A stretch of DNA of 45,526 nucleotides from Candidatus Bathyarchaeia archaeon (GTDB lineage: Archaea > Thermoproteota > Bathyarchaeia > 40CM-2-53-6 > DTGE01), in NCBI GenBank assembly GCA_038852285.1, contig JAWCKG010000013.1, positions 1 to 45,526 on the forward strand, given 5' to 3'. Below the pieces are notes generated by a model, which did not search any database, had not been told where the DNA came from, and saw only the letters and a list, made by a program, of their open reading frames with translations. The first letter of the stretch is position 1. Every line of letters starts with the position of its first letter. The position numbers and the translations under genes are program-made. Of the stretch, positions 1-45,526 are shown in pieces.

Positions 1-217
1 TTACCGTTTTTATTCCAAGCTCAAGGCACCATTCCAAGAATTCTTCCCCCTTCTTCGCTCCCTGAACATGGCCTAGAAAGGCTGGTAGAGATCTTTGAAG
101 AGCCCACCTTCGATTCCCGTTAAGGATGACCGCTAAATGCTGCGGCATCTCCCTGGACTTAACTTGGTTGAGAAGCCACTTCTCGTATAGCTTATAGGCT
201 CCAAGATATTTGAGCAG
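1..217 (-). CDS. uppS: Cis-prenyltransferase (undecaprenyl diphosphate synthase family), N-terminal part; cut by window edge
   Basis: This gene runs off the left edge, so only about 70 N-terminal residues are visible. The frame reads YKLYEKWLLNQVKS, then MPQHLAVILNGNRRWA, then GHVQGAKKGEEFLEWC and LGIKTV at the edge. These match conserved region I of cis-prenyltransferases: the usual MDGNRRWA is LNGNRRWA here, so the Asp that normally binds Mg-diphosphate is Asn. The downstream G-H-x-x-G and LGIKTV blocks are also typical. The family makes long polyprenyl diphosphates that become the lipid carrier for protein glycosylation in archaea. The start is uncertain: a CTG at 215-217 lies just after the upstream stop codon, while a TTG at 266-268, with GAGG before it, would overlap the upstream gene by about 45 bases. 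The family call is firm; the start and the activity of the Asn variant are not. Confidence 0.8.
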   Translation of the reverse strand, partial: MLKYLGAYKLYEKWLLNQVKSREMPQHLAVILNGNRRWALQRSLPAFLGHVQGAKKGEEFLEWCLELGIKTV

Positions 218-222
218 CTTTG

Positions 223-999
223 TTAACGTTTCACCTTCGCCTCCTTCAAGGCCGTGGAGCAGGGGCAAGACCTTTCCTCGGGGAGGTGGGCCACACACTC
301 TTTCAGGATCCTCTTTAAAGCTTCAGAGGCTTCACGGCCTCTCAACAAGACTTCATCGACGGTAAGCTTATCCTGAAGTCCGGCGGCCATGTTTGAAACA
401 TAGCATATGGAGGCATAGCACATCTCCAACTCCCTAGCTAAGAAAGCTTCTGGGGAATTCGTCATCCCAACGACATCGCAGCCCATTTTCCCCATCATCC
501 GGATTTCGGCGGGCGTTTCAAACCTTGGCCCTTCAGTGCACCCGTAAACCCCCCTATCCACCACGGATACGTTCAACTTCTGAGCGCTTTCAATCAACGC
601 CTTCCTCGCCTCAGGGCAGTAGGGTGTGGTGAGGTCGATGTGTATCACTTCCGGTCCATCGTAAAAGGTGCTCGCCCTATTCTTAGTGAAGTCGATGATG
701 TCGTGGGGGATGATGATCTGACCAGGCTTCAGTCTTTCATTGATGGCCCCGACGGCGTTGGTGGAAATGACCCTCTCAGCTCCCAGCCGTTTTAAAGCCC
801 AAATATTAGCTCTGTAGTTTACTTTATGGGGTGGGATATGGTGACCAACCCCATGTCTGGGCAGAAAGATTACTCTCCTTTCCTCCAGCTCCCCTGAGAA
901 TGTTGTCTCAGATATCCCGTATGGGGTTCCAACCCTTTTTTTCTCACAGTTCTTAATCAATTCCTCTAGGCCGGATCCGCCGATTAAAGCTATAACCAT
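223..999 (-). CDS. mtnP: S-methyl-5'-thioadenosine / thioinosine phosphorylase (PNP/MTAP family)
   Basis: This 258-residue protein has the normal length for the trimeric purine nucleoside/MTA phosphorylase family. It begins with the phosphate-binding GGSGLEEL, has PRHGVGHHIPPHKVNYRAN in the first third, then CTEGPRFETPAEIRMM and GMTNSPEAFLARELEMCYAS. It phosphorolyses a methylthio-purine nucleoside to the base and 5-methylthioribose-1-phosphate in cytoplasmic methionine and purine salvage. The base-binding segment reads SNMAAGLQ. Adenine-specific MTAPs have an Asp-containing TDYDCW segment here, whereas enzymes acting on 6-oxopurines have Asn, so methylthioinosine may be the real substrate; that is inference. 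The ATG start follows an upstream coiled-coil gene by 46 bases, and the gene lies directly before the cis-prenyltransferase gene. Confidence 0.88.
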   Translation of the reverse strand: MVIALIGGSGLEELIKNCEKKRVGTPYGISETTFSGELEERRVIFLPRHGVGHHIPPHKVNYRANIWALKRLGAERVISTNAVGAINERLKPGQIIIPHDIIDFTKNRASTFYDGPEVIHIDLTTPYCPEARKALIESAQKLNVSVVDRGVYGCTEGPRFETPAEIRMMGKMGCDVVGMTNSPEAFLARELEMCYASICYVSNMAAGLQDKLTVDEVLLRGREASEALKRILKECVAHLPEERSCPCSTALKEAKVKR

Positions 1000-1045
1000 G
1001 AATTATCCACCGGTGCCTCAACGGTGAGCATGATCCTTCAACCTT

Positions 1046-1921
1046 TTAAATTCGACCTTTCTCCAAGAGGACTTTAAACTCCTCGAACGTCAATTTACCG
1101 CCCTGTTTAAGCTTTTCAGAAGCCTCCTCCACAATTCTCCTCTCTAACTCTTCCCCTTTCTCTAAGCTGGTTCTCCTGTAGATTTCCTTAATCCGCTTCC
1201 TAGTCGCCTTTATCTCTAACAGCGTTGCAAAATATCTTTGCTGTATTTTTTTTAACTTTGCTTTAACCTCCACGCCTCGTTGATGTTCTTCATCGGCCAT
1301 TTTCTTCAAATTTGTCGCATCACTTACTAAACTCATCATTTCCCGATGATATTTCTCGCTTTCTTCAACCCTCTTCATCAACTCGCCGTGTTTATGCTCC
1401 GCCTCCTGGTTGAAGGCTTTAACCTCCTCAACCGTTTCCTTTATTCGCGATAAAAGTTCCCCTCCCTTTTTATGAGCATTCAACTCCTCCTCAAGCTGAG
1501 CGATCTTCGCCAAGATCTTCCGCTCTTCACTGGCGGAATAGGGGTTTGTTTGGACGCTCCATTCAAGCTTCTCCAATTCCTCTCTGGCTTTTTGGAAGTT
1601 GCCTTTTACCTGGGTTCTCAGCTTCTCATACTCGGCCTTCAGCTCCCTAAGCTTGAGCCTTCTCGCGTTGGCCTCTTTCCTAGCTTCATCCCTCTCCGAC
1701 TTTAACCTCTTCACCTCTTGGTTTAATCTATCTCTCTTCTCCTTCAACTCACTGATTTTCACCTTACGCTCCTGGAATATTCCGTTCAACTTGTCTCTTT
1801 TTTCCAAATGCTCCTTCAACTCTCCTAACAGCGAATCCATGCTCGCCTTCAGCTCTTTTGCTTCCTTATCAAGAATTTCCAGTCGTTCAGCTAGACTCTG
1901 AACAGCGTCTTTATCGTCCAT
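1046..1921 (-). CDS. Archaeal coiled-coil protein (COG1340-like)
   Basis: This 291-residue protein is almost entirely charged heptad-like sequence rich in Glu, Lys, Arg and Leu, for example LKEKRDRLNQEVKRLKSERD near residues 60-80. That predicts a long coiled coil with a short non-coiled tail ending in FEEFKVLLEKGRI. It has no Cys, no signal peptide and no membrane segment, so it is probably cytoplasmic. Repeated EKRDRLN/KELKAE phrases match the widespread archaeal family of unknown function COG1340. The ATG start is preceded by GGCGGCGATTT with a weak Shine-Dalgarno, and TTAAATAG near 1965-1972 could be its TATA box. It lies just upstream of the MTA phosphorylase gene on the same strand. No function can be assigned from sequence; a structural or chromosome-associated role is only a guess. 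Confidence 0.75.
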   Translation of the reverse strand: MDDKDAVQSLAERLEILDKEAKELKASMDSLLGELKEHLEKRDKLNGIFQERKVKISELKEKRDRLNQEVKRLKSERDEARKEANARRLKLRELKAEYEKLRTQVKGNFQKAREELEKLEWSVQTNPYSASEERKILAKIAQLEEELNAHKKGGELLSRIKETVEEVKAFNQEAEHKHGELMKRVEESEKYHREMMSLVSDATNLKKMADEEHQRGVEVKAKLKKIQQRYFATLLEIKATRKRIKEIYRRTSLEKGEELERRIVEEASEKLKQGGKLTFEEFKVLLEKGRI

Positions 1922-2171
1922 AAATCGCCGCCTCCACCGCGAATATCAACTTTACTCAATTAATCTATTTAACCGCACGTAAATTTAAAAATCCCCCATC
2001 AACCCCACGCTCATCCATTAAGGTGAGATCCAGTTTCGCAGTGACCTTAAGGTTTACATGTCCGACGGCTTTTGCCCATGCTGGGAGTCTACCGTAGAGT
2101 CAGGGGTGTTCAGTGAAATGATTCGTCTGCGAGATACAACGCTTCAGCCATTCACCATTGTTGTTAATTAA

Positions 2172-2933
2172 TTAGTGTGTGAACTCTTCGCCTCCCTGGG
2201 CGATGCGGGTTAAAGCGGCGTATAGGTCGAGAAACCCTTCCTCCGTCTTGCTTGAAACTGGAATGGGCTCTGTTATAAGCTCCGTTCTATGTAGAGCCTC
2301 GGCTAGCTCTCTGGTCAGTATCGCTGGAACCACGCCTACAGTCTCCTCAAGGCTTTTCTCCAATGAAGGCAGCTCGAGACTCCAGTTGATTATGGTTTCT
2401 ACCTCCGATTCCTGAATAAGATCTGCCTTGGATAAAGCGTATATCTGGGGTTGGAGCAGCCGGTTGTAGACCGCGGCGGCCATAAACATGTTACTCACAT
2501 AGTTTAGGGGGTTTTTGCAGAATGGGGCATCCAGCAAGTATACGACGGCTTTTTCCCCTTGGGAAATCGCTTTAGCGATGAACGGTCCGCTTTCCCTGAA
2601 GGCGAACAACTCTATCTGCCCGGGTGTGTCTACCAACAGGATGTCTGGGTTGTATTCCTCTATGGCGGATTGGAACTCCTCTACGTGGTCTGCTAAGAGG
2701 TCTGAGGCCAATATCAAAGCTCCGTTAGGGCCCAGCTCATATTTCTCCATCAACTCTTCAATATCTATGTACTCTCTTACGTCTATGTCTGGGTTGTAGG
2801 GTAGCTTCAACGCCCCTGGGTCAAGGTTTAACGATAGGGCGTTTTGATCCTTGAATCTAAGCCATTCCTGGAAAACCCCTGTAAGCATGGATTTCCCCGA
2901 ACCCGCCATTCCGATGATGAAAACGGTGAACAT
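2172..2933 (-). CDS. GPN-loop GTPase
   Basis: This 253-residue protein starts with a P-loop (GMAGSGKSMLTGVF, residues 8-21). It then has the insertion that names the family, GPNGALILAS, in which the Gly-Pro-Asn loop completes the partner's active site in the homodimer. It also has a Walker B/switch block LLVDTPGQIELFAF and a guanine-specificity motif reading SKAD. Eukaryotic homologues (GPN1-3) help assemble and import RNA polymerase II; archaeal members are homodimeric GTPases with an undetermined client. The length is normal. A TATA-like box at 2950-2960 lies only about 20 bases upstream of the ATG, so the mRNA is probably leaderless. The gene stands alone, with intergenic gaps on both sides. 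Confidence 0.92.
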   Translation of the reverse strand: MFTVFIIGMAGSGKSMLTGVFQEWLRFKDQNALSLNLDPGALKLPYNPDIDVREYIDIEELMEKYELGPNGALILASDLLADHVEEFQSAIEEYNPDILLVDTPGQIELFAFRESGPFIAKAISQGEKAVVYLLDAPFCKNPLNYVSNMFMAAAVYNRLLQPQIYALSKADLIQESEVETIINWSLELPSLEKSLEETVGVVPAILTRELAEALHRTELITEPIPVSSKTEEGFLDLYAALTRIAQGGEEFTH

Positions 2934-2949
2934 ATGTGAGCACTGAAAA

Positions 2950-2960
2950 CTTTTTATGCG
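2950..2960 (-). promoter_or_regulatory. TATA-like element for the GPN GTPase gene
   Basis: On the minus strand this reads CGCATAAAAAG. Its centre is about 20 bases before the ATG at 2933, which is the spacing of an archaeal TATA box to the transcription start, so a leaderless transcript is expected. Assigned by eye only. Confidence 0.4.
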
Positions 2961-3049
2961 ATTCGTTGATAAAGGTTTATGGCTGCCGTGAAGATCAGGC
3001 TAGATCATGAGTATAGGGATGATTGACAACCCGGGTGCCTGAGCAGTCA

Positions 3050-3850
3050 TTAAACCTTAACGATCTTCCTCAGAACGAGGGAGGCTGCGTTTAAAACGTG
3101 GTCCCCAGCCTCCTTGGCATCTATTCCACCGCAGGTGAAGTCGAGTTTGATCAGGGAAGCCCCCATGGGGTGAGACTTAACGTATATTGACGTGTATTTT
3201 TTCATAGCTTCTTCAACCATCGGCGCCATAATGGACTCTGAAACCCCTGCTATGAGAAGGCTTAGCTCGTAGAGTTGGAAGCCGCCGACTCTCTGCCGGA
3301 TGAGAGGTTCAAGGTAAGCTGTGAAAATTCCCTTAACCTCCTTGGGAACGCCAGGCACCGCCACCGTGAGGGTGCCTCCTCGCTCATCGACTATCGCGGG
3401 GGCTACGCCTACAGGATTCATGAGGGGCTTCGAGCCATTCGGAATCTCCGCCATCCTTCTCTGAAGCCTCGTCAGCCTTACCTCTTCCTCTTTGAGCCCC
3501 TTCAATTGACTGTAGCGTTTGGTTATCATTTGAACCGCAGAGTCATCTTGCTTCAGCTTTCTCTTAAACGCCTTCGCTAACCCTTCTCTTGTGACGTCGT
3601 CGAAGGTGGGGCCGAGGCCGCCCGTTAAAACGATGAGGTCGACGCCTCTGCTCAAGCTCTCTTCGACTGCTTGTGCTATGTCCTGGACGCGGTCGTCCAC
3701 CGAGGTATGTCTTCGAACAACTCCGCCTAACGCTGTGATCTTCCTCGACAGCCACTGGCTGTTGGTGTTCAGCGTTTTCCCGGTTAATATTTCTCTTCCA
3801 ACGGCTATTATCTCAGCTTCAAATTTACCTATTTTTTTGACAGCCACCAT
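3050..3850 (-). CDS. CinA-like molybdopterin-binding-fold protein (COG1058 type)
   Basis: This 266-residue protein matches the N-terminal domain of CinA. It opens with FEAEIIAVGREILTGKTLNTNSQWLSR, then has RRHTSVDDRVQDIAQAVEES and the signature LTGGLGPTFDDVTREGLAKA near residues 80-100, followed by NPVGVAPAIV and VAVPGVPKEV. It lacks the C-terminal PncC nicotinamide-nucleotide amidase domain of bacterial CinA, as archaeal members usually do. Bacterial relatives act on ADP-ribose or NMN; the archaeal role is not settled. Its start codon lies inside the end of the upstream zinc-ribbon gene (22-base overlap), so the two are translationally coupled. The alternative label, a molybdopterin cofactor enzyme, rests only on the shared MoCF fold. 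Confidence 0.85.
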   Translation of the reverse strand: MVAVKKIGKFEAEIIAVGREILTGKTLNTNSQWLSRKITALGGVVRRHTSVDDRVQDIAQAVEESLSRGVDLIVLTGGLGPTFDDVTREGLAKAFKRKLKQDDSAVQMITKRYSQLKGLKEEEVRLTRLQRRMAEIPNGSKPLMNPVGVAPAIVDERGGTLTVAVPGVPKEVKGIFTAYLEPLIRQRVGGFQLYELSLLIAGVSESIMAPMVEEAMKKYTSIYVKSHPMGASLIKLDFTCGGIDAKEAGDHVLNAASLVLRKIVKV

Positions 3851-4035
3851 TGCAAATACTCTTTCTGCTTTTTCTTCTTAGCTTCATCGTCGACAAACCT
3901 TTCGTCGACGAGTTTGCTTTTCCCCTCCAGAAGCTGTTGATAAGTGAAAGTTAACCCGCAACTTTTACACGCGTACTGCTTCAGTTTCGAATCGTAAACA
4001 AGGTCTCCACCGCATTCAAGACAGTAATTCCGCAT
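3829..4035 (-). CDS. Small zinc-ribbon protein
   Basis: This 68-residue protein has two CxxC pairs, CLECGG near residues 5-10 and CKSCGL near 23-28, separated by a short beta-strand segment. That is a classic zinc ribbon. It is followed by a basic tail ending DEAKKKKQKEYLQWWLSKK. Ribbons of this size occur as accessory nucleic-acid or protein-binding modules in archaea; no partner can be read from sequence. The gene overlaps the start of the CinA-like gene by 22 bases, which makes a joint function or at least joint expression likely. Confidence 0.8.
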   Translation of the reverse strand: MRNYCLECGGDLVYDSKLKQYACKSCGLTFTYQQLLEGKSKLVDERFVDDEAKKKKQKEYLQWWLSKK

Positions 4036-4160
4036 TAATCATCATCCTCCTACGTTAATGCTTGGGCGCCTTGATTTAAAATTACCTGAACGTGTACGGC
4101 TAATCAGTCGATTTGAACGCCGTCTGGACGGGTTGAAAGGGTTTAATCTAGGCTGAACGC

Positions 4161-5057
4161 TTAACTCCCAAGCCCCCCGGCTATGGCTTCTTTGATTAAA
4201 GAGGGATACTTTAAACCGGAGCCTGTGATGGTGCAACATACCACATCGTTTTCGGTTAGTTCAAGCTGTTTGAGAGCCGCTACTGAGGCCGCCGCCGCGG
4301 GCTCAACTATGAATCCCTGTTTAATCAAGGTCCTAGTAGCGTCGATTATGTCGTCGTCCTCAACCTCTACAACTCGTCCACCGGTTTCATTTACAACTTC
4401 CGTGATCTTCGGCTCCTCAAGTCGGTAAAACCCCTTAATGCTGTGGGCTATCTGGGTGTTGGGGGCCGTAGCCGCAACCAAGCGAGGTTTAACATCGCTC
4501 CGCAGAGCGTTAAGAACACCTCTAGCGACCCCTACGAAGTGAGTTCCATTGTTGGTGGGGCATACAACCACAGTTGGCTTCAAGGTCTTAACGATCTCAG
4601 CTCCGATGTAGGCGTTCCCTGCCAGCTTCGCTTCACAGTAACCCGCGTTGGCGTTGTAAATTCGTTTACCCTCCACGAACCTCTTCAACGCCTCAACGGC
4701 CTCTAAATAGTCTCCTGGCACGAGGTGTATTTTAGGGTGGAAAGCCTCCACCAAGCTCATTTTCTCTTTAGGTGTCTCTGCGCCTAAGAAAATATGGGCC
4801 TCCACGTTCATCGTGTAAGCGAAGGCCGAGATCGAGATGGCCGCGTTGCCGCTGCTGGCGCAAGCCAAGCTCCTATAACCCTTGGTTTTTAAATCCTCTA
4901 TCACGACGGCGCTTTCCCTATCTTTATGCACGCCTGTTGGGTTAAAGATTTCCAGTTTACCGTACACGTCACATCCATAAGCCTTGGAAGGCCCCACTAG
5001 CCTCACGAGTGGTGTATTCCATTCAGGTGGAAACAAAGCGCATTCCATGTGATTCAT
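4161..5057 (-). CDS. PLP-dependent threonine-synthase-like enzyme (fold type II)
   Basis: This 298-residue protein belongs to the tryptophan-synthase-beta superfamily. The PLP lysine is in NPTGVHKDRES near residue 46, the phosphate and cofactor cup is ASSGNAAISISAF, and a C-terminal TITGSGLKYPSLIKEA matches the threonine synthase signature TGSGLKD. Threonine synthase converts O-phosphohomoserine to threonine. The protein is shorter than the usual 350-400 residues: it lacks the N-terminal zinc or helical domain and starts directly with MECALFPPEWNTPLVRLVG. The substrate could therefore differ (threonine dehydratase, cysteate synthase and diaminopropionate ammonia-lyase share this fold). No other threonine pathway genes lie nearby. 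The call is firm at superfamily level, moderate at enzyme level. Confidence 0.7.
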   Translation of the reverse strand: MNHMECALFPPEWNTPLVRLVGPSKAYGCDVYGKLEIFNPTGVHKDRESAVVIEDLKTKGYRSLACASSGNAAISISAFAYTMNVEAHIFLGAETPKEKMSLVEAFHPKIHLVPGDYLEAVEALKRFVEGKRIYNANAGYCEAKLAGNAYIGAEIVKTLKPTVVVCPTNNGTHFVGVARGVLNALRSDVKPRLVAATAPNTQIAHSIKGFYRLEEPKITEVVNETGGRVVEVEDDDIIDATRTLIKQGFIVEPAAAASVAALKQLELTENDVVCCTITGSGLKYPSLIKEAIAGGLGS

Positions 5058-5359
5058 CTTAAACTATGTTCGCTTTAAAGCGATCATTCATCAAACTCTT
5101 AGGTCTGCTTCCTTTAGACTCAAGATGTCGTCGCTGCCTTTGAGCATAGAAAGCTATGGGTTTACGACAAATCATTGGGTAAAAACGCGAAAGCCACGCT
5201 TTTGACCCTGATTTCTTCACCGTCTTCAACTACCCGGCTTTTGATGTAGTTTGACTCAACTTCAGAAGTCCAAGCTGGGCCACGTAGATTAGAAAGTTGC
5301 GCGCTTGATGGTTAATGGTTAAATTCTTGGAAATGGGGTTGTTTGAGGCGGCGGCTTTT
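5058..5359. other. Intergenic region with a probable gene remnant
   Basis: There is no complete gene in these 302 bases. On the minus strand one frame stays open from 5311 to a stop at 5162 and has protein-like composition (see the separate entry), but it has no start codon. The rest shows no clear repeat or RNA gene. It separates the threonine-synthase-like gene from the ABC ATPase pair, both minus strand. Confidence 0.4.
5162..5311 (-). pseudogene. Possible C-terminal remnant of an unidentified gene
   Basis: The minus strand is open for about 49 codons, bounded by stops at 5312-5314 and 5162-5164. It includes SEVESNYIKSRVVEDG and VKSVAFAFLPNDLS before the stop. The acidic/basic alternation and hydrophobic end look like real protein. 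No ATG, GTG or TTG begins the frame before the coding-like part; the first in-frame GTG is close to the end. It may be the tail of a gene whose front was lost, or a chance open frame. I do not recognise the family. Confidence 0.2.
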
Positions 5360-6448
5360 TTAGATTATTAACTGCTCGGTTTTGCCGTCGAATAAGTGGA
5401 TGTTCGTCAAAGTTATCCAGACTTTTTCCCCGATGGTAAGGGGGGTCGCCCTGACGTTCGCCCTTAGGGTTTCTTCGTTGAGCTTTAGGTGAACGATCAT
5501 TCGGAATCCGAATGGCTCGATTAACGTTACCTCACCTTTAAACGCTTTTCCAGGAGGCTTCGCTTTGGATATGTTTACGTATTCTGGTCTAACTCCCAGC
5601 ACCACTTCGTCGGTGGAGCATTTTTTCAACTCTTCGGCTACGTTTGTTACGTCGTATTTAAACGTGTTCGACTTTAGATAAAGCTTTCCCCCCTCTTCCC
5701 CTAATAGGCACTTCATGAAGTTCATGGATGGGCTTCCGATGAACCCCGCCACGAATAGGTTTCGCGGCCTTTCATACAGTTCTTCCGGGGGGTCGCATTG
5801 AATTATTCGCCCCTGGTCCATCACCGCGATCCTGTCGGCGAGGACCATGCTCTCTAACTGGTCGTGGGTAACGTATATGGTGGTGGTGCCCAACTCCTTC
5901 TGAAGCCTTTTCAGCTCCGCCCTCATGAACAATCTAACGGAAGCGTCTAGGTTGGTGAGAGGCTCATCCCATAGGTATACTTTCGGCTCCCGTACTATGG
6001 CTCGGCCAACCTCTATCTTCTGTCTCTGCTCAACGGTGAGGCTTGAAACCTGCTCGTTGAGAAGGTGGGTTAACCCCAGCATTTCCGCGACTTTAAACAC
6101 CCTTTCTTTGATCTCGCTCTTCGGGACCTTCCTCATCTGGAGGGGGAATGCCAGTTGGTCGAATACCTTCATTCCAGGGTACATGGCGTAGAACTGGAAT
6201 ATCATCCCTATGTCCCTGTCCTTTGGAGGGTAATCGGTGACGTCTTTCCCTCCGATGTAGACCTTTCCCTCTGTGGGTACTTCCAGCCCAGCTATCATGC
6301 GCAGGGTGGTTGTCTTACCGCATCCAGAGGGGCCGAGCAGGCTCATGAGCTCGCCGTCTCTGACTTCAAGGTTTACATGGTCCACGGCCACTTGTTTCCC
6401 AAATATCTTCGTCAAGTTTTCTAGCCTAACCTCAGCCATTTCACACAC
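5360..6448 (-). CDS. ABC transporter ATPase of the MalK/UgpC (CUT1) type with a degenerate signature motif
   Basis: This 362-residue protein has an N-terminal nucleotide-binding domain and a C-terminal TOBE/OB regulatory domain, the normal layout of MalK-like subunits of carbohydrate importers. It has Walker A GPSGCGKTT, Q-loop QFYAMYP, Walker B VYLWDEPLTNLD and a canonical H-loop YVTHDQLES. Where LSGGQ is expected it reads SLTVEQRQKIEVGRA, so the signature that should contact ATP in the partner is lost. Its upstream neighbour has the mirror-image defect, which suggests an obligate heterodimer resembling GlpS/GlpT of bacterial glycerol transporters (remembered family comparison). Only three bases separate the two genes, so they are one operon. 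No permease or binding protein lies nearby, so the substrate is unknown. Confidence 0.88.
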   Translation of the reverse strand: MCEMAEVRLENLTKIFGKQVAVDHVNLEVRDGELMSLLGPSGCGKTTTLRMIAGLEVPTEGKVYIGGKDVTDYPPKDRDIGMIFQFYAMYPGMKVFDQLAFPLQMRKVPKSEIKERVFKVAEMLGLTHLLNEQVSSLTVEQRQKIEVGRAIVREPKVYLWDEPLTNLDASVRLFMRAELKRLQKELGTTTIYVTHDQLESMVLADRIAVMDQGRIIQCDPPEELYERPRNLFVAGFIGSPSMNFMKCLLGEEGGKLYLKSNTFKYDVTNVAEELKKCSTDEVVLGVRPEYVNISKAKPPGKAFKGEVTLIEPFGFRMIVHLKLNEETLRANVRATPLTIGEKVWITLTNIHLFDGKTEQLII

Positions 6449-6451
6449 CCT

Positions 6452-7555
6452 CTACACTACGACTTCCTGAGTTTTCTTGTCGATTATATGGATTTTATCT
6501 CTGTCGAAGGATAACCATACTTCTTCATCCAAAGAGTAGGACTCGGTGGATGGGGCTAAAGCCTTTAATATTTTCTCGCCTAGCTTCAAGTCCACGATCA
6601 TCTCAGGCTTAGTCGGCTCGATGACGTAGACCTTAGCCCCCACAATGCTGTCATTCCGCCTCTTCTTCGATATGTGGATGTGCTCAGGCCTAACCCCTAA
6701 GATTACCTCGTTGCTTTTTAAGCCCTTTTTCATCAGGTCCGCGAGGTCTGTGACATCGTAGTGAAGCTCTCCCACGTCGATGAAGGTTTTACCATTTCTT
6801 TCAACCAAGGATCCTTCCAGCATGTTCATTGGGGGGCTTCCAACGAACTTAGCTACGAACATGTTTTTAGGACTCTCGTAAACCTCTTCAGGCGTTCCGA
6901 CTTGTTGTACGCGTCCTTGATTCATGACGGCGATCCTGTCAGCCATGGTTAGAGCCTCCGCCTCATCCGGTGTGTTGAAAATAGTGGTGGCCTTAAGCTC
7001 CCTTTGTAAGCGCTTTAACTCGCCTCTCATCTCAACCCTCAGCTTGGCGTCAAGGTTTGTTAAGGGCTCGTCGAGGATGTATACTTTAGGCTTCCTAACA
7101 ATGGCCCTCCCGATGGCCAACCTTTGCCTTTCTCCACCGCTCAGTTGGCCTGGTAGCTTATCCAATAAATGGGTGATGTGGAGAATCTCCGCCACCTCTT
7201 TAACGATGGAATCCACCTCCTGTCTAGGCATCTTACGGACTTTCAGCGGAAGAGCCAGGTTTTCCCGTACGGTTTTGTTTGGGTAAAGGGCGTAAGACTG
7301 GAACATCATCGCTACGTCTCTATCCTTAGGCGCAACATCGGTGACGTTTACGCCCTCGATGTAAATTTCCCCCTCATCAGGAGTTTCTATCCCAGCGATC
7401 ATCCTTACAACGGTAGTTTTACCCGCTCCGGAAGGACCTAAAAGGCAGAACAGCTCTTCTTTGAAAACATCTAAGCTGAGGTCGTTGACAGCCACTACGC
7501 GACCATACCTCTTCGTCAGGTTCCGTAGAGAGACGCTAACATCCTTTCCAGACAT
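6452..7555 (-). CDS. ABC transporter ATPase of the MalK/UgpC type lacking the H-loop histidine
   Basis: From the chosen ATG at 7553-7555 this protein has 367 residues. It has an ABC domain with Walker A GPSGAGKTT, Q-loop QSYALYPN, an intact signature LSGGERQRLAIGRA and Walker B VYILDEPLTNLD, then a TOBE domain. The H-loop, normally VTHDQ, reads IFNTPDEAEAL, so the catalytic switch histidine is Pro. Together with the next gene, which has a good H-loop but a bad signature, the dimer should have one consensus and one dead ATP site. A TTG two codons upstream is possible, but GAGGT at 7563-7567 sits seven bases before the ATG, so I take the ATG. This is the first gene of the two-gene operon, with a TATA box at 7592-7601. 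Confidence 0.88.
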   Translation of the reverse strand: MSGKDVSVSLRNLTKRYGRVVAVNDLSLDVFKEELFCLLGPSGAGKTTVVRMIAGIETPDEGEIYIEGVNVTDVAPKDRDVAMMFQSYALYPNKTVRENLALPLKVRKMPRQEVDSIVKEVAEILHITHLLDKLPGQLSGGERQRLAIGRAIVRKPKVYILDEPLTNLDAKLRVEMRGELKRLQRELKATTIFNTPDEAEALTMADRIAVMNQGRVQQVGTPEEVYESPKNMFVAKFVGSPPMNMLEGSLVERNGKTFIDVGELHYDVTDLADLMKKGLKSNEVILGVRPEHIHISKKRRNDSIVGAKVYVIEPTKPEMIVDLKLGEKILKALAPSTESYSLDEEVWLSFDRDKIHIIDKKTQEVVV

Positions 7556-7591
7556 TTTCAAGACCTCGACTTAGCTTTTAAAATAGAGAGT

Positions 7592-7601
7592 TATATATAA
7601 A
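7592..7601 (-). promoter_or_regulatory. TATA box of the ABC ATPase operon
   Basis: The minus strand reads TTTATATATAA here, an excellent archaeal TATA box. It is about 38 bases upstream of the ATG at 7555 and predicts transcription starting near 7570, just before the GAGGT ribosome-binding site. Confidence 0.6.
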
Positions 7602-7682
7602 TGTGTGATGGTTTCTGTCGAATCTGCCCATTTTTCAACCGGCTATTTTCAACGTATTTTTCCTGGAACGCCTACAGGAATG

Positions 7683-8507
7683 CTATTTACGCCTCTCAAA
7701 TCTAACTCGGCAGACCTCGTCTCCACAGCACATCCATTTCTCCATGGTAAATGAGTATTTATCGAAGACCCCTAAGGCCTTTAGGATCGCGTCGTAATAG
7801 TTGACGGACACCGCGGCCTCGCATTTACAAGTCATAGACCTGGCTCTTTCCAATCCGAGAACCTCCTTCATGTTTTCCCAGTATGGGCATATCTCAACGT
7901 CTGCTACATGTCTATCAGGTGTGTGCTCTAAAACCTTGTAGGGGCATCCGATGCTTTCCCAGTACATCCGCGAGATTTTACCTATCAAATCCATGTTGAT
8001 TTCCGTTTCATCGGTTATTCCCAATGCTTTTTTCACATGATCTAAGCTTGAAAGGGCGAACTTTTCCCACAGATCCATGTATATTCTGAAGCATTCCTTG
8101 GAGCCTAGGTGCCTTTCCAAATACACGTAGATGGCGTAGTCGAATATCGCGAAAGCCCTAACCCAGTTCAGCATCGCCTCCTCCACGGTGTCTCCGACAC
8201 CTTTAATCCATTTGAACTCCCTGTCCCTCATCATGCTGTCCATGAACTTCTGGACGCTGGCTAAGTCAACCTCTCTATCCAACCTTAGGGCCTCAACTAT
8301 TTTTTTAGGCGCATACTTGGCTACTTCGCTCCAAACGTCCCGGAGAATTTTCTCCCTCTTCTCGACAGGCACCTCTTTTAATCCTTCAAGCAAATTCCTG
8401 TAGTGGAAGGCCATACCCTGAGACCAAACGTATATGTCTTCCTCGACCTTATGACCAACTCTTCTCAAGGCTTCAAACAAAGGGTTCTTTAAGAAATCCT
8501 CTACCAC
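7683..8507 (-). CDS. Putative L-2-amino-thiazoline-4-carboxylic acid hydrolase family protein
   Basis: This is a 274-residue, mostly helical soluble protein. The C-terminal third has a string of cysteines and acidic residues: IGCPYKVLEHTPDRHVADVEICPYWENM, MTCKCEAAVSVNYYDAI, and WMCCGDEVCRVRFERRK at the end. Ending on a Cys-rich segment followed by a short strand resembles the ATC hydrolase family and the related uncharacterised archaeal proteins that often carry that label. True ATC hydrolases open a thiazoline ring to give N-carbamoyl-cysteine; archaeal members are not proven to do this and could instead be sensors or metal-binding proteins. The GTG start is chosen for frame length. The gene is divergent from the M28 peptidase and alone on its strand. 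Confidence 0.45.
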   Translation of the reverse strand: MVEDFLKNPLFEALRRVGHKVEEDIYVWSQGMAFHYRNLLEGLKEVPVEKREKILRDVWSEVAKYAPKKIVEALRLDREVDLASVQKFMDSMMRDREFKWIKGVGDTVEEAMLNWVRAFAIFDYAIYVYLERHLGSKECFRIYMDLWEKFALSSLDHVKKALGITDETEINMDLIGKISRMYWESIGCPYKVLEHTPDRHVADVEICPYWENMKEVLGLERARSMTCKCEAAVSVNYYDAILKALGVFDKYSFTMEKWMCCGDEVCRVRFERRK

Positions 8508-8630
8508 TGCTATACACCATCCCGACGAATCGATTCGAAAACAGTTCGACTCCTAACTATTTAACGGTTATCCAAAGAATGATCGGTAAGAATCCGCCGA
8601 AAAGTGTTAGAACCGATGTTGAAACCAAGT

Positions 8631-8637
8631 TTTATAT
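8631..8637 (+). promoter_or_regulatory. TATA box of the M28 peptidase gene
   Basis: TTTATAT lies inside AAGTTTTATATCTC. It is about 46 bases before the TTG start at 8681, predicting a leader of roughly 20-25 bases that carries GGTGG as a ribosome-binding site. Confidence 0.5.
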
Positions 8638-8680
8638 CTCTTTTGTTTTAATTTAAACTATCTGATTCGGTGGTTTAGGG

Positions 8681-9967
8681 TTGTTAAGTGAGTTGGAGAG
8701 GAAAATAAGAGATAAGATCTCAGCTGTAAACGCCATGAGGCATGTTAAGTTTCTATCCGAGATAGGCGATAGATTCGTAGGCTCCAAAGGAGATAAGAAA
8801 GCCATCGAGTACGTCTCAAGGGAATTCAAAAAACTTGGATTATCTGTCGATAAGACCAAGATCATAGTGCCCACCTTCAAGGAACGGGAAACCAAGCTGA
8901 CCGTGGTGAAGCCGATCAAGAAAACCTTCCAGTGCATCGCTTCGTACTTTACTCCTCCTACGCCTAAAGAAGGGGTAACCGCCCCCTTAGCTTACGTGGG
9001 AGGGGGGGAGGAAAATGACTACCGTGGAAAGGATGTTGAGGGAAAAATAGCGGTTATGAACGAGAAGGGGACAAGTGACTTAAAGTTTTGGATGGGGAGG
9101 TACGCGGCCACCGCGAAACGTCATGGAGCCCTAGCCTTAATTTCCATACATGTCATGCCCTACCCATATCGGACATCATGGGAAATAGGGAACAACAACG
9201 TGAAAAACAGGTTTCCGGCAGAGGGGGTTCCCACCGCCACCCTTTCATGCGTGGACGGTCAGGAATTGATGTGGCTGATGGGCGGAGGAGAGGCGGAGGC
9301 CTGTTTAAAGCTCGACGTGGAAACGAGGGAAGCTGAAAGCTACGTTGTTAGGGGCGTGTTAAAGGGGAAGGAGGTCCCTGATGAAAAGATTTCGATAATA
9401 GCCCATAGAGACAACGGCATTCCACCAGGCGCCAACGACAACGCCAGCGGAACAGGCACAATGCTTGAAATCGCCAAGGCCTTAAGTATGGTTGGAACTA
9501 GGCGGAGCGTAGAGTTCATATCGTGCACCGCCGAGGAGGGTGTCACAGCGGGAGCGTATCAATACGTTGAGGCCCATAAAGAGGAAATGCCGAGCATTAA
9601 AGCACTGTTTAATATTGACATGATTTCGACGGGGGGTCGGTTAAACCTAGTCGGCCGAGGAATCTGGCCTGACACAAAACCCCTGGAACACTCGAAGGGG
9701 CTCAACCGCATGGTTTTAAATGTGGCTCACGAGCTAGGATACGAGCTCGGCTCCATGGTCGCCAGCTGGGGCGTCAGCGAGTCTGGAAGGTTTATTGAGC
9801 ATGGAGTGCCCGCGGTATGGTTCTGGAAACCCGATGACCCCTACTACCACTCTGTTCATGATAAACCGGAAAACCTGGAGCCCAACATGTTAAAGGTTGT
9901 AGGCGACATAGTGGCGGTAACGATTCTACGACTAGACGCCATGGATAAGATTCCCAAGTTTAAATAA
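8681..9967 (+). CDS. M28-family zinc aminopeptidase
   Basis: This 428-residue protein has the di-zinc M28 core. Ligand-like segments occur in order: IIAHRDNG, PGANDNASGTGTMLEIA, SCTAEEGVTAG (catalytic Glu followed by a ligand Glu), LFNIDMIS, and a C-terminal YYHSVHDKPENLEP. Residues about 90-210 form an inserted PA-like domain that would lid the active site. Such enzymes remove N-terminal residues from peptides. I see no convincing signal peptide, so the enzyme is probably cytoplasmic. The start is TTG, with GGTGG just before it and a TATA box upstream. The SnoaL-like gene follows 19 bases later, so the two are likely co-transcribed. Confidence 0.85.
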   Translation: MLSELERKIRDKISAVNAMRHVKFLSEIGDRFVGSKGDKKAIEYVSREFKKLGLSVDKTKIIVPTFKERETKLTVVKPIKKTFQCIASYFTPPTPKEGVTAPLAYVGGGEENDYRGKDVEGKIAVMNEKGTSDLKFWMGRYAATAKRHGALALISIHVMPYPYRTSWEIGNNNVKNRFPAEGVPTATLSCVDGQELMWLMGGGEAEACLKLDVETREAESYVVRGVLKGKEVPDEKISIIAHRDNGIPPGANDNASGTGTMLEIAKALSMVGTRRSVEFISCTAEEGVTAGAYQYVEAHKEEMPSIKALFNIDMISTGGRLNLVGRGIWPDTKPLEHSKGLNRMVLNVAHELGYELGSMVASWGVSESGRFIEHGVPAVWFWKPDDPYYHSVHDKPENLEPNMLKVVGDIVAVTILRLDAMDKIPKFK

Positions 9968-9986
9968 CAAGAGGAGGTGAATTTAG

Positions 9987-10388
9987 ATGGGAAATCTCGA
10001 AATAGCGATGAAGCTGATCGAGGCCATGAACAACCATGACGCCCCGTCTATGGGCTCGCTCTGTCACGAAGACGCTGAAGCCTTAGAGATAGCTGAAGGA
10101 ACACCTGTCAAGGGTCGAGAGGGAATAGTCAAGGCCTACGAGGAGCTTTTCTCAGCCTTCCCCGACTGCAAGGCGACGATTAATAACGCCTTCGCGGGGA
10201 ATGATGGCGCCTTAATCGAAGTTCTATGGGAAGGGACGAACCTAGGGGAGTTTAGAGGCACGCCAGCGACGGGGCGTAAAGTAAGCCTGAGGATCGCCTA
10301 CGTGCTGACCTTCAAAGAGGGAAAGATAAAGGAAATCCATGAATACTACGACGCTTACACGTATATGAAGCAGTCAGGCCTTCTATAA
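9987..10388 (+). CDS. SnoaL-like (NTF2-fold) ester cyclase/isomerase family protein
   Basis: This is a 133-residue single-domain protein of the NTF2-like superfamily. A helical start (IAMKLIEAMNNHDAPSMGSLCHEDAEAL) is followed by GREGIVKAYEELFSAFPDCKATI, then strands ending IAYVLTFKEGKIKEIHEYYDAYTYMKQSG. That resembles SnoaL polyketide cyclases and related ester-cyclase proteins. These folds bind small hydrophobic molecules; the actual ligand cannot be read. A strong Shine-Dalgarno, GAGGAGGTGA, lies eight bases before the ATG. It is directly downstream of the M28 peptidase gene, with no promoter-like sequence between them, so an operon is likely although a functional link is not obvious. Confidence 0.75.
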   Translation: MGNLEIAMKLIEAMNNHDAPSMGSLCHEDAEALEIAEGTPVKGREGIVKAYEELFSAFPDCKATINNAFAGNDGALIEVLWEGTNLGEFRGTPATGRKVSLRIAYVLTFKEGKIKEIHEYYDAYTYMKQSGLL

Positions 10389-10593
10389 CCTAACTGGCTT
10401 AAATTCTTCGGTAAAACTAATTAAACTGAGTGGTTAGGCTCCGAAGCTTCGTGGACGCGCATCCTTTTAACTACTTCATGTCATACATGGCCCGCATTAG
10501 GGCGGATGGTTTAAATGGGAAAAGACAAAACCCCCCATTAATTAGGAAACAAACCCTATAACCCCAAGTTGGGTTTAAGAAAAGGTCTAAGAA

Positions 10594-11106
10594 ATGATTG
10601 TAAAATTGAAGAAGCTTGTGGGGTTCGTTTTAAAAAAGTCTTGGCAGTCAGGTGAAAAACCACTTCGGAAAGTTAAGGGTGAATCAGATCGTGTTGAACG
10701 AGTCCTCCTTGAAACCATGTTGGGCTTCATCGATAAGGCTTTGAAAGAAAACATCATAACACCAGAGGAAGCGTTTCAGCTTAGGGAAAGATACGCGTCA
10801 AGGTGGCGGGAGCTGAATCGCGTCTTAAACATCCAACCAACGGAGGAAACGCTTCAAAGGCTAATCAAGATGAAGCAACTCCTACAACAGGAATATGAGT
10901 CCAAACTTAAATACCTCGAGGAGCAGATCAAGGTTGCGCGAGAGAATTTTCACCATTTAATTAAAGGTGGAAATCGCTTGAACAGAGTGGAGATGGCATT
11001 TAACCCTCAAGGATTGAACGAGCTGGGGGCTCTAAGAAGCGAACTCCTAGCCGCGATAGAGCGCCTGGAAGCCATGGATAAGGTTGGCTCCGTTGAGTCG
11101 AATTGA
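10594..11106 (+). CDS. Uncharacterised helical/coiled-coil protein preceding rpiA
   Basis: This 170-residue protein has a basic N-terminus (IVKLKKLVGFVLKKSW) and is then predicted to be helical throughout, with a charged coiled-coil segment MKQLLQQEYESKLKYLEEQ near residues 93-111. I recognise no catalytic motif, cysteine pair or membrane segment. The ATG start has no strong ribosome-binding site; CCTATAACC at about 10553-10561 could be its TATA box, giving a short leader. Its end overlaps the rpiA start by 23 bases, which implies coupled translation. The function is unknown; because of the overlap it may be an accessory gene only by position. Confidence 0.65.
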   Translation: MIVKLKKLVGFVLKKSWQSGEKPLRKVKGESDRVERVLLETMLGFIDKALKENIITPEEAFQLRERYASRWRELNRVLNIQPTEETLQRLIKMKQLLQQEYESKLKYLEEQIKVARENFHHLIKGGNRLNRVEMAFNPQGLNELGALRSELLAAIERLEAMDKVGSVESN

Positions 11107-11782
11107 TGAAGCCAAAAGGATGGCAGCGTTTTCCGCCGTTAAAGAGGTAGAGGATAAATCGGTCATAGGGTTTGGAAGCGGTTCAACCGTCGCTTTGGCC
11201 ATTGGGGCGTTGGCTCAGAGAATAAGGTTGGAGAAGTTGTCTGTCCAAGTTGTTCCAGCCTCAACCCAAACCGAACTGCACTGCGTGGAGCATGGGATTC
11301 CGTTAACCACCTTAACAGTAACCCCAAAACCCAGTTTAACGATAGATGGAGCCGACCAAGTGGATCCCAAAACCTTAAACGTCATCAAGGGTGGTGGGGC
11401 CGCCCACGCCCGGGAAAAGGTGCTGGCTTCAGTTAGCCAACGCGTCGTGCTCATCGTTGATGAAAGCAAACTGAGCAAAGGGTCTCTAAACAAACCTGTG
11501 CCAGTTGAAGTCATACCATTCGCGTATAAGCCCGTAGAAACACGACTTAAAGATTTGGGCGGAAACCCCATTCTAAGATACGCCGTCCATAAAAACGGGC
11601 CCGTCATCACAGACAACGGAAACTACGTAATAGACGTGGATTTCGGGGAAATAGAGAACCCAGCAGCCTTGGAACGAATTGTTAAGGCGATCCCAGGCGT
11701 GGTAGAGGTAGGGCTATTCATCGAACTCGTCGACAGAGTATACGTGGGTTTAAGAGACGGAGGAATTAAGATACTAGAGTAG
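11084..11782 (+). CDS. rpiA: Ribose-5-phosphate isomerase A
   Basis: RpiA interconverts ribose-5-phosphate and ribulose-5-phosphate in the cytoplasm. The 232-residue length is normal. Family motifs are GFGSGSTVALAIGAL near the N-terminus, the catalytic TIDGADQVD (the usual form is DGADEVD), the phosphate loop KGGGAAHAREK with the general-base Glu, and PVEVIPFAY. In archaea this enzyme supplies pentose for nucleotides alongside the ribulose-monophosphate route. The start is either TTG 11084 or TTG 11093; neither has a well-spaced Shine-Dalgarno, because the site lies within the end of the upstream coiled-coil gene. The frame from 11084 overlaps that gene by 23 bases. Confidence 0.93.
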   Translation: MAPLSRIDEAKRMAAFSAVKEVEDKSVIGFGSGSTVALAIGALAQRIRLEKLSVQVVPASTQTELHCVEHGIPLTTLTVTPKPSLTIDGADQVDPKTLNVIKGGGAAHAREKVLASVSQRVVLIVDESKLSKGSLNKPVPVEVIPFAYKPVETRLKDLGGNPILRYAVHKNGPVITDNGNYVIDVDFGEIENPAALERIVKAIPGVVEVGLFIELVDRVYVGLRDGGIKILE

Positions 11783-11905
11783 AGTAATGACCCAAGGTAT
11801 TCAACGAGCTTAACGCGGGCTTACAGCAACCTTGAAAAGCTTGAACCACCCCATATGTGCCCAGTTTCGGTTTAAGGCACTCGAAGAAAGATAGAAAATA
11901 GGAAA

Positions 11906-11997
11906 GCCCCGGTGGCTCAGCGGTTAGAGCAGCGGCCTTGTACCGCTATGCGTTGGTGAGCCGCAGGTCCCGGGTTCAAATCCCGGCCGGGGCTCCA
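11906..11997 (+). tRNA. tRNA-Thr (anticodon TGT) with a 16-nt intron
   Basis: It folds as a full tRNA: acceptor GCCCCGG/CCGGGGC, D-stem GCTC/GAGC, anticodon stem GCGGC/GCCGC, T-arm CCGGG-TTCAAAT-CCCGG, discriminator T and an encoded CCA. U73 with G1 fits archaeal threonine tRNAs. After removal of 16 bases at the canonical 37/38 site the anticodon loop is CTTGTAA, anticodon TGT. Reading GTA (Tyr) would need a non-canonical loop and lacks the C1-G72 pair of tyrosine tRNAs. A T-rich stretch follows 20-30 bases downstream. Confidence 0.9.
11943..11958 (+). other. Intron of tRNA-Thr
   Basis: CCGCTATGCGTTGGTG sits after position 37. The bulge-helix-bulge geometry can be drawn with three-base bulges TAC and TGA, each cut after its second base, and an inner stem CGC/GCG (11944-11946 with 11950-11952, loop TAT). 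The four-base central helix is weak (C-G, U-G, U-U, G-U). Confidence 0.75.
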
Positions 11998-12091
11998 TAA
12001 GCTCTAATCAAAAATCCTTTTCTTTTGGTCTGAGATAGCTTTTTTCCCACTCTTATCAGATCGACTCATGCCTTGGAACCGTTGTCAATCC

Positions 12092-12100
12092 TTATATATT
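12092..12100 (+). promoter_or_regulatory. TATA box of the cyclase-family gene
   Basis: TTATATATT is a strong archaeal TATA box about 70 bases before the ATG at 12166. It predicts a leader of roughly 40 bases that contains GGGAG seven bases before the start. Confidence 0.55.
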
Positions 12101-12165
12101 AACCTCTGGATCTATCTTTCTCATCTACAGCGATATTTCACGTCCGGGAGAATGGGAGTTTTCCC

Positions 12166-12912
12166 ATGGATAAGATAGGTGATGAGATTATTAGGATTGG
12201 GCTTCCACTCACACATGGATCAAATCTGTACCCCATGGTGAAACCCCAATCCACGACGGTTACGTCGTTAAAGACCGTTCCAGAGGACGGTGTCGAGGTT
12301 TGGAGCATTACCTTCACCAGCCTCGACTGCACCTATGTGGAGACTGTGAGACACATTTCGAGCAAGGGTCCTCTTCCCATGGAGGTGTTCCGCCGTCGCC
12401 CTGCCGGGGACATATACCGGGGCATTGTCGTCCACGTCGATGTGGATGAAGGAGATGAGATATCACGGGCGGACCTGGAGGAGCATCTTAAATTGGTCAG
12501 AGAAGGGGACGCCTTGATCGTCGACGCTAAAGGATATACGGACCGTTGGTGGATGAAGAAGCGGGGAGTGATCGACGCACAAGACTACAATCTGAAAAGC
12601 CCCTACTTTAGCGATCAGGCCATGCGTGGAATCATCGAAGCGGGAACAGCGGTTCTTTGCGGAAACTTTCCCTCATTCAGCAACCCCAAGACGGAGAAAG
12701 GGTTCGGCATCGACATGATCGCGGAGTTTTATAAGAAAGAGGGGAACATGATCCTCGCCCCCCTCCTTAACCTTCCGAAGATCAAGGAGACAGAGGTCGT
12801 TCTACAGATCAACCCAATCGACATACCCGGGTGTTGCAGCCTCTTAAGCTGCCCCATAGTCTACCAGGGAATGTTGAAACAACGCCTATTGAAGTTCCTA
12901 GCCAACCTTTAA
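12166..12912 (+). CDS. Cyclase-family (kynurenine-formamidase-like) protein with an altered metal-binding motif
   Basis: This 248-residue protein has the overall pattern of the PF04199 cyclase family: an N-terminal LTHGSNLYPMV, the central metal region, then GIVVHVDVDEGDEI, LVREGDALIVDAKGY and a C-terminal GNFPSFSNPKTEKG. Family enzymes are metal-dependent hydrolases such as kynurenine formamidase. The diagnostic HxGTHxDxPxH reads LDCTYVETVRH here, keeping only Thr and the last His, so the usual metal site appears lost. Either it has different chemistry, or it is a non-catalytic relative. The start ATG is set by GGGAG at 12154-12158. The gene is a single transcription unit with its own TATA box. 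Confidence 0.6.
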   Translation: MDKIGDEIIRIGLPLTHGSNLYPMVKPQSTTVTSLKTVPEDGVEVWSITFTSLDCTYVETVRHISSKGPLPMEVFRRRPAGDIYRGIVVHVDVDEGDEISRADLEEHLKLVREGDALIVDAKGYTDRWWMKKRGVIDAQDYNLKSPYFSDQAMRGIIEAGTAVLCGNFPSFSNPKTEKGFGIDMIAEFYKKEGNMILAPLLNLPKIKETEVVLQINPIDIPGCCSLLSCPIVYQGMLKQRLLKFLANL

Positions 12913-13027
12913 GCGAGAAAGGCTTAACCCATTTATTCCTCACGGAACAACGGAGAAGCCACAGTTCCAAATGGATCTCTAAACCCTAATTAATAAATGA
13001 GCGCAGGCTTTTAATGAATTTTGATGG

Positions 13028-13070
13028 TCAACTCACAGTTGAACTCATAGCAACAGCACATATGAGTTGA
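13028..13070 (+). promoter_or_regulatory. Inverted-repeat operator candidate before the MFS gene
   Basis: TCAACT-cac-AGTTGA (13028-13042) is a perfect palindrome with a three-base spacer. Directly after it ACTCAT (13043-13048) is mirrored by ATGAGT (13062-13067), followed by another TTGA half-site. The array lies downstream of a TATA-like CTTTTAATG near 13009-13017 and runs to the start codon, as expected for a repressor site. No experiment supports it. Confidence 0.4.
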
Positions 13071-14335
13071 ATGAAGATATGCTGGGAGCTCATCGCAGTT
13101 ATCTTAACGTTAAGGGCGCTTACGCCGGCATCTTTCTACTAGGCCTCGTCAGCTTAATGGGGGATATCGTCTATGAGGGTTCAAGGGGTTTAGTGCCCGA
13201 TTATCTGAGGTTTCTAGGCGTTTCAGCGGTCGTCGTTGGCCTTGTCGGCGGTTTAGGTGAATTTCTAGGATACGCGGCGAGGCTGGTTAGCGGAATGTTG
13301 GTCGACGCCACCCGCGCCTACTGGGGTTTCATTCTGGTGGGATATGCTTTGATCGCAGCGATTCCGATTATAGGGTTTACTGGGAGGTGGGAGCTTGCCC
13401 TTATATTGGTGTTGGTTGAAAGGCTCGGTAAAGCCATCAGATCTCCTGCTAGGGATGCCGTCCTCTCCATGATAAGTCGTGGCGTTGGAGCGGGAAAGGC
13501 CTTTGGAATCCACGAATTCTTGGATCAAGTAGGGGCCGTGTTAGGGCCCATCATCGTCGCGATCTGGATGCTTTACAGCGGTAACGATTACAAGTTTACC
13601 TTCGCCTTCCTATTAATCCCTTTTCTAACGCTCACAGCGACTTTACTCTATACTTATAGGAAGATTGGATCGCAGACCACATTTGAACCGACGCATAGCA
13701 ATGATGTGAATAAAGATGTAAGTGAAGATAGTGTTCGGGGGCTTAAGAGGCCCTTTTACACGTATACGTGCGCAGTAACTCTTAACACTGTTGGCATCAT
13801 TCCCGCGGCGTTAATACTGTACAAGGCGTCTGTCATTCTTCAGCCAGAGAATCAGCAATGGATGGTGCCGTTAATCTACTCGATCATCCAGGGAGTGGAC
13901 GCTTCCGCGGCCCTTCTTTCAGGCTACGTCTACGATAGGGTAGGTGTTAAAGTTTTAGTCGCGCCCTTCATACTTTCAACGTTGCCACCGTTGTTCACGA
14001 TCGTTGCTTCAAACATTCCGGCGTTGTTAGCCGCCTCCATGCTCTTCGGCGTCGTTCTAGGTATGCAGGAGTCGGTTTACCGGGCAGCGGTTTCGCATTT
14101 TACATCAACCTCCTCTAGGGGCATGGGATACGGGGTGTTCAACACCGCTTACGGATTAGGCTTGCTGGTTAGCGGTGCAGTCTACGGTTTGCTGATGGAC
14201 TTGAAAACACCCTTCATCGTAACTTTACTCTTCATAACGTTAACTCAGATTGCAGCGACAACCATTTTACTGGGAACAAAAGGGGTAAAGGTGGCTTCTC
14301 ATCAGGATGGAAAAGAACTTTCCTCATCTCGTTAA
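13067..14335 (+). CDS. Major facilitator superfamily transporter
   Basis: This 422-residue polytopic membrane protein has about 12 hydrophobic segments in two halves, separated by a polar loop (residues about 202-228, THSNDVNKDVSEDSV). The first helices contain GLVSLMGDIVYEGSRGLVPDYLRFLG and LVGGLGEFLGYAARLVSG. A motif-A-like RLGKAIRSPARDAVLS falls in the loop between helices 4 and 5, and FGIHEFLDQVGAVLGP follows. This resembles drug/metabolite exporters of the MFS. The substrate is unknown. The start is TTG 13067 or ATG 13079; neither has a Shine-Dalgarno, and a leaderless or short-leader mRNA is likely. A palindrome array overlaps the promoter-proximal region, so expression may respond to a ligand-sensing repressor. 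Confidence 0.82.
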   Translation: MNEDMLGAHRSYLNVKGAYAGIFLLGLVSLMGDIVYEGSRGLVPDYLRFLGVSAVVVGLVGGLGEFLGYAARLVSGMLVDATRAYWGFILVGYALIAAIPIIGFTGRWELALILVLVERLGKAIRSPARDAVLSMISRGVGAGKAFGIHEFLDQVGAVLGPIIVAIWMLYSGNDYKFTFAFLLIPFLTLTATLLYTYRKIGSQTTFEPTHSNDVNKDVSEDSVRGLKRPFYTYTCAVTLNTVGIIPAALILYKASVILQPENQQWMVPLIYSIIQGVDASAALLSGYVYDRVGVKVLVAPFILSTLPPLFTIVASNIPALLAASMLFGVVLGMQESVYRAAVSHFTSTSSRGMGYGVFNTAYGLGLLVSGAVYGLLMDLKTPFIVTLLFITLTQIAATTILLGTKGVKVASHQDGKELSSSR

Positions 14336-14444
14336 CCATTAATATTTATTGTATACGTTTGATAGTCCCGCCTTTATGGCTACTTAATGTAAGCTTCTCC
14401 ATATTTAGCTTGGAATGTTTTGAATGTTTTAATTCGGATATTTG

Positions 14445-14544
14445 TGGTGCCGGGGGCGGGAGTCGAACCCGCGACCTTTGGATTATGAGTCCAACGCTGT
14501 GATCTCACCTGTTGGAGATCTGGCCGCAGCTGAGCCACCCCGGC
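14445..14544 (-). tRNA. Elongator tRNA-Met (anticodon CAT) with a 21-nt intron in the D-arm
   Basis: The acceptor pairs GCCGGGG with CCCCGGC, the discriminator is A and CCA is encoded. The anticodon arm is TTGGA-CTCATAA-TCCAA and the T-arm GCGGG-TTCGACT-CCCGC. It lacks the GGG/CCC anticodon stem of initiators, so it is elongator Met (a modified Ile-CAU tRNA is the alternative). As written the D-arm cannot form. Removing 21 bases (14499-14519) gives a perfect GCTC/GAGC D-stem with loop AGCTGCGGCCA, so an intron between positions 22 and 23 is inferred. The anticodon loop itself has no intron. Confidence 0.88.
14499..14519 (-). other. Non-canonical D-arm intron of tRNA-Met
   Basis: On the RNA strand a bulge-helix-bulge can be drawn: outer stem UGC/GCG, central helix GGCC/GAUC with one C-A mismatch, three-base bulges AGA and ACA, and an inner stem UCUCC/GGUGA (one U-U) with loop AACA. 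Cutting after the second base of each bulge joins G to AGC and restores the D-stem exactly. Confidence 0.7.
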
Positions 14545-14682
14545 CGTCAACGATTGTTTGTGATTAAAAGATAAAAATGTAGCTTATTTCCTTTTAATGG
14601 TTTATCAGCGGCTTAATTGGATGAGCGTGGGATTGCTGCGAAGTGTTGGGTGGGCTTTGAAAAGAGGGGGAAATCCCGGTGA

Positions 14683-17580
14683 TCAGAAGCTTCTTTTCAA
14701 AGCCTCTCTTTCAGCCTCAAGTATCAGTTTAAACAGCTCTTCGCCGACTATGCTTGTCTTGGAGAGAATTTCCCTAGCTTGATGAGGTGTTACTTTCCTT
14801 CCAGCCATCACGTAGGCGGTTCTTACGCCGAACTTCTCAAATAGGGAGGCGGTTGCCAAAACCTCCTCCAGTATCCTTTTGTCAGATTTACCGCGGGCGA
14901 CGCCTCGGTTTCTTAATAGTTTGCTCAGTTTTTCAGGGGCGTAATTCAAGATGCCTAAAGACTTAGATTTACAACGTGGGCATCGGAACCCCTCCTTCAA
15001 CGTCTTAACCTCCACTACTTCGCAGAAGCCCCAACATGAGGCGCATACGATTGTTACGGATTCGCTGAGAATTCTAGCTCTCGCAGAGTCTAGAATGATC
15101 CTTTCCATTTTATCGGGAGGAATTAAATCCGTTTTCATGCTGGCTCTACGCATGGCCAGCTGGCTTATGGGTGATAATTCACCGCTACTTTGAATCATTT
15201 CAACCTTAACCTCTCCGCTTTTCATCATCCTAAGAACCATGCAGGCGTTTTCAGGATCTAGGTCTTGGGAGAGGGTTTCCTTCATCGCCTCCTCAAATAT
15301 GACAGTGTCCTTGAAGCTTTTAATCAAACGGTTTAAGCTGAGGCTGGTGAAGTCAACCCACTTAGAGATCGCTCCAAACCGTCTAGCTACGTGTACAAGC
15401 CTCCGCTTAAACAACCCGGTTTTCTCAGCCGCCTTGCTCAGCAGAGCTGTAAGTTCTGACTCTTCGACTTCTTTAAGCATCTCGAAGATTTCCCTCCCCC
15501 TTATGGAGCCTTCTCCTTGAACGATTATTCTGTAAGCGTCTTGTTGAACCATGACTGTGTGCCCCAGCTCCTCAGCCGCCAGATGGCCTATCAGCATACC
15601 TAAGGATCGGTTTACAAGGGTTCCGAAATGGGCATGGATGATCGTATAGTCTTCCCAGTCTTCAACGACGACCACATCATCGGTGGGGACGGGATACCCC
15701 TGTTCACGTTGTTCGACCGTAGTTCTTAAGGCCCTGAGAACGGTGGACTTATCCGAGGGATACTGTTTCGAAAGTTGGCTGGCGAGGGTTTCTAGGCTTT
15801 CCCCTCTATCCAAAGCTTCTAAGACGGCTCTTCTGAGTCTTCCCACCTCTGACGCTACTTCAAGGGGTACCGGGATTTCCTCTCCAACCCAGCTTGGGAT
15901 CGCCCCGGTTGGATCGCTTATTGGCTTAACAAAGATCTTATCTCCCCGGATACTCATCATCTTCCATGGGCTTCCTTTCACGATGAATTTAGCGCCGGGC
16001 TCCGCGTACTCCGCTACGAAAGCCTCATCAAGCACGCCGACAGGTGTGTCGGACGTTTCATCCACGACCAGGTATTGTTTTTCATCAGGTATCATGGAAA
16101 GCTTCCCGAAGTAATATTCGTACAGAGCTTTTGCTCTTCTAGGCCTAAGAACAATTTTATCCTCAAACGAAACCCACGCCATCCTCGGATACCTATCGTG
16201 CAGGTATGTTAAGACCCTCATCAACTCTTCTTCAGTCAAGTTTCTGTAAGGGTAAGCCTTAGTGAATAAGTTGAGGATCTCTCCGATTCTCCATCTTCCT
16301 CTTTGGGTTAGGAGTCCGACAAGCTGGTGGGCTAGGGCGTCTAGGGGCTTTTCAGGGATTTTAACAGGCTCTAACTCTTCTTGAAAGGTTTTTCTCCCTA
16401 TCACCATAGCCTCCAAAGCGTCGTCTTCGTCCATCGCGATTATCGCTCCGTCGGCGATCAAATCGACTTTATGGCCGCTTCTACCCAGCCTTTGAATCAG
16501 CCGCGTGACTTGTCTTGGGCTCATGTACTGAATGGTGTAGTCGATGGCTCCTATGTCTATGCCCAGCTCCAAGCTGGAGGTGCATACGATCCCCTTGAGC
16601 TTCCCAGACTTAAGCCCTGTTTCAGCGGTGATCCTGGCGGGCTTGGCTAGTGAGCCGTGGTGGATGGATATGGGGAAATCGAGGTTCCAAACCCTAAACC
16701 TGCTGGCGAGCACCTCGGCTATGGACCTGGTGTTGGTGAACAATAACGCCGAGTTATGGGCGTTGATGAGCTTCTCCATGACCCTAAGCCGAGCCGCCAC
16801 CTCAGGGTGTGTGTAAAGTTTCAACGCGAGCTGCCGGTCTTCACCCCCAGGTTCAGGGTACAGAACCTTTAGGCGGCTTCTTCTCCCGACAGGTATTCTA
16901 ACGATCTTAACGTCGCGGCCGACACCGACCAAGAATCTGGCAACCTGCTCCGGGGTTCCAATGGTGGCCGATAACCCGACGATTTGAAACTCCTCCTTAG
17001 CCATTTCCCGCAGCCTTTCCAAGGCCAAGGAAAGCTGGCTTCCCCTCTTCGAGTCGGCGAGCTCATGGACCTCATCTACGATGACATGCCTCACCTCGCT
17101 GAGGTGTCGCTTCATCACCCTGCCAGGTATTATGGCCTGCAAGGTTTCAGGGGTGGTGATCAGCATGGTGGGGGGGCTTCTCGCCTGCAGGCTTCTCTCC
17201 TTAACATCGGTGTCTCCATGTCTCACGGAAACGCTGACACATAGCTTATCGCACCACCATGTGAGTCTGTCGAGCATGTCTCTGTTCAACGCCCTAAGGG
17301 GGGTAATGTACAACGCCTTGATCCCCCTTTCTCTGTCAGCCATCGATATGACGCGGTCCAGCACTGGAAGAACCGCTGACTCAGTTTTGCCGTGGGCTGT
17401 GGGAGCGATGAGAAGCACGTTTTCCCCTCTTAGGATGAGAGGGATCGCCCTCCGCTGCGCCTCAGTTGGCTTCACAAACCCCTTCTCCTTAACCGCCTTT
17501 TGAAGAGGTTTAGAAAGCATCGTAAACACGTTTTCCTCCACGGTTATGTCCACGCTCATGTCTTTAGGCAGCTCCAACAT
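14683..17580 (-). CDS. Lhr-type superfamily 2 helicase with a C-terminal zinc finger
   Basis: This 965-residue protein has two RecA-like domains and a long C-terminal region. It begins with a Q-motif-like FVKPTEAQRRAIPLI. Motif I reads APTAHGKTES (residues 59-68, with Ala where Gly is usual), motif II DEVH (169-172), motif III LSATIG, motif IV-V FTNTRSIAEV and TSSLELGIDIGAID, and motif VI IQRLGRSGHK. The latter two are typical of the Lhr (large helicase-related) group. Near residues 855-885 two pairs, CASC and CPRC, form a zinc finger, a feature also reported for archaeal Ski2-like helicases. Likely roles are DNA repair or RNA/DNA remodelling. It is a single gene on its strand, with a palindrome in the promoter region and tRNA-Met downstream. 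Confidence 0.85.
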   Translation of the reverse strand: MLELPKDMSVDITVEENVFTMLSKPLQKAVKEKGFVKPTEAQRRAIPLILRGENVLLIAPTAHGKTESAVLPVLDRVISMADRERGIKALYITPLRALNRDMLDRLTWWCDKLCVSVSVRHGDTDVKERSLQARSPPTMLITTPETLQAIIPGRVMKRHLSEVRHVIVDEVHELADSKRGSQLSLALERLREMAKEEFQIVGLSATIGTPEQVARFLVGVGRDVKIVRIPVGRRSRLKVLYPEPGGEDRQLALKLYTHPEVAARLRVMEKLINAHNSALLFTNTRSIAEVLASRFRVWNLDFPISIHHGSLAKPARITAETGLKSGKLKGIVCTSSLELGIDIGAIDYTIQYMSPRQVTRLIQRLGRSGHKVDLIADGAIIAMDEDDALEAMVIGRKTFQEELEPVKIPEKPLDALAHQLVGLLTQRGRWRIGEILNLFTKAYPYRNLTEEELMRVLTYLHDRYPRMAWVSFEDKIVLRPRRAKALYEYYFGKLSMIPDEKQYLVVDETSDTPVGVLDEAFVAEYAEPGAKFIVKGSPWKMMSIRGDKIFVKPISDPTGAIPSWVGEEIPVPLEVASEVGRLRRAVLEALDRGESLETLASQLSKQYPSDKSTVLRALRTTVEQREQGYPVPTDDVVVVEDWEDYTIIHAHFGTLVNRSLGMLIGHLAAEELGHTVMVQQDAYRIIVQGEGSIRGREIFEMLKEVEESELTALLSKAAEKTGLFKRRLVHVARRFGAISKWVDFTSLSLNRLIKSFKDTVIFEEAMKETLSQDLDPENACMVLRMMKSGEVKVEMIQSSGELSPISQLAMRRASMKTDLIPPDKMERIILDSARARILSESVTIVCASCWGFCEVVEVKTLKEGFRCPRCKSKSLGILNYAPEKLSKLLRNRGVARGKSDKRILEEVLATASLFEKFGVRTAYVMAGRKVTPHQAREILSKTSIVGEELFKLILEAEREALKRSF

Positions 17581-17612
17581 AATTACTGGCGGTTGGGCTG
17601 GAATAAAAACAT

Positions 17613-17634
17613 AGGCTTTAGAATGGGAAAGCCT
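17613..17634. promoter_or_regulatory. Inverted repeat in the Lhr-helicase promoter region
   Basis: AGGCTTT and AAAGCCT are perfect seven-base arms with an eight-base spacer (AGAATGGG). They lie 33-54 bases upstream of the helicase ATG, between a TATA-like TTATTTAGG (minus strand, about 17632-17640) and the expected transcription start. This position suits a repressor. The divergent PadR gene begins 87 bases further on. Confidence 0.4.
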
Positions 17635-17720
17635 AAATAAGCATGAGGGTTTTAAAGACGTATCATCGTCGATAAGCGAGTTGGCATGGTTTAATCACCT
17701 CTAGCGGATGGGTTGAAAGG

Positions 17721-18059
17721 TTGAATGTAGGTTTGGAGAGGATTTGGCGTGAAAGGGCTGTGAAGAACCATTTGGATTTAATCGTTTTGAGGTTGTTGAA
17801 GGATAAGCCGAGGTGGGGTTATGAGATAAACATGGCGGTTAGGGATATGTTCGGCGTATATCTGAGCGCTGGGACCCTGTACCCTCTCCTACACTCCTTG
17901 GAGGAGGAAGGCTACGTGGAGGGTTTATGGGAAACTGAAAAGGGAAAGGGGAGGGGAAGACGCATTTACAGGATTACGGAGAGGGGGAGGGGTTTTCTCA
18001 CCGTAGGTGAAAGGACCTTAAAGGGGATTACCCGCAGGCTGAGCCTCGGGGAGCATTAG
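17721..18059 (+). CDS. PadR-family transcriptional regulator
   Basis: This 112-residue protein is a compact PadR: a winged helix-turn-helix starting KNHLDLIVLRLLKDKPRWGYEI, the recognition region LSAGTLYPLLHSLEEEGYVEG (YPLLHxLEExG is the family hallmark), and the wing GRGRRIYRITERG. It ends with a short dimerisation helix (ERTLKGITRRLSLGEH). PadR proteins are ligand-responsive repressors binding palindromes. The start is TTG at 17721, preceded by GGATGGG. A signal-peptidase gene follows 27 bases downstream on the same strand, so the regulator may control membrane or secretion functions; this is inference. It is divergent from the Lhr helicase. Confidence 0.88.
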   Translation: MNVGLERIWRERAVKNHLDLIVLRLLKDKPRWGYEINMAVRDMFGVYLSAGTLYPLLHSLEEEGYVEGLWETEKGKGRGRRIYRITERGRGFLTVGERTLKGITRRLSLGEH

Positions 18060-18086
18060 CCTCAAAAAGGGCACGGGGGTTAGGAT

Positions 18087-18635
18087 GTGAATTTAGTTAA
18101 GAGGATGTGGAGAAGCGAAGTCTTCCGAGTAGTGTTTACCCTCGCCTTGGTTTTCCTGGCGGTTCAGGGAGCTTGGATGGTGATGAAAGTAATCCTTGGA
18201 ACCGAGGTGCCTTTGGCCTACGTTCCATCCAGAAGTATGGAGCCCACGCTAAGAGTAGGAGATTTAGTAGTCATAGAGGGTGTGGAGCCTCGTGAAATCT
18301 CCTTAGGCGACATACTGGTATTCTACGTGCCTGGGCATTACGGTGAGGATTCCTACCGCATTGTTCACAGAGTGGTCACCGTGGTTCAAGTAGACGGCAC
18401 GTTGGGCTTTGAAACTAAGGGGGATAACAACCCGTCATCCGACCTGTACAGGTGGGGTTACATTCCAGCCTCCCATGTGGTTGGGGTGGTGAAGTATCGG
18501 ATTCCGTACGTGGGTTACTTGGCCATCAAGCTGAGGGAGCCCTTGGGAATCCTCATAGTTGTTTTAATAATTCTCATATTCGTTGTAACCGAGTTTACTG
18601 GGTTGAATAAAGGGAAACATAAGGAGAAACGGTAG
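18087..18635 (+). CDS. Signal peptidase I (archaeal Sec11 type)
   Basis: This 182-residue membrane peptidase removes signal peptides from exported proteins. An N-terminal membrane segment (VVFTLALVFLAVQGAWMVMKV) is followed by box B with the catalytic Ser (VPSRSMEPTLRVGDLV), then GDILVFYVP. The His box is YRIVHRVVTV and the Asp box TKGDNNPSSD. Archaeal and ER enzymes use His in place of the bacterial Lys, as seen here. A second hydrophobic stretch, LGILIVVLIILIFVVTEF, lies at the C-terminus, so both ends are membrane anchored. The start is GTG at 18087 following GGGGTTAGGAT. It lies just after the PadR gene and before the TBP gene, which has its own TATA box. Confidence 0.92.
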   Translation: MNLVKRMWRSEVFRVVFTLALVFLAVQGAWMVMKVILGTEVPLAYVPSRSMEPTLRVGDLVVIEGVEPREISLGDILVFYVPGHYGEDSYRIVHRVVTVVQVDGTLGFETKGDNNPSSDLYRWGYIPASHVVGVVKYRIPYVGYLAIKLREPLGILIVVLIILIFVVTEFTGLNKGKHKEKR

Positions 18636-18656
18636 GATGAGGGTTTTTTAATTGGG

Positions 18657-18665
18657 TTTATATAG
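18657..18665 (+). promoter_or_regulatory. TATA box of the TBP gene
   Basis: TTTATATAG is a consensus-like box 66 bases before the ATG at 18731, predicting a leader of about 40 bases. TBP would bind its own promoter here. Confidence 0.6.
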
Positions 18666-18730
18666 GGCGCGAATCGTGTTTTCCTTTAACGTGAGCGTCT
18701 CTAGGTAAACGTGTTGGAAGGTTTTGAAAT

Positions 18731-19303
18731 ATGTTTCATAAAAAGGCGTTTATACGCATCGAGAACGTTGTGGCCTCCGCGACCTTAAACCAGAATATCG
18801 ACCTGAACACCGTTGTGAGGCTGTATCCCAGCGTGGAGTATAAGCCGGAGCAGTTTCCCGGGTTGGTTTATAGGTTGAAAAAACCGAAGACGGCTACATT
18901 GGTTTTCAGCAGCGGTAAAATGGTGTGTACGGGAGCGAAGTCCGAGGTTCAGGCTAAAAGGGCTGTTCAGAAGGTTGTGGAAGATTTGAGGAGGGAGGGG
19001 GTGGTCTCGGTGGATAGGCCGGAGATTCAGATACAGAACATCGTAGCCTCAGCGGGTTTAGGAGGGTATATAGACCTTGAAAAGTCGACGATGGCCCTTG
19101 AAAGGACAATGTATGAGCCGGAGCAGTTTCCCGGCCTCATATACCGGATGGATAATCCCAAGGTCGTGATTTTACTTTTCGCCAGCGGGAAGCTGGTGTG
19201 CACGGGGGCTAAGAAGGAGGTGGAAGTGCATGTGGCTGTGGAAAGCCTTAAGCGAACGTTGGAGGAGAAGGGGTTAATTCACTACGGCCCGCGAAGTGGT
19301 TGA
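18731..19303 (+). CDS. tbp: TATA-binding protein
   Basis: This 190-residue general transcription factor has the two direct repeats of the saddle. Repeat 1 contains IENVVASATLNQNIDLNTV and YKPEQFPGLVYRLKKP; repeat 2 contains IQNIVASAGLGGYIDLEKS and YEPEQFPGLIYRMDNP. Each is followed by a strand ending GKMVCTGAKSE or GKLVCTGAKKE. Spacing and length are those of archaeal TBP; there is no acidic C-terminal tail. It binds TATA boxes in the minor groove and recruits TFB and RNA polymerase. Its 3' end overlaps the convergent trmB-like gene by 22 bases, so transcripts of both genes are complementary at the ends. Confidence 0.97.
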   Translation: MFHKKAFIRIENVVASATLNQNIDLNTVVRLYPSVEYKPEQFPGLVYRLKKPKTATLVFSSGKMVCTGAKSEVQAKRAVQKVVEDLRREGVVSVDRPEIQIQNIVASAGLGGYIDLEKSTMALERTMYEPEQFPGLIYRMDNPKVVILLFASGKLVCTGAKKEVEVHVAVESLKRTLEEKGLIHYGPRSG

Positions 19304-20046
19304 GCCTCCCTCCATAGGTAGTCAAAATAGTTTTTAGCGAACCGGGCTAACCCGGCGTGGGTGCTCCATATTCCCACAGCCCCAGCGGCGTCATCCTCCC
19401 CTAGGACTAGGATGACTTCTTTTACATCCGATACCACGCCTCCCCCGAACATCTGCTCCCTCACCCTCACCTCACCGTATCGCTCTAACCGTTTAAGGAG
19501 GCTTGCGTCCGCGTTTTTCACGGCCATAAAGGAGATCTCTACCCCCTTCCTGAACCTTTCCTCGAACGTGGGTTCAAACACGCTCGTCAGCGCTTCGGAG
19601 AGAACGGGGGCAGCGACCTGTAGCTTGAAGACTGCTCTGCCGCATACGTCCTGGATTCTGGCGAGGATGTTGAATTCACCCCTCACAATCCACAGGTCTG
19701 GCCTTTCACGCCGCTCTTCACGTTCGTAAATGGGTTGGAGCTCCCTGAGAATGGTTTTCACGCTGAACTCCAGCTCATGGCGGAGCTTCAGCTGGGCCGT
19801 TTCAACAGCTTCTCCTGGAGGCTTTGGATAATACCTGATTGGTCTAGCGTGCTCGCTTTGAATCCACCCCTTTTTTTCAAGACTGCTCAGCACATCGTAC
19901 ACCTTGGAGTATGGGATCTGGGATTCTCGGCTGAGCTCGCTGGCGGTCAACTTGCCTCTCAATACGAGGGATAAGTAGGCCCTCGCCTCGTATCCTGTGA
20001 GTCCGAGGCTTCTTAGGGCTTTGAGGCATTCTTCCGTGACGCTCAT
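19282..20046 (-). CDS. TrmB-family transcriptional regulator
   Basis: Counted from the ATG at 20044-20046 this protein has 254 residues. The N-terminal winged helix matches TrmB: LRSLGLTGYEARAYLSLVL, LTASELSRESQIPYSKVYDVLSSLEKKGWIQ and the wing RPIRYYPKPPGEA. A short coiled coil and a C-terminal domain with strands such as VKEVILVLGEDDAAGAVGIWS follow; in TrmB that domain binds sugars, but no ligand can be read here. A GTG four codons upstream is possible, but GGTGA lies eight bases before the ATG. The gene is divergent from the tetraether-synthase homologue across a 53-base spacer with a single palindromic TATA motif, so mutual regulation is plausible. Its end overlaps tbp by 22 bases. Confidence 0.85.
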   Translation of the reverse strand: MSVTEECLKALRSLGLTGYEARAYLSLVLRGKLTASELSRESQIPYSKVYDVLSSLEKKGWIQSEHARPIRYYPKPPGEAVETAQLKLRHELEFSVKTILRELQPIYEREERRERPDLWIVRGEFNILARIQDVCGRAVFKLQVAAPVLSEALTSVFEPTFEERFRKGVEISFMAVKNADASLLKRLERYGEVRVREQMFGGGVVSDVKEVILVLGEDDAAGAVGIWSTHAGLARFAKNYFDYLWREAQPLRGP

Positions 20047-20079
20047 ACAACTATTCACCTTCGGAATCTTCGAAAAACC

Positions 20080-20089
20080 TCATATATGT
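20080..20089. promoter_or_regulatory. Palindromic TATA element between trmB-like and tes-like genes
   Basis: CATATATG reads the same on both strands. For the minus strand it sits about 35 bases before the TrmB ATG, which is good spacing. For the plus strand it is only 12-19 bases before the TTG at 20100, so either that gene starts further in (GTG 20118 or 20121) or another element serves it. Confidence 0.45.
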
Positions 20090-20099
20090 TGGCGGGGAA

Positions 20100-21704
20100 T
20101 TGAATTTACAACTTTCGGTGGTGTACTTGGGTCATTTAGGGTGGACGGAGAGCCTATGTCCAGAATGCCTTAAAAAGATTCCAGCCGAGCTGTACGAGGA
20201 AAACGGCAAGGTCATGTACCGAAAGAAGTGCCCAAAGCACGGTGTGGCGGAGGATGTTTACTGGGGATCCTACGAGCTCTACATGAAGGCCTCCAGGTTC
20301 GCCCATGAAGGCAAGCTCGTGGAGAACCCGAACGTGGATGTCGAGGAGCCTACATGCCCCTTTGACTGTGGGCTCTGCCGGATGCATTTAAACCACACCG
20401 CGTTGGGGAACATTGTGTTAACCAATCGATGCGACCTAGCCTGCTGGTACTGTTTTTTCTACGCTGAAAAAGCGGGCTTCGTTTACGAGCCTAGTTTACA
20501 GCAGATCAGGGCCATGTTTAAGGCGTTGAGGAATGTGAAGCCCGTTCCCTGCAACGCCGTTCAGCTGACGGGAGGAGAGCCCGCTTTAAGGGAGGATCTG
20601 GTCGAGATCATTAAGATGGCTAAGGAGGAGGGCATAGACCACGTTCAACTCAACACCGACGGGATCAGGCTGGCTTTAGACCGGGAGCTGGCTTTAAGGG
20701 TTCGTGAGGCGGGGGTGAACACCGTCTACCTAAGCTTCGACGGGGTCACGGAAAAAACCAACCCTAAAAACCACTTTGAAATTCCGTTGGTGTTGAACAA
20801 TTGTCGTCGAGCGGGCCTCGGAGTTGTCCTGGTGCCGACAGTTATCAACACGGTTAACGACCATGAAGTGGGGGCCATCATCAGGTTCGCCTCCGATAAC
20901 ATCGACGTAGTAAGGGGTGTAAACTATCAGCCAGTATCCTTGGTGGGCAGGATTGGCAGGGCTGAGAGAAGTCGGTTAAGGATCACGATACCCGACGTGA
21001 TCGCTCGAATCGAAGAGCAGTTGAATGGGGAAATCTCCCGGGAAGACTTTTACCCTGTTCCATGCGTGTCCTCGATTACCCATTTCGTGGAGGCTTTGAC
21101 GAAGAAGCCTCAATACGAGTTATCGGTTCACTTCGCATGCGGCATGGCGACCTACGTGGTTAGAGACGGGGCCAAGCTTATTCCAATTACAAGGTTCATC
21201 GATGTGGAAGGTCTATTCCAATACTTGGAGGAGAAGACCCGTGAGCTGGAGTCAGGTAGAAGCAGGACCATGGTGGGGTTGGACCTACTATTCAAGATTG
21301 GCAATTTCATCGACAGGTCGAAGGCGCCGAGGGGACTTAAACTGTCCAGGATCCTATACAACGCCTTCATAAAACACGACTACGCCGCTCTGGCTGAATT
21401 CCACTATAAGACCCTGTTCATAGGTATGATGCACTTCCAAGACCTCTATAACTACGACGTGGACCGTGTTCGGCGGTGCGACATACATTACGCCGTACCT
21501 GATGGGAGAATCATACCATTTTGCGCTTTCAACGTCCTCCCCCAACTATACCGGGACAAGATTCAAAGGGAATATGGGGAGCCCATCAAGCAGTGGGAGA
21601 AAAGGGTTGGGAGAAGGCTGTCCGACGACCTATATCGGAGGGATCTAGGGAAACTGAGGGAGTTAGAAGCCGAATCCATGGAAAAGGCTGTGGCGAAACC
21701 TTAA
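20100..21704 (+). CDS. tes: Radical SAM protein of the tetraether lipid synthase (Tes) family
   Basis: This 534-residue protein matches Tes, which joins two archaeol chains into membrane-spanning GDGT lipids. The N-terminus has ESLCPECLKKIPAE (C20, C23) and KKCPKHG (C44), then CPFDCGLCRMH (C86, C90, C93), and the radical SAM motif CDLACWYC (C111, C115, C118) followed by QLTGGEPALREDL. Two late cysteines are in VRRCDIHY and IPFCAFN. The Methanocaldococcus enzyme is known to carry three iron-sulphur clusters and a rubredoxin-like iron, which fits this many cysteines. Paralogues of unknown reaction exist, so the exact activity is inferred. The start is TTG 20100 or GTG 20118/20121. It is divergent from a TrmB regulator. 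Confidence 0.72.
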   Translation: MNLQLSVVYLGHLGWTESLCPECLKKIPAELYEENGKVMYRKKCPKHGVAEDVYWGSYELYMKASRFAHEGKLVENPNVDVEEPTCPFDCGLCRMHLNHTALGNIVLTNRCDLACWYCFFYAEKAGFVYEPSLQQIRAMFKALRNVKPVPCNAVQLTGGEPALREDLVEIIKMAKEEGIDHVQLNTDGIRLALDRELALRVREAGVNTVYLSFDGVTEKTNPKNHFEIPLVLNNCRRAGLGVVLVPTVINTVNDHEVGAIIRFASDNIDVVRGVNYQPVSLVGRIGRAERSRLRITIPDVIARIEEQLNGEISREDFYPVPCVSSITHFVEALTKKPQYELSVHFACGMATYVVRDGAKLIPITRFIDVEGLFQYLEEKTRELESGRSRTMVGLDLLFKIGNFIDRSKAPRGLKLSRILYNAFIKHDYAALAEFHYKTLFIGMMHFQDLYNYDVDRVRRCDIHYAVPDGRIIPFCAFNVLPQLYRDKIQREYGEPIKQWEKRVGRRLSDDLYRRDLGKLRELEAESMEKAVAKP

Positions 21705-21833
21705 CCGATTTAAGGATCCTTGAGAAGACGACTCAGCCAAATGCCTTACGTTCACCGGCTCACAGTAACTTTGAATCATCACCGTCGTCTATAGAAGTCT
21801 TCATTAAACCCCTATTTTAACTCTCTTCCACTT

Positions 21834-22925
21834 TCACGTGATGAAGTTTCTAAGCCCAATTTTCCTAGCGTATTCGACGGCCTCAACTCTTTCCTCGCTG
21901 TTTAGGCATCGGTTTAGCTCCGGCGCCTCGTGGGCCCGCCATTCAGGCCTATACTGAAACATGACGTTAACCCTTACTTCAGGCCCTAGGTTTTCGACGA
22001 TCCACTCCACTATGGGTTTAAAGCAGCACTCTACGTGACTTGGAAGCAAGAGGATTCTTATGATTAACTCCCCCCACTTTGAAGCCTCTAGATGATTTCT
22101 AACGGCGGCCTCCCAGTATTTTGGGGCTGAAGATATTCGTCGGCTGCAGTCGCCGGGACCGTACTTGAAATCCAACAGGTACACGTCGGCGAATCCTTTC
22201 AAAAGCTCCGCTGTCTCCACGCTGTAGTAGGAGTTGCTGTTCCACACCACTGGAACGTTTTTCTCAACGAACCTGAATGCTTCAAGCCATTGGGGAAGCC
22301 AAGAGGTGGGGTCTCCCCCTACCAAGTTGACGTTTCGGCAACCGTTTTCCCTCAGCTCCTCAACAATGGCGGCTAGCTCCCTAGGCTTGATGGGCGAACC
22401 TTTTTCAACCCACTGGGAAATCGTATAGTTTTGGCAGTGGAGGCACCTCATGGTGCAGCCGCAGGTGAATATTGTTCCCGAGGGAACCAGCTCAGGCTCC
22501 TCGCCCATATGCTCGAAATATGTTGAGAGATGGATCACGGTGCCGCATCCGCAAAAGCCCGTCTGGCCCTTAGACCTGTCGACTCCGCATCTCCTCTCGC
22601 ATAGAAGGCAGCTTTCCAATATGCGTCGAGCAATCTCCACCTTCAAGTCCAGTAGGGATCGAGTCGGCAGGGCCAACCTGTCCACTCTAACCAGCCCATC
22701 ATCAACTCGACGGGTTAAATCCTTTAAAGATCTTAAAGCCTCTTCATGGGCCTTCAAAAGCTCGTTCAGGGGGTCTCCTGGCGAGTATTCCGCTGGTGTT
22801 CTCCTAGCTAGGAGAAACCTCGCTGGCTTAAGGTTTTGGGAAACATCGAAGTATCGGGAGAGGCTTTTCCTACACATCTCATCCCTGAGAACCGAGATGG
22901 AGTCAGGCCTTAAGAAACGCCACAA
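21834..22925 (-). CDS. Radical SAM enzyme, pyruvate-formate-lyase-activating-like (COG1313 type)
   Basis: This 363-residue protein has the radical SAM motif CTMRCLHC (C157, C161, C164) inside SGTIFTCGCTMRCLHCQNY, then LVGGDPTSWLPQWLEA. Upstream lies a Cys-rich region CLLCERRC (106, 109, 113) and GFCGCG (125, 127), as in the PflX/COG1313 group. A late motif, NVMFQYRPEW, also fits that group. Members resemble glycyl-radical-enzyme activases, but no glycyl radical enzyme lies here and the substrate is unknown. The start is TTG at 22925; the first 30 residues are not conserved-looking, and a later start (Met 17) is possible. It lies between the tes-like gene (convergent) and the L40e gene on the same strand. 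Confidence 0.82.
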   Translation of the reverse strand: MWRFLRPDSISVLRDEMCRKSLSRYFDVSQNLKPARFLLARRTPAEYSPGDPLNELLKAHEEALRSLKDLTRRVDDGLVRVDRLALPTRSLLDLKVEIARRILESCLLCERRCGVDRSKGQTGFCGCGTVIHLSTYFEHMGEEPELVPSGTIFTCGCTMRCLHCQNYTISQWVEKGSPIKPRELAAIVEELRENGCRNVNLVGGDPTSWLPQWLEAFRFVEKNVPVVWNSNSYYSVETAELLKGFADVYLLDFKYGPGDCSRRISSAPKYWEAAVRNHLEASKWGELIIRILLLPSHVECCFKPIVEWIVENLGPEVRVNVMFQYRPEWRAHEAPELNRCLNSEERVEAVEYARKIGLRNFIT

Positions 22926-22997
22926 GCTTTACCACATGCTGAGGGAAGGGGCCTCCCAACAATAGTCGTTCTAAAAGTTGTTTGAAAAGCTTTCGGT

Positions 22998-23162
22998 CTA
23001 CTTGGTTCCCAACTCCCGGTTTTTCCACCTTAAATTATAGCTGCGACACTTCCTACACCGGTCGGCTGAAGCCGCATTCCTAGCCCCACATACCCGACAA
23101 ATCTTGTAGAACAACCGATGCCTTTGGGCTAACTGTTTTTTAGCCACATCTGTTATCGGCAT
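22998..23162 (-). CDS. rpl40e: Ribosomal protein L40e
   Basis: This 54-residue protein from ATG 23162 is the size of archaeal L40e. It has MPITDVAKKQLAQRHRLFYK and the zinc finger CRVCGARNAASADRCRKCRS, with four cysteines, then LRWKNRELGTK. It is a component of the large ribosomal subunit; the eukaryotic homologue is the ubiquitin-fused L40. An upstream in-frame ATG exists at 23210, but the TATA box (23195-23203) sits between the two, about 35 bases before the chosen ATG. The longer form would therefore not be fully transcribed from that promoter. Confidence 0.95.
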   Translation of the reverse strand: MPITDVAKKQLAQRHRLFYKICRVCGARNAASADRCRKCRSYNLRWKNRELGTK

Positions 23163-23194
23163 GGAAACCACGCCAAGGACAAAGAAATCAACCC

Positions 23195-23203
23195 CATATA
23201 AAT
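23195..23203 (-). promoter_or_regulatory. TATA box of rpl40e
   Basis: The minus strand reads ATTTATATG. It lies about 35 bases before the ATG at 23162, predicting a leader of under ten bases. It decides the start of this gene. Confidence 0.6.
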
Positions 23204-23306
23204 GTTTCATGACCCCCGCGTCAATGAAAGGAAAACCTCATCAGAATCCCCTCAAATGTAGAGGAAAGTTTATTATAGGTCAGGTTCCGTGAAATCTACA
23301 CGTAAA

Positions 23307-23394
23307 GGGCCCGTGGTTCAGCCTGGTTAGGACGCCGCCCTCACAAACATGGGAACGGCGGAAATCCCCGGTTCAAATCCGGGCGGGCCCACCA
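23307..23394 (+). tRNA. tRNA-Val (anticodon CAC) with a 10-nt intron
   Basis: The acceptor pairs GGGCCCG with CGGGCCC, the discriminator is A and CCA is encoded. The D-arm is GTTC-AGCCTGGTTA-GGAC, the anticodon stem CCGCC/GGCGG, and the T-arm CCCGG-TTCAAAT-CCGGG. Between the anticodon stems are 17 bases. Removing ten at site 37/38 leaves CTCACAC with anticodon CAC. TTTATTATAGG about 30-40 bases upstream may be its TATA box. Confidence 0.92.
23346..23355 (+). other. Ten-base intron of tRNA-Val
   Basis: AACATGGGAA lies after position 37. The central helix CUCA (23340-23343) pairs with UGGG (23350-23353), flanked by three-base bulges CAA and AAC, each cut after its second base. That gives exactly this intron. 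Only three bases (ACA) remain for the inner loop, so it has no inner stem. Confidence 0.75.
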
Positions 23395-23398
23395 AATT

Positions 23399-23527
23399 TT
23401 AAGTCATTCCAGCCACCAAGCGTGGAGCACCACCATAACCGTCTCGTAATATGATAACCTTTTCTGAACCTCCACCCGTCGGAACATCTATCGGTAGCTT
23501 AGCTTCTTCTGGTGGACCAGCTACCAC
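23399..23527 (-). pseudogene. Short open frame, possible gene remnant
   Basis: From GTG 23525-23527 this frame gives 42 residues: VVAGPPEEAKLPIDV, then TGGGSEKVIILRDGYGGAP and RLVAGMT. The composition is convincingly protein-like, and a TATA-like TTTTATAAC lies near 23545-23553. A stop lies seven codons further upstream, so it is either a tiny gene or the tail of a lost one. It abuts the tRNA-Val 3' end. I do not recognise the family. Confidence 0.3.
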
Positions 23528-23630
23528 ATGCCATCTATTGGAATGTTATAAAATTAATCGTCATTTTCTTGAGATAAACAGGAAGAACAGAAAGTATAGG
23601 AAAAACAACGGATAGGATTGTGGGGGGTTT

Positions 23631-23738
23631 ATGAATCCTAGAAATCCTAAGAACCCCAAGAAGCCCAACCAACTGAATTTTTTCATGAATAAAAGTATGA
23701 ATTTGGCTCTATTTAAATTAGCAAGGGAAGAAAGATAA
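23631..23738 (+). CDS. Possible small Asn/Pro/Lys-rich protein
   Basis: An ATG is preceded by the purine-rich GTGGGGGGTTT, which could act as a ribosome-binding site. The 35-residue frame begins NPRNPKNPKKPNQ, a repeated N-P-[RK] pattern, then has an amphipathic segment MNLALFKLAREER. It is short and AT-rich and could be chance. No family is recognised. Confidence 0.2.
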   Translation: MNPRNPKNPKKPNQLNFFMNKSMNLALFKLAREER

Positions 23739-23858
23739 AGTTAATGTGATGAAAAATAATTTACTTAATTATTTATTAATTCGATATGGATAGTCCTCTT
23801 TTAATCAGCCTTAGCTTAGGTCGCTCTTCGAGCAGATTGGAAAAGTCGTTTTTATTGG

Positions 23859-25535
23859 TTAGCGTCGTTTGGTTGCTTCCTTCAGCCGGCTGGCGTAATG
23901 CCATAGAATTACGGTGGGCGTCCAAAACGAGAAGACCTTTATGTAGTTTAGGCCAGCGGCCTTCCTCAAGGTGGCTGGATTCCCCTCTGTGAGGTATCCT
24001 TCGATAAAGCGTTGAGCTATGGTCTTGGCTCCTTTGTTCAGCGTTAAGCTGTAGTGTCCTGCGTAGTAGAGGAATTCAGCTATGTCCCAAGCTTTATCGC
24101 CTCCTTTGCTGGCTTGCTCTAAGTCTAGGGCTATGACGCCTTTGGATCCAAGGAGAATGTTCTCAGGCTTTGCGTCCCCTAGCGTCATGTCGTAGGAGTG
24201 GACGTGGGCCATGAAGGCTCCTACCTCTAGGAAGCTGTCGGCCTCGTCTGGGCCGTTGGACTTTAAAGCCTTCCTCACAAGCTTGGAATAGTCCACGCCG
24301 TCCAAGTATTCCTTAATCAACGTCTTCTCCCGGACGTTTACGTGGAGGATCCGCTGAACCGGCAGTCCCCTCTCAGACATGTAGCACGTCATTCCATACT
24401 CGTTTGAAAGCCTCTCTCTGCCTGAAACCGAGAAATACCTAGCCCCTAAGGCCACGATGTTTAACGGAAACCATTTGAAGACGTACCAGTCTGAGAACCG
24501 TTTCACAACGAACCTTTCATCATCGGCGGTGGCTAGGTAGACCTCGTTTAAAGCTCCTCCCAAAGGCTTTAACGCCATTTTCACGCCTCGCTTAAACCCC
24601 TCTAAGGCCTCTAAAGCTGGGCTTCGCTCCTCCATGCTCGTCAGTCCTATGGCGGTCTTCAAGTATAGGAATCGGTTAGGATCATCGAAGCCCATCTTCT
24701 CCGGTGTGGTGAGAAGTCCCCGTGCGAGTTTGAAGGTGAGCTCCTTGGCGAGAGAGTCTAGGTTGACCCGCCCCGCCCTTCCATGCATCAGATAAGTGTG
24801 GATCGCCCTGCGACTGCGCTCCAAGACATTGACGACCCGTTCCCGGCTTCTCCTCGACAAAACCTTGTCAACAAAGCTGTCGGAGGGGTGTACGAGATTG
24901 TTCTCCAGCTCCACCGCCCCCTCCTTTTCCAGCTCCTTTAACGCGGACATGAATCCAGGCATGATCCGCCTCATGTTTCCCTCCCTCAACCCCCCAGTAA
25001 GAAGCATGGTGTAGCTGTACCGTAAAGGAGGGTATACCATCATCCTTCGCTTAATCCGAGATAGGGCCACATACTCAGGCTTGAACACTAACCCTCGGGA
25101 GAGCTCACCATGCTCTAGGATCAGCTCCTCCAATTCTTCGAGGCAGATCCTCTTCTTCAAAGCCACCTCCATCCTCCAAAGATACGGCTCGCCTTTCAAG
25201 CTGAGGTACGGTGGGATTAGGCGGCCGGCTAGGAACTCTCCCAGACTTCCCACTTTAACATCCAGCTCGAACAGCTCCCTATCGGCGATCAGACATGAGC
25301 CTTCCTGGCCGTCGAGGTCCCTGGAATAGTATCTAACCCCTTCACCATACTGGTCCAGGAGGATGAGAATATTATAGTCGCTGTCCTCTCTGGCGTATCC
25401 AGCCACCCTGGACCCGTAAAGGCATATGGCGGCCTCCTCTAAACCTCCAGCCAAGGCCTTAGAGGCCTCCATAACCTTTTTCAACAGCTTGGGGTCGAAG
25501 CCACCGTCCATAAGGCCCATGCGCTGCACCGCCAT
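23859..25535 (-). CDS. Nucleotidyltransferase-domain and RIO/Bud32-like kinase fusion protein
   Basis: This 558-residue soluble protein joins two enzyme-like parts. Near residues 38-55 is a minimal nucleotidyltransferase motif, LYGSRVAGYAREDSDYNILIL; the normal catalytic pair DxD reads DYN, so the second Asp is Asn. A possible third carboxylate is in FELDVKVG. A helical middle follows. The C-terminal third resembles a small Ser/Thr kinase: a glycine-loop-like GGALNEVYLA, lysine in FVVKRF, the catalytic loop MTLGDAKPENILL and a metal motif IALDLEQA, then GGDKAWDIAEFLYYAG. The kinase part is closest to the RIO/Bud32/aminoglycoside phosphotransferase group. Substrates are unknown. Starts at Met 1, 6 or 9 are possible. 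It is alone on its strand. Confidence 0.65.
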   Translation of the reverse strand: MAVQRMGLMDGGFDPKLLKKVMEASKALAGGLEEAAICLYGSRVAGYAREDSDYNILILLDQYGEGVRYYSRDLDGQEGSCLIADRELFELDVKVGSLGEFLAGRLIPPYLSLKGEPYLWRMEVALKKRICLEELEELILEHGELSRGLVFKPEYVALSRIKRRMMVYPPLRYSYTMLLTGGLREGNMRRIMPGFMSALKELEKEGAVELENNLVHPSDSFVDKVLSRRSRERVVNVLERSRRAIHTYLMHGRAGRVNLDSLAKELTFKLARGLLTTPEKMGFDDPNRFLYLKTAIGLTSMEERSPALEALEGFKRGVKMALKPLGGALNEVYLATADDERFVVKRFSDWYVFKWFPLNIVALGARYFSVSGRERLSNEYGMTCYMSERGLPVQRILHVNVREKTLIKEYLDGVDYSKLVRKALKSNGPDEADSFLEVGAFMAHVHSYDMTLGDAKPENILLGSKGVIALDLEQASKGGDKAWDIAEFLYYAGHYSLTLNKGAKTIAQRFIEGYLTEGNPATLRKAAGLNYIKVFSFWTPTVILWHYASRLKEATKRR

Positions 25536-25688
25536 AAGATCGTAGGATCAACGTTAGTAAGGTGTTGAGGATGTTTAATTGTTTAACCATTGCTGAGGAG
25601 TGTGGGAATAACTTATTATAGTAAAAATGGGTTTATAGTGGAATGGAACATTGTTTAACCGTCTAGATTCGCTGGGGAGGTGGGCGAT

Positions 25689-26441
25689 GTGGAAAGGGTA
25701 AGCTCGGGGATAAAGGGGTTGGATGAGCTTTTAGGCGGGGGTTTTCCGAAGGGGAAATGTGTGCTGGTGGTTGGAGGTCCAGGCTCAGGGAAAACCATAT
25801 TCGCGATGCAATTCCTGAAAAGTGGGGCTGAAGGGGATGAGGCTGGTCTTTATATCACGTTGGACGAGACGCCAGACCAAATCAAGGAAGAGATGTCATC
25901 GCTGGGATGGAACTTGGAGGGGCTTGAAAGATCAGGGAAGCTTTTCCTCCTCGACGCCACTCAGCTGAGGAGGGTGAAGGGGACTCCCCCTGAGCCCTAC
26001 GTAAAAACCTCCAGCAAGGCTTTCGTCGCCCACCTCCCAGAGTTGACCCTTCCATCCCTGATCGAAACCACAGTGAAGCTGGTTGAAGAGGAGAACATTC
26101 AAAGGGTCGCCATAGACCCCATCACAGCGCTCACCATACGGTACGGGGAAACCTTGAGGAGGAGGAGGGCTGTGTTAAGGCTTTTCGACGCTCTCCTGAA
26201 CACCGGATGCACCTCCATCATCACCTCAGAGCTTAGGTCAAGCCTGTTGGAGAGGAGGTTTCAGGTGGAGGAGTTTCTGTCTCAAGGCGTGATCATACTG
26301 CACACCATTCTCCATGGAGGGGACGTTGTGAAGGCGATTCAAATCGAGAAGATGAGGGGCATCAAACATGACACTCAGCTGAGACCATACATCATCACCG
26401 AAAACGGGATAGAGGTTTACCCCAAGGACAAGGTCTTCTAA
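25689..26441 (+). CDS. KaiC-like RecA-superfamily ATPase (single domain)
   Basis: This protein is one KaiC domain: VSSGIKGLDELLGGGFPKG, Walker A GGPGSGKT, FAMQFLKSGAEGDEAGLYITLDETP, Walker B-like VAIDPITALT and a C-terminal HTILHGGDVVKAIQIEKMRGI. The last motif resembles the KaiC/RadA-like core that couples ATP to partner binding. Archaeal KaiC-like proteins act in signalling and in motility (FlaH); this one is not next to archaellum genes. GTG 25680 overlaps the ribosome-binding site GGAGGTG (25676-25682), so GTG 25689, with a seven-base gap, is the better start and gives 250 residues. It converges on a membrane protein that itself carries a KaiC-like domain, 17 bases away. Confidence 0.83.
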   Translation: MERVSSGIKGLDELLGGGFPKGKCVLVVGGPGSGKTIFAMQFLKSGAEGDEAGLYITLDETPDQIKEEMSSLGWNLEGLERSGKLFLLDATQLRRVKGTPPEPYVKTSSKAFVAHLPELTLPSLIETTVKLVEEENIQRVAIDPITALTIRYGETLRRRRAVLRLFDALLNTGCTSIITSELRSSLLERRFQVEEFLSQGVIILHTILHGGDVVKAIQIEKMRGIKHDTQLRPYIITENGIEVYPKDKVF

Positions 26442-26458
26442 GTTAACCAGCCTCCCCA

Positions 26459-28669
26459 TTAACGGATAGGTCGTTTTTCCGTCAGGAAAATGATCCCCTT
26501 CTTCCCAACATCGAACAGCACCCAACGGGCGGAGTGTCCTCGGCCGCGAACCTTTTTAATCCTCATCGTCCTCACCCTTTCCTTCTCGGTTTCCTCCATT
26601 CGAAGCTCTAGCACGCAGTCTACTGTTTCATCAACCCGGGAGAGGATCGTGGGCTGTATGTCAGAGCCGACCGTAAAGCAGAATCTTCCTCCAACCCCTT
26701 TAATCTTCGCCCCCGTGGCGTGGATGAAGGAGACCACCTGATCGGGTTTCAGCGCGGTAACCACGGTGCTCAGAGAATCATAGTAGACATCTGTTTCCTT
26801 CCCCATTTCCTCTAAGCAAGACGAGATTTCAACTCCAAGCCTCGTGACATCGTGGGGTGAGTCGACGTGGTGGCGCTCCGGGGACTCCTGTCCAGCCACC
26901 CCTGAATAACAGTCAACGAAGCAGAGTGATCCCTTTTTCTCGTATTCCTTCACGTCTATTCCTAAATTTGTCAGCTGATCTCTGACCTTGCTGGGGAAAT
27001 CGATATTAGTGATGTACAAGCATTTTCTACCATTCTTCAGGCTTTGCTGGACTAGGCCGTTTAGAAGGATGCTTTTCCCGGAAGCCGGTGGACCGGTGAC
27101 CATTACAGTGGCCTCGTAGGGGAGTCCTCCGTCAACCAGCTTGTCAATGTAGGTGAAGGGCTTCTCAACGAACATCCTCCGCTTCCTAATGAGAATCATC
27201 GCAAAGGTGGCCGCGGCGAGGGTGAGGAGGCCCGCTAAGGCGGCGGAAAGGTACAGGCTTTCCACCCTCACAACCGTCCTCGCCTCACCTTTCACTTCAA
27301 GCTCCGTTGAGCCCGCCCCGCCGGCGAACATAGCCACAGCTCGGTACCTGCCCGCTGGAACCCTGTGGAACACGTATGTTCCATTCCAGCCGGTTCTCCC
27401 CTGGAATACCACCCCTCCTTCGCTTTGAAGCTTCACCGACGCGTTGGGTAAGGGTAAAAAGTAGAGTAGGGCCTTCACCTCAACCCTGTATAGGGGGAGT
27501 CGAACGTCCAAGACGCCGCCTCCCTTAGAAACCTCGAAGGACTGGTTGAGAGTTCGATTCCAATACGCAACAGAGACGTTGTAGCCTCCCACAATATTGG
27601 AGGGTGGGAGGAGAACTCCGGCGAGTCCTGAGGCGTTGGCCTGGCCGCTGAAGCTTAGGCCTGTGCCCAGGTTGATGACGGTGTAGTTGGCCCCAGCTAA
27701 GGGTACTCTCTCGTCGTCCAAGAAGCGGAGGATGATGGAGTAGAAAGGCGTCACCCAGTAGGTGTCCTCTGACCAAAAGACGTTCCCCGACTGGTCGCTG
27801 ACGTTCACGGAAGCCCTGTAGACGCCTTCCTTCAAAGTTTTATTAAACTCATAGGTCGCTGTATACATGGCCGCCCCAATTTTTTTCAGCTTCATAGCCG
27901 TGTATGAGGCTTCCAACCCTCCGGTAGCGTTGAGCAGGGTTATGGATGCGCCCTTTAAGTCCTGAACCCCAAAGGGGTTTGTGACGTTGGCGATGAAAGA
28001 AACGTTCATTGAGCCGAGTGTGGCGTTTAAAGAAAGAAAGTTCTTTAAGAGTCCTCCACCGTTGTAGGCGGAGATGTGGACGCCAACGTGGCTGAGGCAT
28101 GGCAACACAACCTGCGTTTGGCTTTCAGCCGTGTTCCATACAAGGAACCCTGTGACCTTAGCCCTGTCGGGGATGAATAAGGCTCCAAACTGGATCGTCG
28201 AACCCTCGGTGAATGTATGCTCGAGGCCTGATAAACCAAACGTATACTCCCCAGGGGTCGCCGTTAACCCTACATATCCCTCCACCCTCGCCACCACGTT
28301 TCTCCCCCCAGTTGCATTCACCTCGTATAAGGTGAAGAGCAACCTACCCGTAGTGGAGTAGTCCGCCTTCAACCATCCCTTAAATAGGACTGTTCCCGAA
28401 ACCTTTAGGCTTCGGCCAAGTGAGGGATAGAGGGTAAAGAGAACCTCCTGCGAAGCGTTAGCTGAGCACAAATCACCACGGGGGGGCATCGTAGTTAAAA
28501 TTCGGTTGTCAAGGGCTGGAAACGATTCGTCATAACGGGCGTATAGGGTGACCTTCCCAACCCCGCCAAGGGATGGAGTTAGCGTGGGGTCTCCATGCGC
28601 TTGGACGTGTATCCAAGCTACGTAAACTGTTAAGAGCAAGGCGGTTAACATTACGGGTTTAAGGCGCAT
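26459..28669 (-). CDS. Membrane protein with a long extracellular region and a C-terminal KaiC-like ATPase domain
   Basis: This protein has about 736 residues from ATG 28667-28669. An N-terminal signal or anchor, MLTALLLTVYVAWIHVQ, is followed by about 450 residues of beta-rich, Asn-rich extracellular sequence. That region ends in an Ig/carboxypeptidase-regulatory-like repeat (GRTGWNGTYVFHRVPAGRYRA). Then come one transmembrane helix (LSAALAGLLTLAAATFAMIL), a basic RKRR stop, and a cytoplasmic RecA-type domain with Walker A TGPPASGKSILL. It has many N-x-S/T glycosylation sequons. The topology suggests a surface sensor coupled to an ATPase. A longer start at 28711 exists, but the shorter one has GGGG nearby and directly precedes the hydrophobic signal. 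Confidence 0.7.
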   Translation of the reverse strand: MRLKPVMLTALLLTVYVAWIHVQAHGDPTLTPSLGGVGKVTLYARYDESFPALDNRILTTMPPRGDLCSANASQEVLFTLYPSLGRSLKVSGTVLFKGWLKADYSTTGRLLFTLYEVNATGGRNVVARVEGYVGLTATPGEYTFGLSGLEHTFTEGSTIQFGALFIPDRAKVTGFLVWNTAESQTQVVLPCLSHVGVHISAYNGGGLLKNFLSLNATLGSMNVSFIANVTNPFGVQDLKGASITLLNATGGLEASYTAMKLKKIGAAMYTATYEFNKTLKEGVYRASVNVSDQSGNVFWSEDTYWVTPFYSIILRFLDDERVPLAGANYTVINLGTGLSFSGQANASGLAGVLLPPSNIVGGYNVSVAYWNRTLNQSFEVSKGGGVLDVRLPLYRVEVKALLYFLPLPNASVKLQSEGGVVFQGRTGWNGTYVFHRVPAGRYRAVAMFAGGAGSTELEVKGEARTVVRVESLYLSAALAGLLTLAAATFAMILIRKRRMFVEKPFTYIDKLVDGGLPYEATVMVTGPPASGKSILLNGLVQQSLKNGRKCLYITNIDFPSKVRDQLTNLGIDVKEYEKKGSLCFVDCYSGVAGQESPERHHVDSPHDVTRLGVEISSCLEEMGKETDVYYDSLSTVVTALKPDQVVSFIHATGAKIKGVGGRFCFTVGSDIQPTILSRVDETVDCVLELRMEETEKERVRTMRIKKVRGRGHSARWVLFDVGKKGIIFLTEKRPIR

Positions 28670-28981
28670 GGGGTCCCCTTCTCTAGTCCGTATATGTTCG
28701 ATGTTCGTCAAAAAGTTAATGTTTCTAGAGGTTTTTAAATGGTTTTATCTGCAACGCCGCAAAGAAAAACCCAACACCTACGAGGCTTTACTGACTCCTC
28801 CGTTAAACGGGGCTTCAAAGCCATTTCAGTAAAAAATACGGTTCGAGCGGCTTTAACGGGGAGAGGGCAAAACTGGGAGTAGCGAAAGGTCACCTATGGG
28901 CCGCACGTTACAACCTTAAATAGGGAAACCGTAAGAGGCTATTCGACGGCGTGTCAGGCGGTAGGGGATGTTGAGCTAGCC
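28670..28981. other. Divergent intergenic region between the KaiC-fusion gene and the surface locus
   Basis: It holds promoter-like boxes and nothing else recognisable. CATATACG on the minus strand (about 28689-28697) is roughly 25 bases before the KaiC-fusion ATG. CTTAAATAG (28915-28923) is about 60 bases before the plus-strand TTG at 28982. No RNA gene or repeat is seen. Confidence 0.4.
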
Positions 28982-29674
28982 TTGAAGGTGAAGAACATTT
29001 TCCCGGTTATCCTTCTCACCTTGGCTGCCACCTGCATTTGGCTTACATTAACGGTTAAAGTTGTGTCCGGGGATTGGTTAACCACTTCGCCCATCAGGGT
29101 TGAGATGAAGTCCACCGCGGATTGGGGGAGAATTATGTTCGATGACGCGAATGGAACCAACACGAATGGGATAAGGCTGGTGTCAGTGCTGGGGTATGGC
29201 TGGATTATGGGAAACGATGAGGACGACGTCATCGACGTCGGGGTGGACTTAACCTGGTACGACATCCTCTACGAGGGTGAAGCTGTTTCGAAAACAGGGG
29301 ACATTGTGGCCTTCTTTAAGGGGAACGAGGACTTCGACTATACGGAGATGTACGCAGACGTGATCTTGGAGGTGGATGGGGGCTCGCAGCAAGTTTACAT
29401 GTACTTAATGATCGCCGGCAAGGGGGTCACTACCTTCCAACTGGTGAACTTGAAGACAGGTCTTCCCGTCTGGAGGGAAACGGTTTCCGGAGACGGTAGG
29501 ACGATGCACATTAAACGTTATGTTCCAACCCAAAACTTTCTAAGAACCCCAACGGTTGGCTCGGCCACCGTGGTGTCCATGATGGTGGTTTCAGCTCTCA
29601 TTCTCTTAGGGTTAAATCTGCCTAGGGTTAAAGGCAGGTTCAGGAAGGGGTTCAAACCATCAGAGGCTAGGTGA
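28982..29674 (+). CDS. Secreted or membrane-anchored protein with N- and C-terminal hydrophobic segments; first gene of the surface locus
   Basis: This 230-residue protein starts with a signal-like helix, IFPVILLTLAATCIWLTLTV. A beta-rich, acidic ectodomain follows, including TNTNGIRLVSVLGYGWIMG and VDGGSQQVYMYLMIAG. It ends with a second helix, VVSMMVVSALILLGLNL, and a basic tail PRVKGRFRKGFKPSEAR. A C-terminal helix followed by basic residues is what archaeosortase substrates have, and an archaeosortase gene lies 4.7 kb downstream. A PGF or PEF motif is absent, though, so this is only a candidate. The start is TTG, after GGGGATGTTGAG. No family is recognised. Confidence 0.6.
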   Translation: MKVKNIFPVILLTLAATCIWLTLTVKVVSGDWLTTSPIRVEMKSTADWGRIMFDDANGTNTNGIRLVSVLGYGWIMGNDEDDVIDVGVDLTWYDILYEGEAVSKTGDIVAFFKGNEDFDYTEMYADVILEVDGGSQQVYMYLMIAGKGVTTFQLVNLKTGLPVWRETVSGDGRTMHIKRYVPTQNFLRTPTVGSATVVSMMVVSALILLGLNLPRVKGRFRKGFKPSEAR

Positions 29675-29708
29675 GAAGGAGAACAGGAGCGTTGAGGGAG
29701 GGTTGGCC

Positions 29709-31880
29709 GTGGAGCGGCCTAGCAGGGTTTGGATCGCCCTAGCCGCGTTGGTAGGTTTAAACCTCTCAATGGCGGCGTCGAGGCTTCTTCCAGGCATCCC
29801 CATGGCGGTGGACTCCGCCAGCCACCTTTACAAGCTACTGTTCATGTACGATAACCTTCTGACCCACGGCTACATTCCATCTTGGAGCCCGGAGTGGTAT
29901 GGGGGAATATACCTGTTTAAGCTGTATCCCCCTTTAAGCTATCAAATAGCCTTGTCGGCCGCCTTAGCTGGGCTGGGGCCTATCGCCTCCTACAAGGTGG
30001 TGGAAGTCGTATTCTACTCGCTGACCCCATGCGCGGTGTACCTCTTATCCCGGGAGTTGTCGTCAACCAAGCGGGAGTCGTTGGTCGCGGCGCTTCTCTT
30101 CTCCCTAAACCCCTCCATCGTGGAGAATCTCCTCTTCTACGATAGGTACCCGAACATCATATCCTTGCCAATTCAATGCCTATTGCTGGCCCTGCTGGTC
30201 AGGTCTCTAAAGCGGGAGAGTGGACATGCGGCTACGTTCTTCTCCAGCCTCCTGCTAGCCTCGTTGACGCTTATACACCATCTATCAGCCTTGTACACCT
30301 TCCTCACATTAGCGATACTGATGGCTTCGCAGCTTAGGAATGGTTGGTGGAAGCTGTGTAGAATAGTGTTAGCGGCCTCAGCGCTTTCCATACTGCTCTC
30401 CGCCTTCTGGGTTGGGCCCTTTCTATCGACATTAAGCCAGTTGACGACCAATCCCTTCTATAATCGAAACGTCATGGAGAGCTCTCACATGAAGCTTACA
30501 TACTTCGCCACCCACATGGTCACATACTCCTTCGGAGTCGTGCCCTTCACATTGGCCATGGTCTCCCTCTACCCAACCTCTGGGGGTAAGCGGATCGAAC
30601 GCGGGGTGACCTACTTCTTCTACGGGTCCTTAATGGCTGGGTTGGGTTTGTTTGAGGTTTCATGGAACTGGGGGATCAACCTCCTACGCGCCATCGCCCA
30701 GCTGCTGGTCGCTTCAGGATTCCTGTCGATCCTGTACGCGGCGTTGAGGAGCCGGCGTGGAGTGGAGGACGGTTTCCCGAGGCTGTGGTTTCTCCTATTC
30801 CTCTGGTTCAGCTTGGGCGGCTACAGCGTTCCTTTCTCAACGGTGAAAGCCATACCATACGTGGAGGTTAAGCCCCTTCAAACCCTGTGGATGAGCTTGG
30901 ATGTGCAGCGTTTCTGGCTTTTCATGGCGATTCCAACGAGCTTAATAGCCTCCAAGCCCCTAGACCGCCTCATCCAAGAGGTTAAGGATGAGTTTAAGCC
31001 TGAGTTTAACGCTAGAAAAGCCTTAGCCCTGCTACTCCTCGCAGTGATCGCCGTGGGAGGTGGTTTAAAAGCCTACTACTCGCTTACCCAGCCGATAAAC
31101 AAGTATCTCCCCAAATCCTACACCACTGTCAACGTTCAGATCCCCCAACCCATCGTAGAGTACTTTAAATCCCAGGTTGAGGATGGGCGAATCCTAGCCG
31201 TGAAATGTCCCTTCTGGATCTACCTTCTCCCCAGGTATGTGGGGAAGCAACTGGTCGATGGATGGTATCCCCAAGGCAAAATGTTGCCGAGAATCTTGGA
31301 GGTCAACGACTACCGAATCAACGATTTAGAGGCCAGCGAGGACGAGGATAGAATCCCCACCTGGAGGGCTTTGATCAAAGACTCGGATGAGCTTGCGATA
31401 AACTGGGTGATGATAGGGGATTCAAACCGGACTTTTCAAAGGCAGTTAATCGACGGGTCCGATTTCACAGCGGAGATCGTTGTTAAGCACGCGCAGGGGG
31501 AGATCACCATATACCGCTCCGTTGTACCCCGCTCCATGGTTGAAACAAGCCCCCCTGTACCCGCGTCCATCGAACACCTAGCTCCCGACCTCATCTATGT
31601 TCAACTAAACCAAGCTGGAAGCGGTCGCGCATACACAGTTAAGGTTAAGGAATCCTACATCCCCGAGTGGGAGGCGTTTCACCAAGACCGAAAGCTAAGC
31701 GTCACAGCCGACGACGATGGCTACATCGTAGTTGAGGCGGATCCATGGATGGAATCTTTCACGCTAAAGCAGAAGAGAGAGGGCTTAACCTATTTGCACG
31801 TTCTCAGCGTCGCTGTCCTCGCGGCTGCCACCGCGGTGTACATAGAGGAGTCCAGGAGGAGAAGTGTATGGATGCCTTAA
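29709..31880 (+). CDS. Polytopic membrane protein of the 6-pyruvoyl-tetrahydropterin-synthase-related family (GT-C-like)
   Basis: This protein has about 723 residues with roughly a dozen hydrophobic segments and a soluble C-terminal part. The first luminal loop has the conserved VDSASHLYKLLFMYDNLLTHG and PSWSPEWYGGIYLFKLYPPLSY, typical of the PTPS-related (PF10131) group. These share the GT-C glycosyltransferase fold, with acidic residues in loop 1. The C-terminal region (residues about 460-690) is an extracellular beta domain, followed by a last helix. The likely role is transfer of sugar from a lipid carrier to a surface molecule; the family activity is unproven. GGGAGG at 29697-29702 is six bases before GTG 29709, so that start is preferred over TTG 29703. 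It overlaps the next gene by 13 bases. Confidence 0.72.
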   Translation: MERPSRVWIALAALVGLNLSMAASRLLPGIPMAVDSASHLYKLLFMYDNLLTHGYIPSWSPEWYGGIYLFKLYPPLSYQIALSAALAGLGPIASYKVVEVVFYSLTPCAVYLLSRELSSTKRESLVAALLFSLNPSIVENLLFYDRYPNIISLPIQCLLLALLVRSLKRESGHAATFFSSLLLASLTLIHHLSALYTFLTLAILMASQLRNGWWKLCRIVLAASALSILLSAFWVGPFLSTLSQLTTNPFYNRNVMESSHMKLTYFATHMVTYSFGVVPFTLAMVSLYPTSGGKRIERGVTYFFYGSLMAGLGLFEVSWNWGINLLRAIAQLLVASGFLSILYAALRSRRGVEDGFPRLWFLLFLWFSLGGYSVPFSTVKAIPYVEVKPLQTLWMSLDVQRFWLFMAIPTSLIASKPLDRLIQEVKDEFKPEFNARKALALLLLAVIAVGGGLKAYYSLTQPINKYLPKSYTTVNVQIPQPIVEYFKSQVEDGRILAVKCPFWIYLLPRYVGKQLVDGWYPQGKMLPRILEVNDYRINDLEASEDEDRIPTWRALIKDSDELAINWVMIGDSNRTFQRQLIDGSDFTAEIVVKHAQGEITIYRSVVPRSMVETSPPVPASIEHLAPDLIYVQLNQAGSGRAYTVKVKESYIPEWEAFHQDRKLSVTADDDGYIVVEADPWMESFTLKQKREGLTYLHVLSVAVLAAATAVYIEESRRRSVWMP

Positions 31881-33103
31881 ACAGGGTTAACGAATCCATG
31901 ATTCTCAGAGTATCCTTCATCTTCACAGGGTCCTTCATCCTGTACGCGGGGTTTCAAGACTGGATCAAGGGTGATCCGCAATCCCATCCCTGGATTCTAA
32001 TCCTCATCTTGGCCACTTACATCCTAGCGTTCGCCCTGTTCATTTTAGCATTGACGTCTGGTGAAGCCCTGTTCAAGTTTAAGCATATCCTACTGCCGGC
32101 GCTCATATTCATCGTCGCACTGAACTCTTATGTGACCGCCGAAATCTTCTACAAGGGCGTGTACCGAACCGACGCTATAGCCCTCACCCACTACGCAGCT
32201 TTAAGGTTTATGGAGTCAGGGGTTAACCCTTACACCCTGGATCTACAGGAAGCCCTAGTCAAGTTTCCCGTCGAACCCCAGTACATAACGTTCACGGAAA
32301 CCGGTGACCTAATCACCAACCTCAACTACCCCTCCCTCCACTTCCTCATATACGTTCCCTTCATCGCCCTTGGCCTTAAAGACATGCGATGGGTTACCGT
32401 CCTCTTCGAAGCCTTAACGTTCACCCTACTATATTGGAGGACGCCGAGGAAGTTGAGGCCCTTGGCGTTGCTTCCCATATTCGCCAGCGTAGATCTCGTC
32501 ATAGACTTTGTGGCGGGATGCGTCACCGACTATCTATGGGTGCTACCACTCACAGCCACCATACTCTTCATAGACAACCTACCCGTATCCGCCATCTCAT
32601 ACGGCCTCGCATGCGCCGTTAAACAGGAGCCCTGGCTCCTAGCCCCCTTCCTCCTCACTTGGACGTGGAAGGAGTCACCCGGTGATTGGAGGAGGAAGCT
32701 TCTCCGCACCGGCGCCTACGGGGGATTGGCCCTCGCCTCCTTTCTCGCGCCCAACTGGAGGTTCATGGTCGAAGACCCCGCCGCGTGGTGGAGCGGGGTT
32801 TCCAGCCCGGTGCTTGGAGGCCTCATCGTGTTGAGTCAAGGCCTCTCTATGCTTACCCAGATGGGTTATGTTCCCTTGGGTAAAGGCTTCTACCTCACCG
32901 TCACCCTGACCGTGTACGCTCTCCTCGCCGTGAACTACGCGGTTTACTACGACAAGTTAAAGTACACATTTTGGATATACCCGGCAGTGACCTTATGGCT
33001 TTCATATCGGGGGTTGCAAAGCTACTTCATTCACATGATTCCAGCGGTCGCGGCGGCCGCCGTATCCTGGTATCGCCGTCAAGGCGTCGAAGGAGGGGTT
33101 TAA
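31868..33103 (+). CDS. Polytopic membrane protein, GT87/GT-C-like glycosyltransferase
   Basis: This protein has 411 residues from ATG 31868, which overlaps the previous gene's stop by 13 bases and has GGAGGAGAAG just before it. There are about ten hydrophobic segments. Loop 1 reads YRTDAIALTHYAALRFMESG and VNPYT, followed by NLNYPSLHFLIYVPFIALG. The Asp and the YP-SLHF pattern resemble family GT87 mannosyltransferases using polyprenyl-phosphate sugars. Other features are FVAGCVTDYLWVLPLTATI and VKQEPWLLAPFLLTW. The donor and acceptor are unknown. Coupled translation with the PTPS-related gene suggests both act in one surface-glycan pathway. Confidence 0.68.
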   Translation: MDALNRVNESMILRVSFIFTGSFILYAGFQDWIKGDPQSHPWILILILATYILAFALFILALTSGEALFKFKHILLPALIFIVALNSYVTAEIFYKGVYRTDAIALTHYAALRFMESGVNPYTLDLQEALVKFPVEPQYITFTETGDLITNLNYPSLHFLIYVPFIALGLKDMRWVTVLFEALTFTLLYWRTPRKLRPLALLPIFASVDLVIDFVAGCVTDYLWVLPLTATILFIDNLPVSAISYGLACAVKQEPWLLAPFLLTWTWKESPGDWRRKLLRTGAYGGLALASFLAPNWRFMVEDPAAWWSGVSSPVLGGLIVLSQGLSMLTQMGYVPLGKGFYLTVTLTVYALLAVNYAVYYDKLKYTFWIYPAVTLWLSYRGLQSYFIHMIPAVAAAAVSWYRRQGVEGGV

Positions 33104-33814
33104 ATGACGGCTGCGCGTAGGTTAACGGCTCCCATATCTATTTTAGCGGTGATCCTCATCTCCTCGGCGGCATTTCAAGCTTACTACGGAGTTGAGGAGA
33201 GGCTTCCCATTCTGTTAAACACGAAGTTTAAGCTTTTCACCAAGGATCCCTACACAGACGGGTTAAAACCCTATTTATGGGAGGTAGTGTACTTTAAGGG
33301 GCCTAACGACACTGTGTTTACTCGCCCTGACGTGGTGGATGGTGTGGCCTGCCTTGGATTACATGTTTATCAGGATGGAGTCAACGACACCTATGATTGG
33401 GCGACGATTCATGTGAAACAGGAGTTGAAAGGCTCAGCGGTGGAGAGGATGCTCCAAGGCAGGCTCCACGTCTGGGTCTACCCGACCTTCCAATATAAAT
33501 ATTATGAGGAGACCGGTGATCCTCGAAACGTCTTCGGCTTGGAGATCAACGATGGTCGTCATATTCTTTGGTACGTGTTCTCTGACGTGAATCAAGGGGT
33601 TTACCAGGTTAAGAATCACAGGATCGTCGTGGTTGAAACTCCTTTGAATCAATGGTCTCATAGGGAGATCGATGTGGGCGCCGAGTACCGTAAAGCAGGC
33701 TGGGGGGCTCCGGAAGACCTGTACGTCATCCTAATCTTAGGGGCTACGAAACACGACCCCGGGTGGAGGGCAGGGTATTTTAAGGAGATCTTGGTAACCG
33801 AGGGTGGAGTATAG
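33104..33814 (+). CDS. Signal-anchored extracellular beta-domain protein
   Basis: This 236-residue protein starts at an ATG placed directly after the stop of the previous gene. An N-terminal hydrophobic helix (ISILAVILISSAAFQAYYG) acts as signal or anchor; the rest is extracellular and beta-rich, such as LQGRLHVWVYPTFQYKYYEE and LEINDGRHILWYVFSD. Aromatic-rich strands resemble jelly-roll or carbohydrate-binding folds, but no named family is recognised. Sequons (NDT twice) occur. There is no C-terminal membrane helix. It sits between two polytopic proteins in the surface operon, so it may bind or modify the glycan product; that is inference from position only. Confidence 0.6.
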   Translation: MTAARRLTAPISILAVILISSAAFQAYYGVEERLPILLNTKFKLFTKDPYTDGLKPYLWEVVYFKGPNDTVFTRPDVVDGVACLGLHVYQDGVNDTYDWATIHVKQELKGSAVERMLQGRLHVWVYPTFQYKYYEETGDPRNVFGLEINDGRHILWYVFSDVNQGVYQVKNHRIVVVETPLNQWSHREIDVGAEYRKAGWGAPEDLYVILILGATKHDPGWRAGYFKEILVTEGGV

Positions 33815-33825
33815 GTGAGTGAGCA

Positions 33826-34371
33826 TTGAGCCGTAGGGTTTACGGTTATCTATTTACAACGTTATCAGCCATCTTTGGGTTGATGGCTGTCGCCTCCCTG
33901 CTGATCGGAGCCATCGAAGCCGCACCACCCTACGTGGTTGGGGAGAACCTCATCCTCGTTGAGATTCAGCTGCTGCCAGGGGTCTACGTTAAACCCATGA
34001 CCCTCTTCACATACACCTTTTTCCTCGCCTTCGCCTTTGGCCTCTACACGCCCAACACGTTGAGGAGGGCGAGAAGCCTCAGCCCAGAAGCTCGGCGTGG
34101 CTTATACGTTTTCGCATGGTTTCTCGCCATGGCCAGTGGGTTTGAAATCCTCTACCATGTGGTTGTATGGTCCGCCGCCCTCGCCTATCAGGGGCTGCAA
34201 AACCCAGACATCATCGTCAACCCTTGGCCCCAATACAGGCTTCCCATCAACGTGGTTTTCTCAGCCAAACTGGTGGTGATGATGTTCTTCGCCTCAATAT
34301 TCGTCATCGACTACTTGAAAAGGTTGGAGGGTAAATCGAAGGCTGGAAACCAGGTTGAGGAGAAAGGCTAG
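33826..34371 (+). CDS. Small membrane protein with about four helices
   Basis: This 181-residue protein has four hydrophobic segments: LSAIFGLMAVASLLIGAIEA, MTLFTYTFFLAFAFGLYT, FAWFLAMASGFEILYHVVVW and VVFSAKLVVMMFFASIFVI. A charged tail ends KAGNQVEEKG. I recognise no family motif. The start is TTG 33826, with GGTGAGTGAGCA before it, 11 bases after the previous stop. It ends the plus-strand surface operon; its last four bases overlap the end of the convergent archaeosortase gene. A role in the same surface pathway is inferred from position. Confidence 0.6.
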   Translation: MSRRVYGYLFTTLSAIFGLMAVASLLIGAIEAAPPYVVGENLILVEIQLLPGVYVKPMTLFTYTFFLAFAFGLYTPNTLRRARSLSPEARRGLYVFAWFLAMASGFEILYHVVVWSAALAYQGLQNPDIIVNPWPQYRLPINVVFSAKLVVMMFFASIFVIDYLKRLEGKSKAGNQVEEKG

Positions 34372-35390
34372 TTTAACGCAGCCTCCGCTGGTCTTAACGC
34401 CTTTAAGGCCCGGCTTGCGAAGGCTTTTTCAACGGTAAGTGTCGAGACTAAGTAGATGACGATCCAGACGACGAATAACACCTCTCCGACGGTTTCATGG
34501 AACACCCTGAGGTCGATGTTAGAATAAACCACGGCTAAGGTGATGAGGAATATTCGGATCACGTTGACCATGAATGTTCCAGCGGCCCCCACCACTACGT
34601 ATATGAGTTTACGTTTCCGGGGGGCCTCCAATTTAACCATCAGGATCACCACTACCAGGCTGTAGATCAGCATGCTGAGGACCCCGGCGCAGGGCCAGTT
34701 AATCTCCAACACCACCATCCCCTTCAACCCATTTAAGAACAGGCGGTTTCTCTCTACGTAGACCCACGGTGGCTCAACAGCCTTTAAAGGATCCTCCACC
34801 ACGGAGACCCCTGAGACCCAGAGTAGAGAAACCACGGCTTTAACGATGAAAGGGACCACCCCAGCTAGTGCGCCGAGGGATTCATAGGGGAACAGCGCGT
34901 CTAGAAGCAGGATGATGGATGAGCCAACGCAGTATATGATGGGGGTGACCGTCTTCTTCACCGCGCTTCGGCCGTGCAACGCCGCGACGCAAGCCGCTAT
35001 GTATGCGGCGAAGGCTACGTATTCCCAAAGCCAGGTCCAGCTTAACAAACCCTCCTTCGAGATTCCTAAACCCTTTCCTAGGTTAGAGATGGCTTCCTGT
35101 AGGTGGAGAAGGTACACGGCTCCGTAGTAGAGGGATAAACCCGCCAACGCAGTGAACCATAAGAGCATCCTACGTTTAGAGAGATGTCTGAGCTTCAACT
35201 CCTCTCTGGAATCGTACCATTCGATGAGTAAGAAGAGAATGGTGAAGAGTAATCCGCCTCGTCCCTCGTTCCATCCCAGGATAAATGATTGCTCATCAAT
35301 GAGCAATAAGGCTAGAATGGGTGAGAGGGATATAAGCAACACCAGCTCGTCTCTTCGCCTGCTGAGTATTCCCTTTAACGTGAGGGGCAT
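34368..35390 (-). CDS. Archaeosortase/exosortase family transpeptidase
   Basis: This 340-residue polytopic protein has the exosortase catalytic layout. Cys234 is in NWPCAGVLSML at the start of a membrane helix, Arg279 in NVIRIFLITLAVVYS, and His298 in RVFHETVGEVLFVVW. Exosortases and archaeosortases cleave the C-terminal sorting signal of surface proteins and attach the protein to a lipid or sugar carrier; the Cys-Arg-His trio is the recognised active site. Hydrophobic segments run across the whole protein. The ATG start lies at 35390. It is convergent with, and touches, the five-gene surface operon containing GT-C-like enzymes, so substrates probably include those or unlinked surface proteins. 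Subfamily not assignable from sequence alone. Confidence 0.8.
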   Translation of the reverse strand: MPLTLKGILSRRRDELVLLISLSPILALLLIDEQSFILGWNEGRGGLLFTILFLLIEWYDSREELKLRHLSKRRMLLWFTALAGLSLYYGAVYLLHLQEAISNLGKGLGISKEGLLSWTWLWEYVAFAAYIAACVAALHGRSAVKKTVTPIIYCVGSSIILLLDALFPYESLGALAGVVPFIVKAVVSLLWVSGVSVVEDPLKAVEPPWVYVERNRLFLNGLKGMVVLEINWPCAGVLSMLIYSLVVVILMVKLEAPRKRKLIYVVVGAAGTFMVNVIRIFLITLAVVYSNIDLRVFHETVGEVLFVVWIVIYLVSTLTVEKAFASRALKALRPAEAALN

Positions 35391-35506
35391 CGTTAAACAG
35401 CCTTTCCTAGAGAAATGGACCGAGATATGATTTAAGGTTTAACCGTTGGCTTTAACTCTTTTCATGGGTAGGTATTTTTATCATCGGTGTGATTTCATTT
35501 AACTGG

Positions 35507-37030
35507 TTAATCATCTGGGTTTTCGGGTTTATGGTGCATGGTCTCAAGGTTAGGGTGGATGGGAGTGGGGTGGCCTCGGAGTTGAGGTGTTTCATTTAAA
35601 TGGAAGAATAGCCTCGTCTCCCCCATGGTTTTAACCTTTAACTCCTTCACCTCCACTACGACTGGAAAGTTGTTTACCACGTCTCCTACGACAAGACAAT
35701 GTCTAGGTGGCAGGGCCTTCACCATCCTTTTCACGCTTTCTCCATCTATTTTCGTCGATTTAGAAACTGTCTCCACATCCCTTTCGTTTAGGAAGTTGAA
35801 TATGAACAGGTTGTCAGCTTGACGGTATATGTTTTCTCGGATCGTGTCAGGTTGATTTGTAATGAACGTCGTGAAAAGGCCGAGGTGTCTCATCCTAGTT
35901 ACGACGTCATCCCAGTATGTTTCCCTTAAATATAAGTGGGCTTCTTCAGCGAACAGAAACACCGCTGGAAGCCGCTTGTTGTACAGTAAGTCCTTCAGCT
36001 TGCTGAGGATCAGCTCGACGATGATCCTACGGTTCACAGAGTTTTGATCCTTCAGATCGACGACGATGGCTCCCCCCTCTCTCAGGGAATGGGACAGTTG
36101 GACGATGTCTAAACCGTCTTTATCGTCGAAAATCCTGGAGTTGATGAGGGTTGCGCATCGGGACTCCAAGGCTTCCCGGATGGTTTCATGACAACGCCAA
36201 GATTTCACCGCTTCGCCTAAGGATTCAAGGCTTAGCTTTCCATCCTGTTTGAGTCGTTGCCATATTTGGATGAAGGTTCTTATCGAGTTCCATGGGAGGT
36301 CTAGGGCGTATGCGAGAACGTTTAGGATCGAGTCCAGACTGAGAGAAGCTAGTTGAAACCTAAAGTTTACCCCAGGCTTCAACACTTTGATTCGGCTGTG
36401 ATAACGGTTCCTAGAGCCGTCGAGGTTCATGCCTAGATTAACGTATTCGCCGTTGATATCCAACACCATGCACGGCGCTCCATGGTCCAGTAAACCCAAC
36501 AGTAACGCCTTGGAGAGGTGGGATTTACCGGTGCCCTTCCTACCAGTGATGATGTTTAACTTTCCATCCAAGTTTCTCACGTCCACGTATAGGTTGGAGT
36601 CGCAGGCCACTCCCAGTTTGAGGCTCATACCGGACTCCCCCGAGCCCATCAACCGTTGCAATGGGAGCCTATCCACCTTGGAACTCGTTCGGGATGGTAA
36701 GAAGGACCCCCAGGGATTGTACTCGAGGCTTAGACTCGACCCAACCCCCCTAACCTTACATAATAGAAGCTTAGCGTCCTTGACGAAGGCGATTTGATCC
36801 GAAACTCCCATCGGGTCAACGTCGCTTCCCTCCAAGACTCCGCCAAGGATCTCGCCGCGGAGCAGGTCTTCGAAAACGCCTTGGACATTGGCGTACTGTA
36901 CATCGAAGACTTGTACGATGAGCTGTCTTCCCCCTCTGTCGGTGATGGTGAGGTATTCGCCGACGTTAACCTCCTCGCCGGGCATAGCGATTAGCCTGAC
37001 GTTGTCTCCTTCCTTAGTATAGATCTTCAT
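35507..37030 (-). CDS. herA: HerA-family bipolar DNA helicase/translocase
   Basis: This 507-residue ATPase has a beta-barrel N-terminal domain (HAS domain, residues about 1-110) and a RecA/FtsK-like core. It has Walker A TGRKGTGKSHLSKALL (residues 162-177), MVLDINGEYVNLG, a Walker B region VFLFAEEAHLYLRE, and the late RQADNLFIFNFLNERD and HCLVVGDVV. HerA forms a hexamer that moves DNA to NurA nuclease during end resection in homologous recombination. It is the last gene of the operon, 30 bases after nurA. The protein ends with a non-conserved tail. No Mre11 or Rad50 gene is nearby. Confidence 0.88.
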   Translation of the reverse strand: MKIYTKEGDNVRLIAMPGEEVNVGEYLTITDRGGRQLIVQVFDVQYANVQGVFEDLLRGEILGGVLEGSDVDPMGVSDQIAFVKDAKLLLCKVRGVGSSLSLEYNPWGSFLPSRTSSKVDRLPLQRLMGSGESGMSLKLGVACDSNLYVDVRNLDGKLNIITGRKGTGKSHLSKALLLGLLDHGAPCMVLDINGEYVNLGMNLDGSRNRYHSRIKVLKPGVNFRFQLASLSLDSILNVLAYALDLPWNSIRTFIQIWQRLKQDGKLSLESLGEAVKSWRCHETIREALESRCATLINSRIFDDKDGLDIVQLSHSLREGGAIVVDLKDQNSVNRRIIVELILSKLKDLLYNKRLPAVFLFAEEAHLYLRETYWDDVVTRMRHLGLFTTFITNQPDTIRENIYRQADNLFIFNFLNERDVETVSKSTKIDGESVKRMVKALPPRHCLVVGDVVNNFPVVVEVKELKVKTMGETRLFFHLNETPQLRGHPTPIHPNLETMHHKPENPDD

Positions 37031-37060
37031 TTAACTCGGCCTCTCTCAGTTGGATAGGGG

Positions 37061-38122
37061 TCATGTGAACGGTCCAAAGAGAATCTTTCTGACCTCAAAC
37101 TCCTCCTTCACCTCCACGCTGAACTTAACGGTCACATAGCTTCTCATTCCCAGAATTTCGTTAAGCGTGAAGGATGAGAGGATATGGGCCAGCCTTAGGG
37201 TTTCAGGGTATCCGTGGTCATGAAGGTCGTTGCCGGCGAGGAGCTCGATGGCTCTCAAGTCATCTTCTACGCTTCCCCGGGAGCTTATGTCCAATCTGAA
37301 CGTTAAGCCGTCGTTGGTCATCTTAGCCACGTAGACCCGGCCTAGAAGATGGATGGGATGTGTTGGAAACCTTTTCCGCATGAAATCGTCTAAGCATACG
37401 GCGGAGGCTTCGTCCTCCCCGCGGATCAGCTGGGTAATCTTACCTCCATCGGCTAGAACCTGAGTATCCTTAGAAACACCAATCACCGTGTTCCGGTTGG
37501 CCGCCGCGGTTTGGAGAATCTCCTTTAAACTCCTCGCAGGGTTATCGGGTGTCCCCGCCGTCAGTGAACCGTCGAAAAGGATGAGGGAATCTTCGAACAC
37601 CTCGACCACCGCCCTCTGCAGAGTCCTTTCCAAACGGTTCCTCATGATGGATATGGCCCTTGCGTTGTATGAGGGTTCCCCTCCATTCCAAGGCTCATCC
37701 TCCGACGCAGAGTCATCCACTTCCAAAAGGGTGATGAGGGGCCCATAACGGTAGAACCGGTATTTACCAGCGCTCTTCCATACCAAGCATCCTCTGAAAG
37801 CCGTTAATACGCCGCCTTCCACAGGACCTAGTCTAGCGGTGGAAACGTCTACAGCCGCCACTTTAACGGGCTTTGAGAAAGGATTGATCCTTAATCTGCG
37901 AAGCGCCATGTCCTCCGCGAGACGTATTGTGCTCCCAAGGTTTAACTCACCGCTGTGGTTGAAGGTTCGCCAGTCGTTTTTAAAGGTCTCTGAAGGGGGG
38001 TTGATGCTTTGAATCCTTTTGAGGCTTCCTTGAAGATGTGCTCTCTCAATTTCGAGTCTCTGGGACAGTAAACTACTTATTTCACTTTCATCAAATATGT
38101 TTTGGGTGCGGTGGTCTTCCAT
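37061..38122 (-). CDS. nurA: NurA-domain nuclease
   Basis: This protein has 353 residues from ATG 38122, chosen because GGGGTGA is seven bases upstream; a longer start at 38158 lies inside an inverted repeat. The NurA core has VKVAAVDVSTARLGPVEG near residues 85-102 (counted from 38122). The usual motif is VDGS; here Gly is Val, but the catalytic Asp is kept. A second core block is SLILFDGSLTAG, and ARSLKEILQTAAANRNTVIGVSKD follows. NurA is a manganese-dependent 5'-3' nuclease partnering HerA. The herA gene follows directly. Unusually, three small winged-helix genes lie upstream in the same operon. Confidence 0.85.
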   Translation of the reverse strand: MEDHRTQNIFDESEISSLLSQRLEIERAHLQGSLKRIQSINPPSETFKNDWRTFNHSGELNLGSTIRLAEDMALRRLRINPFSKPVKVAAVDVSTARLGPVEGGVLTAFRGCLVWKSAGKYRFYRYGPLITLLEVDDSASEDEPWNGGEPSYNARAISIMRNRLERTLQRAVVEVFEDSLILFDGSLTAGTPDNPARSLKEILQTAAANRNTVIGVSKDTQVLADGGKITQLIRGEDEASAVCLDDFMRKRFPTHPIHLLGRVYVAKMTNDGLTFRLDISSRGSVEDDLRAIELLAGNDLHDHGYPETLRLAHILSSFTLNEILGMRSYVTVKFSVEVKEEFEVRKILFGPFT

Positions 38123-38141
38123 TTTTACGTCACCCCTAAGT

Positions 38142-38158
38142 GTGGGATTTTCTCCCAC
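38142..38158. promoter_or_regulatory. Inverted repeat in the nurA leader
   Basis: GTGGGA-TTTTC-TCCCAC is a perfect six-base palindrome with a five-base loop, ending 20 bases before the nurA ATG. As RNA it would form a hairpin just upstream of the ribosome-binding site; as DNA it could be an operator. No TATA box is obvious close to it. Confidence 0.35.
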
Positions 38159-38194
38159 AACCGCCGCACCTTTCGGATGGCGGTAACGCGGGCC

Positions 38195-38710
38195 TCACCC
38201 CTCCTTTAAGCCGGCTTGTGGACTTTTAACCCCCTTTAAGACGTCTTCCATCCACTTCACCCCTTTCACCGTCGCTTTGTATTCTCCCTTGGATACCCTT
38301 TCCACTAGGTTTGTCTTCACCATGTAAGCGAGGGTGTTTCGAATGGTTTTAGGCGCCTTGTCAGAGTGTTGGATGATTTCATCCATGGTTAATGTTTCCT
38401 TTTCTCTTAATCCCATTTTGCCGGCGATGTGGGAGGCCAGGAGCATTGCTCCGATGAGTTGGTCTGTGGAATCGGGTTGCCGGAGGAAGATGAAGCCTCC
38501 ATCCTCTGTGATTTTAATGTATCCTGTTAGGGTTTCGATTAAAGCCGAGAGGTCGGGTGTGTAAAGGAGCTTTGAAGCGTAGTGGAAGGCTGGGTAGGCT
38601 TTTGCGAGGAAGTTGAGGATGAACTTGACAGCGTCTTCCACCGGGCCCTCGAAGGTTTGGGTGAGGCCTTTCGCCTCTACTGTGAGCTTTATCTTTTTCT
38701 CCTCCTCCAT
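38195..38710 (-). CDS. Winged-helix paralogue 3 of the NurA-HerA operon
   Basis: This 171-residue protein belongs to a set of three tandem paralogues. Its N-terminal half is an alpha/beta domain: strand KIKLTVEAKGLTQTF, then EGPVEDAVKFILNFLAKAYP. A strand KITEDGGFIFL leads into DQLIGAMLLASHIAGKMG, followed by a winged helix (MDEIIQHSDKAPKTIRNTLAYM) with wing VERVSKGEYKATVKG. It looks like a DNA-binding regulator with a ligand or dimer domain. GAGGTGA is seven bases before the ATG. It is third in order, with nurA 72 bases on. I recognise no named family. Confidence 0.72.
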   Translation of the reverse strand: MEEEKKIKLTVEAKGLTQTFEGPVEDAVKFILNFLAKAYPAFHYASKLLYTPDLSALIETLTGYIKITEDGGFIFLRQPDSTDQLIGAMLLASHIAGKMGLREKETLTMDEIIQHSDKAPKTIRNTLAYMVKTNLVERVSKGEYKATVKGVKWMEDVLKGVKSPQAGLKEG

Positions 38711-38717
38711 CGTTGTT

Positions 38718-39233
38718 TCACCTCTTCTTTACTTGGGCCACCACTTCGTCTAGGAATCGTTGAACGCCATAGGTGGTGGCTCTGTATTCTCCTTTGCCAA
38801 CTCTTTCAGCTAAGCCTTCGGCGCACATCTCGGACAGCCTACCCGCCACGGTTCCAGCCGTCTTCTTGGTGGCTGAGATGATGTCGTTGATGAATAGGGT
38901 GTCTCGGTCCATTCTACCTAGGTAGAATCCGAACCTCGCCTTCGCTAGATGTAGGATTATGAGGTCTCTGTCCGAGAGCTTTGAGGTATCGGACGTGATG
39001 ACGACTCCCTCCGGCGTGGCGGTGAACACGCCTTCGCAGCTGGATAGGAATCTTTCAACGTCCAGGTCTAAGGAGACTTTGGATATCAGGTCGATTTTAG
39101 GATATATGGAGGACACGAATTTTATCACCTCCCGGACGACGTAGTCCACGTCGCCCATAATCCTCTTCTCCATTCCCCGGCATCGAACCGTTACCTCCAG
39201 CCTTCCTTCAACCGCTTCATCGTCACCTTCCAA
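38718..39233 (-). CDS. Winged-helix paralogue 2 of the NurA-HerA operon
   Basis: This 171-residue protein has the same plan as its neighbours. The N-terminal strand-helix is RLEVTVRCRGMEKRIM with VDYVVREVIKFVSSIYP. The middle strand ATPEGVVITSDTSKL leads to DRDLIILHLAKARFGFYLG, and a winged helix follows: INDIISATKKTAGTVAGRLSEM, then AERVGKGEYRATTYG. The phrase VxKGEY[KR]AT is shared with paralogue 3. It begins with TTG immediately after the stop of paralogue 1 and ends eight bases before paralogue 3, so translation is coupled. No family name or partner is recognised; DNA binding is inferred from the fold. Confidence 0.72.
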   Translation of the reverse strand: MEGDDEAVEGRLEVTVRCRGMEKRIMGDVDYVVREVIKFVSSIYPKIDLISKVSLDLDVERFLSSCEGVFTATPEGVVITSDTSKLSDRDLIILHLAKARFGFYLGRMDRDTLFINDIISATKKTAGTVAGRLSEMCAEGLAERVGKGEYRATTYGVQRFLDEVVAQVKKR

Positions 39234-39692
39234 TCAGCCTACACCCTTCAACTTCCTTACCAGGTCCTCAACCCATCTTTTCCCAGCGGCCGTCAGCTTA
39301 TAGGCGTCGCCCTCCTTGTAGGCGAAGCCCTCTCGTTTCAGTTCGCTGATCCTGCTGGCGAAGCCCGCGGAGAGGAACCCGCTGAGGCTTAGGTATCTTC
39401 CTAGGTCCCTGGGCCTCAGACCCCGACTGGACGTGTAGAGAAGTAAACCCACAGCCTCCCTGTCGGTGATTCGGTCTCGAGGCACCGTAATGACGGGGCC
39501 GTCGGCGGTGTTTTCCACAAGGCCTTTTAAGGATTCTTCGATTTCGGTTTCGCTGAGCTGTCTGGATACGACGTCGTCTATGACATCTAACCACTCGGGG
39601 AAGTTTTGTAGGCTGGCGACGATTTCGTCGAAGGATTCCCCCTCTATTTCCACGTTTCCATATGGCCTGTGCAGTGTTAGCTTCACCTTCAT
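39234..39692 (-). CDS. Winged-helix paralogue 1, first gene of the NurA-HerA operon
   Basis: This 152-residue protein is the shortest of the three paralogues. It has KLTLHRPYGNVEIEGESFDEI, then TADGPVITVPRDRITDREAVG, and a C-terminal winged helix (LRPRDLGRYLSLSGFLSAGFASRISELKREG) with wing EGDAYKLTAAG. The ATG lies only about ten bases after the predicted transcription start from a TATA box at 39725-39733, so the mRNA is nearly leaderless. A TATACG palindrome array lies just upstream of that box and could be its own binding site, which would make the protein an autoregulator; that is inference. Confidence 0.72.
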   Translation of the reverse strand: MKVKLTLHRPYGNVEIEGESFDEIVASLQNFPEWLDVIDDVVSRQLSETEIEESLKGLVENTADGPVITVPRDRITDREAVGLLLYTSSRGLRPRDLGRYLSLSGFLSAGFASRISELKREGFAYKEGDAYKLTAAGKRWVEDLVRKLKGVG

Positions 39693-39724
39693 GGTTATGC
39701 TCGTTGTATGTTGTGTAGGAATTA

Positions 39725-39733
39725 ATACTTAAA
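39725..39733 (-). promoter_or_regulatory. TATA box of the winged-helix/nurA/herA operon
   Basis: The minus strand reads TTTAAGTAT, with its centre about 37 bases before the ATG at 39692. It predicts a transcription start near 39702. Confidence 0.5.
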
Positions 39734-39738
39734 TCTTT

Positions 39739-39764
39739 CGTATAAAGTATACGTAACGTGTATA
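39739..39764. promoter_or_regulatory. Palindromic operator array upstream of the winged-helix/nurA/herA promoter
   Basis: CGTATA-aag-TATACG (39739-39753) is a perfect six-base inverted repeat. TATACG-taa-CGTGTATA (39748-39764) is an overlapping second one sharing the middle half-site. The array lies just upstream of the TATA box on the operon side, a place suited to a regulator touching TBP/TFB. The palindrome form fits a dimeric winged-helix protein. Confidence 0.5.
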
Positions 39765-40121
39765 ATTAACTTATTTTCAAAAAGAGGCCTCAGAACCAAT
39801 TTCAGGCTCATGTCCTCGTTGCCTTAAGGAGCTATTCAAACTCTACAGAGGATCCTCGCCAAAAAGCTCCGCGGCTGCGATTGAATCTGAGGGGCGTAGG
39901 CTGGGTTAGGCCACTCCGATTAACGGGAAGATGAAGTGCGATTTGGATGCGAGGCAATCTTTTAACACACACTTCGACCCTCTAAAACAAGTTTAGGGAG
40001 TGCGTGACGGCCATTAACCGCCTTCAGCGTTATGAAGTAAAGTTCTCCAGAGTTTGGTGAAATCGTAATTAACCATCTCCAGCCCAATCAAATCGGTGTT
40101 CCTGCTGTTTTAAACGTAAAG

Positions 40122-40130
40122 TTTATATTT
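40122..40130 (+). promoter_or_regulatory. TATA box of the thermosome gene
   Basis: TTTATATTT follows AACGTAAAG. It is about 50 bases before the TTG at 40176, giving a leader of roughly 25 bases that contains the ribosome-binding site GGAGGGAG. Confidence 0.6.
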
Positions 40131-40175
40131 TCAAGGACTTTTTGTTGGTTAAATGCGATAAAGGAGGGAGTTATT

Positions 40176-41837
40176 TTGGCTTCAGCAGCACCTGAATTAT
40201 CCGGTCAACCTATCTTAATATTGAAGGAGGGTACCTCCAGGGCGACAGGCAGGGAGGCGCAGCACGCTAACATCATGGCGGCTAAGATCATCGCTGAGGC
40301 TGTAAAATCGTCGCTGGGACCCAAGGGCATGGATAAGATGCTTGTAGACAGCTTCGGGGATGTAACGATCACCAACGACGGAGCCACCATATTGGATGAA
40401 ATCGAGGTCCAGCATCCTGCGGCGAAGATGATGGTTGAAGTGGCTAAGACCCAGGATGACGAGGTGGGTGACGGCACCACCACCGCTGTGGTGTTGACGG
40501 GAGAGTTGCTTTCGAAGGCCGAGGACCTGATAGGAAAAGACATTCACCCCACCATCGTGGTGGACGGCTACCGAAACGCAGCGGATAAAGCGTTAAAGGT
40601 CTTGGAGGAAATCGCCATTAAAGTCAATCCAACCGACAGGGAAAGCTTGAAGAAGATCGCCCAAATAGCTGTCGCCAGCAAGCTTCTATCCGAATATAAG
40701 GATTACGTGTCAAACCTGGCGGTGGACGCCGTCCTGCAGGTCGCTGAAAAAACCGAGGAAGGCTATAAAATCGACATCGACGACGTGAAAGTGGAGAAGA
40801 AGGCCGGAGGGGCCATCACAGACACGAAGCTGGTGAGGGGGGTCGTCTTGGACAAGGAGGTTGTTCACCCAGGCATGCCAAAACGGGTGGATAAGGCGAA
40901 GATCGCGTTGCTCAACTGTCCCCTGGAAGTGGAGAAGACGGAGATGGACGCCAAGATAAACATTGAATCGCCGGATCAGATGAACGCGTTCCTGCAAGAA
41001 GAGGAGAACATGCTCAGAAACATGGTGGAGAAAATCGCTGGGTCCGGTGCTAACGTGGTGTTATGCCAGAAGGGAATCGACGACGTAGCTCAACACTTTT
41101 TGGCGAAAAAGGGAATCTTGGCTGTTAGAAGGGTGAAGGAATCCGACATGGATAAGCTGGCCAAGGCGACAGGCGGCAAAATCGTGACGAACATCGACGA
41201 CCTCACTTCAAAGGATTTAGGGGAAGCCGAGCTTGTGGAGGAAAGAAAAGTGGCGGACGATAAGATGACCTTTGTTGAAGGTTGCAAAAATCCCAGGGCC
41301 GTCACAATACTGGTTCGGGGAGGAACCGAGAGAATCGTGGATGAAGCGGAGAGAGCCATACATGACGCTTTATGCGTGGTCAGAGACGTGGTCAGGGATC
41401 CGAGAATCGTCGCTGGGGGAGGAGCCCCCGAGGCTGAGACCGCTAGGAGGATTAGGGAGCACGCTGAAACCCTAGCCGGAAAAGAGCAGCTGGCCGTCCA
41501 AGCCTTCGCCGATGCCTTGGAAGCCATACCGCTGACATTGGCCGAGAACTCTGGGCTAGACCCGATCGACACGATCACAGAGCTTAGGGCCAGACATGAC
41601 AAGGGGGAGGTTTGGGCGGGCATCGATCCCTTTGGAGGCAAGGTAGAGGACATGGCTAAAAAAGACGTGTACGAGCCCCTAGCGGTGAAGGTTCAAGTCG
41701 TGAAATCAGCCAGCGAGGCCGCGACAATGATCCTGAAGATCGACGACGTCATAGCTGCCTCCAAGATGAAGGAGGAGAAAGGGCCATCTAAGGGGCCAGA
41801 GGAGGGTGGCGAAGAAACCTCCACGAGCGAAGACTAA
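40176..41837 (+). CDS. ths: Thermosome subunit (group II chaperonin)
   Basis: This 553-residue chaperonin has the equatorial ATP-binding signatures [39 protein letters not shown] and [19 protein letters not shown]. The apical domain has its helical-protrusion region ([32 protein letters not shown]), and the second ATP region is [16 protein letters not shown]-like (IVAGGGAPE). The C-terminal tail ends in a Gly/Glu-rich GEETSTSED. It folds proteins inside a double-ring cage without a GroES. The start is TTG after GGAGGGAG, with a TATA box upstream. The length is normal. Its tail-coding region contains the start of rpoK, with a 32-base overlap. Confidence 0.97.
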
Positions 41838-42111
41838 GCTCTCCCCCCTCCAAGTTCAAATAGGCCCAAGGAAGCTAACTCGGTTCGAGAAAGCTCGAGT
41901 CGTAGGGGCGAGGGCCCTACAAATCGCCATGGGGGCCCCAGTCCTGATAGAGGTCACTGGGCACGAGAAAAACCCCATCGATATAGCCTTAAAGGAGCTG
42001 GAGGAAGGTGTCCTGCCTATGAGCATCAGAAGAACACTGCCTGACGGTACCAGCGAGAACATACCTATACAACTGCTATTACCCGAGAAGAAGAGGATGG
42101 AAAAAACCTAA
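41806..42111 (+). CDS. rpoK: DNA-directed RNA polymerase subunit K
   Basis: This 101-residue protein is the Rpb6/omega homologue that helps hold RNA polymerase together. The diagnostic block is [27 protein letters not shown], followed by [25 protein letters not shown]. It carries about 25 extra basic N-terminal residues ([20 protein letters not shown]) before the core. The GTG start lies inside the thermosome gene (32-base overlap), with AGGGG about ten bases before it, implying translational coupling of an RNA polymerase subunit to a chaperonin. No start codon closer to the conserved core was seen. Confidence 0.95.
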
Positions 42112-42223
42112 GAAATCCCCAAACCCTTTTTCAATTCAAAGGCCTTAAACCACATCCCTTATCTTTTATTACACGTTCTTCCTCTAAACCTGACCTGCAG
42201 GGCTGAGAAATCTACGCGATTCG

Positions 42224-42706
42224 TTATATTTGCCTTACCATAATATACGCGTCGGACCCATCATGGTAATAGGCTGGAATCCTCCTGGTGACCGTGAAAC
42301 CCATCTTCCGATACAATTCGATTCCAGGCAGGTTTGCCGTCCTCACCTCTAGGTAGCATTCTCGAGCGCCACGGGAGGATAGGCCGTTTAAAGCCTGGGT
42401 AAGTAGCCGCAGCCCGATCCCCATCCTTCTAAATCCTTCGAGCACGGCTATAGAGACCAAATGCCCCTTCTTAACCATCTTTAACCTGTTCAGCTCGGAG
42501 AAACCGTACTCCAATCGACACATTACGTATCCCACCGTCGCGGGGCCGGCTTGAGCTATTAGAAATCCTTCAGGACAGTTTCGATAGATTTCCAAGAAGA
42601 AGCTGGGAGAATAGTTTTCGGGGAGGCATCTCCTATTGATCTCCATCACAGAGGACAAGTCGCTGGGCGTGAAACTTCTCACTTGAAACTCTTCTAAGTA
42701 AACCAA
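42224..42706 (-). CDS. GNAT-family N-acetyltransferase (RimI/Ard1-like)
   Basis: This 160-residue acetyltransferase has the GNAT acetyl-CoA loop SIAVLEGFRRMGIGLRLLTQ (the R-x-x-G-x-G/A core reads RRMGIG). Motif A is preceded by GHLVSIAV, and the C-terminal motif B is CYLEVRTANLPGIELYRKMGFTV, then YYHDGSDAYIMVRQI. The N-terminus FTPSDLSSVMEINRRCLPENY with VGYVMCRLEY resembles archaeal N-terminal protein acetyltransferases of the Ard1/NatA type. They acetylate protein N-termini in the cytoplasm. The start is TTG at 42706, and a TATA-like GTTTTATAAC on the minus strand at 42751-42760 lies about 45 bases upstream. The gene stands alone. Confidence 0.87.
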   Translation of the reverse strand: MVYLEEFQVRSFTPSDLSSVMEINRRCLPENYSPSFFLEIYRNCPEGFLIAQAGPATVGYVMCRLEYGFSELNRLKMVKKGHLVSIAVLEGFRRMGIGLRLLTQALNGLSSRGARECYLEVRTANLPGIELYRKMGFTVTRRIPAYYHDGSDAYIMVRQI

Positions 42707-42837
42707 GCGCGTGCACCGTTGGATTAGCCCATTAAATGAGTCTTAGGTTGGTTATAAAACAGTATTGGTGTGGAATGCGCCCCAACGACCGAAGCAGTGA
42801 CCAATCGAACGGTTAAGGGTGATTGGTTAGATAATAG

Positions 42838-42846
42838 TTTAAATAT
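42838..42846 (+). promoter_or_regulatory. TATA box of the site-2 protease gene
   Basis: TTTAAATAT lies about 45 bases before the start at 42889, predicting a leader of about 20 bases that contains GAGGTGG. Confidence 0.5.
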
Positions 42847-42888
42847 CTTGGTCAGCCTGCTTTCGCTGTAACCGTTGAGGTGGGTTTG

Positions 42889-44025
42889 TTGGACGAGAGG
42901 TATAGCGGCTATGGGTTTGAGCAGCCCAGCCTTAGCTTTCTAGAGTTGAAACAGATGGTGGGAGAGAGCTTCCCCTTGCTGGACGCCTACATCGATGAAC
43001 GGGGGGTTCCCACCTTCACGGTAACCAACGTCAGTAAGCTAGGGTTTAAGGCGTTAACCGTTAAGCTGGAGAGGTTTAGACTTATCCCGACGTTGAGAAA
43101 GGTCGGTGACGCTGTTATGCTCAGGGTTTTCATGAAACCGCCTAGGGCGAAGCCGAGGAGCGTGTTGGTGAACTTCCTGTTGCTGGCTGCGACCTTGGGG
43201 ACCATCTACCTCGCAGGGTACTATGGGTTCGTCAGCACACCGGTTTTAACCGAGGTTTTGATGAAGGACGCGAACGTATACCTTCAATCAGCCGCCTTCG
43301 CCGTCTCACTTTTCGGCATCATAGGCCTCCACGAGCTTGGCCACCTCATAGTCTGCCGCATTCATGGAATGGACTTCTCCTTACCATACTTCATACCAGG
43401 TCCACCGCCCTTTGGAACGTTCGGCGCCGTGGTTTCGCTCAGAAGCCCGCCTCGAAACCGAGATGAGCTGTTCGACACTGGGTTCGCTGGACCCCTAGCC
43501 GGATTCGTCGCAACCATCGCTGTGTCGGCTCTCAGCCTCAAGCAGGGATTCTTAGTCCCCGCCCATCAAGCAGCAGCCTGGGCCGAGAAGGGTTGGGTGA
43601 AAATGGTTGGATGGCCCATGATCCCATTGATCTTCGAATTGATTCAACCCTTGGTGAGGCCAATTCCAGCGGGTTTCAACCTCATCCTCACCCATGTGGA
43701 GTTCGCGGCTTGGGTAGGCGCGTTGGTCACATTTCTCAACATCCTACCAGTATGGCAACTGGACGGAGGACACATCTCCAGGGCTATGTGGGGGGAGAAG
43801 GGACATCGATACGCATCATTCATCGGGCTGGGAGTCCTCTTTGCCACGGGATACTGGTTCTTCGCCTTATTCCTGCTTTTCTGGATGTTTGGCTCCAAGA
43901 GAGGTGTCAGTGGAGCAGAACCCCTGGACGACGTTTCACCCCTCAGCCCAGGAAGGAGAATGCTCTACCTCGCCGCCCTCATCGTTCTAGGGCTGAGCTT
44001 CGTAGTGATCACACCCATCTTCTAG
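42889..44025 (+). CDS. Site-2-protease-family (M50) membrane metalloprotease
   Basis: This intramembrane zinc protease has about 378 residues and six to seven hydrophobic segments after a soluble N-terminal domain of some 90 residues. The zinc motif HELGH is in FGIIGLHELGHLIVCRIHGM, and the third ligand is in NILPVWQLDGGHIS. A motif SLPYFIPGPPPFGTFGAVVSL precedes the GFAGPLAGF stretch, as in archaeal S2P homologues. These release membrane-bound regulators by cutting inside the membrane. GTG 42880 overlaps the ribosome-binding site GAGGTGG (42877-42883), so TTG 42889, five bases after it, is preferred; TTG 42886 is an alternative. It is probably monocistronic. Confidence 0.88.
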   Translation: MDERYSGYGFEQPSLSFLELKQMVGESFPLLDAYIDERGVPTFTVTNVSKLGFKALTVKLERFRLIPTLRKVGDAVMLRVFMKPPRAKPRSVLVNFLLLAATLGTIYLAGYYGFVSTPVLTEVLMKDANVYLQSAAFAVSLFGIIGLHELGHLIVCRIHGMDFSLPYFIPGPPPFGTFGAVVSLRSPPRNRDELFDTGFAGPLAGFVATIAVSALSLKQGFLVPAHQAAAWAEKGWVKMVGWPMIPLIFELIQPLVRPIPAGFNLILTHVEFAAWVGALVTFLNILPVWQLDGGHISRAMWGEKGHRYASFIGLGVLFATGYWFFALFLLFWMFGSKRGVSGAEPLDDVSPLSPGRRMLYLAALIVLGLSFVVITPIF

Positions 44026-44247
44026 CCCTCCAGAGAATATTATTCAAACCACAAGAGAGGTCGAGAGCTCGGACGATGATCGTGAAAACCGAGGCTCGCT
44101 GGAACCCCTTGAGAAACGTGGTGTTAAAACTGTTTCGGGTTCAAAACACATCCCTGGATATGGTTGTAAGAATCGGAAACTGTAGTGAATTATTTAATTA
44201 ATAGCATGCGCCGTAATGGTATTGTTTTGTCGTGAGGTGTGCGGGAA

Positions 44248-44493
44248 GTGGTGGGGAAGGAGAATCACCTCGTTGTTTACGTGTTGATGTTGACGAAAGC
44301 GGGTAAGGAGAAGGCCGTGGCCAACCGGGCTCGTGGCTATCCAGGTGTTACCGAGGCCCATACCGTTTATGGGGAGTACGATGTGGTGGTTAGGATTGAG
44401 CTTAGCGATCTATCCATCTTGGAGCAGACGGTGACTTTAATTAGGAGGATTCCAGGGGTCTTGAGGACGGCGACCTTGATTTCCATGGGTTAG
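44248..44493 (+). CDS. Stand-alone Lrp/AsnC ligand-binding (RAM) domain protein
   Basis: This 81-residue protein is one RAM domain without the DNA-binding helix-turn-helix: HLVVYVLMLTKAGKEKAV, RARGYPGVTEAHTVYGEYDVVVRIEL, then VTLIRRIPGVLRTATLIS. The beta-alpha-beta-beta-alpha-beta pattern and the GVxxAHxVxGxYD segment are typical. Such proteins assemble with Lrp-type regulators or sense amino acids. GAGGTG at 44234-44239 places GTG 44248 at eight bases; an earlier GTG at 44239 overlaps that motif and is less likely. No DNA-binding partner is adjacent. Confidence 0.85.
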   Translation: MVGKENHLVVYVLMLTKAGKEKAVANRARGYPGVTEAHTVYGEYDVVVRIELSDLSILEQTVTLIRRIPGVLRTATLISMG

Positions 44494-44533
44494 GTTTTTC
44501 ATCTAGGGAGGTTCGTCTCGGGTTCGTTGATTT

Positions 44534-45526
44534 TTACTCTTCTTTCTGTGGGTTTATGCCTGTAAACCAGTTAAACAGGTCTGTTTTGTCTAGGCTTGGG
44601 TCGGATAAGAGGATGGCCTCCACTTCCTCCACGAATTCCTTAGCGAACAGGGATGGTAGGGTGACGTTTTCGTCGATGAGGTCGATGGGGTATGGGAACC
44701 CAGTAGCGGGGCTGCAGTTTTCTTTCGTGAAGTAGCCCGCTACTTCTTCAACGGACATGTCACGGTGCATTTCAAAGCAGAAGGGTGGAGCCGCGGCGTG
44801 GGGTCGATGGAAGTATCGGTGGATTTTCAGCAGTGGAGCAGGGCTCATGTTGAGATTTGCTTTCACCCCTTGAGCGAACTCCCTCCTGGCTTCCTTTAAC
44901 GCGGATTCTGGGTCCGAGTATCCGGAACGAGACATGACGCCCTTCAACAACGTATAGTATTGGTATTCTTCTGGCTTCTGGAATAGTGATCCATAGTCGA
45001 ACCACTTACCCTCAGGCATGAGATAGGTGAGGATGGCTCGGTCGTTTCGGTGGAGACATCGGTTAACCCCCTCCTTGTAGGCGATCCATCCGTCGATGGC
45101 CGATGTTCTCACCCGTTTTACCACTCCCACAGCCCTCCGGGACTCCAGAACCCGTAAAGAGAGGTCTCTAACCTCGTCGATGAGGTCCGAAATCCTCCTG
45201 TACCCGTCTGTTTCAAGCCTTTTTCTTCGAATGACGTTGCAGCCGGCTCTGAACCCGAAGAAGCTTCCATCCAGCAAAACGAGGTCAACACCCTTCTCGT
45301 CCAGGCATTTGAGGGCGACCTCCCTTTCCAGCTTGGTGGTGAGAAGCCTCAGGGTTTTCACGGTGACCTCGGGGTTTCCCAGCTGGTCTCTGCTTAGGCT
45401 TCCAGCTTGATAATCCTCGTCTATAATTCTCCCCCGATGGAAAATCATGTAACCAGCCGCGTATGTTCCATAGCGAGCGCCCACCCTCTCGCTTAACACA
45501 GGGCTGTCGGATCCATCAACCGCGGC
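44534..45526 (-). CDS. Second NurA-family nuclease; N-terminus cut by window edge
   Basis: The frame continues to the right edge, and the first visible residues read AAVDGSDSPVLSERVG, the canonical NurA catalytic motif VDGS. Later blocks VDLVLLDGSFFGF and LMSRSG-like segments (GVMSRSGYSDPESALKEA), and the C-terminal region with FEMHRDMSVEEVAGYF and LPSLFAKEFVEEVEAILL, also fit NurA. About 330 residues are seen; the N-terminus is missing. It is a nuclease, unlike the operonic copy in keeping VDGS. No herA neighbour is visible on the left, but one could lie outside the window. Confidence 0.75.
   Translation of the reverse strand, partial: AAVDGSDSPVLSERVGARYGTYAAGYMIFHRGRIIDEDYQAGSLSRDQLGNPEVTVKTLRLLTTKLEREVALKCLDEKGVDLVLLDGSFFGFRAGCNVIRRKRLETDGYRRISDLIDEVRDLSLRVLESRRAVGVVKRVRTSAIDGWIAYKEGVNRCLHRNDRAILTYLMPEGKWFDYGSLFQKPEEYQYYTLLKGVMSRSGYSDPESALKEARREFAQGVKANLNMSPAPLLKIHRYFHRPHAAAPPFCFEMHRDMSVEEVAGYFTKENCSPATGFPYPIDLIDENVTLPSLFAKEFVEEVEAILLSDPSLDKTDLFNWFTGINPQKEE

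Follow-up and report, generated by a model that had tools for sequence, protein, structure and literature searches.

In the archaeal HerA-NurA pair, as known from Sulfolobus and Pyrococcus, nurA and herA are adjacent, NurA has its catalytic residues and HerA its Walker motifs, and all of these features are shared by the operon considered here, some relatives of which also have mre11-rad50 downstream. To our knowledge archaea lack LexA and the control of DNA-end resection in them is largely open. Archaeal autoregulators of the MarR/Lrs14 type have a winged helix and a palindromic site at their own promoter. The window, i.e. the whole stretch of 45,526 nucleotides that was analyzed, is one entire contig (C13) of a 1.72 Mb genome whose closest relatives are Bathyarchaeia (nearly all of the best 80 GTDB loci). 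It differs from Sulfolobus and Pyrococcus in that its nurA and herA stand behind winged-helix genes, mre11-rad50 lies outside it, and its HerA-like protein scores only 19-21 bits with the NCBIfam HerA equivalogs, far under their cut-offs of 970 and 800. That protein appears on its scores to belong to a divergent HerA-like clade and not to the equivalog. The operon can be counted among NurA-HerA operons, its HerA being divergent and its winged-helix layer undescribed.

Five minus-strand genes, WH1, WH2, WH3, nurA and herA-like, form the operon within 35507-39692 according to the ORF calls (Table 1). The gaps between them, in operon order, are 0, 7, 36 and 30 bases, with the third becoming 72 if nurA starts at its ATG; on that assumption the layout and the spacing of 0, 7, 72 and 30 given in the first-pass annotation are confirmed. 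NurA clears its Pfam cut-off (34.3 bits versus 21), and the conservation of D104, E177, D196, K230 and H325 in 136 relatives means that the catalytic residues are kept. The HerA-like protein clears DUF87 (52 bits versus the Pfam cut-off of 23.2), matches the HerA structure 4d2i (E 2.6e-10) and has a Walker A motif, GRKGTGKSH, and a Walker B motif, FLFAEEAH, that are strongly conserved among its relatives. A HerA-like ATPase core is also present in the DNA-import ATPases CedD and CedB (PMC11868833), and CedD is the best NCBIfam match (NF053655, 43 bits). The match is far under the cut-off of 600, and the protein here is encoded together with NurA, of which there is no mention in the paper on CedD; a CedD-type import ATPase was rejected for its score and for the nurA partner. 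Directly downstream of herA, at 34368-35390 on the minus strand, is a gene for a thaumarchaeosortase-like membrane protein (TIGR04297, 159 bits, below the cut-off of 250).

Table 1. Positions of the operon genes, of the elements at the WH1 promoter and of the short divergent gene (window numbering unless a locus is named)
Feature	Position	Strand	Remarks
WH1	39234..39692	-	152 aa; N-terminal beta-hairpin/helix domain and winged helix; likely autoregulator
WH2	38718..39233	-	171 aa paralogue; TTG start
WH3	38195..38710	-	171 aa paralogue; its orthologues in the order stand directly before nurA
NurA nuclease	37061..38158	-	GTG start (longest frame); ATG at 38122 also possible; PF09376
HerA-like ATPase	35507..37030	-	507 aa; DUF87
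Palindrome TATACGTAACGTGTATA	39748..39764		ACGTWACGT core (39751-39759); candidate operator of WH1
BRE/TATA-like element CGAAAGATTTAAGTA	39726..39740	-	next to the palindrome on its downstream side; TATA-like boxes of eight relatives align with it; putative
ACGTTACGT	within 39720-39780		candidate WH1 target at the WH1 promoter
Short divergent gene	L062:4417-4824 and equivalents		beside nurA in most Bathyarchaeia

None of WH1, WH2 and WH3 is above cut-off in any Pfam or NCBIfam family. They are nevertheless homologous, as a single profile picks up all three in the genome and tblastn searches with WH2 and WH3 recover the respective other protein together with their orthologues. Profile comparison with the PDB matches the C-terminal 60 residues of the small proteins to winged-helix structures, and the predicted models of WH1 (pLDDT 83.8) and WH2 (pLDDT 89.1) have the same order of elements, namely a first beta hairpin accompanied by helices, then another hairpin and finally the winged helix, in keeping with the single architecture first proposed for the three. 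For the N-terminal beta-hairpin/helix domain the fold search gave nothing specific and no known relatives; structural relatives were found only for the winged helix, at weak significance. In the PDB the WH2 winged helix is most similar to 4rs8 (TM 0.72-0.74 normalized to target length, E 2e-3 to 4e-3). This structure, which was also found by sequence, is of AspA, a winged-helix protein that binds the centromere of plasmid pNOB8. AspA, however, is without the N-terminal domain and is part of a partition system, and the match is weak, with MarR-like folds scoring nearly as well. WH1 shares with the MarR/Lrs14 types both the winged helix and a palindrome at its own promoter, but the WH proteins score sub-threshold on those profiles, occur as tandem paralogues and have an unrelated N-terminal domain. 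A literature search found no publication describing these winged-helix proteins, though description elsewhere is possible.

The palindrome that had been noticed ahead of the first gene is indeed there, and it is the strongest clue: TATAC-N7-GTATA has a single match in the window and no match in 100 shuffles. Across the 38 whole genomes searched in the order, ACGTWACGTRTAY is present at 10 sites (its reversed control pattern has 6 matches), of which nine precede the WH1 start by 60-76 bp; the tenth, in G018, is inside an apparent coding region and was left uncounted. Several loci of the order have an extra WH1-like gene, WH0, further upstream, and as the site in two such genomes (G029 and G030) is between WH0 and WH1, it belongs to WH1. 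In the tree WH1-proper is separate from WH0 (WH1 clade 100/98). Taking one WH1-proper gene per lineage, three other classes included, TTACGT or ACGTAA is found within 100 bp upstream of all 13 (25 sites, against 0.83 expected after shuffling), compared with five of 90 control genes, i.e. other genes in the same loci (5.6%), none of the 11 WH0 genes and, in the other Bathyarchaeia clade, 15% of the genes for WH1. The presumed recognition helix is GFASRLSELKREG in WH1-proper, VPARLNEMTKRG in the other clade and VRARASELRREG in WH0; since tree, helix signature and TTACGT counts agree, WH1 subclade, helix type and site are co-distributed. This comparative evidence gives good support to autoregulation by WH1, and WH1 itself is, we infer, the protein that binds the TTACGT site. 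The sign of regulation may differ between lineages, as the TTACGT sites are downstream of the TATA-like box in three distant classes (L131, L140 and L141) and upstream of it in the order of the window. At L141:6500-6540 there are four tandem TTTACGT repeats between the TATA-like box and the WH1 start codon.

WH genes stand directly before nurA-herA, as WH-WH-(WH)-NurA-HerA, in all 19 loci of the order that have enough flank, the window included, and the HerA of the operon is present in 31 of 38 genomes of the order and 120 of 397 of the phylum. Counting by hand from L131-L170, linkage of WH genes to nurA was seen in 8 of 14 loci of the class outside the order and, within about 5 kb, in 21 of 26 loci outside the class, with L131, L140 and L141 having the same directly abutting WH-WH-NurA-HerA order. 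Constant linkage is ruled out, as many Bathyarchaeia carry the WH pair elsewhere; in several other families it is away from nurA-herA and often by genes that, from a reading of their sequences, are gatD/gatE-like. Two observations that would have spoken against a system had been named at the outset, paralogues occurring mostly away from nurA and herA and structure prediction without a common fold; neither was made, though in several Bathyarchaeia families the paralogues are elsewhere. In three genomes without a match to the operon-HerA profile (L185, L188 and L189) the WH cluster adjoins a different NurA-HerA clade, with the neighboring NurA scoring 71, 67 and 50 bits in Pfam. The HerA-like gene next to the WH cluster in the last of these contains an intein (L189:1842-4352).

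Loss of WH2 tends to accompany loss of HerA. Among genomes of the class WH2 is in 49 of the 58 with HerA and in 4 of the 20 without (Fisher p 3e-7, a statistic that ignores relatedness), and in genus g24 it is in all four HerA-positive and none of the eight HerA-negative genomes, even if some of the losses may be assembly gaps. As herA and WH2 are on different contigs in all four of the former, joint deletion of neighbors does not explain the co-loss. The four genomes that have WH2 without the operon HerA all keep some NurA, and genus g20 has kept WH2/WH3 without the operon HerA. WH1, unlike WH2, persists in genomes without any NurA, and so has targets or roles besides nurA-herA. That persistence, the commonness of winged helices and the many genomes with the WH pair beside gatD/gatE-like genes are what might be expected of a general transcription-factor family that neighbors nurA-herA by chance, the linkage being ancestral gene order with no shared function. 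Such an origin is improbable given that the linkage recurs with the second NurA-HerA clade, that WH2 is co-lost with HerA and that the distant classes have the directly abutting order.

The same co-loss, seen even in a genus with herA and WH2 on separate contigs, would also suit WH proteins that are structural subunits or DNA-end adaptors of NurA-HerA(-Mre11-Rad50), binding DNA non-specifically and docking on HerA or NurA, with the palindrome belonging to an unrelated regulator. The presence of the cluster beside two NurA-HerA clades, the keeping of several paralogues side by side and a novel N-terminal domain that could serve as docking surface are in keeping with such a role. It is nevertheless rather unlikely, as throughout the phylum the operator goes with one WH1 subclade and one type of recognition helix, which is what a sequence-specific autoregulator should show, and as WH1 persists where NurA does not.

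HerA-nuclease pairs are known in anti-phage systems, and there are weak to moderate matches of the HerA-like protein to the PADLOC models mad8 and HerA; both would suit a defence module that degrades invading DNA by means of NurA-HerA, the winged-helix proteins being its sensors. Such a module is very improbable. The operon is near-universal and syntenic in the order, the small proteins have only sub-threshold matches to defence models, the HerA-like protein fails the NCBIfam HerA_antiphage equivalog (35 bits versus a cut-off of 800), and a scan of IMG/VR viral contigs for HerA found none, so that a viral origin was rejected as well. Many relatives moreover have mre11-rad50 downstream of herA (L059, L066, L096, L099, L109, L159 and L161 among them). 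Order-wide synteny, the sub-threshold matches of the small proteins and the lack of a HerA relative in that viral scan led to the rejection of a defence island, and the locus is chromosomal core of Bathyarchaeia, neither a mobile nor a defence island. Of the functions suggested in the first-pass annotation, regulators or DNA-binding adaptors has held up, with conserved linkage, two HerA-NurA clades, WH2/HerA co-loss and the operator at the WH1 promoter in its favor, and the distinct defence module has not; its remark that mre11 and rad50 are missing from the window was correct, the two being together on contig C6 of the same genome.

A second NurA, of another clade, is encoded at the end of the window (44534-45526, minus strand), with its 5′ end cut by the end of the contig. 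Its partner may be a HerA-like gene that is truncated where contig C12 begins (L200:2-1450), because G026 has an intact herA-nurA pair whose NurA is 35% identical to the second NurA; an intact accessory herA-nurA pair is at L211:5200-7855. With the second NurA in 3 of 38 genomes of the order versus 31 of 38 for the HerA of the operon, it is the operon that is the core pair and not the accessory one. A further HerA-like ATPase, on contig C22 of the same genome (L199:2512-7393), directly follows a type IV pilus ATPase-like gene and two membrane-protein genes.

The reading that we consider probable, with some reserve, is that the operon serves resection and has dedicated regulators of the winged-helix type, with WH1 working at the promoter of its own gene and WH2 and WH3 as co-regulators or adaptors. 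HerA would pump DNA and NurA degrade one strand, with the pair feeding homologous recombination together with the Mre11-Rad50 encoded elsewhere in the genome. WH1 would bind TTACGT half-sites in its own promoter, here as the ACGTWACGT palindrome 60-76 bp before the start codon, and, because it is its own promoter that is bound, would set the expression of the whole operon, whether by repression or by activation and possibly in response to DNA damage. WH2 and WH3 would be functional partners of NurA-HerA, either as co-regulators with WH1 or as DNA-binding adaptors. One operator does not explain three paralogues, and that counts against this proposal.

A short fourth relative (about 135 aa) is found outside the order, divergent from nurA in most loci; by alignment its N-terminal part is similar to that of the WH family and its helix-turn-helix is different. 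In the rest of the class the promoter region that it shares with nurA contains the palindrome TTGYGCA-N9-TGCRCAA, abutting the TATA box. In 2.03 Mb of loci all 30 strict sites and 55 of 56 relaxed ones are at that promoter, the set being enriched for the nurA region and including some duplicates, so that these counts are not a genome-wide density. There is none in the 21 loci of the order, and the short gene is in only 2 of 38 of its genomes. Replacement of the short gene and TTGYGCA-N9-TGCRCAA by WH1 and ACGTWACGT before the same machine would show regulatory turnover with unusual clarity. More broadly, and tentatively, as we hold it possible though less probable than not, the multi-copy family (WH0-WH3 and the short divergent gene) may be a dedicated control and adaptor layer of archaeal end resection, in Bathyarchaeia and other classes, that switches nurA-herA via lineage-specific operators and works in the resection complex, which would make it functionally the archaeal counterpart of an SOS-type repair switch. 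With regulators tied to nurA-herA and a conserved site of 9-17 bp at a near-fixed position, the control of resection in archaea would become testable.
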